A DNA stretch of 45,814 nt from Armatimonadota bacterium. GTDB taxonomy: Bacteria > Cloacimonadota > Cloacimonadia > Cloacimonadales > TCS61. The position numbers were made by a program, and so were the translations under genes. Each line of letters begins with the position of its first letter. Within the stretch, counting starts at the first letter, position 1. Positions 1 to 45,814 of this stretch are shown one piece after another. Below the pieces are notes generated by a model. The model saw nothing but the letters and a program-made list of their open reading frames with translations. It did not search any database and was not told the DNA's origin. The stretch lies in NCBI GenBank assembly GCA_013203665.1, contig JABMPU010000087.1:1-45814 (forward strand), read 5' to 3'.

Positions 1-98
1 ACCTTATCGCTATCGACCGTGAATTTATGGTTGAGAATTTTAAAACTAACTTTGATAGGAAAGCACTTTGGGTGAACAGGATTGTTTTAAAATTGTAA
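1..98 (+). CDS. C-terminal end of an unidentified CDS, 5' truncated by window edge (..LIAIDREFMVENFKTNFDRKALWVNRIVLKL*)
   Basis: Frame 3 is open from the window start to TAA at 96-98; too short to classify. Confidence 0.45.
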   Translation, partial: LIAIDREFMVENFKTNFDRKALWVNRIVLKL

Positions 99-129
99 AT
101 GAGAGACAGGTCGCGACCTGTCTCTCATT
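98..129. repeat. Perfect 32-bp palindrome AATGAGAGACAGGTCGCGACCTGTCTCTCATT (REP-like)
   Basis: Read directly; equal to its own reverse complement. Lies just 3' of the RAYT gene and overlaps the stop of the preceding CDS. Confidence 0.9.
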
Positions 130-148
130 GTTCCAATTCTATAAAATA

Positions 149-781
149 TTAATCCTGTTTCCATAACAGCGGATTTTTTTCTATGTAATCTGATATCCTA
201 TTCAATTCTTCATTATTGCGGATGATGTGATCGTAGAATGAACGTTGCCATTGAAATTCTTTTAATCCGGATTGATGGATCAATTTTGATGTTGTGGTTT
301 TAAATGCACCGACCAATTCGGATATTGATTTTATTTTACGTAGGGACAACTCGTGAGTTGTCCCTGTTTTTTTCCCAGATCCTATTTTTTTCCCAGATCC
401 TATTTTTTTATCAGATCCTATTTTTTTATCAGTCCCTGTTTTTTTATCAGTCCCTGTTTTTTTATCAGTCCCTGTTTTTTTATCAGACAGGTCGCGACCT
501 GTCTCTACGTTTACATTAATTATTTGAATTATAATATGAACATGATTCGGCATTACAACGGATTTGATTATTTTAATATATTCAAATTGATTTTCCAACC
601 ATTTTATTCTATCCTGAATAATCCGACCTGCACCTTTCAATTTCATTTCGTTATTCTGCACACGTCCAAAATATTCCAGCATTCCTTTCGTGCAAATAGT
701 CACAAAATAATATCCCGGTGTGGAATAATCGTAGCCTGCCAACCGATTTCGTTTACGTTTGTAAATCATGATTTCACACAT
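149..781 (-). CDS. REP-associated tyrosine transposase (RAYT, IS200/IS605-like Y1_Tnp family)
   Basis: Typical N-terminus (RKRNRLAGYDYSTPGYYFVTICTK) and HUH motif VMPNHVHIII; conserved C-terminus (FQWQRSFYDHIIRNNEELNRISDYIEKNPLLW). Alternative start at MIYKRKRNR (769). Confidence 0.9.
   Translation of the reverse strand: MCEIMIYKRKRNRLAGYDYSTPGYYFVTICTKGMLEYFGRVQNNEMKLKGAGRIIQDRIKWLENQFEYIKIIKSVVMPNHVHIIIQIINVNVETGRDLSDKKTGTDKKTGTDKKTGTDKKIGSDKKIGSGKKIGSGKKTGTTHELSLRKIKSISELVGAFKTTTSKLIHQSGLKEFQWQRSFYDHIIRNNEELNRISDYIEKNPLLWKQD
342..365. repeat. REP-like palindrome AGGGACAACTC-GT-GAGTTGTCCCT inside the RAYT CDS
   Basis: 11-bp perfect arms, 2-nt centre; flanked by ACGT. Confidence 0.9.
361..484. 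repeat. 18-bp tandem repeat array (about 7 units, CCT[G/A]TTTTTTT[CCC/ATC]AG[AT/TC]) in-frame in the RAYT CDS, encoding DKKTGT/DKKIGS/GKKIGS
   Basis: Period of 18 nt seen directly; protein shows DKKTGTDKKTGTDKKTGTDKKIGSDKKIGSGKKIGSGKKTGT. Confidence 0.9.
485..504. repeat. REP-like perfect palindrome AGACAGGTCGCGACCTGTCT inside the RAYT CDS
   Basis: Perfect 20-bp palindrome followed by CTACGT, mirroring ACGTAG at the other end of the array. Confidence 0.9.
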
Positions 782-791
782 TTCCCCGTAG

Positions 792-812
792 GGAACAGTT
801 TCAAACTGTTCC
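792..812. repeat. REP-like palindrome GGAACAGTTT-C-AAACTGTTCC
   Basis: 10-bp arms, 1-nt centre, just upstream of the RAYT start. Confidence 0.85.
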
Positions 813-819
813 TATTAAT

Positions 820-842
820 CCGAACGTTCACAGACCGTTCCT
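820..842. repeat. Imperfect REP-like palindrome CGAACGTTCACAGACCGTTCCT
   Basis: Degenerate arms (GAACG../..CCGTTC); same layout as neighbouring palindromes. Confidence 0.55.
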
Positions 843-929
843 TTATTATCCATCGATTTTCCCAAAGAATTTAAATCGATAAAAGTTAAGTCAAGAATAA
901 AATCCTAATCATCTCTCGTATTAAAGAGT

Positions 930-953
930 AGGGACAGGTCACGACCTGTCCCT
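930..953. repeat. REP-like palindrome AGGGACAGGTC-AC-GACCTGTCCCT
   Basis: 11-bp perfect arms; same core as 98-129 and 485-504. Confidence 0.9.
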
Positions 954-1153
954 TTAAATGTTTCATAATGACAACTAATAAAACCATTGACACAACTTTA
1001 TTAGAAACACAATTTCGGACTTTCTTTTACACAAGGAAAGAGAAAAGGAAAAAATAGACGAATGATTTATGCACAAAGGAACCCAATATGGCTTCCAATA
1101 AGTAATATGACGTTAAGGAATTAATTGTATGCAAACTAAAAAGGATAGTAAAA

Positions 1154-1582
1154 ATGGAATATAATGAAAAAAACAATCTGAGTAAAATTCTCGTCCAAAA
1201 AGAGGTAACGTACTGGATAAAAAGAGTTTATAACTTGTATACAGTCATTCAAGAATGGTTAATTGACAAACCAGAATATAAATTAGTTGTTGGGCGCCCA
1301 ATTATGATGTTTGAAGAACTTATGCAACTGTATGGAATTAAACCGCAAGAAGTTAACACAGCTGACCTTTTTAAAGATAATTATCTGTTATTGACTTTTA
1401 AGCCAAAAGGTCTTTGGATAATTGGAGCTAATGGACGAATTGATATAATTTCAAGAAAAGGCAATTACATTCTGGTTGACTATTCCAACAAATTTCAAAA
1501 CTCAAGGTGGCATATTCACACTGCTCAAGACAAAAATAATGGAAAGTTGTTCAATAGAGATGACCTGTTGGATATCCTTTAA
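1154..1582 (+). CDS. Conserved-looking hypothetical protein (142 aa), first gene of a two-gene unit
   Basis: ATG ORF ending 9 bp before the next same-strand ORF; no family recognised. Confidence 0.65.
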   Translation: MEYNEKNNLSKILVQKEVTYWIKRVYNLYTVIQEWLIDKPEYKLVVGRPIMMFEELMQLYGIKPQEVNTADLFKDNYLLLTFKPKGLWIIGANGRIDIISRKGNYILVDYSNKFQNSRWHIHTAQDKNNGKLFNRDDLLDIL

Positions 1583-1591
1583 GTAAAGACA

Positions 1592-2062
1592 ATGAACATC
1601 TTTGACGAATTGAGAACAATTTATTCTGAAATAGACAATACGTATGCCACAATTGAGCTTCAGGAAAGAGCAAGAAGGCATGTCAGAAAGGAGCAACAAT
1701 ACCAGAGAAAAAGAGAATTGAATGACCAAGCATATTTTCTTTTCATGTTCAGCCGCCTTGAGGACAGAATAAAGGAACTATCAGATAATCTTATTGACTT
1801 TCAACATAACAACTTAACCAATTGGTCATACAAACGAACCTGGAATATCTTATACAAGCGGAAAAATCAAAACTCGAACAGTATCTACTTTATGGACAGA
1901 GTTGCATTACTTACTGAGATGGGAGAAACTGATTATAATTTAATTGAAAGATACTATAAACAGAGAAATAAGATTGCACACGGACAAACATTTACAATTC
2001 CTATAAACATACCGACAGTTATCGTACACATGAAACATCTTTATAGTGACTTGAAAAAATAG
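1592..2062 (+). CDS. Putative HEPN-like domain protein (156 aa)
   Basis: All-helical-looking protein with C-terminal ERYYKQRNKIAHG, matching the RNxxxH (Rx4-6H) HEPN signature (motif at about 1964-1981). Confidence 0.6.
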   Translation: MNIFDELRTIYSEIDNTYATIELQERARRHVRKEQQYQRKRELNDQAYFLFMFSRLEDRIKELSDNLIDFQHNNLTNWSYKRTWNILYKRKNQNSNSIYFMDRVALLTEMGETDYNLIERYYKQRNKIAHGQTFTIPINIPTVIVHMKHLYSDLKK

Positions 2063-2297
2063 AACAACTTCCCCCAACAAAAAATAAACTGCATTTAAAA
2101 TGTAGTTTATTCAAACCATTATACAACAGGACAGACAAAAGAAGAACTCAATTTTCAATAAACAAATATTTTCCAGTTCAAACAACCTTGAAAGGGTCAA
2201 TCTGAAATACTTTATTGAAAGAGGTCTTTTCAAGGTTTATTAATATTGACATTTATACATAATAAAAAAGTTTTGAGCAGATTTAAAGAGGTTAAGT

Positions 2298-2546
2298 ATG
2301 TTCAGATTAGAAGATAAGCACCTGGAAAAGGCAAAGGAGCTTGCGGCGCATAACAGGAAGAAAAAAAACTGTAACACCTGTTATGACCGCGGTTATATTG
2401 GTGTAACGCCTGAAAACACAATTATGCTGTGTCATAAATGTGTGGATATGGAAAAAGCAAGAAATGCCTGGAAAGATTATGTGAAAGGTATTCCTGAGCT
2501 TCATGAATATTACGCAGAATTTCTGAACGAAGAGAATGAAGAATAA
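2298..2546 (+). CDS. Small CxxC...CxxC putative zinc-binding protein (82 aa)
   Basis: CNTCYDRGYIGVTPENTIMLCHKC; ORF between the accessory island and ileS. Confidence 0.6.
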   Translation: MFRLEDKHLEKAKELAAHNRKKKNCNTCYDRGYIGVTPENTIMLCHKCVDMEKARNAWKDYVKGIPELHEYYAEFLNEENEE

Positions 2547-2557
2547 ACTTTTCTTTG

Positions 2558-2652
2558 TCATCCTGAGGAACTCTTGCATTTGTACAATCGAAGGATTTCT
2601 GTTAGAAATGAGATTCTTCGTAAGAAATTTCTTTGGAGATTTCCTCAGAAAG
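2558..2652. repeat. Imperfect MITE/REP-like inverted repeat (GTCATCCTGAGGAA .. TTCCTCAGAAAGAC)
   Basis: Outer arms match with mismatches; interior has CGAAGGATTTCT / AGATTCTTCG complementarity. Confidence 0.5.
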
Positions 2653-2702
2653 ACATTGCATTTTTTCAGTTGAGTTCATTATTATAAAATTTAGGAGAGC
2701 AA

Positions 2703-5700
2703 ATGTATAAATCGGTTGATATAAAAGAAAAAGCCTCTGCCCTGGAAAAAAGGATCAGGGATTACTGGCAGAAAAAAAACACTGCGCAAAGAAGTGAAGA
2801 CATCCGCGCAGATGCCCAGCAATTTATTTTTTATGAAGGTCCGCCCACTGCAAACGGTATGCCGGGCATACACCATGTTATTTCCAGGGCGATAAAAGAC
2901 GCTGTTTGCCGTTATAAAACTATGCAGGGCTTACATGTAAAACGTAAAGCCGGGTGGGATACACACGGTCTTCCTGTGGAGATCGAAGTAGAAAAACAGT
3001 TGGGTCTGAAAGACAAGAAAGAAGTAGAAGATTACGGACTGGAAAAATTTAATGATAAATGTAAAACATCGGTTTTTTCTTATGAGAAAGAATGGCGGGA
3101 AATGACCCGTATGATGGGTTACTGGATAGACCTGGATAATCCGTACGTAACACTTACAAATGACTACATCGAAACCGTTTGGTGGATTTTGAACGATTTT
3201 TACAAGAAAGGTCTTATCTACAAAGGTCATAAAATAGTGCCCTACTGTCCCAGTTGCGGTACACCGCTCTCCAGTCATGAAGTAGCTCAGGGATACCAGG
3301 AAACGGAAGATCCGTCCGTCTTCATTAAATTCAAAGTGAAAGATGAGGAAAACACTTATTTCCTAGCCTGGACCACTACTCCCTGGACACTTATCTCTAA
3401 TGTAGCTCTGGTTGTTCATCCGGACGCAGTTTATGTGAAGATAAAGCAAAACGATGAATTCCTCATCCTGGCAAAAGCCCGTTTGGAAGTGATCGATGAT
3501 GAATACGAGATCGTGGAAGAATATACAGGAAAAGAACTGGAATATAGAGATTATGAACAGCTTTTCCCGTTTGTTGTTCCCAAGGAAAAAGCTTTCTTTG
3601 TGGGGCTGGCAGAGTATGTAACCATGAACGATGGAACCGGAGTAGTGCATACTGCTCCTGCTTTCGGACAGGATGATTACGATCTGGGTAAACAATATAA
3701 ACTTCCTGTAATCCAGCCTGTGGATGGTGCAGGGAAATTCACGAAAGAGATAACAAACTGGGCTGAAGAATTTGTGAAAGATGCAGATAAGGGAATAATC
3801 AGAGACCTTAAAGATAGAAATATGTTGTATAAGCGTAAACAGGTTATCCATAGTTATCCGTTCTGCTGGCGCTGTGATAGCCCGCTCATCTTTTATGCCC
3901 GTTCAAGCTGGTATATTAAAACAAGCGACTACAAACAGCAGATGCTGGAAAATAACCGGAAGATCAACTGGTTTCCATCTTTTGTAGGTGAAAAACGTTT
4001 TGGTGAATGGCTGGAAAACAATGTGGACTGGGCAATTTCACGAGATAGATTCTGGGGAACTCCCCTCAATATCTGGATTTGCCGAAAATGTGAGAAACAG
4101 CAAAGTATTGGTTCCATTTCAGATTTAAGAAAAAAGGGCAAAATGAAAGACGGCTCCCAGGTTCCTGAAGATATCGAACTGCATAGACCTTTTGTGGATG
4201 ATATCGAACTTGAGTGTCCCAAATGTAAAGGAAAGATGACCAGAACCCCGGAAGTTATAGATTGCTGGTTCGATAGTGGTTCCATGCCTTTTGCCCAGTG
4301 GCATTATCCTTTCGAGAATAAGAACAGGTTCGAAAAAGAGCTTTTCCCTGCTGATTTCATCAGTGAAGGCATCGACCAGACCCGCGGCTGGTTTTACTCT
4401 ATGCTGGCTATTTCTACCATGCTCACAGGCAAATCTTCCTACAATAATGTACTGGTAAATGACATGATCCTGGATAAGAAAGAAAGGAAAATGAGTAAAA
4501 GCAAAGGTAATACCGTTGATCCTATAAAACTGATGGATGAATATGGAGCCGATGCCATCCGCTGGTACCTGCTGGCTGTAAGCCCTCCCTGGATCCCCAC
4601 CAAATTCGATGAAAAAGGGGTGGTAGAGATAGTAAATAAATTCTTTGGCACATTGAAAAACGTATATTCATTTTACGTTACATATGCCAATATCGATAGC
4701 TTTGATGCAGATAAATATGAGCTAACAGATGAAAAAGAAGCTGAGATCGATAAGTGGATCATTTCTCGCCTGAATACTCTTGTAGCAGATGTTACCAAGA
4801 ATATCGAAAAATATGAACTGACCCGGTCTGTCCGCCAGATCCAGAATTTTGTAGTAGATGAACTCAGCAACTGGTATGTGCGACGCAGCAGAAGGAGATA
4901 TTGGGAACTTAAGCTTACCAAAGATAAAAAGCAAGCATATCTCACACTTTACCAGGTGATGGTTGCTGTAACCAAATTAATGGCTCCATTTGCTCCGTTC
5001 CTGGCAGAAGAAATATTTACCAATCTTACAGGTAAAGAAAGCGTTCATCTGGAAGATTATCCTGTCAGCAATAGTAAGATTATTTATCCTGACCTGGAAA
5101 AAGAGATGAAAACCGTAATCGACCTGGTTTCCTTAGGAAGAGCAGCACGTAATACTTGTCAGATCAAAGTTCGACAGACTTTAATTGCTCTATATATCCC
5201 GGAAAAGTTCAAATCTCTTGTTCAAAGAATGGAGAATCTCATAAAAGAAGAAATAAACGTTAAGGAGATTAATTACATTCTGGAAAAAGATGATTTCGTA
5301 AAATATGAATTCAAGCCCAATTTCAAGGTTATGGGTCCGAAATATGGAAAACATATGAAAGACATTGCTTCTACTTTAGCTCAGATGGATGCTAATCATA
5401 TAGTTGAAATTCTTCATAAAGGTAAAGATTATTTCCTCGAAATAGAGGGCAGAACCTTCAAACTAACCGAAGAAGACCTGATCATTTCCATCAAAGATAG
5501 AGAAGGTTTTGTTTTCGAAACCAATAAAGAACTTTTTGTGGCTCTGGATACACATCTCACTCCCAAGCTCATCGAGGAAGGACTGGCTCGTGAACTTGTG
5601 AATAAGATCCAATTCACACGCAAAGAAAAAAAACTGGAAATCATGGACAGAATAAAAATATTCTTCCTGGCAGAAAATGAAATTGAAGATGTCTTCCTGA

Positions 5701-5834
5701 AATATGCCGATTACATCAAGAATGAAACTCTCACCGATTCGTTCCATAAAGTAAAAGAAGTTCAGAAAGATATGATCGAGTGGAATATAAACGGCAGGAA
5801 AGTGCATTTAACAGTAGAAAAAGTAAAAAAATAG
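2703..5834 (+). CDS. ileS: Isoleucyl-tRNA synthetase
   Basis: Class I synthetase: YEGPPTANGMPGIHHVISR, KMSKSKGNTVDP, WTTTPWTLISN editing-domain motif, DQTRGWFYSML; 1043 aa. Confidence 0.97.
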   Translation: MYKSVDIKEKASALEKRIRDYWQKKNTAQRSEDIRADAQQFIFYEGPPTANGMPGIHHVISRAIKDAVCRYKTMQGLHVKRKAGWDTHGLPVEIEVEKQLGLKDKKEVEDYGLEKFNDKCKTSVFSYEKEWREMTRMMGYWIDLDNPYVTLTNDYIETVWWILNDFYKKGLIYKGHKIVPYCPSCGTPLSSHEVAQGYQETEDPSVFIKFKVKDEENTYFLAWTTTPWTLISNVALVVHPDAVYVKIKQNDEFLILAKARLEVIDDEYEIVEEYTGKELEYRDYEQLFPFVVPKEKAFFVGLAEYVTMNDGTGVVHTAPAFGQDDYDLGKQYKLPVIQPVDGAGKFTKEITNWAEEFVKDADKGIIRDLKDRNMLYKRKQVIHSYPFCWRCDSPLIFYARSSWYIKTSDYKQQMLENNRKINWFPSFVGEKRFGEWLENNVDWAISRDRFWGTPLNIWICRKCEKQQSIGSISDLRKKGKMKDGSQVPEDIELHRPFVDDIELECPKCKGKMTRTPEVIDCWFDSGSMPFAQWHYPFENKNRFEKELFPADFISEGIDQTRGWFYSMLAISTMLTGKSSYNNVLVNDMILDKKERKMSKSKGNTVDPIKLMDEYGADAIRWYLLAVSPPWIPTKFDEKGVVEIVNKFFGTLKNVYSFYVTYANIDSFDADKYELTDEKEAEIDKWIISRLNTLVADVTKNIEKYELTRSVRQIQNFVVDELSNWYVRRSRRRYWELKLTKDKKQAYLTLYQVMVAVTKLMAPFAPFLAEEIFTNLTGKESVHLEDYPVSNSKIIYPDLEKEMKTVIDLVSLGRAARNTCQIKVRQTLIALYIPEKFKSLVQRMENLIKEEINVKEINYILEKDDFVKYEFKPNFKVMGPKYGKHMKDIASTLAQMDANHIVEILHKGKDYFLEIEGRTFKLTEEDLIISIKDREGFVFETNKELFVALDTHLTPKLIEEGLARELVNKIQFTRKEKKLEIMDRIKIFFLAENEIEDVFLKYADYIKNETLTDSFHKVKEVQKDMIEWNINGRKVHLTVEKVKK

Positions 5835-5848
5835 ATCAGGAGAAAGCA

Positions 5849-7093
5849 ATGGCAAAGATCAAGCCTTTCAGGGGAGTTCGTCCGGCAGAGGAAATGATTA
5901 AAGAAGTGCCTTCCCCACCTTATGATGTACTGAATTCAAAAGAAGCACGAGTGCAGGTGAAAGATAAACCATATAGTTTTTTGCACGTTGTAAAACCCGA
6001 AGTTGATCTTCCCGAAAATGTTAACATTTATGATGAAGCTGTATATCAGAAGGGAAAAGAAAATCTGTATAAACTCATTGAAAATGGAATTCTCATTCAA
6101 GATGAAAAACCATGTTTTTATCTTTATCGTCTGATCATGGGAAATGTAGATGAGATAGGTCTGGTTGTCGGGGCATCCATCGAAGATTACGAAAATAATA
6201 TCATCAAGAAACACGAGCATACACGTGCAGATAAAGAAGCCGACCGCATCAAGCATGTGGACACCTTGAATGCAAATACCGGACCGGTTTTTCTTACTTA
6301 CAAAGCCAGAGAAGATATGAATAATCTGGTTGATGAACTAATCAAAGAAAAACCTGTTTATGATTTTGATGCAGATGATGGTATTAAACATATTTTCTGG
6401 AAAATCGATGATGAAGATGTAATAAAAAAAATCGAAAACATTTTTAAGCAAATTGATTTTCTTTATGTTGCAGATGGACATCACCGTTCTGCTTCCGGAA
6501 CGATCGTAGGCCAGAGAAGAAGAGAAGCAAATCCGAATCATACCGGAAATGAAGAATATAATTATTTTCTCACTGTTATCTTCCCCCATAACCAGCTTTA
6601 CATCATGGATTATAACCGTGTTATTAAAGATTTGAATTGTCTTTCCCCTGATGAATTTTTAAAGAAAGTAGAAGAAAATTTCATTATTGATATTCATTCC
6701 AAAGACAAAGCATATCAGCCGGAAGGATTGCGCGATTTCGGAATGTATTTGGATGGGGCATGGTATAAGCTTACAGCCAGAGAAGGCTCATTTCCAAAAA
6801 ATGATCCTGTGAAATCACTCGATGTTTCTATTTTACAGGAAAATCTTCTTACACCAATATTGGGAATTGGTGATCCACGTAAAGATAAGCGAATCGATTT
6901 TGTAGGTGGAATTCGCGGACTGGAAGAACTTTCCAGACGCGTTGATGCCGGAGAAGCTGTAGCTTTTTCCATGTTTCCAACCTCCATCGAGCAGCTTATG
7001 GCAATTGCCGATGCCGGTAAAGTGATGCCGCCAAAATCCACCTGGTTTGAACCCAAACTTCGTTCCGGGGTGATCGTTCATTTATTGGATTAA
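5849..7093 (+). CDS. DUF1015 family protein
   Basis: MAKIKPFRGVRPAEEMIKEVPSPPYDVLNSKEA and FLYVADGHHRSASG are typical; start set at MAKIKP, preceded by AGGAG, rather than the longest-ORF start 5780. Confidence 0.85.
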   Translation: MAKIKPFRGVRPAEEMIKEVPSPPYDVLNSKEARVQVKDKPYSFLHVVKPEVDLPENVNIYDEAVYQKGKENLYKLIENGILIQDEKPCFYLYRLIMGNVDEIGLVVGASIEDYENNIIKKHEHTRADKEADRIKHVDTLNANTGPVFLTYKAREDMNNLVDELIKEKPVYDFDADDGIKHIFWKIDDEDVIKKIENIFKQIDFLYVADGHHRSASGTIVGQRRREANPNHTGNEEYNYFLTVIFPHNQLYIMDYNRVIKDLNCLSPDEFLKKVEENFIIDIHSKDKAYQPEGLRDFGMYLDGAWYKLTAREGSFPKNDPVKSLDVSILQENLLTPILGIGDPRKDKRIDFVGGIRGLEELSRRVDAGEAVAFSMFPTSIEQLMAIADAGKVMPPKSTWFEPKLRSGVIVHLLD

Positions 7094-7134
7094 CTTATTG
7101 GCTGGTACAGAGTTGTAATTTTAACTAAACCGTT

Positions 7135-7161
7135 CAGGTTCAATCTTGAAGATTGAACCTG
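7135..7161. repeat. Palindrome CAGGTTCAATCTT-G-AAGATTGAACCTG
   Basis: 13-bp perfect arms, 1-nt centre; related copy at 12478-12506. Confidence 0.9.
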
Positions 7162-7300
7162 CATGAATGTTTCAAACCTGAAAAGGCTTCAGTCAATAAA
7201 TTCATTAGACTTTGCACTTTCATGGTTGGAAAATTAGTGAAGTTAGTAAAACAAACCCCCTTTTATTCCCCCTTAAAAAGGGGGATTTGAAATAGAGATC

Positions 7301-8581
7301 ATGAAAAAATATGCAATAATTAGTCTAGGTTGTTCCAAGAACCTGGTAGATAGTGAAATTTTCGCAAATATCATCGAACAATCAGGTTATTCTATTACCG
7401 ATGAATTCGAACAAGCGGAAGTTATCATCATCAATACCTGCGGATTCATTTTATCTGCAAAAGAAGAATCAATCAATACTATCCTGGAAGCTGCAGAACA
7501 CAAGAAAACCGGTAAGTGTAAAAAACTGATAGTTACTGGCTGCCTTGTTAAGCGATACTTTCAAAACATAAAAGAATCCATCACGGAAATTGATCATTTA
7601 ATTGATTTGAAAGATTTTAATAATCTTTTAAAAATTTTTTCCAAAACTTGTAAATATCAACGAAAACTGTTAACTCTCCCCCACTTTGCATATCTCCGTA
7701 TAAGTGATGGCTGCAACAATTTGTGCAGTTATTGTGCAATCCCTTCGATTCGGGGAAATTTAGAGAGCGTTCCAATTGAGAACCTTGTTCAGGAAGCTGA
7801 ATCTTTAGCGGAAAGAGGAGTAAAAGAATTAATCCTCACAGCTCAGGATACTGCAAATTATGGAGTTGATATTTACGGAGAACCCTGTCTTTCGCAATTA
7901 CTGGAAGAGCTTCATAAAATTGAAAACTTGGGATGGATACGCATTCTTTACCTGCATCCGGCTCATATCATAACAGATATGATAGACACAATTGCACGTT
8001 TACCAAAGGTCTGTAAATATTTTGAGTTACCTATTCAACACATAAATAATGAAATTCTGCAAAGCATGAACCGGAAAGTTACAAAAGAACGCATTAAAGA
8101 AATCATCACAGAAATTCGAACTAAAATACCGGAAGCAATAATCCGCACAACTCTTATAACTGGTTACCCCGGGGAATCTGAAAATAACCACTTAGAACTT
8201 CGAGATTTTATAAAAGAAATGAAGTTTGAACGATTAGGAGTTTTCTCCTATTCCAGAGAAGAAGATACACCAGCGTTCGAGCTGGCTGAACAGATCCCGG
8301 AAAAAATTGCTGAAAAAAGAAAAGAAGAGATCATGACTCTTCAACAAACCATTTCCGAAGATTTTCTAGCCAGCTTGATTGGTAAAAAAATCAAAGTTAT
8401 TATTGACCAAATTGGTGAGGAAGGAGAATTTTCTTTCGAGGGTCGCAGTTATTTTGATGCACCCGAGATAGATGGTACAGTATTCATTGAAAAGGGTGAA
8501 GCAGAAATCGGAGAAATTGTTACGGTAGAGATAACCGATTCCTGGGAATATGATCTGGTGGGGAGAATAGAACACGGATGA
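7301..8581 (+). CDS. rimO: Ribosomal protein S12 methylthiotransferase RimO
   Basis: MKKYAIISLGCSKNLVDSE; radical SAM motif CNNLCSYCAIPSIRG; C-terminal TRAM region. Confidence 0.93.
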   Translation: MKKYAIISLGCSKNLVDSEIFANIIEQSGYSITDEFEQAEVIIINTCGFILSAKEESINTILEAAEHKKTGKCKKLIVTGCLVKRYFQNIKESITEIDHLIDLKDFNNLLKIFSKTCKYQRKLLTLPHFAYLRISDGCNNLCSYCAIPSIRGNLESVPIENLVQEAESLAERGVKELILTAQDTANYGVDIYGEPCLSQLLEELHKIENLGWIRILYLHPAHIITDMIDTIARLPKVCKYFELPIQHINNEILQSMNRKVTKERIKEIITEIRTKIPEAIIRTTLITGYPGESENNHLELRDFIKEMKFERLGVFSYSREEDTPAFELAEQIPEKIAEKRKEEIMTLQQTISEDFLASLIGKKIKVIIDQIGEEGEFSFEGRSYFDAPEIDGTVFIEKGEAEIGEIVTVEITDSWEYDLVGRIEHG

Positions 8582-8608
8582 CACGGATTGGACGGATGAT
8601 CACGGATA
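8566..8608. repeat. CACGGAT-type repeat, left copy (AATAGAACACGGATGACACGGATTGGACGGATGATCACGGATAA)
   Basis: Reiterated (C/G)ACGGAT at 9-10 bp spacing; 8566-8584 is an exact inverted match to 10882-10900. Confidence 0.85.
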
Positions 8609-8645
8609 AAAAAATATTTTTGATAGTGTTCGTCAGTGAAAGTCA

Positions 8646-10733
8646 GTGGCAAAAAAAATGAATATTAAAACTCAACAATTATCCCCAAAATCCATTCTCA
8701 AAAACACTTTCGGTTTTGACGAATTCCGACTGTTACAGCAGGAGATTATCCAAAACATTTTATCTAAAAAAGATACTATGATAATTATGCCGACCGGAAG
8801 CGGGAAATCGCTTTGTTATCAACTTCCAGCTCTCATTTTTGAAGGATTGACAATCGTTATTTCTCCTCTTATTTCTTTGATGAAAGATCAGGTCGAACAA
8901 CTTCGGGAAATGGGAGTCAAAGCGGTTTTTCTGAATAGTTCCTTAACTTACAGTGAATATCAATTCAATATAAATCTGATCCTTAAGAATAAAATAAAAC
9001 TGGTTTATCTCGCTCCGGAAGCAATGTTGACGCAGAAAATTCTGACCATACTTTCAAAAGTAAAAGTCGATTGCATTACGATAGACGAAGCTCATTGCAT
9101 TTCCGAATGGGGACACGATTTTCGTCCCGAATACAGGCAATTGATCGAAGTCAGGAAACTTTTTCCGAAAGCTGTTTGTGTTGCCTTGACTGCGACTGCA
9201 ACTCCGAGAGTTCAGCAGGATATCAAAGATAATCTGGAATTTGAAAAATCAAATGAATTCATTTCGAGCTTTAATCGAGAAAACCTGTTTTTGCAGATCA
9301 TTCATAAAACAGAGTCGGTTTTTCAAACACTCAAATTCCTCGAAAAATTTCCAAATCAATCAGGAATCATTTATTGTTTTTCGCGTAAACAAGTAGATGA
9401 TCTATATCAAATTCTGGATGAAAAAGGATTTTCCGTAAAACCGTATCACGCTGGACTTGCTGATGAAGAACGAAAACAAAACCAGAAACTTTTCAGCAAA
9501 GATGATGTGCAGATAATCGTGGCAACCATCGCCTTCGGAATGGGAATCAATAAACCGAATATCCGTTTTGTCGTTCATTTCGATCTTCCAAAAAATCTCG
9601 AAGGTTATTACCAGGAAATCGGCAGAGCAGGACGGGATGGATTGAAGTCGCATTGTTTATTGCTTTTCAGTTACGGAGATATTGCAAAGATCAAATATTT
9701 TATCAATCAGAAAGAGGATAAAGAAAGACGGATCGCCAATATTCATCTCGATGCTTTAGTTAGTTTTTGTGAAACGAATGTGTGCCGGAGAATTCCGCTT
9801 TTGAATTATTTTGGAGAGAAATACTCGATTGAAAATTGCGGAATGTGTGATAATTGCGGAGAGGAAGCAAAAGATTTAATCGATATTACGATCTATGCAC
9901 AGAAATTTTTATCGTGTATGAAACGAACTGGAGAAATTTTCGGAGCAGGTCATATCATCGATATTTTACGAGGTTCAAAAGCACAAAAAGTTCTGGATAG
10001 AAACCATCATCTTTTATCGACTTACAATATTGGGAATGATCTTTCCAAAAAGCAATGGTTTCATCTTTCACGACAATTTATCCAACAAAATTTGATCAAT
10101 AAAGATACCCAATACGGTAGTTTGAAAATCAATAAAAAAGGTTGGGAAGTTCTACAAAACAAGCATTCTGTTTTGGGTTTACTGATCGAAGAAAAAGCTA
10201 AATTCAAAAAAATAAAAGAAGTGGATTATGAATATGACCATACTCTATTTGAGAAACTTCGCAAGAAAAGGAAAGAGATCGCTGATGAAAAAGCTATTCC
10301 TCCTTTCATCATTTTTCACGATACTTCTCTCATTGAAATGTCAGCTTTTTTCCCTAAATCAGAAAATAGTTTTATGAAGATAAATGGTGTTGGTGAAACG
10401 AAATTTGAGAGATATGGTGAAATTTTTCTGGAAATTATTCAAGAATATTGTAATGAATTTGGGATCGAGGAAAAGATTAAAGAAGATCGAACTCAATACA
10501 AACTAAAAGTAGAAAATTCTGATTGCAAATTCGATGCTCAAAAAACATCTTTTACTTTTGAAAAAATCCGCGAAGAATTTCCTAAAGCATACGAAAAATG
10601 GACTGAACTCGATGATAAATTACTCGAGATGAGTTTTCAAATGGATCAAGATATAAATGAATTAGCAAAACTTTTTCAACGAAAACCGGGAGCTATCAGA
10701 TCACGCTTGAAAAAAATTGGCTTGATAAAATAA
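8646..10733 (+). CDS. recQ: ATP-dependent DNA helicase RecQ
   Basis: DExH helicase motifs (MPTGSGKSLCYQLPAL, TIDEAHCISEWGHDFRPEY, GIGRAGRDG-type QEIGRAGRDG), RQC/HRDC-like C-terminus; GTG start likely. Confidence 0.93.
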   Translation: MAKKMNIKTQQLSPKSILKNTFGFDEFRLLQQEIIQNILSKKDTMIIMPTGSGKSLCYQLPALIFEGLTIVISPLISLMKDQVEQLREMGVKAVFLNSSLTYSEYQFNINLILKNKIKLVYLAPEAMLTQKILTILSKVKVDCITIDEAHCISEWGHDFRPEYRQLIEVRKLFPKAVCVALTATATPRVQQDIKDNLEFEKSNEFISSFNRENLFLQIIHKTESVFQTLKFLEKFPNQSGIIYCFSRKQVDDLYQILDEKGFSVKPYHAGLADEERKQNQKLFSKDDVQIIVATIAFGMGINKPNIRFVVHFDLPKNLEGYYQEIGRAGRDGLKSHCLLLFSYGDIAKIKYFINQKEDKERRIANIHLDALVSFCETNVCRRIPLLNYFGEKYSIENCGMCDNCGEEAKDLIDITIYAQKFLSCMKRTGEIFGAGHIIDILRGSKAQKVLDRNHHLLSTYNIGNDLSKKQWFHLSRQFIQQNLINKDTQYGSLKINKKGWEVLQNKHSVLGLLIEEKAKFKKIKEVDYEYDHTLFEKLRKKRKEIADEKAIPPFIIFHDTSLIEMSAFFPKSENSFMKINGVGETKFERYGEIFLEIIQEYCNEFGIEEKIKEDRTQYKLKVENSDCKFDAQKTSFTFEKIREEFPKAYEKWTELDDKLLEMSFQMDQDINELAKLFQRKPGAIRSRLKKIGLIK

Positions 10734-10778
10734 TCCATTTGGAGATTTTAGGATTTGTTGATATGGAGATTTTTAAAA

Positions 10779-10877
10779 ATGGATAGAGAAGAATTAAAAA
10801 TAAGAACAAAAAAGTTTGCTTTAAGAATCACAATGCAGAAAATTATGTTAAAAAAAATATCAGTGATTATCCGTTAA
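10779..10877 (+). pseudogene. Truncated four-helix-bundle (S23 / 23S rRNA intervening-sequence-type, Avd-like) protein remnant
   Basis: 32-codon ORF MDREELKIRTKKFALRITMQKIMLKKISVIIR* matches the conserved N-terminus (..EELKxRTKxFALRI..) of that family, then runs into the CACGGAT repeat and stops. Confidence 0.55.
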
Positions 10878-10900
10878 ATCAGTGTCATCCGTGTTCTATT
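10861..10900. repeat. CACGGAT-type repeat, right (inverted) copy
   Basis: 10882-10900 GTGTCATCCGTGTTCTATT is the exact reverse complement of 8566-8584; the adjacent 21 bp match imperfectly (16/21 by eye). Confidence 0.85.
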
Positions 10901-10912
10901 GAAGGAGATATT

Positions 10913-11911
10913 ATGAACAAAAAAATCGCTTTAACAGGAATCAAACCGACAGGTCTTCCCCACATCGGAAATTATTTCGGAATGTACAAACCAGCATTAG
11001 AACTCGCAAAAGATTATGATACACGTTATTTCATTGCAGATTATCATGGTTTAAATTCAATAAAAGATCCCAAAATAATTAAAGAGCTTACCTACGAAGT
11101 TGCGGCAACATGGCTGGCTATGGGTTTGAATCCCGAAAAATCTATTTTATACAAACAGTCTGCTGTATGCGGAACATTTGAATTAACTATCCTCCTAATG
11201 GCATTCACTTCCAAAGGATTGATGAACCGGGCACACGCCTACAAAGCAAAAGTTGCTGAAAACACAGAAGCCAGCAGAGATCCTGATGATGGTGTGAATA
11301 TGGGATTATTTACCTACCCGGCTTTGATGGCAGCAGATATTCTTCAATTCGACAGCGATGTTATTCCTGTAGGTCAAGATCAGAAACAACACCTGGAAAT
11401 GACCATCGATATCGCTCAAATAATTAATCATAATTATGGAAAAGAATTGCTGAAAATCCCCGCAGCATTGATTAGAGAATCAACTGGTTCTGTGATTGGA
11501 TTGGATGGCAGAAAAATGAGTAAAAGTTATAATAATACTATCCCCTTATTCCTTCCGGAAAAAAAACTGCGAAAACTTCTAATGAAAATAGTTACAAACT
11601 CTCAAACAGTGGATGAACCAAAAGATCCGGATAAATGTAATATCTTTGCACTTTACAAACTTTTTGCAGATATACAGCAGCAGGCTGAAATGAGGAAAAA
11701 ATACCTGGCTGGTGGTATGGGTTGGGGAAATGCAAAACAGGAACTTTTTGAAATAATGAATGAAACTATTACTCCCATCCGAAGTAAATATGAAAACCTG
11801 ATTAAAAACAAAGATTATATAGACGAAGTACTGCGGGAAGGTGCAGAAAAAGCAAAAGAGATCGTTTCCAGAAAGCTATCTTTCCTGAGAGAAGAACTCG
11901 GTCTGCAATAG
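10913..11911 (+). CDS. trpS: Tryptophanyl-tRNA synthetase
   Basis: TGIKPTGLPHIGNYFG, KMSKS motif (GRKMSKSYNNTIPLF), PVGQDQKQHLEMT. Confidence 0.95.
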   Translation: MNKKIALTGIKPTGLPHIGNYFGMYKPALELAKDYDTRYFIADYHGLNSIKDPKIIKELTYEVAATWLAMGLNPEKSILYKQSAVCGTFELTILLMAFTSKGLMNRAHAYKAKVAENTEASRDPDDGVNMGLFTYPALMAADILQFDSDVIPVGQDQKQHLEMTIDIAQIINHNYGKELLKIPAALIRESTGSVIGLDGRKMSKSYNNTIPLFLPEKKLRKLLMKIVTNSQTVDEPKDPDKCNIFALYKLFADIQQQAEMRKKYLAGGMGWGNAKQELFEIMNETITPIRSKYENLIKNKDYIDEVLREGAEKAKEIVSRKLSFLREELGLQ

Positions 11912-11982
11912 CTATCATTTTGATTGACACCAAAATGCAGCAAAATAAATGTGTTTTTTCGGTTTGAAATTAAGGAGATGAA

Positions 11983-12336
11983 ATGTATCCAGTTTTAATG
12001 GTAATACACGTAATAATATCTATTACATTGATTCTGATTATCCTTGCTCAATCGAGCAAAGGAAGCGGACTCGATGGAATGCTGGGTGGAGCTGCATCAA
12101 ATGTGCTGGGTGGTCAATCAGCTTCCAGTTTTCTGAAAAATGCTACTAAAATCTTAGCTTTTCTTTTTATGATTTCTTGTGTCTTACTTGCTTTTCAGTT
12201 GCAGGGGGGCAAAAAGACTGGTCCAAGTAAATTACTAGACCAATTGAAAGAAGAAGCTGTTGAGCAGACAACAACAGAACAAAGTGAAGTTCCGGTATTT
12301 CCAACCACAGAAGAACCGGAAACAACTAATGAATAA
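11983..12336 (+). CDS. secG: Preprotein translocase subunit SecG
   Basis: Two TM segments; ILAQSSKGSGLDGMLGGAASNVLGGQSASSFLKNATKILAFLF. Confidence 0.92.
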   Translation: MYPVLMVIHVIISITLILIILAQSSKGSGLDGMLGGAASNVLGGQSASSFLKNATKILAFLFMISCVLLAFQLQGGKKTGPSKLLDQLKEEAVEQTTTEQSEVPVFPTTEEPETTNE

Positions 12337-12337
12337 A

Positions 12338-12425
12338 GCAGAAGTGGTGGAATTGGCAGACACGCAAGACTAAGGATCTTGTGCTCGCTAAGGGTGTGCG
12401 GGTTCGAGTCCCGCCTTCTGCACCA
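12338..12425 (+). tRNA. tRNA-Leu, anticodon read as AAG (12372-12374), class II with long variable arm, CCA encoded
   Basis: Acceptor GCAGAAG/CTTCTGC, D-arm GTG/CAC, anticodon stem CAAGA/TCTTG with loop CTAAGGA, T-arm GCGGG-TTCGAGT-CCCGC, then ACCA. Confidence 0.95.
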
Positions 12426-12436
12426 GATATTTTATT

Positions 12437-12467
12437 AACCTCGTTCGATTTGAGCGAGGTTTTTTTT
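12437..12467 (+). terminator. Rho-independent terminator after tRNA-Leu
   Basis: CCTCGTTC-gattt-GAGCGAGG hairpin followed by TTTTTTTT. Confidence 0.85.
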
Positions 12468-12477
12468 ATAAATCAAT

Positions 12478-12506
12478 GTAGGTTTAATCTTGTAGATTGA
12501 ACCTGC
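12478..12506. repeat. Palindrome GTAGGTTTAATCT-TGT-AGATTGAACCTGC
   Basis: Same family as 7135-7161 with wobble differences in one arm. Confidence 0.8.
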
Positions 12507-12627
12507 AAAAAAATTCAGTCGGAACACCATTGAACTGATGTTATTTCAGATGCCCACTTTCGTAGGAACGACTACTAACGCTTGCATGGGAATGACAGTC
12601 TAAAAAGAGATATTTACATTTTAGAAC

Positions 12628-13059
12628 TTAATCACTTTTCACAGAAAAATTATTTCCGCAGATTTTCCATTCATCCAGATCATAATAAAAGTATGAAATA
12701 TCACCATTATCATCAGGTTCATTAAAAATATCAAATTCTTCTCCTGAACTTAACTTCATAACAAATTCTGCTGTAGCGAAATTGTCATTAATAGTAATTT
12801 CAATTTCAGTAAATTCAATATCATTATATTCCAATAACCGAATTTCCCAGATAACATACTCATCAGCAAAATTATTTTCATTATGCAGAAAATTCGGATG
12901 ATAATGATTCATAATCTCTTCAATGAAATCAAAGCTGAAATCAGTTTCGATATCTTCCAAAATAGAGGTAATCAAATATTCATCAACGTTTTTCGGAGAA
13001 GTGCTATCCGAACATGAAATACACAAAATAATCAAAACAGAAAGAAGGATATTTTTCAC
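12628..13059 (-). CDS. Small putative lipoprotein (143 aa)
   Basis: Signal peptide with lipobox-like LCISCS; GTG start overlapping the previous stop (TAGTG). Confidence 0.7.
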   Translation of the reverse strand: MKNILLSVLIILCISCSDSTSPKNVDEYLITSILEDIETDFSFDFIEEIMNHYHPNFLHNENNFADEYVIWEIRLLEYNDIEFTEIEITINDNFATAEFVMKLSSGEEFDIFNEPDDNGDISYFYYDLDEWKICGNNFSVKSD

Positions 13060-14381
13060 TATCGCTCTAAAATTAATACATTTTCAATGTGATATGTTTG
13101 CGGAAACATATCAAAAGCCTGCATCATCTTAACATGAAAACCGATTCCCATAAACTTCTCTACATCACGCTTTTGAGTCGTGGGATTACAACTGATATAA
13201 ATCACTTTCTTTATTGTCTGTGGAAGAGAAATAATGCTTTTTTCATCGAGTCCTTTCCTGGGAGGATCAAAAATAATTGTATCGATATCTCTTTTGATAA
13301 TATCAGGGAGGATGTTTTCCACATTTTCATTTAAGAATTCACAATTTGAAATATCATTTATTTCTAAGTTCTTATTTGCATCATTTATTGCATTTGCATT
13401 ATTTTCGATGCCAAAAACCTTTTTTACTTTTTCTGCAATAAAGATACTGATAGTTCCAACTCCGCAAAAGGCATCGATTACATTTGTGTCGGGTTCAAGA
13501 TTATCTTTCACAAAATTATACATTTTTTCCGAAACACTTGAGTTAATTTGAAAAAACGATTTATAATTCAATTTGAATCTAAAACCACCAATCTGATCAT
13601 AAAGATAATCCCGACCATAAAGTATTTTTTCATCCTCTGCTAAAAGTGTGTTAGTTTGTTTGGGATTGATATTCTGAACAATCCCGATAATGTTTGGATA
13701 TTTTTCTCGAAGCATTCTAACTAACTGTTTTGAGAAAGGCATTTTCCGGGTTTTTGTTATATAAATTATCAGCAGTTCATTCGTTGTTTTCGAAAATCTG
13801 ATTCCCAAATGCTTGGCAGTTCCTTTTCCAGTTTTTTCATTATAGATGCTAGTTTTGGAAGCAATTAGATATTTTTGAAAATCTGAAATGAGCTTATCAA
13901 ATATCGGTGGATGTATTTCGCATTTCTTATGAGGAATTACTTGGTGTGATTTTCTGGCGAACATCCCAATAACCGGTTTTCCATTTATTTGGGTTATAGG
14001 AAAATAGCTTTTATTTCGATAAAATTTCTCATCATTTGAATCAATCATTCGATTGATTTCTTCAATCTGCAATTTTCTAAAAATCTCTTCGATTACCTGT
14101 TGTTTATATTCGAGTTGTTTTCTGTAAGGAATATTCAGCCAATCACAACCACCGCATTCTCCAAAAACTTCACATTCAGGTTTAATGCGATTTTCAGACT
14201 CTTTCTTAATCTTTTTTATTATTCCAAATGAAACATCTTTTTTTGTATGAGTGATTTCAATATCGAGCAAATCTTCCGGAACTGAATATGACACAAAAAA
14301 AGGGATGGAATTTTTAAATCCCAACCCATAACCTTTATAAACCAGTTTTTCAATTTTGAGGTCTTTAACGATTTTTCCCAT
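13059..14381 (-). CDS. TrmA/RumA-family RNA (uracil-5-)-methyltransferase (RlmD-like), N-terminal TRAM
   Basis: Fe-S cysteines (CEVFGECGGCDWL), VIDAFCGVGTISIFIA, IIFDPPRKGL, YISCNPTTQKRD. Confidence 0.9.
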   Translation of the reverse strand: MGKIVKDLKIEKLVYKGYGLGFKNSIPFFVSYSVPEDLLDIEITHTKKDVSFGIIKKIKKESENRIKPECEVFGECGGCDWLNIPYRKQLEYKQQVIEEIFRKLQIEEINRMIDSNDEKFYRNKSYFPITQINGKPVIGMFARKSHQVIPHKKCEIHPPIFDKLISDFQKYLIASKTSIYNEKTGKGTAKHLGIRFSKTTNELLIIYITKTRKMPFSKQLVRMLREKYPNIIGIVQNINPKQTNTLLAEDEKILYGRDYLYDQIGGFRFKLNYKSFFQINSSVSEKMYNFVKDNLEPDTNVIDAFCGVGTISIFIAEKVKKVFGIENNANAINDANKNLEINDISNCEFLNENVENILPDIIKRDIDTIIFDPPRKGLDEKSIISLPQTIKKVIYISCNPTTQKRDVEKFMGIGFHVKMMQAFDMFPQTYHIENVLILER

Positions 14382-15088
14382 TAGATTTTGTTTTTCATGT
14401 GCAGATACTTAAGCTTCCAAACCACGAAAATTGCTTCCCGCACAATTTTTTTGGACATTTTAGATTGTCCACTTCTACGATCTGTAAATACAATAGGGAT
14501 TTCTTTAATCTTAAATTTCTTTATCCAGGTTCGGAAATTCATCTCAATCTGAAATGAATAACCATCTGAAAGGATTTCGTCTAAATTGATATTTTCCAGA
14601 ACTTCTCTGCGGAAACATTTGAAACCGCTGGTTGGATCATTGATTGGCATTCCGGTTATGAAATGAACATATCTGGCAGCCATAAAACTAAGGAACAATC
14701 TGCGCAAAGGCCAGTTCACAACATTAATTCCTTTAATGTATCTTGAGCCAATTATCAAATCATTTTCCCTGATTTCCTTCAGCATTATTGGAATCATCTC
14801 CGGATCATGCGAGAAATCTGCATCCATCTCAAAAATGAAATCATAACTTTTTTCCAATGCGAACTTAAAACCTTCAACATATGCAGAACCGAGTCCCAAT
14901 TTCTTTTCACGTGTAATTAGATGAATTTTGAGATTTTTCATCTCTTCCACGATTTTTGATGTGCCATCCGGTGAGTTATCATCCACAATTAGAACTTCAA
15001 TATTTGGGTCTTGAGCAAGAACTGCTTTGATCATAGCAGAGATATTATAAGCTTCATTATATGTAGGAATTATTATTAATGCTTTCAT
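14381..15088 (-). CDS. Glycosyltransferase family 2, dolichol-phosphate mannosyltransferase-like
   Basis: IIPTYNEAYNISAMIKAVL, VLIVDDNSPDGTSKIVEE, EMDADFSHDPEMIP. Confidence 0.9.
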   Translation of the reverse strand: MKALIIIPTYNEAYNISAMIKAVLAQDPNIEVLIVDDNSPDGTSKIVEEMKNLKIHLITREKKLGLGSAYVEGFKFALEKSYDFIFEMDADFSHDPEMIPIMLKEIRENDLIIGSRYIKGINVVNWPLRRLFLSFMAARYVHFITGMPINDPTSGFKCFRREVLENINLDEILSDGYSFQIEMNFRTWIKKFKIKEIPIVFTDRRSGQSKMSKKIVREAIFVVWKLKYLHMKNKI

Positions 15089-15843
15089 TTCTTATCTCTA
15101 TTATTTTTCAGAAGTTGAGTTTCCGGAACTTTCCCAGAACTTTTTGCAGGATTTCCCAACCAGATTTCTTCTTCAGGAACATCTTTTGTTAACACACTTC
15201 CTCCTGCAACCATCCCATCCTCATGAATTACTTTTCCTGGTAGAATCGTCGCATTTACTCCAATCCTACCACCGTTTTTTATGGTAACACCTTTAAAGTG
15301 CTTGAATCGCTCTTGATCACGACCCATAAAATTGTCATTACTTGTAACCACAGCAGGTGCGATAAAACAATAATCTCCAATTTCCGAATATGCTGTAATA
15401 TAAGAATTTGTTTCAAATTTATTTCTGCTGCCGATTTTGATGAAATTCTCGATTGCCACTCCCCTGCCAATAATATTGAAATCACCGATTTCTACATTCT
15501 CGCGGATTGTAGCCAAATCAGCCACTAGATTTTTTATACCCAATTTACATTGAGCATAAATCGTAACATTTGCACCGATCAAACATTCATCACAGATTTC
15601 TGCAGGTTTAAGTTGTTTTTCAGCTTTAAAGATGCTTCTGGAAGAAATCATCGGTTTTTTCCCGATTATTGTGTTATCATCGATTCGTACATTGCTGCCA
15701 ATTTTTGTTCCTTCATAAATAATAACATTATGACCGATAATACATCCTTCTCCAATTGAAACATCATCCAGAATTATACAGTTGAAACCAATCTTTGTAT
15801 ATTTTCCAATTTCAGCAGATTCCGAAATATATTGATTCATCAA
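15085..15843 (-). CDS. Left-handed beta-helix (hexapeptide) acyltransferase
   Basis: Many hexapeptide repeats (IGKYTKIGFNCIILDDVSIGEGCIIGHNVIIYEGTKIGSNVRID); 4-bp overlap with next gene. Confidence 0.85.
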   Translation of the reverse strand: MMNQYISESAEIGKYTKIGFNCIILDDVSIGEGCIIGHNVIIYEGTKIGSNVRIDDNTIIGKKPMISSRSIFKAEKQLKPAEICDECLIGANVTIYAQCKLGIKNLVADLATIRENVEIGDFNIIGRGVAIENFIKIGSRNKFETNSYITAYSEIGDYCFIAPAVVTSNDNFMGRDQERFKHFKGVTIKNGGRIGVNATILPGKVIHEDGMVAGGSVLTKDVPEEEIWLGNPAKSSGKVPETQLLKNNRDKK

Positions 15844-16038
15844 AACCTCCCATAAACTGCAAATGCACTTTTTCTTTTTACGAACTCTGAGTAAAGATTT
15901 TTTTAAGATATCATATTTCTTTGAAATTTGATTTAATCTTGTTTAACTTTCAGAAACACGATTTTCACACCTTTTATCTTGACATAAAACTTGAATAAAA
16001 CCTTTATTAATTCAATATTTTTTAGTATAGGAAAGCAA

Positions 16039-17607
16039 ATGAAAAAAAGAACATATTATCTTTTTATTTTAATTGCATTTTGTGTATTTTCTGATGATGC
16101 AAATTGCTTTGATCTAAGTTGGAACACTCCTCAGGTAACATCAAAGAATACAGCATCAAATCTGGGAAAGAATCTTGATGAATCGAAACTTCTCGTAAAT
16201 AGAACTAACGAAATCTTAATTAATGAATCTGAATTAGATTTTGCTATATTACCATTGACAAACTTAAAAAAAACGATTAAAAAATTTCTTTTTGATAAAG
16301 TTGATGAATCCAAGTTCTTAAATTATCATACTCCTGATAAAATCGAAAGGTCCCCGCTCTCATCTTGGACACATCCATCCAATATTCCGTTAAAATCTTC
16401 ACTTCAAATCAGTTTACTTACCGGCTGTGATTTTGCAGCAAAAGATAAAGAAAAATATTGTTTCGTATATTATGGAACTAAGCTCTCAGGATATATAAGC
16501 CAGAGATTACTTTTCTACAGTTATTGGTGGGCTGGGCACTTCGGAGGTGATATGGATTATGCCAGAACCTCCAAACTTATCGATAGCTGGACTCAAGCTT
16601 CTGATGATGAGGATAAAATACATCTTGATAATGTAACAGGTAAAATAACCTATATTGGACGTGGAAATTTCTGGTCTATTTCTGTAGGTCGGGGAAAATA
16701 TGAAATTGGCAGCAATATCGGAGGAAGTGTTATTTTAAGCGACAACTGCAATGATTATGGATATTTTAGTAGTAAACTGAATTTTAACAAACTTTCTATT
16801 TCAATTTTGCATGCGAATCTAATCTCAGACAGCACAATTACAAAAAGTACTAAGGATTTACCCGATAAATATTTAGTTATTCATAAGATCGACTGGAAAC
16901 CAGATTCTAAATATCATTTGTTTTTGGGAGAACATGTAATTTATGGAAACAGAAATATTGAGCCAAGTTATCTTTTACCTCAAACTCTTATGAGAGCAGT
17001 TGAACATAATCTTCACGATCGAGATAATGTTTTAATCTTTATTGGAATGAATTATAAACCAGTTCAAAAAAATATTGTTTATTTTAACTTTATGATAGAT
17101 GAATTAAAAAAGAGCGAAATACTTGGTGACTGGTGGGGGAATAAATATGCTTTTCAGATAGGAAATGCTTATACACTCGCTCGGGATAAAGAAGCAATAC
17201 TAACTCTTGAATTTACTGCAGTGCGACCCTGGATGTACACACACAATGTGATGTACAATAAATTTTCTCATGATGACATTGGTCTTGGATTTCCCCAAGG
17301 CAGCAATCTTCTTCAATATGCTCTTGAGTTCAATTGCATGTTAAAAAAAAGACTGAATTTTAATATTCATGGTTCTTTTACAAGGCAGGGTAGCATTGGA
17401 AATACTTTTTATATCAATTATGATGATCGCCCATCAGACATTGCTAAATGGCTAGAGGGTGATATTTCAAACAGATTTCAGGTTTCTCCTGTTTTTACTT
17501 GGCAACCATTATCTCATCACACACTTAAGTTTGGAATCATTGTAACTCGATTTGATAACGAAGATTTTGAAAAAGAATTAATGGTCAGCTATCAAGCAGT
17601 TTATTAA
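16039..17607 (+). CDS. Outer-membrane beta-barrel protein, capsule-assembly Wzi-like
   Basis: Signal peptide from MKKRTYYLFILIAFCVFS (start moved from 15991), alternating beta-strand pattern with aromatic termini, followed by a glycosyltransferase. Confidence 0.55.
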   Translation: MKKRTYYLFILIAFCVFSDDANCFDLSWNTPQVTSKNTASNLGKNLDESKLLVNRTNEILINESELDFAILPLTNLKKTIKKFLFDKVDESKFLNYHTPDKIERSPLSSWTHPSNIPLKSSLQISLLTGCDFAAKDKEKYCFVYYGTKLSGYISQRLLFYSYWWAGHFGGDMDYARTSKLIDSWTQASDDEDKIHLDNVTGKITYIGRGNFWSISVGRGKYEIGSNIGGSVILSDNCNDYGYFSSKLNFNKLSISILHANLISDSTITKSTKDLPDKYLVIHKIDWKPDSKYHLFLGEHVIYGNRNIEPSYLLPQTLMRAVEHNLHDRDNVLIFIGMNYKPVQKNIVYFNFMIDELKKSEILGDWWGNKYAFQIGNAYTLARDKEAILTLEFTAVRPWMYTHNVMYNKFSHDDIGLGFPQGSNLLQYALEFNCMLKKRLNFNIHGSFTRQGSIGNTFYINYDDRPSDIAKWLEGDISNRFQVSPVFTWQPLSHHTLKFGIIVTRFDNEDFEKELMVSYQAVY

Positions 17608-17610
17608 AAG

Positions 17611-18645
17611 ATGAACCCGATTATTATCATTTTCTCTTTTTTCTTTCTGGTTTTAGGATGTGGAATCTTTAGGAACTGGAAAGTTAAAAAGCCAAAAGAA
17701 TTTTCTTACTCTATTTTAATTGCGTGTAGAAACGAAGAAAGAAATCTTCCAGATCTTTTCGCATCATTAAAAAAAATAATTTATCCAAAAGACAAATTTG
17801 AGATCATTATTGTTGATGATGCATCAAAAGATAACTCTTTGCAGTTGATAAGAAAATTCTGCAGAAAAATCGTAAATGCAAAATATTTCCACTTGAAAGA
17901 AAAAAATACTGAATATAAAGGTAAAAAAGCAGCTTTGAAAAAAGCTGTAGAAAATGCGAAATACGAAATCTTTATTTTCACAGATGCTGATTGCACTATC
18001 CAACCAGAATGGTTAAGAAGTTATAATAATTATTTTTCTGATAAAACTGGAATGGTCGCAGGAAATTATTTCGAGATGGATCATAATCCTTTCTGGAAGT
18101 TTTCAAATCAAATGTCCTCTGCGATATATGCTTCCACGATTGGAGTGGGAATTCCTTTCAGCGCTGTTGGAAGTAATCTGGCTGTAAAAAAAAAAGCTTT
18201 CCTGGAAGTTGATGGATATGAGAAGATAAAATATAATGAATCGGGTGATGATAAACTTCTTCTAAAGTTAATAAGTAGAACTCGCTGGCAAATCGCATAT
18301 AATCCTGAAATGCAAATTCATACAATAAATATCAAGATAGACTTTTATGAACAGCAGAAAAGAAAATATGGAAAATTTGGAATGTCATCACTTTTATTTC
18401 AGATCATTTCCGTCTTGATCTTTTTATTCTATATCTATCTACCTATTAATCTCATTTTTTCCTTTGATTGGAAAAATCCAATAGTATATTTATCTTGTAT
18501 TTCATTTTTCTGGATATCCAGTCTTGTTAAACATAAATACAAATTCAAATTAATACACATTCTGTTTCTTATCCTCTATCCATATTTCTTAATATATTTT
18601 TCCCTGCTTGGAACTTTTGGAAAGTGGAAGTGGAAACCTAACTGA
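17611..18645 (+). CDS. Membrane-associated glycosyltransferase family 2
   Basis: SILIACRNEERNLPDLFASL, IIIVDDASKDNS, FTDADCTIQPEWL; C-terminal TM helices. Confidence 0.85.
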   Translation: MNPIIIIFSFFFLVLGCGIFRNWKVKKPKEFSYSILIACRNEERNLPDLFASLKKIIYPKDKFEIIIVDDASKDNSLQLIRKFCRKIVNAKYFHLKEKNTEYKGKKAALKKAVENAKYEIFIFTDADCTIQPEWLRSYNNYFSDKTGMVAGNYFEMDHNPFWKFSNQMSSAIYASTIGVGIPFSAVGSNLAVKKKAFLEVDGYEKIKYNESGDDKLLLKLISRTRWQIAYNPEMQIHTINIKIDFYEQQKRKYGKFGMSSLLFQIISVLIFLFYIYLPINLIFSFDWKNPIVYLSCISFFWISSLVKHKYKFKLIHILFLILYPYFLIYFSLLGTFGKWKWKPN

Positions 18646-19255
18646 TTAATTCAGAAACTTTTTTAAAAAGATAACCTCTTTTTAATAATTCAGGAATCAA
18701 TATTTCAACAGCTTTTACTGTATTAGACCTATCACCTCCTCCATCATGAAGCACAATTATGGAACCGGATTTAATTTTTTTTAGAACTTTATTCACTATT
18801 TCATCAGAAGATGAACATTTGAAATCTTTGGGACCATTGTCCCACAAGATGATCTTTTTTTGCAACTTCCAGAAAACCATTATGGAAATAGCATCAATTC
18901 TGCCATAAGGAGGACGGAATAGAATTTCACCTTGAATACCAAAGCTTTTTAATATCTCGTCTGTTTTTTCTATTTCACTTTTCACATAATTCATTGTTTT
19001 TAATATTAAACTTCTGTGCGAATAAGAATGATTTCCGAGTTCTTGTCTGTTTGAAATAAGCTTTCTTACTATTTCAGGATATTCCTGAGCTTTTTTCCCT
19101 GTTATGAAAAAGGTGGCTTGGACATTATAATTCCTTAATATTTTTAAAATATCAATTGTATATTCGGGATCAGGACCGTCATCAAAAGTAAGAGCAACGA
19201 TTTTTTCTTTCCTGCTCCCACATCTACAAATCATCCTTGACATCTTGTTTGACAA
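18638..19255 (-). CDS. Polysaccharide deacetylase (NodB homology domain)
   Basis: VALTFDDGPDPEYT, GNHSYSHRSL, FRPPYGR, IIVLHDGG. Confidence 0.92.
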   Translation of the reverse strand: MSNKMSRMICRCGSRKEKIVALTFDDGPDPEYTIDILKILRNYNVQATFFITGKKAQEYPEIVRKLISNRQELGNHSYSHRSLILKTMNYVKSEIEKTDEILKSFGIQGEILFRPPYGRIDAISIMVFWKLQKKIILWDNGPKDFKCSSSDEIVNKVLKKIKSGSIIVLHDGGGDRSNTVKAVEILIPELLKRGYLFKKVSELIS

Positions 19256-19380
19256 CCTCCATAATAAAAATATTCTAATTTATTGACTAATAAAATATGA
19301 TATTTCAATTTCGTTTTATTTAAAAAAGAAAAGATGATATGTGGTCAAGATTTTTTTAGATATTAAGGATATTTTGCATT

Positions 19381-20268
19381 ATGCAGAGATTATTAAGAAA
19401 TCGGATTTTATTTATTATTAAAATTTTTATAACAACTATTATCCTTTTCATTATTTTTCGTAAGATAGATTTTAATGAAGTTCTTCAAAATTACCACAGA
19501 ATAGACCTGTTAACGATATTTATAATCATCGTAACTGCATTACTGAAATTATACTTACAATATATTAATTGGGGAAAATATTTACAACTAAATCCAGATT
19601 ATAAGCCGCGGAAAAATGAAATTTTAAGAACACTTTTTATCGGTGATGCTCTCAGATTTCTTATTCCTGGAGGATATGGTGTTTTTGGGAAGATGTTCTT
19701 TATAAATAACGAAAAGAAAGCATCTTTCTTATCAATAGGAATTGAAAAATTTCTACAAATCTGGACATCTTTATTATTTGCATCTTTCGCTGCGATTTTC
19801 TATTTTCAAACTTTTAAATTGATACTAAAAATTTTTGTTTTTTGTTTAATATTTATTTCTCCTTTCATTATTAATTTCTTTTCTCATCTGACAAAAAGAA
19901 AAAAAGTTAAAATATTTATTAATGAGTATATAAAAATTATTCCAAATGTAGTCTTTCGACAGATAGTGTTTATGTTTCTCACGCTTATTCAGTATTTCGT
20001 ACTAATTCTATGTTTCAAAAATATAACGTTTTTTCATATAATAATTTCTGTTCCTCTAATTCTTTCTGCCAACATAATCCCGATAACATATGCAGGTTTG
20101 GGATTAAGAGAAACATTTGCAGTCGAGATTTTATCAAAATATAATATTTCGGGAGAGATTGCTGTTTTTTGCTCTTTAATGATATTTTTGATTAACACAT
20201 TCCTACCAGCTTTGTTTGGAGTTTATTTCATATTAAGAAGTAAGCATATTCGAACATCAAGTAGTTAA
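19381..20268 (+). CDS. Lysylphosphatidylglycerol synthase TM-region / UPF0104-like integral membrane protein
   Basis: Multi-TM; RIDLLTIFIIIVTALLKLYLQYINWGKYL and PITYAGLGLRETFAVEIL typical of the flippase-like family. Confidence 0.7.
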   Translation: MQRLLRNRILFIIKIFITTIILFIIFRKIDFNEVLQNYHRIDLLTIFIIIVTALLKLYLQYINWGKYLQLNPDYKPRKNEILRTLFIGDALRFLIPGGYGVFGKMFFINNEKKASFLSIGIEKFLQIWTSLLFASFAAIFYFQTFKLILKIFVFCLIFISPFIINFFSHLTKRKKVKIFINEYIKIIPNVVFRQIVFMFLTLIQYFVLILCFKNITFFHIIISVPLILSANIIPITYAGLGLRETFAVEILSKYNISGEIAVFCSLMIFLINTFLPALFGVYFILRSKHIRTSSS

Positions 20269-20274
20269 TTCAAA

Positions 20275-21246
20275 TTACAGATTACTTTTATTTACCAAAC
20301 TCAGAGCTAAATTTATAAAATAATTAATTCTATTAATTCGATAGAAAGGAACAAGTTTCCCACCAAATCCTCTAAAAAAGCGTTCAATGTTTGGAATCAT
20401 TGAACCATCAAAATCAAATTCTTTTAAATCCAATTTCTTCGCGTGTTTTATACATTCCCAAAGTGTGGAAGCTCCTGCACCATGATGTTTATTGTTTGAA
20501 TCGTAACCACCTATCACATAAAAAGCTTTTTTTTTATCATGGATACAAAATGAAACTGAAATTGGTTTTTCTTTATAATAAGCTATAAAATAAAAACTAT
20601 TAATTTCAGAAGAAAATTTGAATACTATTTTTTCTAAACTTTTAATATCTATGGCTTTATTCTGTCTTGTTAATGATTTTATTATAAGTTCCATAAGAGT
20701 ATTTTTATCTGAACCTTTAAATATCTTTACTCCATCATTATTTGCTTTTCTGATATCATTGCGTCTTTCAGGAGAAAAATTCTCCCATATTTTTTCATTA
20801 TTTATTCTTAGATTTATCGTGTATGTATATCTAATATAGACTTTAAACTTTTCCCAGATAAATGGTTGCACATCGATTATTGTTCTATCTAACGAAAAGA
20901 ATAGAATTATTGCATTCAGTTTTTTTGTGAATTGTGCAATTTTCTTGGATACTTTTTTTTGAAAATTTTGAATTTTAAAATAAGTAGAAGATTTATTAAT
21001 AAAAAAAGGACCGATAAAGGGTGTGAAAGGGGGATTATTGTAATATTTTAAGAAATACTTTTTATTTTCATACAAATGAAACCCACCGATAAGTCTGTTA
21101 TCCTCATCAAAAAAACCATAAATTTTGATTTTGTCTTTATAGAGTTTCAACCACTTGAGAGTATTAAAAACATTTCCATATTTTTCTGCTAAATTATCAT
21201 AAATAGCTTTATCTGAATCAGAAATCTCTTTTATGTACAATTTCAC
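20275..21246 (-). CDS. GNAT/FemAB-like acyltransferase (BioF2-type)
   Basis: IWENFSPERRNDIRKANNDGVKI and GGYDSNNKHHGAGASTLWECIKHAKKLDLKEFDFDGS. Confidence 0.75.
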   Translation of the reverse strand: MKLYIKEISDSDKAIYDNLAEKYGNVFNTLKWLKLYKDKIKIYGFFDEDNRLIGGFHLYENKKYFLKYYNNPPFTPFIGPFFINKSSTYFKIQNFQKKVSKKIAQFTKKLNAIILFFSLDRTIIDVQPFIWEKFKVYIRYTYTINLRINNEKIWENFSPERRNDIRKANNDGVKIFKGSDKNTLMELIIKSLTRQNKAIDIKSLEKIVFKFSSEINSFYFIAYYKEKPISVSFCIHDKKKAFYVIGGYDSNNKHHGAGASTLWECIKHAKKLDLKEFDFDGSMIPNIERFFRGFGGKLVPFYRINRINYFINLALSLVNKSNL

Positions 21247-21256
21247 TCCCGGTATA

Positions 21257-22273
21257 TTAGACTTGTTTAATTCTCAATTTCACACTTTCCCCGCAATTTC
21301 TGCATATTAGAATCTTTTTTCGATTAGATAATATTTGGTTTCGAATTTTTTGAATAGAGTCTTTTTTCCAAATTTCGGCTAATGGTTTATCTTTGATGTT
21401 TCCGATTTTATATTCCACATCTTTATCAAAACAGCAGATAGCCACTTCTCCATCCCAGTTTACCACAGCATTTGTCCAGATTCGTCTACACCTGTTTTTA
21501 ACTCCGAATTTAAGTTCGAAATCATCTCCTTTTATTTTATATCTTTGATACTTAGGATTTTCTGGTAGGAAATTATGGATGTCATCTTTGGAATAGATCT
21601 GAACTGTTTTAAACTCAAGACTTTCAACCCCAAGTTCATTTGCTAATTTCTTTATACTTTCGATCTCATGTTCATTATGTTTCATTACTAGGAATTGCCA
21701 CCTGATAAGGGGATGCTTTACATTTAGTTTCTTTTTGATTTTTATGAGCTTCCTTACATTCTTAAGAACTTTATCAAAATCTCCATTAACACGGTATTTA
21801 TTATATGTTGCCTGTGTTGATCCATCCAATGAAACGATAATTGAATCCAATCCAGATTTTACAGTCTCTTCAACATTAATATCAATATTGGCATTAGTGG
21901 AAACCAATGTAAATAAACCTTTATCAGATGCATATTTAACCATCTTTAAAAAATCTTTATTTAGAAATGGCTCACCTTGATTCCAGAGAACAACCATAAA
22001 TGATTTATTTTTAATTTCATCTATTATAATTTTAAAAGTTGAAAATTCCATATATCCTTTTGCTCGTTTCAAAGTACCATTTCCTGATGGACACATCGGA
22101 CATTTTAGATTGCAAATATTTGTCGGTTCAATCATCACCACCGGTGGAAATCCCCAATATATACTTTTTTTCAGTAAAAGTGAAAGGTAATAGGAAAGAT
22201 ATACTTTTATTGAATTAACAAATCTTTTAAACCTGAAACTTTTCTTTATGAACCTTATATTTATATTATACAT
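21257..22273 (-). CDS. Radical SAM protein with SPASM-type C-terminus
   Basis: MIEPTNICNLKCPMCPSGNG (CxxxCxxC); C-terminal cysteines (VAICCFDKD, CRNCGE). Confidence 0.88.
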   Translation of the reverse strand: MYNINIRFIKKSFRFKRFVNSIKVYLSYYLSLLLKKSIYWGFPPVVMIEPTNICNLKCPMCPSGNGTLKRAKGYMEFSTFKIIIDEIKNKSFMVVLWNQGEPFLNKDFLKMVKYASDKGLFTLVSTNANIDINVEETVKSGLDSIIVSLDGSTQATYNKYRVNGDFDKVLKNVRKLIKIKKKLNVKHPLIRWQFLVMKHNEHEIESIKKLANELGVESLEFKTVQIYSKDDIHNFLPENPKYQRYKIKGDDFELKFGVKNRCRRIWTNAVVNWDGEVAICCFDKDVEYKIGNIKDKPLAEIWKKDSIQKIRNQILSNRKKILICRNCGESVKLRIKQV

Positions 22274-22330
22274 ATGCGTAATCCTAATTTAATAATAAAA
22301 ATCGCATATACCCTATCAACAGGTGTAAAA

Positions 22331-22357
22331 AAACCCGCAACAAATTGCGGGTTTTAA
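22331..22357 (-). terminator. Rho-independent terminator 3' of 22380-23324
   Basis: AAACCCGCAA-caaa-TTGCGGGTTT hairpin with an A-run on the plus strand (T-run for minus transcription). Confidence 0.8.
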
Positions 22358-22379
22358 AAACTAAACTTTTTTACTTTTT

Positions 22380-23324
22380 TTAGAAAGTATAACCGATCTG
22401 CATATAAAGTAAATCGTCAGTATCTTCAACAGAATCCATATTATATTCTAATTTGAAATATGCATTCTGATAAGTTGTGAAATTAATTCCAACAAGAATG
22501 TTATTTTCACCCATTCCTTCACCTTCAGCATCCCTTTTTGTTGCATATGCAACATACGGTTTGAATACACCATCTAAGATGCCTATGTCAGGATTGTTAG
22601 CTCCACCAATATGAGGAAATTCAAAGCCAGGTAAATAATGAGCTATAACATAAAAATCCAAGTCTGCAGTATCATCATCCATATCATCGGTACTGGTTAC
22701 TTGTCCAGCTAAATTAAGTAAACCTGCTATTGGATACTCGAAATCAACTTCGTAATGTGTTCGTTTAGTTACCGGATTTGGACGATTTTCAAGTCTTAAA
22801 GCAGCTCCCAGCTTTGCTCCAGCTAAATTATAAGTAAGCCTGATTCCATCATCTTCAGAGCCATTCACAAATTTCGAAAGATATACAGTCCAACCTAAGT
22901 TACCGATATTATTGTTTAGTTTAAACATCCAATCCGAACCGGTTGTAGGTAACTGAGCAATATTGATGTTTTTAGATCCTTTGCCGGAATAAATCCTTCC
23001 AAAAGCATAACTATCATAACCAATTGTAAGATATGCATAACCATATAAATCGAATTTCTTCATAGCACTTAGGATTTTATAAGTAACAACATTACTCTGA
23101 GAACCAAAAACGTCATATATCCCAATTTCAAACCCGTAATCTGGTGCATACCAGCATAACCGAACTTGATCTAATGCGAAACCTGCATCATCCTTGTTGT
23201 CTTCATCCATGCCCTGATCATAAAACAGATCATATCCTAACATGTAGTATTTCATCATAACTTCATGTGCAAAAGCTGATGAGATGAGTAAAATTCCAAG
23301 AAATAATAAAATAATTTTCTTCAT
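22380..23324 (-). CDS. Porin-like outer membrane protein
   Basis: Signal peptide MKKIILLFLGILLISSAFA; beta-strand pattern ending LYMQIGYTF. Confidence 0.6.
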   Translation of the reverse strand: MKKIILLFLGILLISSAFAHEVMMKYYMLGYDLFYDQGMDEDNKDDAGFALDQVRLCWYAPDYGFEIGIYDVFGSQSNVVTYKILSAMKKFDLYGYAYLTIGYDSYAFGRIYSGKGSKNINIAQLPTTGSDWMFKLNNNIGNLGWTVYLSKFVNGSEDDGIRLTYNLAGAKLGAALRLENRPNPVTKRTHYEVDFEYPIAGLLNLAGQVTSTDDMDDDTADLDFYVIAHYLPGFEFPHIGGANNPDIGILDGVFKPYVAYATKRDAEGEGMGENNILVGINFTTYQNAYFKLEYNMDSVEDTDDLLYMQIGYTF

Positions 23325-23702
23325 TTCTTTCTCCTTTTTTTTTAATTATTGTTTAAAATCTTTAATAACGATATTAACGATTACATTTTATTTTAAAATA
23401 CCATATCCTAAAAACCAATTTGAAAAAATAATGTCAACAAAATTTATGTTTTATCAAACTTATAACACAAAAGTGATTGCGATCTCTTCATAGTTTCAAA
23501 ATAAATTTTTATTTCACTTTTCAAATTTATCTCAATTTAGTACTGTGCTTAAAATGAACATAACTTCTTTTAATATAAACGATTATCAGCTAATTAACTG
23601 ATAAATCATACATAGAAATATCCATAATGTTTCATTCGTTTCATAAGACTTAATGTGACAAAACGATACAAAATATTTTTTTTTATTTTTGAAATAAATT
23701 TA

Positions 23703-25037
23703 CTATTCTTGTCGAACAATCGGAATAAAAAAAGTACTAAATTCTTCCGATTTATTATTTGTCATATCAGAAGCAGTAATAATGAAATTATAAGAAGAAT
23801 AATTTGTCAGTTCCCTTGAAGGTTTAAATATAAAGATGTTGGAATTACCTTTATCAATCCTCATTTCAGTCAACTCTTGAGATTCAACAGAAACCAACTT
23901 TGCTGATAAATTTTCTGTCAGAATAATCTCTGAAAATTCAATAACAATTTCAGGAAGTAAAGTTTTTATTGTGGCTCCATTTCTGGGAAAAGAAGAAATC
24001 ACAATTGGTGGAATTGTATCTTGAATTGAAATTCCATCAAATAAAATTGAACTCTCGTCTAAAACATTTTCTTTCAAATCCTCAAGTGCGGCTAACCAAA
24101 TTTTATATTGGATTGTATCCATTTTAGTTGTAACAACCGTGATTTTATCTTCATTTAAGGCATGTGCTAAAACACTTAATGGAATTTCTAAAGAATCAGA
24201 AGTTGTAATTTTTATTTCTGAGACACTTTTTATGTTTTCAGAGAAATTTAATTCCAACTGATTATTCCAAAGAGCATTTACTGATTTTATTTCCGGTTTG
24301 ATTGTATCTGCATATGCAAGTTCGATGTTTACAGAAGAAGTTTCTTTCTTAGATATAAAAAATTGAAAATAAGGTTCTTTTTCATAATCATATTTACCAT
24401 TCTCGTTTTTATCGATGTAAGATTCTATTTGATGTTCAATACTATTAAGATTATCGATTTCATAACTGTAACCTTCTAATTCAGTTGAATAAATCAAGGT
24501 GGAATCAGCGGTCAACAAATTAAACTTTACAAGCTGACCTTCATCGGATTTATCTTCGTAAATAATTTCTCCGGAAATACGATGTTCATTTAACTTTCCA
24601 CTTCTAAAAATAAAGACATAATCTTGATCCAATTTATTATTATGCTCGCCTTTAATTCTTTTAAAAAAAGTAAAAAAATAGTTTGTATTCTGCTCCAGAT
24701 CTTCCAATATTTTGATTTTTAAAGTATTCTTATCCCATTTGAATTTCTTATTAAGAATGGGGGGATAAATATATATTCCACTAAAAATCGAAGTTCTATC
24801 GATTGGTTTTGAAAAAACTACTTCAATATCCTGGTTATTAATATCACAAAATTCATCTGGTAAGATGGATAAGATTGTTGGACTTTCAGTATCTTTTTTC
24901 CCACCAGTTGGACTTTTTCGATGACCACAAGATAGCAGAAACAGAACAAATAAAATCAGAAATAGTTTAGGATAATATTTCAATTTCAAACCCTTATTAA
25001 TCTTTAACCGAATAACGCCTTTTAAGAGCATTTCCAA
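23703..25037 (-). CDS. Lipoprotein with Ig-like (SbsA/Big_5-type) domains
   Basis: Lipobox LFLLSCG; SPTILSILPDEFCDINNQDIEVVFSKPID and IVISSFPRNGATIKTLLPEIVIEFSE. True start probably downstream of 25037 because the longest ORF overlaps recR. Confidence 0.75.
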   Translation of the reverse strand: MEMLLKGVIRLKINKGLKLKYYPKLFLILFVLFLLSCGHRKSPTGGKKDTESPTILSILPDEFCDINNQDIEVVFSKPIDRTSIFSGIYIYPPILNKKFKWDKNTLKIKILEDLEQNTNYFFTFFKRIKGEHNNKLDQDYVFIFRSGKLNEHRISGEIIYEDKSDEGQLVKFNLLTADSTLIYSTELEGYSYEIDNLNSIEHQIESYIDKNENGKYDYEKEPYFQFFISKKETSSVNIELAYADTIKPEIKSVNALWNNQLELNFSENIKSVSEIKITTSDSLEIPLSVLAHALNEDKITVVTTKMDTIQYKIWLAALEDLKENVLDESSILFDGISIQDTIPPIVISSFPRNGATIKTLLPEIVIEFSEIILTENLSAKLVSVESQELTEMRIDKGNSNIFIFKPSRELTNYSSYNFIITASDMTNNKSEEFSTFFIPIVRQE

Positions 25038-25596
25038 GTGTTAACGAGCTTGTATACTCGATATCGCCACCAAAAGGCAATCCGGTTGAAAGGCGTGTAA
25101 CTTTAACTTTCAATTCTTCAAATTGAGAAGCAAGAAAACTGATTGTACTTTCACCTTCTGCTGATGGATTTAAAGCAAGAATGATTTCATCAATTCCATC
25201 TGATTTTAATAATTCCAAAAGTTTAGGAAAATTTATTTCATCCGACCCAATTCCATCCAAAGGAGAAAGAAGATTATTCAGAACGAAATATCTGCCTTTG
25301 AATTCATTTGTGTCTTCTATCAGATAAATATCTTGAGTATTTTCAACAATACATAATTGATTTTGATTACGAGTATAATCCGAACAAAAATGGCATGGAT
25401 TATTTTCAGTGAGCATATTACAAACAGAACAATTTTTATAGTTTTTTACGGTATTTTGAATCGACTCTGCTAGTTCAAGAGCATTTACTTTTTCCATACT
25501 GATAAGATACATAGCCAGCCGTTGGGCAGATTTAGATCCAATGCCGGGTAGCTTCTTTAAATTCTGGACCAGTTCTGCTAATAAACCGGAAAACAC
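24997..25596 (-). CDS. recR: Recombination mediator protein RecR
   Basis: LPGIGSKSAQRLAMYLI, zinc-finger CSVCNMLTENNPCHFC, Toprim region, LPFGGDIEYTSSLTLGNAL. Confidence 0.95.
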   Translation of the reverse strand: MFSGLLAELVQNLKKLPGIGSKSAQRLAMYLISMEKVNALELAESIQNTVKNYKNCSVCNMLTENNPCHFCSDYTRNQNQLCIVENTQDIYLIEDTNEFKGRYFVLNNLLSPLDGIGSDEINFPKLLELLKSDGIDEIILALNPSAEGESTISFLASQFEELKVKVTRLSTGLPFGGDIEYTSSLTLGNALKRRYSVKD

Positions 25597-25922
25597 TAAA
25601 ACATTCCCGGGATATTGATCCCACCCGTCAATTTGCTTAATTCATCCTGACTGGTTTGAGAAATCTTTTCCTGGGCTTCATTTATAGCAGCAATGATTAG
25701 GTCTTCCAACATTTCCACATCTTCAGGGTCAACTACTTCTTTATCTATCTTCAAAGAAATAATTTGATTTTTGCCATTCATTTTCACTGTTACCATTCCA
25801 CCACCGGAAGAACCTTCCACGATTTTATTAGCCAGTTCTTCCTGAGCTTTTGCAAGGTCCTGCTGCATTTTCTGCGCCTGTTTCATCAGGTCTTTCATAC
25901 CTTTTTTTCCACCTGGGAACAT
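25596..25922 (-). CDS. YbaB/EbfC family nucleoid-associated protein
   Basis: GMKDLMKQAQKMQQDLAKAQEEL, GMVTVKMNGKNQIISLKID; directly upstream of recR. Confidence 0.93.
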   Translation of the reverse strand: MFPGGKKGMKDLMKQAQKMQQDLAKAQEELANKIVEGSSGGGMVTVKMNGKNQIISLKIDKEVVDPEDVEMLEDLIIAAINEAQEKISQTSQDELSKLTGGINIPGMF

Positions 25923-26096
25923 AAGATTCTCCTTATTAATTTTCTTTAGTTTAAGAAATTTCTATCCTGATTTCAAGTCAATTAATTTCCTCTGGTTTCC
26001 AAGCTCCAGTTTAGAATCTTAGAAAGAACATATCCAAGCTGGGATTTGGATAAGAGAATTTTTTATACGATAATATTGAAAAAGTGCTCGATTAAT

Positions 26097-26918
26097 TTAA
26101 AGTTTCAATGCCAGATAGTATATCCTGTTTTTAGAAACGCTTGTTTTTTCCATAACTTTTTTTATTATATCTTTTTTCGATTTACCTTTACCGAGTTCAG
26201 CTTGAAGCATTTCTAATAATTCTGCATTTGAATATTCTTTTTCTTGTGCACCTTCCACTATGATCACGAATTCACCTTTCAAGATTATCATATCCGGGTT
26301 TGTCAGAACTTCATCAATTGTAATTCTGTAGTATGTTTCGTATAATTTTGAAAGCTCACGTGCAATGACGATCTTCCGATTTCCAAAAACCTTTTTTAGT
26401 CCAGATAGAAACTTAATTAATCTGTGTGGAGCTTCGTAAAAAATGATTGTATCTTTGATATTTTTCAGTTCTTTTAAAAGATTATTTTTCTCCGATTTTT
26501 TTTCAGGAAGGAATCCGGCAAAATAGAATCGTTCCGAAACTAATCCTGAAGAAACCAGAGCTGGAATAAAAGCCGTTGCACCGGGTAATGTTTCAACTTT
26601 GATATTGATTTCGATCGCAGCTTTTATAATGATCGAAGCTGGATCTGAAATACCGGGAGTGCCTGCATCGGAAATGATGGCAACATCTTCCCCATTTTTC
26701 AGCTTATCCAGAATTTTTTCCACACGAGAGCGTTCATTGAATTTATGATAACTGAACATGGGAGTTTTGATCTTAAATTTTTTAAGCAATTTCCCTGAAT
26801 TTCGTGTGTCTTCTGCGCCAATAATGGAAACGGATTTCAGGACCTTGATCGCTCTTAAAGTTATATCTTCCAGATTTCCGATCGGAGTCGGAACGATATA
26901 TAAAATACTATTTTTCAT
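26097..26918 (-). CDS. rsmI: 16S rRNA 2'-O-ribose C1402 methyltransferase RsmI
   Basis: LYIVPTPIGNLEDITLRAIKVLK, ISDAGTPGISDP, IFYEAPHRL. Confidence 0.95.
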   Translation of the reverse strand: MKNSILYIVPTPIGNLEDITLRAIKVLKSVSIIGAEDTRNSGKLLKKFKIKTPMFSYHKFNERSRVEKILDKLKNGEDVAIISDAGTPGISDPASIIIKAAIEINIKVETLPGATAFIPALVSSGLVSERFYFAGFLPEKKSEKNNLLKELKNIKDTIIFYEAPHRLIKFLSGLKKVFGNRKIVIARELSKLYETYYRITIDEVLTNPDMIILKGEFVIIVEGAQEKEYSNAELLEMLQAELGKGKSKKDIIKKVMEKTSVSKNRIYYLALKL

Positions 26919-27169
26919 ATTTTACAAATAATATATGCACATTTAAACTGCCAAGTTTTATTTTGAAATGATTTACCACGAAGTTAAGAAGAGCTAAAAG
27001 AAATCAAAAAGGAAAAATAATTAAATTATCAATACTATAATTCTTGAACTTTTTGTAAATCGTAGAAAATGGATATTTATTTGAGTTCTTTGCGACAATT
27101 CTATTTTTTCAATTGACATTATTATCCATTCTTTTAGGAACTGAGTCAGTTTGAAATCGGGTAAAATAA

Positions 27170-29968
27170 ATGAAAATATCAAAACATGCTGATAGAACTG
27201 AAAAGATTGTCGGAGTCCGTGCTGAAGATATCCACAAGTGGATCGATGGACTTTTTGACGCTGAGAATTTTAATATTTTCATGCACTCAGGACGCTTTCA
27301 GGGTTACGATCCTTATGATCATCGCAAATTCCGTCATTGCATTGAAGCTTTTCAGGAAGCTTATGAAGAATTTAAAGGGAAATACACAAAAGAGCAGATC
27401 AAAGGTGTCTTCGAGTGTCATCTTAAAGATGATTATAACGGTTATCTCCCAACCCGTGAGGATTTTGAAAACGGAACATTTGCGGAAAAATATCATGATA
27501 ACGATGAACAAGCTGAATCTGAAACTATTTTGAGCCAGGAAGAATTAAGTGAATATTTCAAAGGTAAAAAATACTCACAAAAAAACAAATTTTCAGGAAA
27601 TCTTTCCAAAGGATTTATTTACAGGATCGTAGTTCCAACAATAATTGCAATAATTTTATTTGTAACATCCATTTTCGTAATCGTAGTTCCTGTTTTCAGA
27701 TCAAACATGATGAACCGGAAAAAAGAAATGATCAAAGAACTTACCGCTTCTGCAGTAAGTGTGATCGAATATTTCATCGAACAAGAAAAAATGGGAATAT
27801 TACCAGAAAATTTGGCAAAAGAAAAAGCAGCTTCTCAGATTAAGGAGATGCGTTACGGAGATGAAAACAAAGATTATTTCTGGATAACCTATATGTATCC
27901 AAAAATGATTATGCATCCTTATAGAACTGATCTGATCGGAATAGATCTTTCAGATTATAAAGATATAAAGAATAAAAGTGGGAAGAAACTTTTTGTAGAA
28001 TTTGTTCGTATTGTAAAGGAAAACAATGAAGGATATCTGAAATATTTATGGCAGTGGAAAGATGATACTTCCCGAACTGTTCCGAAACTATCTTATGTAA
28101 GGGGAATACCTCATTGGAATTGGATCATCGGAACAGGGATTTATATCAATGATGTTGAAGAAGAAATCAACAGGTTAACGAATAAGCTTTTGTTGGTTTT
28201 TGGTTCTATATCACTGGTTCTGATCTTTATCTTGGTTAATGTCATTCTTCAAAGTCGAAGAATTGAACATGACAGATTGCGAGCAGAAACCGGTCTCAGA
28301 GAAGCAAAAGACAGGTATCGAGCATTGGTAGTAGCCTCAAATGAAGGTTTTATCCTTGAAGTTACCGGAAAAAATATCTATTCAAACTTGACTTTACAAC
28401 GAATGTTAGGCTACTCTGAAGAAGAGCTGGCTTCTATGAACATAATGAATTTACTGACTCAGAATAAAGTAATAAATAAGACAGCGATTACTCACCTTGA
28501 ACAACTTTTATCGGGAAAGACAAAATCAGCAAAATTTGAAGCTCAAGTAAAGACAAAAAGCGGAAAAGTTCTCGATGTAATAATCACAACTTCACGCATA
28601 TTTTTTTCCAAGAAAAACGGGCATGTTATTTCATTCAGACAGATCGTTCATAAAGAAGCTAACGAAGTTTTCAAATCTTTTGGTGGATTTCAAAACCAGG
28701 ATGGGCATTTATTCATTTCCAAAAAAGTCGGAGATGTTTGCCGACCTTTACTGGAAAAAGAACAAAACAAAATATCTTCGGAACTTATCATCAGTTCGGA
28801 TACTCTCGTTCTTACTGCTTTGAACATTCTGGAAAAGAAAGAAATAGATTCTTTGTATATCCAAAATGAAAATAACATAATAATCGGGATCATAGAACTT
28901 TCTGATATTGCAAAATTATATGGTGGATTACCTGCTGAATTGTTGCGGGAAATAGAGAATAGCAAAAGCGTTGGACACGTTATTTTTACTTTGAATAGAT
29001 TACCTTTGTTGATCTGGGAGATGACAAATCAAGGAACCAATCCGGAAGCCCTCAAACAAACTATAGGAAGAATGTTCGATGCTGCGATCAAAAAGTTCAT
29101 TAATATTTCTCTGAAAGCTTCCGGGGAAGCACCTGTTCCTTTCGCATTTTTGTCTCTGGGAAGCAATGCCCGTCATGAAATGACTATGTTCTCCGATCAG
29201 GACAATGCTCTTGTATTCGCTGATGTTGAGAAATATGACCTGATGAAGGTCAGAAGATATTTCCTAAATCTTGCTGATGGAGTATGTTCCAAACTGAATA
29301 AAGCCGGATATCCATTCTGTCCGGGTGGAATCATGGCTGTAAATCCCAAATGGTGTCTTTCCCTCTCGGAATGGAAAAATCAATTTTCCGATTGGATTTT
29401 GAAGGCAACTCCGGAATCTATTTTGGAAGTAAACATTTTCCTGGATATACATTGTGTTTTTGGAGAGACAAACCTTGTTGAAGAATTGCAGCAACATATT
29501 CTGAAATTAACTGAACAGAACCCACAGTTTTTTATCCATTTTGCAAAAAATTGCCTGACATATAAAGCTCCTTTGAATTTGCTTGGACGAATCCGTACTG
29601 AAACAAAAGATGGTGTAAAAACAATGAACATCAAAGAGAATATAAAACCGCTTGAAATTATTGCCAGGATTTATGCTCTTAAATATAAAATTCAGGAAGT
29701 CAGCACTCTTGCCAGATTGAGAAAATTGATCGACTTGAATGTGACTCAAAAAAAGACTTTCATAGAGATGATATATGTTTTTGATTATTTATGGAGAATC
29801 CGCTTTTCAACTCAGATCATTTCTCATACAGAATTAAGGAAGGTAAATGATGAAATAGACTTGAACTCGATTTCCGACATTGAAAGATTGAACCTGAGGA
29901 ATGTTCTTTCAAAAATATCCTCTTTTCAGACTATGCTCAATTTTGATTTTCTTGATGGATCAGTGTAA
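27170..29968 (+). CDS. Transmembrane sensor: conserved N-terminal domain, TM, sCache_2-like, TM, PAS, CBS-like, DUF294 (GlnD-like) nucleotidyltransferase and DUF294_C
   Basis: Cache: RYGDENKDYFWITYMYPKMIMHPYRTDLIGIDLSD..WNWIIGTGIYINDVEEEI; PAS: YRALVVASNEGFIL..LGYSEEEL; nucleotidyltransferase: FAFLSLGSNARHEMTMFSDQDNALVF. Confidence 0.85.
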   Translation: MKISKHADRTEKIVGVRAEDIHKWIDGLFDAENFNIFMHSGRFQGYDPYDHRKFRHCIEAFQEAYEEFKGKYTKEQIKGVFECHLKDDYNGYLPTREDFENGTFAEKYHDNDEQAESETILSQEELSEYFKGKKYSQKNKFSGNLSKGFIYRIVVPTIIAIILFVTSIFVIVVPVFRSNMMNRKKEMIKELTASAVSVIEYFIEQEKMGILPENLAKEKAASQIKEMRYGDENKDYFWITYMYPKMIMHPYRTDLIGIDLSDYKDIKNKSGKKLFVEFVRIVKENNEGYLKYLWQWKDDTSRTVPKLSYVRGIPHWNWIIGTGIYINDVEEEINRLTNKLLLVFGSISLVLIFILVNVILQSRRIEHDRLRAETGLREAKDRYRALVVASNEGFILEVTGKNIYSNLTLQRMLGYSEEELASMNIMNLLTQNKVINKTAITHLEQLLSGKTKSAKFEAQVKTKSGKVLDVIITTSRIFFSKKNGHVISFRQIVHKEANEVFKSFGGFQNQDGHLFISKKVGDVCRPLLEKEQNKISSELIISSDTLVLTALNILEKKEIDSLYIQNENNIIIGIIELSDIAKLYGGLPAELLREIENSKSVGHVIFTLNRLPLLIWEMTNQGTNPEALKQTIGRMFDAAIKKFINISLKASGEAPVPFAFLSLGSNARHEMTMFSDQDNALVFADVEKYDLMKVRRYFLNLADGVCSKLNKAGYPFCPGGIMAVNPKWCLSLSEWKNQFSDWILKATPESILEVNIFLDIHCVFGETNLVEELQQHILKLTEQNPQFFIHFAKNCLTYKAPLNLLGRIRTETKDGVKTMNIKENIKPLEIIARIYALKYKIQEVSTLARLRKLIDLNVTQKKTFIEMIYVFDYLWRIRFSTQIISHTELRKVNDEIDLNSISDIERLNLRNVLSKISSFQTMLNFDFLDGSV

Positions 29969-30105
29969 GATTGAAACCTTGCGAATGGTTACATACAGAG
30001 GAATTCTTCTTGCTAAACCTTCGCAACAGTTGACTTTTACTTCCTGAAAATTACGAAGATTTCGTTCCTCAACCATCCGTAGTGTCTTTTCTTCGATTCA
30101 GTTTC

Positions 30106-30849
30106 CTATTTCTTTTCCGGAGGAAACAGCTTTTGCAGGAAACTTCGTTTGATCGGTTTTCCACCCAGTAAAACGCTCAAATTACTTTTTGCAGTATAAT
30201 TGTTTTCCCAATATTCTATCGCTCTTTCATAGCACTCCACAGCTTCAATCTGCTTCATTTGATGCCGTTTCACAATTCCCAGATTTGTGTAGGCAACCGA
30301 GTATCTTCTATTGATCTCTTGCAAAGCAAGTTTTATGTCTTTGATGCGTCTATTAATAATCTTCTGTTTTGTGGTTCCGGCAAATTCACTGCTCACTAAA
30401 TCTTTTAATTCAGCTTTATTTAGATTTTTGTATTTGTTTTCCCAAATCGTATAATATTCAATACCTTTATTCAGAAATTCCTCGGACACATTCAGAAAAC
30501 CTGTTCTTTCATCCTCATCCTGTGTCACATATAATGCCATAGTAAGATAAACCGCAGATTTATTGGTATAGACCACACCAACTTCATAAGATTGTTCGTA
30601 ATGTTCGATTTTTTTGTATTCGTTTTCTATAGAATCTAACACAGTTAAAACTTTCACAAAATCATTATCATTTACATATTTACTATATTTTTTGTATAAT
30701 TCCTGGATTATAGCAGTTCGTGGATCTAAAGTTGAATTTAGATTTTTGTAATAAAAATGTGCAATTAAAATACAAATAATAGAAATGATAACCATAATAG
30801 CAATCAGCTTTTTGCTTCTACTATTCAATTTGAATATATCCTTTAACAT
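30106..30849 (-). CDS. TPR-containing protein with N-terminal TM anchor
   Basis: N-terminal TM helix; TPR-like NLGIVKRHQMKQIEAVECYERAIEYWENNYTAKSNL. Confidence 0.6.
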   Translation of the reverse strand: MLKDIFKLNSRSKKLIAIMVIISIICILIAHFYYKNLNSTLDPRTAIIQELYKKYSKYVNDNDFVKVLTVLDSIENEYKKIEHYEQSYEVGVVYTNKSAVYLTMALYVTQDEDERTGFLNVSEEFLNKGIEYYTIWENKYKNLNKAELKDLVSSEFAGTTKQKIINRRIKDIKLALQEINRRYSVAYTNLGIVKRHQMKQIEAVECYERAIEYWENNYTAKSNLSVLLGGKPIKRSFLQKLFPPEKK

Positions 30850-30891
30850 GAATACAACTCCTTGTTTTCTTATTAAATAAGTTTAAACTCC

Positions 30892-30925
30892 AAAAAAAAT
30901 CAGGCAATTAAGCCTGATTTTTTTG
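30892..30925 (-). terminator. Rho-independent terminator 3' of the symporter gene
   Basis: AAAAAATCAGGC-aatta-AGCCTGATTTTTTT hairpin with flanking A/T runs. Confidence 0.85.
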
Positions 30926-30954
30926 GAAAATCTCTTCATCTGAAAAGATTGTTT

Positions 30955-32619
30955 TTATGTATGAACCTGCTCCACTAAGAACTTCCTGATTTCTATAGGT
31001 GTTTCTTTGGTCATATTGGATACAACTATATTTGTGATGATTGCCAGAGGAGCACCTATCCAGGCAAAATACCACGCTCCCAGCCAATACGAAACAAACG
31101 AATGGAAAGGCAGTGTTGCTCCGGCTTTTCCTGCCACAAAGTAGGTTAGAGAGATTGCAGTGACTAAAAGACCTGCAGATAAACCTGCAATTGCTCCTTT
31201 TTTATTCGAACCGCTCCACCATATTCCAAGTAGGAATAAAGGAAAAATCGTGCAACCCGCAAGTGAAAATGCCAAAGCAACAAGCTGTCCGATCAATGCT
31301 AATTTTAACATCGCCAGACACATCACGATTATAGCCATCAATACAGTTGCAAGTCGAGCCATTCTGAGTTGAGTTTTCGGATCTGCTTTCGGATTGATTA
31401 CTTTGAAATACAGGTCATGAGAAAAAGCAGAAGAACCGGCAACTAATAGCCCCGAAACCGTTGAAAATGCTGCTGAAACTCCACCCGCTGCCAGAAGCCC
31501 GACGATCAAAGGATTAATATCTCCGAGTTGAGCTGTATATACAACGATCGCATCTTTGGCTAAAATTCCGATTTCAGGATCTGCAGAAAGAATTTTTCCA
31601 AATGCTGAAAATACCGGAGCACTCCAATAAAGAATGCAGATAAAAAATAATCCCCAGACAACGGACCATCTTGCATCTCTCGCTTTTGGAACTACATAAA
31701 ATCTCTGGATAACATGCGGTAGTCCAGCTGTTCCGACCATAAGCGAGAAAGTTATTGCCATCCACTGAAAGAAAGTTTTTCCCGTAGCCGGATCCCAAGG
31801 CATTGCATATTCAGGACTCGGTAAAATGGCGAAATTATGTCCGAAAGAATTTACAAGACTTGTTGTTTCCGGAGCAGGAATTCCTTGCACAATGTCCGTT
31901 ACTACTGCTCCATAACCGATTTGCGGTACCACCCAGAAATAATCGAATTTATAAGTTAAGATAAATAATGGGATCAGAAATGAGATTATAATAATCACAT
32001 ACTGGATCTGCATATTCTTTGTTACTCCGAGCATTCCGGAGATCAAAGTATAGGTAAGAACTACAGAACTTCCGATAATTACTGCCCAAAGATAATCAAT
32101 TCCCATTACCCATTTGAACATCAGACCGATTCCTCCGAATTGTCCAACACAATATGAAATTGAAATTAAGATAGCGACTACAGCGGAAGTAGCTCTTAGT
32201 GCAGATGAATAATATCTGTCACCGATAAAATCGGGAGCTGTATATTTACCATATTTCCTAATCTGACCTGCCATTAGGATCAACAATAGAACATATCCAC
32301 CTGTCCAACCAACAACAAAAGCCAGTCCGTGATAACCTGATCCATACATCAAAGCTGCCATTCCCAGAAAAGAAGCGGCACTCATCCAATTCGAGGCAAT
32401 TGCCATTCCTGAGCCAACGCGTGAAACACCTCTTCCGGCAGCATAATAATCGGTGGTGTCTTTTGCCCGGAAGAATAATCCAACCATAACAAAAAGAACA
32501 AGGATTGAAATTAGAATAATCGCAGGTCCGACCTTGAAACTTCCTTCCAGAGCTGTTGCATTTGAAGCACTTAGAAAAGTAGCTAAAAGTAATAATATTA
32601 AGAATGTTATTTTTTTCAT
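30955..32619 (-). CDS. Sodium:solute symporter family (SSS, VC_2705/ActP-like)
   Basis: AGRGVSRVGSGMAIASNWMSAASFLGMAALMYGSGYHGLAFVVGWTGGYVLL; about 13 TM segments. Confidence 0.9.
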   Translation of the reverse strand: MKKITFLILLLLATFLSASNATALEGSFKVGPAIILISILVLFVMVGLFFRAKDTTDYYAAGRGVSRVGSGMAIASNWMSAASFLGMAALMYGSGYHGLAFVVGWTGGYVLLLILMAGQIRKYGKYTAPDFIGDRYYSSALRATSAVVAILISISYCVGQFGGIGLMFKWVMGIDYLWAVIIGSSVVLTYTLISGMLGVTKNMQIQYVIIIISFLIPLFILTYKFDYFWVVPQIGYGAVVTDIVQGIPAPETTSLVNSFGHNFAILPSPEYAMPWDPATGKTFFQWMAITFSLMVGTAGLPHVIQRFYVVPKARDARWSVVWGLFFICILYWSAPVFSAFGKILSADPEIGILAKDAIVVYTAQLGDINPLIVGLLAAGGVSAAFSTVSGLLVAGSSAFSHDLYFKVINPKADPKTQLRMARLATVLMAIIVMCLAMLKLALIGQLVALAFSLAGCTIFPLFLLGIWWSGSNKKGAIAGLSAGLLVTAISLTYFVAGKAGATLPFHSFVSYWLGAWYFAWIGAPLAIITNIVVSNMTKETPIEIRKFLVEQVHT

Positions 32620-32631
32620 TCGTCTCTCCTT

Positions 32632-33393
32632 TTAGCTTTTCTCGTCAGTACCGAGCTTGGAATGAACTCTGTCGATTAGGAAGCAGTAAATCCAGCACAA
32701 AACAACGAACATAATCAGCAAAAATATTGCTGTATAGAAATAATGAAATGGGAATCCTAAAAAATTCGTATCTGTCAAAATCGATCTATTATGAACTAAA
32801 TATAATTTCATAATATCTGGTAATTTTTCTTTGTTATCAGGTTTGAATATTTCCATTTCCGATGCTGAAATAACAAGAGGAAGTAATTTTGCTTTCAGAC
32901 TATATGGCTCCAAGTTCAATAAAGGTGCAAGCCTGTTGATGATATTTGCCTTTGCTTTTAAATAATCATTGTCTTGTAACGATTGAATATTTTCCTTTTT
33001 CTTTTCGAAGTTTGCAACCTCCGTCAGAAATGTTTCTTTTGCTTCTTCAGGTATCAAACCGTAAATTGTAGAACTGACAGCGTTGATCAAGACCAATCTA
33101 CTGGCAGGATCTGAAATTAATACAGATTTTCCCAGAACTGATAATACCGAATTTGTAAAATCTACCTTTTCCTCTTGTGTTGCAATACCTTGTTCTATGT
33201 TACTCCAAACTTTCTCGAAAGTTTTCATTGAACTTTCAGGAACAGGTTTTTGCATAACTCTCAGCAAAATTTGGAAGCCAAAAATTGCTACTGCCCAGAT
33301 GATCACTAACAAAATAACCAAATTTCTGTTTGTTCTCGAGAGAGCAGTTGTAGGTTTGAAAAAGCTTATTCTATAGTCATTTTTCTTTTCCAC
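32632..33393 (-). CDS. DUF4212-like small symporter subunit carrying a ~150-aa insertion between its two TM helices
   Basis: TM1 TNRNLVILLVIIWAVAIFGFQILL and TM2 FLGFPFHYFYTAIFLLIMFVVLCWIYCFLIDRVHSKLG resemble the two halves of DUF4212; directly upstream of the SSS gene. Confidence 0.6.
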   Translation of the reverse strand: MEKKNDYRISFFKPTTALSRTNRNLVILLVIIWAVAIFGFQILLRVMQKPVPESSMKTFEKVWSNIEQGIATQEEKVDFTNSVLSVLGKSVLISDPASRLVLINAVSSTIYGLIPEEAKETFLTEVANFEKKKENIQSLQDNDYLKAKANIINRLAPLLNLEPYSLKAKLLPLVISASEMEIFKPDNKEKLPDIMKLYLVHNRSILTDTNFLGFPFHYFYTAIFLLIMFVVLCWIYCFLIDRVHSKLGTDEKS

Positions 33394-33433
33394 ACATTCT
33401 CCTCATTTTTATTATTTGAAATTCATTATTCTT

Positions 33434-33466
33434 AACCTTCCGAAGTTATAAAAACTTCGGAAGGTT
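33434..33466. repeat. Perfect inverted repeat AACCTTCCGAAGTT-ataaa-AACTTCGGAAGGTT
   Basis: 14-bp perfect arms, 5-nt loop, 8 bp from the kbl stop. Confidence 0.9.
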
Positions 33467-33473
33467 ATGCAAT

Positions 33474-34721
33474 TTATAATCCATACATCTGAATAATTTC
33501 TTGTTTAGTTTTTCCCAGGATGTCGTACTTCTTTCCTACTTTAATGAAGGCTTCCAATGCTTTATCCAGGTGATGAATTTCGTGTCCGGCAGAGATCTGT
33601 GTTCTGATTCTAGCTTTTCCGTTTGGAACTACAGGAAAGAAGAACCCGATAGCATAAATTCCTTCGTCATATAGATCTTTTGAGAAATCCTGTGAAAGTT
33701 TTGCATTGAATAGCATCACAGGAACTATCGGAGTATCTCCGGGTTGCAAAACAAATCCTGCTTCAGTTAAACCTTTACGCCAGTATTCTGTATTTGCTTC
33801 CAGCTTGTCTCTTCTTTCTGTACTTTGAGATAAAATATCCAAAACCTTCAAAACTCCTGCCACAATAACCGGAGCCATTGTATTTGAGAAAAGATAAGGA
33901 CGTGCTTTCTGACGGCACAGCTCCACTAATTCTTTACGACCGGAAACACATCCGCCTGAAGCACCACCGAGAGCTTTTCCAAATGTTGTTGTGATAATAT
34001 CTATTTTTCCAAAAACACCGCAATGTTCATGAGTTCCACGACCGGTTTTACCAATAAATCCGGTGGAATGAGAATCATCAACAAAAAGCATCGCGTCGTA
34101 TTTATCGCAGAGTGCAACCATCTCATCGAGCTTGGCTGTATCTCCATCCATACTGAACACACCGTCTGTAATAACGACCTTCAATCTTTTATCTGCATAA
34201 AGTATAAGTTTCTTTTCAAGATGACCCATATTGGAATGTTTAAAAGTATCGTGCATCGCAGAGCAAAGACGGATTCCATCTATGATGGAAGCGTGAACCA
34301 GACGGTCTGAGATCATCACATCTTCATCGGTTAGAATAGCTTCAAAAACTCCGGCATTTGCATCCATACAGCTTGGAAAAAGGATTGTATCTTCTGTTCC
34401 CAGGAATTCCGTAACTTTCTTTTCCAGTTCATTATGAATATCCTGAGTTCCGCAGATAAAGCGAACTGAAGACATTCCATATCCACGAGAATCCAGTCCT
34501 TCGTGTGCTGCTTTCACAACTTCCGGATGACTGGAAAGTCCCAGATAATTATTTGCACACATATTAATAACTTTTTTCAATGAAGACCCGGTAGGATATT
34601 CAACCTCGATATCGGCAGCTTGGGAAGAATGGATGAATCTTTCCTGTTTGAAGATACCTGCATCTTGAATGCCTTTGATCTGCTCCTGATACATTTTTCT
34701 TACTTTATCACTATAACCCAT
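33474..34721 (-). CDS. kbl: 2-amino-3-ketobutyrate CoA ligase / glycine C-acetyltransferase (alpha-oxoamine synthase family)
   Basis: INMCANNYLGLSSHPEV, MSSVRFICGTQDIHNELE, DGVFSMDGD, TTTFGKALGGASGG; closely resembles E. coli Kbl by eye. Confidence 0.92.
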   Translation of the reverse strand: MGYSDKVRKMYQEQIKGIQDAGIFKQERFIHSSQAADIEVEYPTGSSLKKVINMCANNYLGLSSHPEVVKAAHEGLDSRGYGMSSVRFICGTQDIHNELEKKVTEFLGTEDTILFPSCMDANAGVFEAILTDEDVMISDRLVHASIIDGIRLCSAMHDTFKHSNMGHLEKKLILYADKRLKVVITDGVFSMDGDTAKLDEMVALCDKYDAMLFVDDSHSTGFIGKTGRGTHEHCGVFGKIDIITTTFGKALGGASGGCVSGRKELVELCRQKARPYLFSNTMAPVIVAGVLKVLDILSQSTERRDKLEANTEYWRKGLTEAGFVLQPGDTPIVPVMLFNAKLSQDFSKDLYDEGIYAIGFFFPVVPNGKARIRTQISAGHEIHHLDKALEAFIKVGKKYDILGKTKQEIIQMYGL

Positions 34722-34770
34722 ATTTTACTCCTTATTTTTTTTCTAACCTTCTGAACGGTTTAGCCTGAAA

Positions 34771-34816
34771 ACTTGAGTTAAGTGCTCCGGCAACTGCCGG
34801 ATGATTTGACTTAAGT
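34771..34816. repeat. Imperfect hairpin ACTTGAGTTAAGTGCTCCGGCA-AC-TGCCGGATGATTTGACTTAAGT
   Basis: 22-bp arms with about 17/22 complementary. Confidence 0.8.
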
Positions 34817-34832
34817 TCTCTACAATCTTTTT

Positions 34833-34870
34833 AACTTAACTCATCCGGCAGCTGCCGGATAAGTCAAGTT
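34833..34870. repeat. Inverted repeat AACTTAACTCATCCGGCAGCTGCCGGATAAGTCAAGTT with perfect 18-bp core ATCCGGCAGCTGCCGGAT
   Basis: 19-bp arms, 17/19 complementary; second copy of the 34771-34816 element. Confidence 0.9.
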
Positions 34871-34894
34871 TCCATCCTTTTTTCAGATTTAGGT

Positions 34895-35140
34895 TTATCC
34901 AATAAATTCTTTTACTAATTCTACGATCTTATTAACTGAATCAAACGCTTCCGGTGAAGCTTTTTCATCCGGAATGGAAATCTTGTATTTCGCTTCCAGG
35001 AATCTCTTGAGTGAAACCATCGAGAACGAATCCACTATCCCGCCGGAAATAAGCGGTGTATCGTAAGTCATTTCCTCGTCTTCGTCTTCAACGTATTCTT
35101 CAATAACATATTCTAAAATTACATCTTTCATTTCTTCCAT
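34895..35140 (-). CDS. Acyl carrier protein-like (81 aa, very acidic)
   Basis: TPLISGGIVDSFSMVSLKRFLEAKYKISIPDE with phosphopantetheine-type DSF serine. Confidence 0.85.
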   Translation of the reverse strand: MEEMKDVILEYVIEEYVEDEDEEMTYDTPLISGGIVDSFSMVSLKRFLEAKYKISIPDEKASPEAFDSVNKIVELVKEFIG

Positions 35141-35170
35141 TTTTTCTCCTTCTATTTTTAATAAAACTTA

Positions 35171-35227
35171 ACCACAAAGACACAAAGTCACAAAGAAAAA
35201 AACTTAGTGTCTTAGTGACTTGGTGGT
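35171..35227. repeat. Imperfect hairpin ACCACAAAGACACAAAGTCACAAAG ... CTTAGTGTCTTAGTGACTTGGTGGT
   Basis: 25-bp arms, 20/25 complementary by eye; internal 7-9 bp reiteration of CACAAAG. Confidence 0.85.
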
Positions 35228-35233
35228 AATACT

Positions 35234-36940
35234 TTATTCATCATCATCCAAGCCGGAAGTATCCCCGATATCTTCTCCCCACTCTTTAGCATGAAGAAGC
35301 CTTCTCATGATTTTTCCGCTTCTTGTTTTGGGAAGGGAATCTACATATTCGATTTCCTGCGGCATGGCCAAAGGTGAAAGTTTCTTTCTGATGAAATTCA
35401 TTATATTAAGTTCCAGCATATCATCGATTTCGTAGCCGGAATTAAGCGTAACAAAAGCTTTTACGACTTCCATATTTACCTCGTCCGGTTTTGCCACAAC
35501 AGCAGATTCGACAATCGCTTCGTGTTCCAGAAGTGCAGATTCCACTTCGAATGGACTCACGAGATGTCCGCCGGTATTAATAACATCATCATCACGCCCT
35601 ACAAACCAGAAATAACCGTCTTTATCGATAGTCGATCTATCACCGGGCAGATACCAGCCGTTTTTGAACTTTGATTTGTATGTTTCTTCATTATTCCAGT
35701 AAGTTCTCATCATTGCAGGCCAGCCGGGTTTGAAACCGATAAGTCCGATTTTTCCAGTTTCCGTTATGGGTTCAAAAGTTTTTGAATCGAGAATAGTTGC
35801 TGTGATTCCCGGAAAAGGTTTTCCCATCGAACCCGGTTTGATCTTCATATCAGGAAAATTCGTCAGCATCATCGAGCCGGTTTCTGTCTGCCAGTAAGTA
35901 TCCAGAAATTCATGACCAAATACTTTGCCAGACCAGATTACAGCTTCCGCATTAAGCGGTTCACCCACACTTGCCAGATGCCTGAGAGATGAAAGATCAT
36001 ATTCTTTGATAATTTCATCTCCAGCTTTCATCAAAGAACGAATTGCTGTGGGAGCTGAATACCACATGGTAATTTTATGTTTCTGGATAAACTCGTACCA
36101 GGAAGATGCGGAAAATCCGGTATCGAGAACGCATTGAGTAATTCCTATACTCCAGGGACCGATAATTCCATAAGAAGTTCCCGTAACCCAACCAGGATCT
36201 GCAGTACACCAGTAAATATCATCTTCCTGAAGATCGAGAACCCATTTGGTTGTGAGATATTGCGAGATGAGAGAATAATGAACATGTTTCACGCCTTTTG
36301 GCTGTCCGGTTGTTCCCGAAGTATAATGAAGAACTGAAGAGGATTCTGCTTTGGTTAGGAAAATCTCAAAATCTTTCGGCTCTTCATAAGCTTCCATATC
36401 AAAGGTTAATTCTCTCTCTTTCAAAGTTTTTTTCCCATCATGATTTACGATGATAACGTGCTTAAGATACGGGCTTTTTTCAATAAGTTTACGAACTTTC
36501 CCTACGTGCTTTCTTTGAGTAATAATTGCTGTTGTTTTGGCATTATCCAATCTTACGTGGAGCGATTCATCTCCGAAAGCAGAAAAGAGCGGTTGAGCAA
36601 TTGCACCGATCTTCAGAACTCCCAGAAATCCAATGTAAAGTTCAGGAATTTTATCCATAAAAAGGCAAACTCTGTCTTCGTTTTTTATTCCCAGACTTCG
36701 CAGGAAAGCACCGAATTTGTTGCTGTTTATGCGAACATCATTGAAAGTAAATTTCTTTTCAACTCCACCCAGACCTTCCCAGATGAGAGCAAGTTTATCT
36801 GCCTTTCCCATCTCACAGATCCGATCGGTACAATACCAGCCGATGTTAATTACATCTCCATCTTTGTAACCGAGTTCCTTTTCGGAAATCGACCAGTCGA
36901 AATTTTTTAATCTTTCATCATACGAACCTATGTTTGACAT
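35234..36940 (-). CDS. Acetyl-CoA synthetase-like AMP-forming acyl-CoA ligase
   Basis: LHYTSGTTGQPKGVKHVH, WCTADPGWVTGTSYGI, YWQTETGSMM, PKTRSGKIMRRLL. Start set at MSNIGSYDERLKN. Confidence 0.92.
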   Translation of the reverse strand: MSNIGSYDERLKNFDWSISEKELGYKDGDVINIGWYCTDRICEMGKADKLALIWEGLGGVEKKFTFNDVRINSNKFGAFLRSLGIKNEDRVCLFMDKIPELYIGFLGVLKIGAIAQPLFSAFGDESLHVRLDNAKTTAIITQRKHVGKVRKLIEKSPYLKHVIIVNHDGKKTLKERELTFDMEAYEEPKDFEIFLTKAESSSVLHYTSGTTGQPKGVKHVHYSLISQYLTTKWVLDLQEDDIYWCTADPGWVTGTSYGIIGPWSIGITQCVLDTGFSASSWYEFIQKHKITMWYSAPTAIRSLMKAGDEIIKEYDLSSLRHLASVGEPLNAEAVIWSGKVFGHEFLDTYWQTETGSMMLTNFPDMKIKPGSMGKPFPGITATILDSKTFEPITETGKIGLIGFKPGWPAMMRTYWNNEETYKSKFKNGWYLPGDRSTIDKDGYFWFVGRDDDVINTGGHLVSPFEVESALLEHEAIVESAVVAKPDEVNMEVVKAFVTLNSGYEIDDMLELNIMNFIRKKLSPLAMPQEIEYVDSLPKTRSGKIMRRLLHAKEWGEDIGDTSGLDDDE

Positions 36941-36962
36941 TTTTATAACTCCTTTATATTTT

Positions 36963-37337
36963 CTATTTTTCAATAACAACAACTGCTGTGGCATATTCTT
37001 TTAAATGAGAAATCGAAACAAAAATATTTTTCAATCCTTTTTTTTGAAAATATTCTTTTGTGAAACCAAAAAGGTTTATTTCCGGTTTTCCCAGTTCATC
37101 ATTTATAATTTCAATCTCATTAAATTTTATTCCATGGCTAATACCCGTGCCCATTGCTTTGGAAAAAGCTTCTTTAGCTGAAAAACGACCAGCATATTCC
37201 TGTTCTTTTCTTTTAAATTTTTCACAATATTCAATTTCAGTTTCAGTATAAATTCTTTTAAGATACTTATCTTTTTGAGAAATAAGTTTTTTCACTCGCT
37301 CCACTTCGATGATATCGATTCCAATTCCATAGATCAT
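36963..37337 (-). CDS. acpS: Holo-[acyl-carrier-protein] synthase
   Basis: MIYGIGIDIIEVERVKKLI and AGRFSAKEAFSKAMGTGI. Confidence 0.92.
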   Translation of the reverse strand: MIYGIGIDIIEVERVKKLISQKDKYLKRIYTETEIEYCEKFKRKEQEYAGRFSAKEAFSKAMGTGISHGIKFNEIEIINDELGKPEINLFGFTKEYFQKKGLKNIFVSISHLKEYATAVVVIEK

Positions 37338-37342
37338 TTTTT

Positions 37343-37371
37343 TACCACAAAGTCACGAAGACACGAAGGTT
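37343..37371. repeat. ACCACAAAGTCACGAAGACACGAAGG half-element
   Basis: Same motif family as 35171-35195; lacks an obvious opposing arm. Confidence 0.6.
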
Positions 37372-37410
37372 TTCTATTAATCATTTATTCACCATAAAGA
37401 TAATTATAAA

Positions 37411-38358
37411 TCATTTTAACTTTTTTGTAAGTACTTCTAACATATCTTCAGTTGTTTTAGGAAGGTCATATTCATGTTTCCAGCCCCATTCATCAAAAGC
37501 TGCTGTATCATCCATTTTGTTGGGCCAGCTTTCTGCAATTGTCTGTCGGACAGGATCGATGTCGTAATCCATCGTGAATTCTGGAATATGCTTTTTGATT
37601 TCAGCAGCTATCATTTCCGGTTCAAAGCTCATTGCAGCAACATTAAAAGCATTCCTGTGAATAAGTTTGGAAGGAACAGCTTCCATTATCTCAATTCCTG
37701 CACGAATGCAATCCGGCATATACATCATATCCAGGTAAGTTGCGGGTTTCAGGTTGCAGGTGAATCTCTTCTCTTGAATAGCTTTATAATAGATATCAAC
37801 AGCATAATCCGTGGTTCCACCACCGGGTGGAGTTACATTGGAAATAATTCCAGGATATCTAACTCCACGAGTATCGATACCATATTTTTGATGATAATAA
37901 TCGCACAGAAGTTCACCGGAAACCTTGGTAACTCCATACATCGAATTAGGTCTTTGGATCGTATCCTGCGGTGTATTATCGTGTGGTGTGGAAAGCCCGA
38001 ACGCACCTATGGAACTGGGAGTGAAAAGGGCAAATTTCAGTTCGCGGGCAAGTTCCAGAAGATTCATCAATCCACCAACATTTATCTTCCAGGAAAGCTG
38101 TGGATTTTTTTCTCCAACTGCAGAGAGAAGAGCAACAAGATTATATACCGTGTCGATCTTATATTTCGTGATTACATCTTTTATTTTTGTTGAGTCAAGA
38201 CAATCTACGATTTCAAAAGGTCCCTCTTTTAAGACCTCTGAAACATCTGTTCTGATATCGGAAGCAATAACATTGGAATTGCCGTAAATCTTGCGTATTG
38301 CAGGAACCAGTTCAGAACCGATCTGTCCGGCAGCACCCATCACTAAAATGTTTTTCAA
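37411..38358 (-). CDS. SDR-type L-threonine 3-dehydrogenase (NAD-dependent epimerase/dehydratase fold)
   Basis: VMGAAGQIGSELVPAI, LFTPSSIGAFGLSTPHDNTPQDTIQRPNSMYGVTKVSGELLCDYY, GVRYPGIISNVTPPGGGTTDYAVDIY. Confidence 0.88.
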   Translation of the reverse strand: MKNILVMGAAGQIGSELVPAIRKIYGNSNVIASDIRTDVSEVLKEGPFEIVDCLDSTKIKDVITKYKIDTVYNLVALLSAVGEKNPQLSWKINVGGLMNLLELARELKFALFTPSSIGAFGLSTPHDNTPQDTIQRPNSMYGVTKVSGELLCDYYHQKYGIDTRGVRYPGIISNVTPPGGGTTDYAVDIYYKAIQEKRFTCNLKPATYLDMMYMPDCIRAGIEIMEAVPSKLIHRNAFNVAAMSFEPEMIAAEIKKHIPEFTMDYDIDPVRQTIAESWPNKMDDTAAFDEWGWKHEYDLPKTTEDMLEVLTKKLK

Positions 38359-38805
38359 TTTTCACTCCTACATCAATATTTTGCTTTTTTTTAGAATGAA
38401 AAATTGAAACCTTCATAATTTTGTCAATAAGAAAGTGGCGTGTCACAAGCATATTTAAGAAGAGATTGTTCAGCTACTCTGATACAGTCATTTTTCCTTG
38501 TGGAAGTAGGTAAATAATACTAAGAAGCACGAAAAAATTATGCCATTATATTACATCCGAAAAGGACATGTTTAGCAATTGACAAAAGTTTCCAAAGGAG
38601 AGAAATCCCTCACCCTGAACAACTGTTTGTCTCCCTGAGAAATTCTAAACTCTCGAACTCACGAAGGGTCTCATTCTCGCTAACTTTCCGAAACTTATCC
38701 GGCAACTCCCTACTTGTTCACGAGTCGCATTCTCTACGTTTATCACGACCCGCGTCCACCCCATAACTCGCACCTCGCAACTTGCAACTCGAATCCCGCA
38801 CCCCG

Positions 38806-40896
38806 CTAGATTTCAATCCTGAATTCAGCTCCTTCTCCGATATTGCATGCTGTTAATTTGCCACCCATATTCTTTTCAATAATCATCTTAGCCATATAGA
38901 GCCCGATTCCTATATCTTTTCCTACTTCCCAAGTTGAAAAATAAGGATCAAATATTTTATCTATAATATCTTCCGGAATTCCTCCACCATTATCTTTAAT
39001 AATTATAACATTTTTATCATCTTCTTTTGTTAATGAAATTGTTATTTTCGGATTTTTAATTTTTCGTTCCTCAAAGGCACATTTGGAGTTATCCAGAATA
39101 TTCATGATCGTTTGTGAAAAATCACCTGCAAAACCCACAATACGAGAATCATGAGTAAAATCAGTTTCCAACTTGATCTTTTGAACTTCCAGACTTGTTG
39201 ATACAAATCTTAAAACTTTTTCCAGGTTTTCTTTAAGATAAAACCGTTCTGCTACTTTATTTGGTTTGAAGAAAGTTCTGAAATCATCGATGGTTCTGGA
39301 CATCTTAGTGAGTATATCCATTACTTCATCTGTTTTTTCTTCTAAATAATCCTGATCGAGCATACCATCTTCCAAAGCGTCTTCATAGCTTTGAACTATT
39401 GCACCAACTGCTGTGATTGGCTGCCTCCAGTGATGAGCAATATTAGCAATCATATCTCCTGTGGCAGCCTGGCGGAATTGTTTGATGATGATATGATCTT
39501 TTTTGCGAATGTCTTTTACAGCTACTTTAACTTTCTTTTGAAGACCTTTATGAAGTTCTTTCAATTCTTCATGAGATTTTGTAACCTCTTCCTCAGCTTT
39601 TTTGCGTTCAATAATTTGAATTTGTAAATCTCGGTTATCTTTCTTTTTGGTCCAATATACATAATAAAGTAACATTACAAATAGAGTGCCAAAAAGAATA
39701 ATAAGAAACAACCTAAGCTCCAATACTTTAGAAAAAAGACGTTCTTGTTTTATTAAGTTGCTTTCATTCATTATTTTGCTTTGTTCTTTGTTATAACCAG
39801 TTCTTAATTTGTTTATTTCTTCGTCAGTTTCAACAGTAATAATGCTGTCTTTAAAATCAGAATAGAGTTTGTAATATTCCAAGGATTTCTTGAAATCAGA
39901 TTGGGATGAAAATAAATTGGAAAAAAGCAAATAATTCTCTTGAATTAAATCTTTCTTTTCGACCTCTTTTGCCAATTCTAAACTTTTTTCAAGATGATTT
40001 GCGGCTTGAACAAAATCATTTGATTTCAGATATATTGAAGCAATATTAATGGAAGATTCTGCATCTCCCGATTTATTTCCGATTTTTTCATAGATTTTCT
40101 TTGCTTTCAAAAAATAAATCAATGCCTGCTCAAAATTCTGCAAATTTTGATAAGTAAGACCAATATAATGCATTGTGGTTGCTATACCATTTTCATCACC
40201 AATTTCTTTATAATTTTCTAAAGAGCGCTGATAATATTCTAAAGCTTGTTCATACTCTAGCCAATATACATAAATAGAAGCAATATTATTCAGACCTTTG
40301 GAAATATTTACTTTATCATCGATTTCTTCATAGATTGTTAAAGCATCTAGATGATAGGCTAAAGCTTTTTCATTTTCATTGCGAAAACAGTATAAATTCC
40401 CAATATTTGTCAGTGATTGGGAAGAACCTTTTTTATTACCAATCTGTTCATTGATGATAAGCGATTTAAGAAAAATTTCCAATGCTTTATCATAATCGTT
40501 TAATTGTTGATAAGCCAATCCAATATCATTCAAAGTCCTTGCTTCACCTTCCTTATTATTTAAAGATTGCTCAATTTGTAAGGACTGTTGATAATAATCT
40601 AAAGCTCTTTTATACAGTTTTAGAGAGTAGTGGCAAGACCCAATATTTTCCAGAGCATATGCTTTCCCTTTATCGTAATTCATTTCTTCGGATAAAATTA
40701 AAGCATATCCTGCCCAGCTCAGAGATTGATTAGGTGAGTGAACACTCAATTCTTCTGCTATTTGATTTATAAGGTCAATCCTTTCTAAACCATCTGTGAA
40801 TTGATATCGATAAAATAGACTATCAATTTGTGAATTTGCAGAAAACAAAATCGAACTAAATAAAAGAAAAAGTATAACAAAACTTAATTTTCTCAT
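38806..40896 (-). CDS. TPR-repeat sensor histidine kinase (HWRQP type)
   Basis: Tandem TPRs (A.ALDYYQQSL.IEQSLNNKEGEA..), TM, IAHHWRQPITAVG phosphoacceptor, HATPase boxes DNGGGIPEDIIDKIFDPYF and IGIGLYMAKMIIE. Confidence 0.92.
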   Translation of the reverse strand: MRKLSFVILFLLFSSILFSANSQIDSLFYRYQFTDGLERIDLINQIAEELSVHSPNQSLSWAGYALILSEEMNYDKGKAYALENIGSCHYSLKLYKRALDYYQQSLQIEQSLNNKEGEARTLNDIGLAYQQLNDYDKALEIFLKSLIINEQIGNKKGSSQSLTNIGNLYCFRNENEKALAYHLDALTIYEEIDDKVNISKGLNNIASIYVYWLEYEQALEYYQRSLENYKEIGDENGIATTMHYIGLTYQNLQNFEQALIYFLKAKKIYEKIGNKSGDAESSINIASIYLKSNDFVQAANHLEKSLELAKEVEKKDLIQENYLLFSNLFSSQSDFKKSLEYYKLYSDFKDSIITVETDEEINKLRTGYNKEQSKIMNESNLIKQERLFSKVLELRLFLIILFGTLFVMLLYYVYWTKKKDNRDLQIQIIERKKAEEEVTKSHEELKELHKGLQKKVKVAVKDIRKKDHIIIKQFRQAATGDMIANIAHHWRQPITAVGAIVQSYEDALEDGMLDQDYLEEKTDEVMDILTKMSRTIDDFRTFFKPNKVAERFYLKENLEKVLRFVSTSLEVQKIKLETDFTHDSRIVGFAGDFSQTIMNILDNSKCAFEERKIKNPKITISLTKEDDKNVIIIKDNGGGIPEDIIDKIFDPYFSTWEVGKDIGIGLYMAKMIIEKNMGGKLTACNIGEGAEFRIEI

Positions 40897-41098
40897 TTAG
40901 ATCTCCTCTTAGATGATACTGTTTATAAAAGTAAAAATTTCATCTCTTTTTTAATTTTTTTTCCATCTTAATTAGGAATATTTTCAAGTTAGACATATTC
41001 ACTTTCAAGTTCACCCTCATAAAGTATAGGTGTTTTTTTTACCGTTCCGAATTCAGCAACTGCCAGAGTTCGGAAGGAACCTCGCACCACGCAATCCG

Positions 41099-44017
41099 TT
41101 AAACCTCAATCCTGAATTCTGCTCCGTCTTTTAAGTTTCTCGCTGTCAGTTTACCACCCATATTCTTTTCTATTATCATCTTAGCCATATACAAACCAAC
41201 TCCGGTTCCTTTGCCCTGTTCTTTGGTGGTGAAATACGGGTCAAAAATCTTGGACATAACTTCTTTGGTGATTCCTCCGGCATTATCGGAAATCCTTAAA
41301 ACAAATTTATCCTCAATTTTCTTTAAAACAATGCTAATCTTTTTATCTTTGATTTTCCTCTCTACAAGCTCATCTTTGGCATTGGAAAGAATAATAAGGA
41401 CTACTTGCGAATATTCATTTTGGAAGCCATTAATAATACAATTCTCTTCTAAATCGAGAAAAATTTTAATCTGATTAAAATTTAAGCTGCTTTCTAAAAA
41501 CTTGATGGTTTTATTAATGATATCTTTTACATTGAAATTTTCTTTTAATTTATTCGGCTTGAAGAAGAACCTGAAATCATCGATGGTTCTGGACATCTCA
41601 GTGAGAATATCCATTATTTTATCCGTGTGTTTTTCAATATATTCCATATCGAGAGTTCCATCCTCATAAGCATCTTCGTAATTTTGAATGATTCCGGCAA
41701 TTGCTTGAAGCGGTTGTCTCCACTGATGTGCAATATTTCCGATCATCTCTCCCATGGCTGCATGACGTGACTGCTGAATAATGATGTGATCTTTTTCTCT
41801 TAATTCATTTACTGCTTTTTTTACTTTTATTTCCAGACCTCTATGAAGCTCTTTCAATTCTTTATGAGAATGCCGAATATTTTCATCTGCCTGTTTATGT
41901 TTGATGGCAAGAGCTATTTCTTCCGAAATAAAAGTTAAAATATCAATATCTTTCTCAGAATAAAGATTTGGATCAACATAGCTTTGAACCGCAATAACTC
42001 CGATTATTATGTTTTCAACTTTCAGGGGAACACCCAGCCAGATTTCGGAGCGAGTTCCAATTATGTCAATTTTGCCCTGTTTGTTTAATTCATCTTGAAG
42101 TTTGCGTGGAGCGAATAAAGGCTCTCCTAATTGGATTACATATTTAGTAAGGGTTTTACCGGCAGGAAAAGTTTCAAATTCATCTTTTTCATCAACATCA
42201 AAAGGAAGAGAGATCATATCAGCTTTTTCATCGTATAAAGCCACATAGAAATTTGTAGTATCGATCACATTTCCCAGGTATTCTCTTATCTTTATGATGA
42301 GTTCGTGCAAATTATCAACTGTATTCAGAGTATTGGAAATGTCATATAATGCTCTTTGTACATTCTCAGCTTGTATTCGCTCAGTGATATCCCTGTCAAC
42401 TCCACGATATCCTACTAAATTTCCTTTATCATCAAGCATTGGAACACCACTGGTTTCAAGAATAACTTCATAATCATCTTTATGAATATTTCTATTTATG
42501 AAATTCTTAAAAGGTTTTTTTTGAGTAAAAGATTTTAAGGCAACTTTTTTCATTTCCTCTTTTTTCTCAGGAATAAAAAAATCATAAAAATGTTTTCCGA
42601 GAACTTCTTTATCTTCATAGCCAAGAACCTGTTTTACAACAGGACTGCAATATGTGTAGCATCCTTTCTCATCTGTCTCCCAGATCCAATCTCCGGTATT
42701 GGTTACGATATCTTGAAATCTTTCCTGGGATTCCCTTAGAGCAACTTCTGCCTGCTCGCGCTCATTTATTTCTGCTCTCAAATCCCTCGTTGTTTTATTG
42801 AGATCATTTAAAACAGATAAATTGGCAATTCGTTGTTTTTCTTTTTTTTCATAATGTTTTTCCAATTCGGCAGTTCGTTCTTGTACCTTTTCGTCGAGTT
42901 CATCAGCACGTTTTTGTAATTCTTTTTGAGATTCTGTTAACCTTGTAGTCATGATATCAAATGAACGGGAAAGCTGACCAATTTCATCCTTTGCTTTAGT
43001 ACTTACTTTATAATCTATGTTGCCCTTGATAATTTCCTCGGTTCCTTCGTGTAATTTAATAATCGGTAAAGTAATATCTTTGGAAATTATAATGACAACA
43101 ATTATAGTAAGAACAAGTAAAATAGAGAAAACAATTATCAGTAATATGATCTGCTTATTTATAGGTTTATAGGCTTCTTCAACGTCAATTTCTGCAATCA
43201 AACACAACTGCATCCCAGGAATATAATTGTGCAAGCCCAGAACTTTTTCACCTCTATAATCCAGGTATTCGGTTGGTTTTTTTTCCATTTTTTCAGGAAG
43301 ACCTTCTTCCATGTGTTCTGTTAAAAACAAGTTTACCTGTTCAGTGCTTATTTTTATTTTAAAGATTGCATCATCGATAAATATGGAAGGAGTTATCCTA
43401 TAACCATCTTTATTCACAAGATATATCTCTCCGGTTTTTCCCAGACCGGTTCTATCTGTTACTATTTCACACAATTGCTTTTCTATATCAAAATTAACGA
43501 TCAAAACTCCGGAAAAAATATCTCTTACAAAAATTGGTGCTGAAATACTGAAAACAAGATTTCCTGTATATTCAGATTTGTGAATTTCTCCAATATAAAC
43601 ATTATCTTTTCCTTTTAGAAATATCTCCTCAGCGCTCTGGTCAAATCCCACATCTTCATGACTGGATGCAATTACAATACCGTTTTTATTTAGAACTCGA
43701 ATTCTGGAAATGTCAGGATCAATTTCAATAGTTCTTTTTATCCTTAGATTACATTCAGTCATTCTTTTCGTATAATCTATTGTTGGATCTAACCCATTTG
43801 TGAAAGGAATACCTACTGACAGGGTCCGAACAGTTTTTTTATTATCATTCAAAAGTGTTTCAATATTATGTGCCCTGGATTGGGCAGTTGTCAATAAGTG
43901 GTTGCCAACCTGTTTTTGAACGATATTTTTAGAGATAATAATGGTAATTAATAATGATACAATCAGCATTATAGCTAATGCAATTGGAAAAACACCAAGC
44001 TTTGTTCGTATTTTCAT
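41099..44017 (-). CDS. Sensor histidine kinase: Cache, HAMP, PAS, GAF, HisKA (HQWRQP), HATPase
   Basis: Two TM helices around a Cache-type domain, HAMP, PAS (TNTGDWIWETDEKGCYTYCSP), GAF, IAHQWRQPLQAIAG, DNAGGITKEVMSKIFDPYFTTKEQGKGTGVGLYMAK. Confidence 0.93.
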   Translation of the reverse strand: MKIRTKLGVFPIALAIMLIVSLLITIIISKNIVQKQVGNHLLTTAQSRAHNIETLLNDNKKTVRTLSVGIPFTNGLDPTIDYTKRMTECNLRIKRTIEIDPDISRIRVLNKNGIVIASSHEDVGFDQSAEEIFLKGKDNVYIGEIHKSEYTGNLVFSISAPIFVRDIFSGVLIVNFDIEKQLCEIVTDRTGLGKTGEIYLVNKDGYRITPSIFIDDAIFKIKISTEQVNLFLTEHMEEGLPEKMEKKPTEYLDYRGEKVLGLHNYIPGMQLCLIAEIDVEEAYKPINKQIILLIIVFSILLVLTIIVVIIISKDITLPIIKLHEGTEEIIKGNIDYKVSTKAKDEIGQLSRSFDIMTTRLTESQKELQKRADELDEKVQERTAELEKHYEKKEKQRIANLSVLNDLNKTTRDLRAEINEREQAEVALRESQERFQDIVTNTGDWIWETDEKGCYTYCSPVVKQVLGYEDKEVLGKHFYDFFIPEKKEEMKKVALKSFTQKKPFKNFINRNIHKDDYEVILETSGVPMLDDKGNLVGYRGVDRDITERIQAENVQRALYDISNTLNTVDNLHELIIKIREYLGNVIDTTNFYVALYDEKADMISLPFDVDEKDEFETFPAGKTLTKYVIQLGEPLFAPRKLQDELNKQGKIDIIGTRSEIWLGVPLKVENIIIGVIAVQSYVDPNLYSEKDIDILTFISEEIALAIKHKQADENIRHSHKELKELHRGLEIKVKKAVNELREKDHIIIQQSRHAAMGEMIGNIAHQWRQPLQAIAGIIQNYEDAYEDGTLDMEYIEKHTDKIMDILTEMSRTIDDFRFFFKPNKLKENFNVKDIINKTIKFLESSLNFNQIKIFLDLEENCIINGFQNEYSQVVLIILSNAKDELVERKIKDKKISIVLKKIEDKFVLRISDNAGGITKEVMSKIFDPYFTTKEQGKGTGVGLYMAKMIIEKNMGGKLTARNLKDGAEFRIEV

Positions 44018-44037
44018 ATTTTTCCTTTTTGGTCGGA

Positions 44038-44070
44038 CTTGACTTAACAGCGAAGCGTTGAGTTAAGAAC
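44038..44070. repeat. Inverted repeat CTTGACTTAAC-AGCGAAGC-GTTGAGTTAAG
   Basis: 11-bp arms with 9/11 complementary; arms shared with 34771-34870 elements, different core. Confidence 0.7.
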
Positions 44071-44154
44071 GACCAGCAATCTGCAATCCTTAAGCCTGTA
44101 CTGAGCCCTGCCGAAGTATCAGCTCTCCGTGCCGGATGGCTAACTCAAGTCTTG

Positions 44155-45576
44155 CTATTCAACAATATCATATTTTGGTTCTTTGCCCAATTCCTTGAGC
44201 AATTCATTTATTTCTTTTCTTGTTTTGTTAAGTACTAATTCTCTATCCACAGTAGCATCATTGAAAATTTCAAGTTCCTTCATTCTCTTTTTCAGCTCTT
44301 CTACTGCCCGTTTGTGTTTAGTAATATCATAAATTATTCCCTGCCAGAGGATAACGCCATTTTCTTGTGGAATCATACTGAACAAAGCACGAACCCATTT
44401 TATATTCGAATCATCAACCTTAAGACGGTATTCACAATCTAAGTGTTTATTGGTTTCAAGTGCTTTTAGAGATACCTCATCCAGTGCTTTAAAATCTTCT
44501 TCAGGTATTAACTTGATGTATTCATCAGGATCTCTATCTATTTTTTTTGCCAACTCTTCGCCTATTATATCTTTTAATCCAGGTCCCTGATAGATACACT
44601 CACGATGTCCGTCAGGATACCAATTATAAATACTTACAACTCCCGGAACATTCTCGACAAACAATCTGAATTGTTCTTCGCTTTTTCTTAATTGAGCTGT
44701 TTTTTTCACAACCTGGCGTCTCAGAATAAAGTCGAAAATTAAGACAATGACTATCAAGCATATTATTATTGCAATAATTATTTTTATCCAGAGAGGGAAA
44801 AAAGTGATCTTTTCATGTCCGCTCAGATATTTATCCATCGAACTGTAATAGATAGAATTCTTATCATGCTTTATCTCTTTTATTCGAGCATCAATTCTTT
44901 TCATAAGATATGGAGCAAGGTTAGAATCTTTTGAGAATGCAAATTGCATGTGAGCCGGTTGAAAAATAATTGGAGTTTTTTCAATATTAAAATTGATATC
45001 ATTAATATTTCCAAAATCTTTATCTGTTATTCCTGCATCAATTTCACTATTTTCTATAGCTTGGAAAATTTTTAAATAATCTTCCATTTCGATGATTTCA
45101 CAATCGATTTCGAATTTCTTGGTAACTGCTCGTAATCCCTCAGGTCCTTCAAGATCAAAACTTCCCTTTAATCCGGCTATCTTCTTTCCTTCCAGGTCAA
45201 GAATAGTGTGAATATCAGATCCCTCTTTTTTATAAATTCTTGTCCAACTCAATAGTAATGTTTCATTTGAAAATGCAAATCTTTCTTGCCTCGATGGAGT
45301 TAAACCTACATCGACCATAATATCAATTTCATTTTTCTCTAATCTCTGCAGGCATTGATCCCAATTTCCATGAACCCATTCGATTTCCCAATCTTCCTGT
45401 CCTGCAATATACTTTGTAATGTCAGCCCAGAATCCACTTATTTTACCATTCTCATCAGTAAATATCTTTGGTGAGTTTTCATACGTCCCGATCTTCAAAT
45501 CTAATTTTTCGTTTGCTGCCAATGAATATATGCTGAAGATAATCAAAAAAAACGTAATTATCATTCTTGTTTTCAT
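44155..45576 (-). CDS. SBP_bac_3 (periplasmic amino-acid-binding-like) - TM - PAS sensor without kinase domain
   Basis: LKIGTYENSPKIFTDENGKISGFWADITKYIA, IDIMVDVGLTPSRQERFAFS, TM, PAS (YRLKVDDSNIKWVRALFSMIPQENGVILWQGIIYDITKHKRA); ends with a coiled-coil tail. Confidence 0.85.
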   Translation of the reverse strand: MKTRMIITFFLIIFSIYSLAANEKLDLKIGTYENSPKIFTDENGKISGFWADITKYIAGQEDWEIEWVHGNWDQCLQRLEKNEIDIMVDVGLTPSRQERFAFSNETLLLSWTRIYKKEGSDIHTILDLEGKKIAGLKGSFDLEGPEGLRAVTKKFEIDCEIIEMEDYLKIFQAIENSEIDAGITDKDFGNINDINFNIEKTPIIFQPAHMQFAFSKDSNLAPYLMKRIDARIKEIKHDKNSIYYSSMDKYLSGHEKITFFPLWIKIIIAIIICLIVIVLIFDFILRRQVVKKTAQLRKSEEQFRLFVENVPGVVSIYNWYPDGHRECIYQGPGLKDIIGEELAKKIDRDPDEYIKLIPEEDFKALDEVSLKALETNKHLDCEYRLKVDDSNIKWVRALFSMIPQENGVILWQGIIYDITKHKRAVEELKKRMKELEIFNDATVDRELVLNKTRKEINELLKELGKEPKYDIVE

Positions 45577-45664
45577 AATATTTTTTTCCTTTCTTCAGCA
45601 GACTGGACTTCACACACCAAAGGCGGGTGGAGTTCAGAATGCTGAGAACATTTCCCACACAATC

Positions 45665-45701
45665 CTTAAGTCAAGTTTCGCTTTGCTCCTCTTAACTCAA
45701 G
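45665..45701. repeat. Inverted repeat with CTTAAGTCAAG / CTTAACTCAAG arms
   Basis: Arms 9/11 complementary; same arm family as 44038-44070. Confidence 0.55.
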
Positions 45702-45703
45702 TC

Positions 45704-45814
45704 TTACTCAATAATCTCATATTTTGGTTCTTTACCCAATTTCCTGAGTAATTCATTAATCTCTTTTCTGGTTTCGTTAAGTATTAATTCTCTATCCACA
45801 GTAGCATCATTGAA
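45704..45814 (-). CDS. C-terminal fragment of a paralogue of the 44155-45576 sensor, truncated by window edge
   Basis: Minus-strand translation ..FNDATVDRELILNETRKEINELLRKLGKEPKYEIIE*, nearly identical to FNDATVDRELVLNKTRKEINELLKELGKEPKYDIVE* of the neighbour. Confidence 0.85.
   Translation of the reverse strand, partial: FNDATVDRELILNETRKEINELLRKLGKEPKYEIIE

Follow-up and report, generated by a model that had tools for sequence, protein, structure and literature searches.

Two REP-type hairpins and a seven-unit repeat lie in frame inside a RAYT gene in the window, the whole stretch of 45,814 nucleotides that was analysed, and this observation is confirmed as real. Quite probably, the locus represents the REPtron of a subclass-2.4-like RAYT, in which GTAG hairpins are situated around and inside the gene and a self-derived doublet has been tolerated, expanded in its spacer, and preserved at the level of DNA or mRNA. 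Quentin, Siguier, Chandler and Fichant (BMC Genomics 2018; PMC6006769), in the sections consulted, describe in-frame REPs between HuH and Y as a unique feature of TnpA-Y1 subclass 2.4, together with REPs of double-foot form and short repeats in a variable insertion, and judge the insertion loop to be peripheral to the active site. In-gene hairpins are thus already published for the subclass, and the window is a striking further example.

Structure of the in-gene cassette

The cassette, an inverted REP doublet with a tandem array as its spacer, occupies 173 bp at 338..510 on the minus strand and corresponds to residues about 91-149. The inverted ACGTAG[G/A]GACA ends and the length of roughly 170 bp given in the first-pass annotation hold, the ends being exact (ACGTAGGGACA at 338-348 and TGTCTCTACGT at 500-510); its outer limit of 512 has to be corrected to 510. 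The order on the coding strand is REP 1, the seven units, and REP 2, which has its GTAG foot on the opposite strand. REP 1, on the gene's 5' side (485..508, minus strand), consists of a GTAG foot (CTAC at 505-508 on the plus strand) and the AGACAGGTCGCGACCTGTCT hairpin, and encodes VETGRDLS. REP 2 has the opposite orientation (340..365, plus strand) and consists of GTAG at 340-343 and the AGGGACAACTCGTGAGTTGTCCCT hairpin; its coding strand is read as TGTTHELSL. The ORF stays open throughout, as had been claimed.

Each of the seven 18-bp units, all in frame (GATAAAAAAACAGGGACT and variants; 359..484, minus strand), is composed of spacer and the AGGGAC outer REP arm; the array thus resembles an expanded doublet interior. 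The repeats, previously counted as about seven, are exactly seven coding-strand 18-mers, encoding DKKTGT (three), DKKIGS (two), GKKIGS, and GKKTGT, and the final one runs into the second palindrome. TRF places the array at 362-488 with 7.1 copies and 92% matches.

Folded as ssDNA, the cassette has a z-score of -5.9 (0 of 200 shuffles as good), and the two REP hairpins are the sole structure in the centroid. As RNA, it also forms strong hairpins (z = -6.6, 0 of 200 shuffles as good). The GTAG feet at 340-343 on the plus strand and 508-505 on the minus strand have the mutual orientation seen in BIMEs and REPINs, and, judged from its sequence, the 173-bp cassette is an inverted REP doublet of this type with an expanded spacer. 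It shares with them two opposite GTAG-footed hairpins around a spacer, but differs in lying inside the RAYT gene, in being translated, in having a tandem array as the spacer, and in not being multicopy in the source genome.

Identification of the transposase and its predicted disordered linker

The gene (149..781, minus strand) encodes 210 amino acids, and the likely start codon is the ATG at 769, since homologues begin with MIxxRKRNR. Its identification as a RAYT (TnpA-REP, a Y1 HuH-Tyr transposase) is borne out by the Pfam profile, the motifs, and the predicted fold. The product matches Y1_Tnp (PF01797) at 35.6 bits, above the cut-off, whereas its score against the NCBIfam model REP_Tyr_transpos (57.1 bits) is below the curated cut-off of 80 bits. 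Relatives without the array score 54-79 bits against the latter model, and L067, which has no insert, also stays below 80 bits (79.2), indicating that scores under the cut-off are general in this clade and not an effect of the insert. The motifs are MPNHVH, WQ, and YIEKNP. Compared with the subclass 2.4 motifs (NH[IFV]H, WQ, and YIxNNP), there is one departure, K for N, and YIEKNP is present in 4 of 84 sampled genes. The AlphaFold model (mean pLDDT 75.8) gives 4er8, the Escherichia coli RAYT with a REP hairpin, as the best match among all PDB chains (E 1.2e-5), and also matches 2vjv.

Outside the linker, dN/dS against the two nearest relatives is 0.127-0.130, a Nei-Gojobori estimate on short genes, and the core evolves under purifying selection. 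A spurious ORF or a pseudogene is ruled out by this core value of about 0.13 and by the predicted fold, despite an in-frame TAG in the closest relative. In the linker, the values against the same relatives are 0.35 and 0.65, based on few sites. The linker is disordered in the AlphaFold model (residues about 90-150, pLDDT mostly below 50), and the disordered cassette residues are placed after the HuH strand (80-87) and before the helix at 153-170.

The window gene also has the in-frame REP between HuH and Tyr that is typical of subclass 2.4 (RAYT group 4). According to the consulted sections of PMC6006769, the two share the HuH-WQ-Y motifs with a variable insertion between β3 and αC, the GTAG REPs both around and within the gene, the preserved frame, the double-foot forms, and the short repeats. 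The window differs from what is described there in its inverted doublet with seven 18-bp units, its genome, which is Cloacimonadota-like to judge by the nearest named relatives, and the lack of dispersed REPs found in that genome. The distance from HuH to Tyr is 116 residues in the window, compared with a median of 88 in the subclass (PMC6006769, same sections).

REP copies at the locus and in the genome

GTAG-footed hairpins also flank the gene. One is found on its 5' side (928..953, plus strand; GTAG at 928-931), and a second REP type, GTAGGGAACAGTTTCAAACTGTTCC (788..812, plus strand), lies with its GTAG in the RAYT 5' leader, at a distance of 20-40 nt from the likely ATG, as a single strict copy in the genome. 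On the 3' side, a REP-like palindrome at 98..129, with no strand assigned, has a core identical to that of REP 1 and no GTAG foot. The palindromes at 104-125, 344-365, 485-506, and 932-953 agree with the earlier claim that the internal copies have REP anatomy (GTAG foot and hairpin) and match the flanking ones. Palindromes of the GTAGGGAACAGTTTCAAACTGTTCC type precede or sit within three related RAYT genes (L017, L024, and L046).

The strict REP pattern is found at three places of the locus (102-125, 342-365, and 930-953), and REP 1 (485-506) is a fourth copy, imperfect at its inner foot. The whole genome contains no copies of the strict pattern outside the RAYT locus, whereas a looser GTAG pattern is uninformative, giving fewer matches than its own control. 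An apparent additional copy on contig C115 was rejected as the same place as 102-125: window positions 1-140 are identical to the end of C115 in the same assembly, a 140-bp exact contig-end overlap, so that the two contigs are probably neighbours in the genome. Among 59 genomes (the source and relatives), the strict pattern occurs only in the source and in G034, the home of an 85% identical relative. A dispersed REP family was thus rejected, because all copies sit at the RAYT locus, and ongoing REP mobilisation would be conjectural, since REPs of the type are absent elsewhere in the genome. Further copies of the cassette, which the first-pass annotation had proposed to search for, were not found in the genome. 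Movement of the cassette as a unit was likewise rejected; the palindrome core alone is shared. Of the proposal that the gene was invaded by its own substrate, the in-frame REPs stand, but the linker is a recurrent, published site and the expected REP copies outside the locus are missing.

Comparison with close relatives

The 85% identical gene from Cloacimonadota (L015/L044) contains the same doublet with one unit, compared with seven in the window. L020 has one double-foot REP, and L016/L045, from Ca. Tenebribacter burtonii, has a REP and spacer unit repeated 2.6 times with a period of 33. When the window gene, L044/L015, and L020 are aligned, homology picks up again at the feet, GTAG and CTAC, indicating that the edges of the insert are those of the palindromes, as had been anticipated. 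The homologues do not all share a non-repetitive linker of the same length, which would have spoken against an insert; their linkers vary in length and contain 0, 1, 2, or 3 palindromes. The suggested variable-length linker therefore applies between relatives (one versus seven units), not within a strain. In L015/L044, the closest relative of the window RAYT, an in-frame TAG follows soon after the linker (position 946 onward; LIH*SGLNEFQWQ), which may mean that the gene is decaying or that the sequence contains an error.

A near-empty-site pair is found on another branch, where L067 is without a REP and L065, a close relative of it, has one. After the REP of L065 come 2.8 copies of an 18-bp unit that combines spacer and REP arm, the pattern of the window with a separate origin. 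The 58% identical paralogue in the source genome (L002) has no linker palindrome. The linkers of L026, L019, and L018 contain 30-bp in-frame repeats (DSPIIETANN, AFPGMTDEVE, and NVKTQNIAGT, respectively), and repeat-lengthened linkers thus recur.

Palindromes in the linkers of related genes

We surveyed 84 RAYT genes, taken from the relatives and from a scan of GTDB contigs, for palindromes of at least 9 pairs; the window protein was the starting point of the sampling, which is biased towards its subclass. A linker palindrome is present in 61 of the 84 genes, compared with 1.4 expected from codon-shuffled linkers and two in stretches of the same length immediately before HuH, so the linker palindromes are not due to chance. 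Forty linkers have a single double-foot palindrome, and ten or eleven have two or three. The best palindrome is stem-perfect in 48 of 61; the palindromes were chosen as palindromic, and stem covariation is circular and excluded as evidence. In G065, the RAYTs L063 and L072 carry different internal palindromes (GACGCCCCGCCGGGGCGTC and GACGCATTGCAATGCGTC, respectively), as expected if REPs are enzyme-specific. L029 (855-2049) contains two near-identical tandem RAYT genes with the same internal REP in each.

Where a GT[AG]G foot was found, the reading phases 0, 1, and 2, scored automatically, occur in a ratio of 40:13:0; phase 2 would read TAG. L051, L052, and L054 share one and the same 28-bp palindrome, GTAGGGACAGGTCGCGACCTGTCCCTAC; the identity of their cores is 59-63%, and dS ranges from 1.1 to saturation (infinite). 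The palindrome is read as CRDRSRPVPT in L051 and as VGTGRDLSL in L052 and L054. Translation of the identical palindrome in two phases indicates that the conserved object is a DNA (or RNA) hairpin, not a peptide. That the encoded peptide (the DKKTGT array with its palindrome-encoded ends) is a selected basic, flexible linker or a nucleic-acid-binding tail is accordingly improbable. The array is indeed lysine-rich and in frame, and the strong arrays in sampled linkers (TRF score at least 60) all have periods divisible by three, but the linker sequences of homologues are unrelated, identical DNA is translated in two frames, and dN/dS in the linker rises to 0.35-0.85.

The presence of the hairpin is patchy. 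No linker palindrome is found in 23 of the 84 genes, including L002 and L067, and the hairpin is thus dispensable for the protein family. On well-supported branches, the tree requires the no-palindrome state to have changed at least nine times, indicating that gain and loss recur. Chances are about even that the linker is a permissive loop, one of the few in-gene sites that tolerate REPs landing anywhere, with no role as DNA or protein. Such a loop is consistent with this patchiness, with the relaxed protein-level constraint of a linker disordered in the model, and with the REPs, often dimers, that Di Nocera et al. (2013) report inside other, ordinary genes in the consulted part of PMC3733652. 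The near-perfect stems despite saturated synonymous sites, however, would need very frequent re-insertion, and the source genome is without REPs outside the locus.

The internal REPs match their own flanks better than those of other loci (family means 0.72 and 0.60, respectively), but only 22 of 61 have a copy within about 1.5 kb that matches at 80% or more, so that flanking copies are not the rule. REP 1 of the window has an exact flanking match; the family-wide flank comparison used REP 2 of the window. Of 30 genomes tested, 29 contain the strict double-foot pattern, in 1-43 copies (control pattern, 0-1). Six of the 30 have a single copy, five of them having been sampled because the RAYT linker carries one.

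Proposed origin and maintenance of the hairpins

Under the REPtron reading, the in-gene doublet occupies an exposed loop between the HuH β-strand and helix αC. It may have arrived via the transposase's own ssDNA cut-and-join activity or by duplication from the flanking REPs, and would have been tolerated there owing to the disorder of the loop and its distance from the active site. Slippage or unequal recombination would then have enlarged the spacer and the outer arm of the second REP, from a single 18-bp unit to seven, with only steps divisible by three surviving. The hairpin would be kept as DNA (or mRNA), not as a peptide.

The prevalence of the hairpin, its perfect stems, and its phase independence favour maintenance at the DNA level, whereas its patchy presence and the apparently intact genes without it argue against its necessity. 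A functional cis element, by which the RAYT binds the ssDNA or mRNA of its own gene, limits its expression, or links enzyme and substrate specificity through inheritance, is conceivable but rather doubtful. It would explain a hairpin at one site across many phyla (phylum labels are possibly wrong in places, as many survey records are metagenome bins), the perfect stems, the identical DNA in differing phases, the strong RNA hairpins of the cassette, and the six genomes with a single strict double-foot copy, to the extent allowed by the selection of five of them. Against this, L067 and L002 are natural genes that appear intact without the hairpin, and the no-palindrome state was repeatedly gained or lost. 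In a similarly doubtful reading, the in-CDS hairpin would be under selection as DNA or RNA and not a tolerated insertion: it would be a built-in substrate copy that regulates or travels with the enzyme so that specificity and substrate co-evolve, and would persist across many phyla whatever peptide it encodes.

Intragenic REPs and Rickettsia RPEs, as treated in the consulted part of PMC3733652 and references therein, are likewise small in-frame palindromes in coding genes, often dimers. They are described there in assorted host genes, whereas the host gene in the window encodes the presumed REP-processing enzyme. Neither translation of one identical palindrome in two phases nor a series from 1 to 7 units is found in the consulted sections of PMC6006769 or PMC3733652. 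The survey extends the published in-gene REP pattern with its prevalence (61 of 84) and with the use of both stop-free phases. The locus illustrates that tandem arrays derived from a hairpin can lengthen a loop of a conserved enzyme without loss of the frame. It also presents an enzyme gene as the host for its own presumed substrate, and one DNA hairpin read in two phases and never in the stop phase makes it testable whether such hairpins are neutral passengers replenished by the enzyme or act in cis as control elements.
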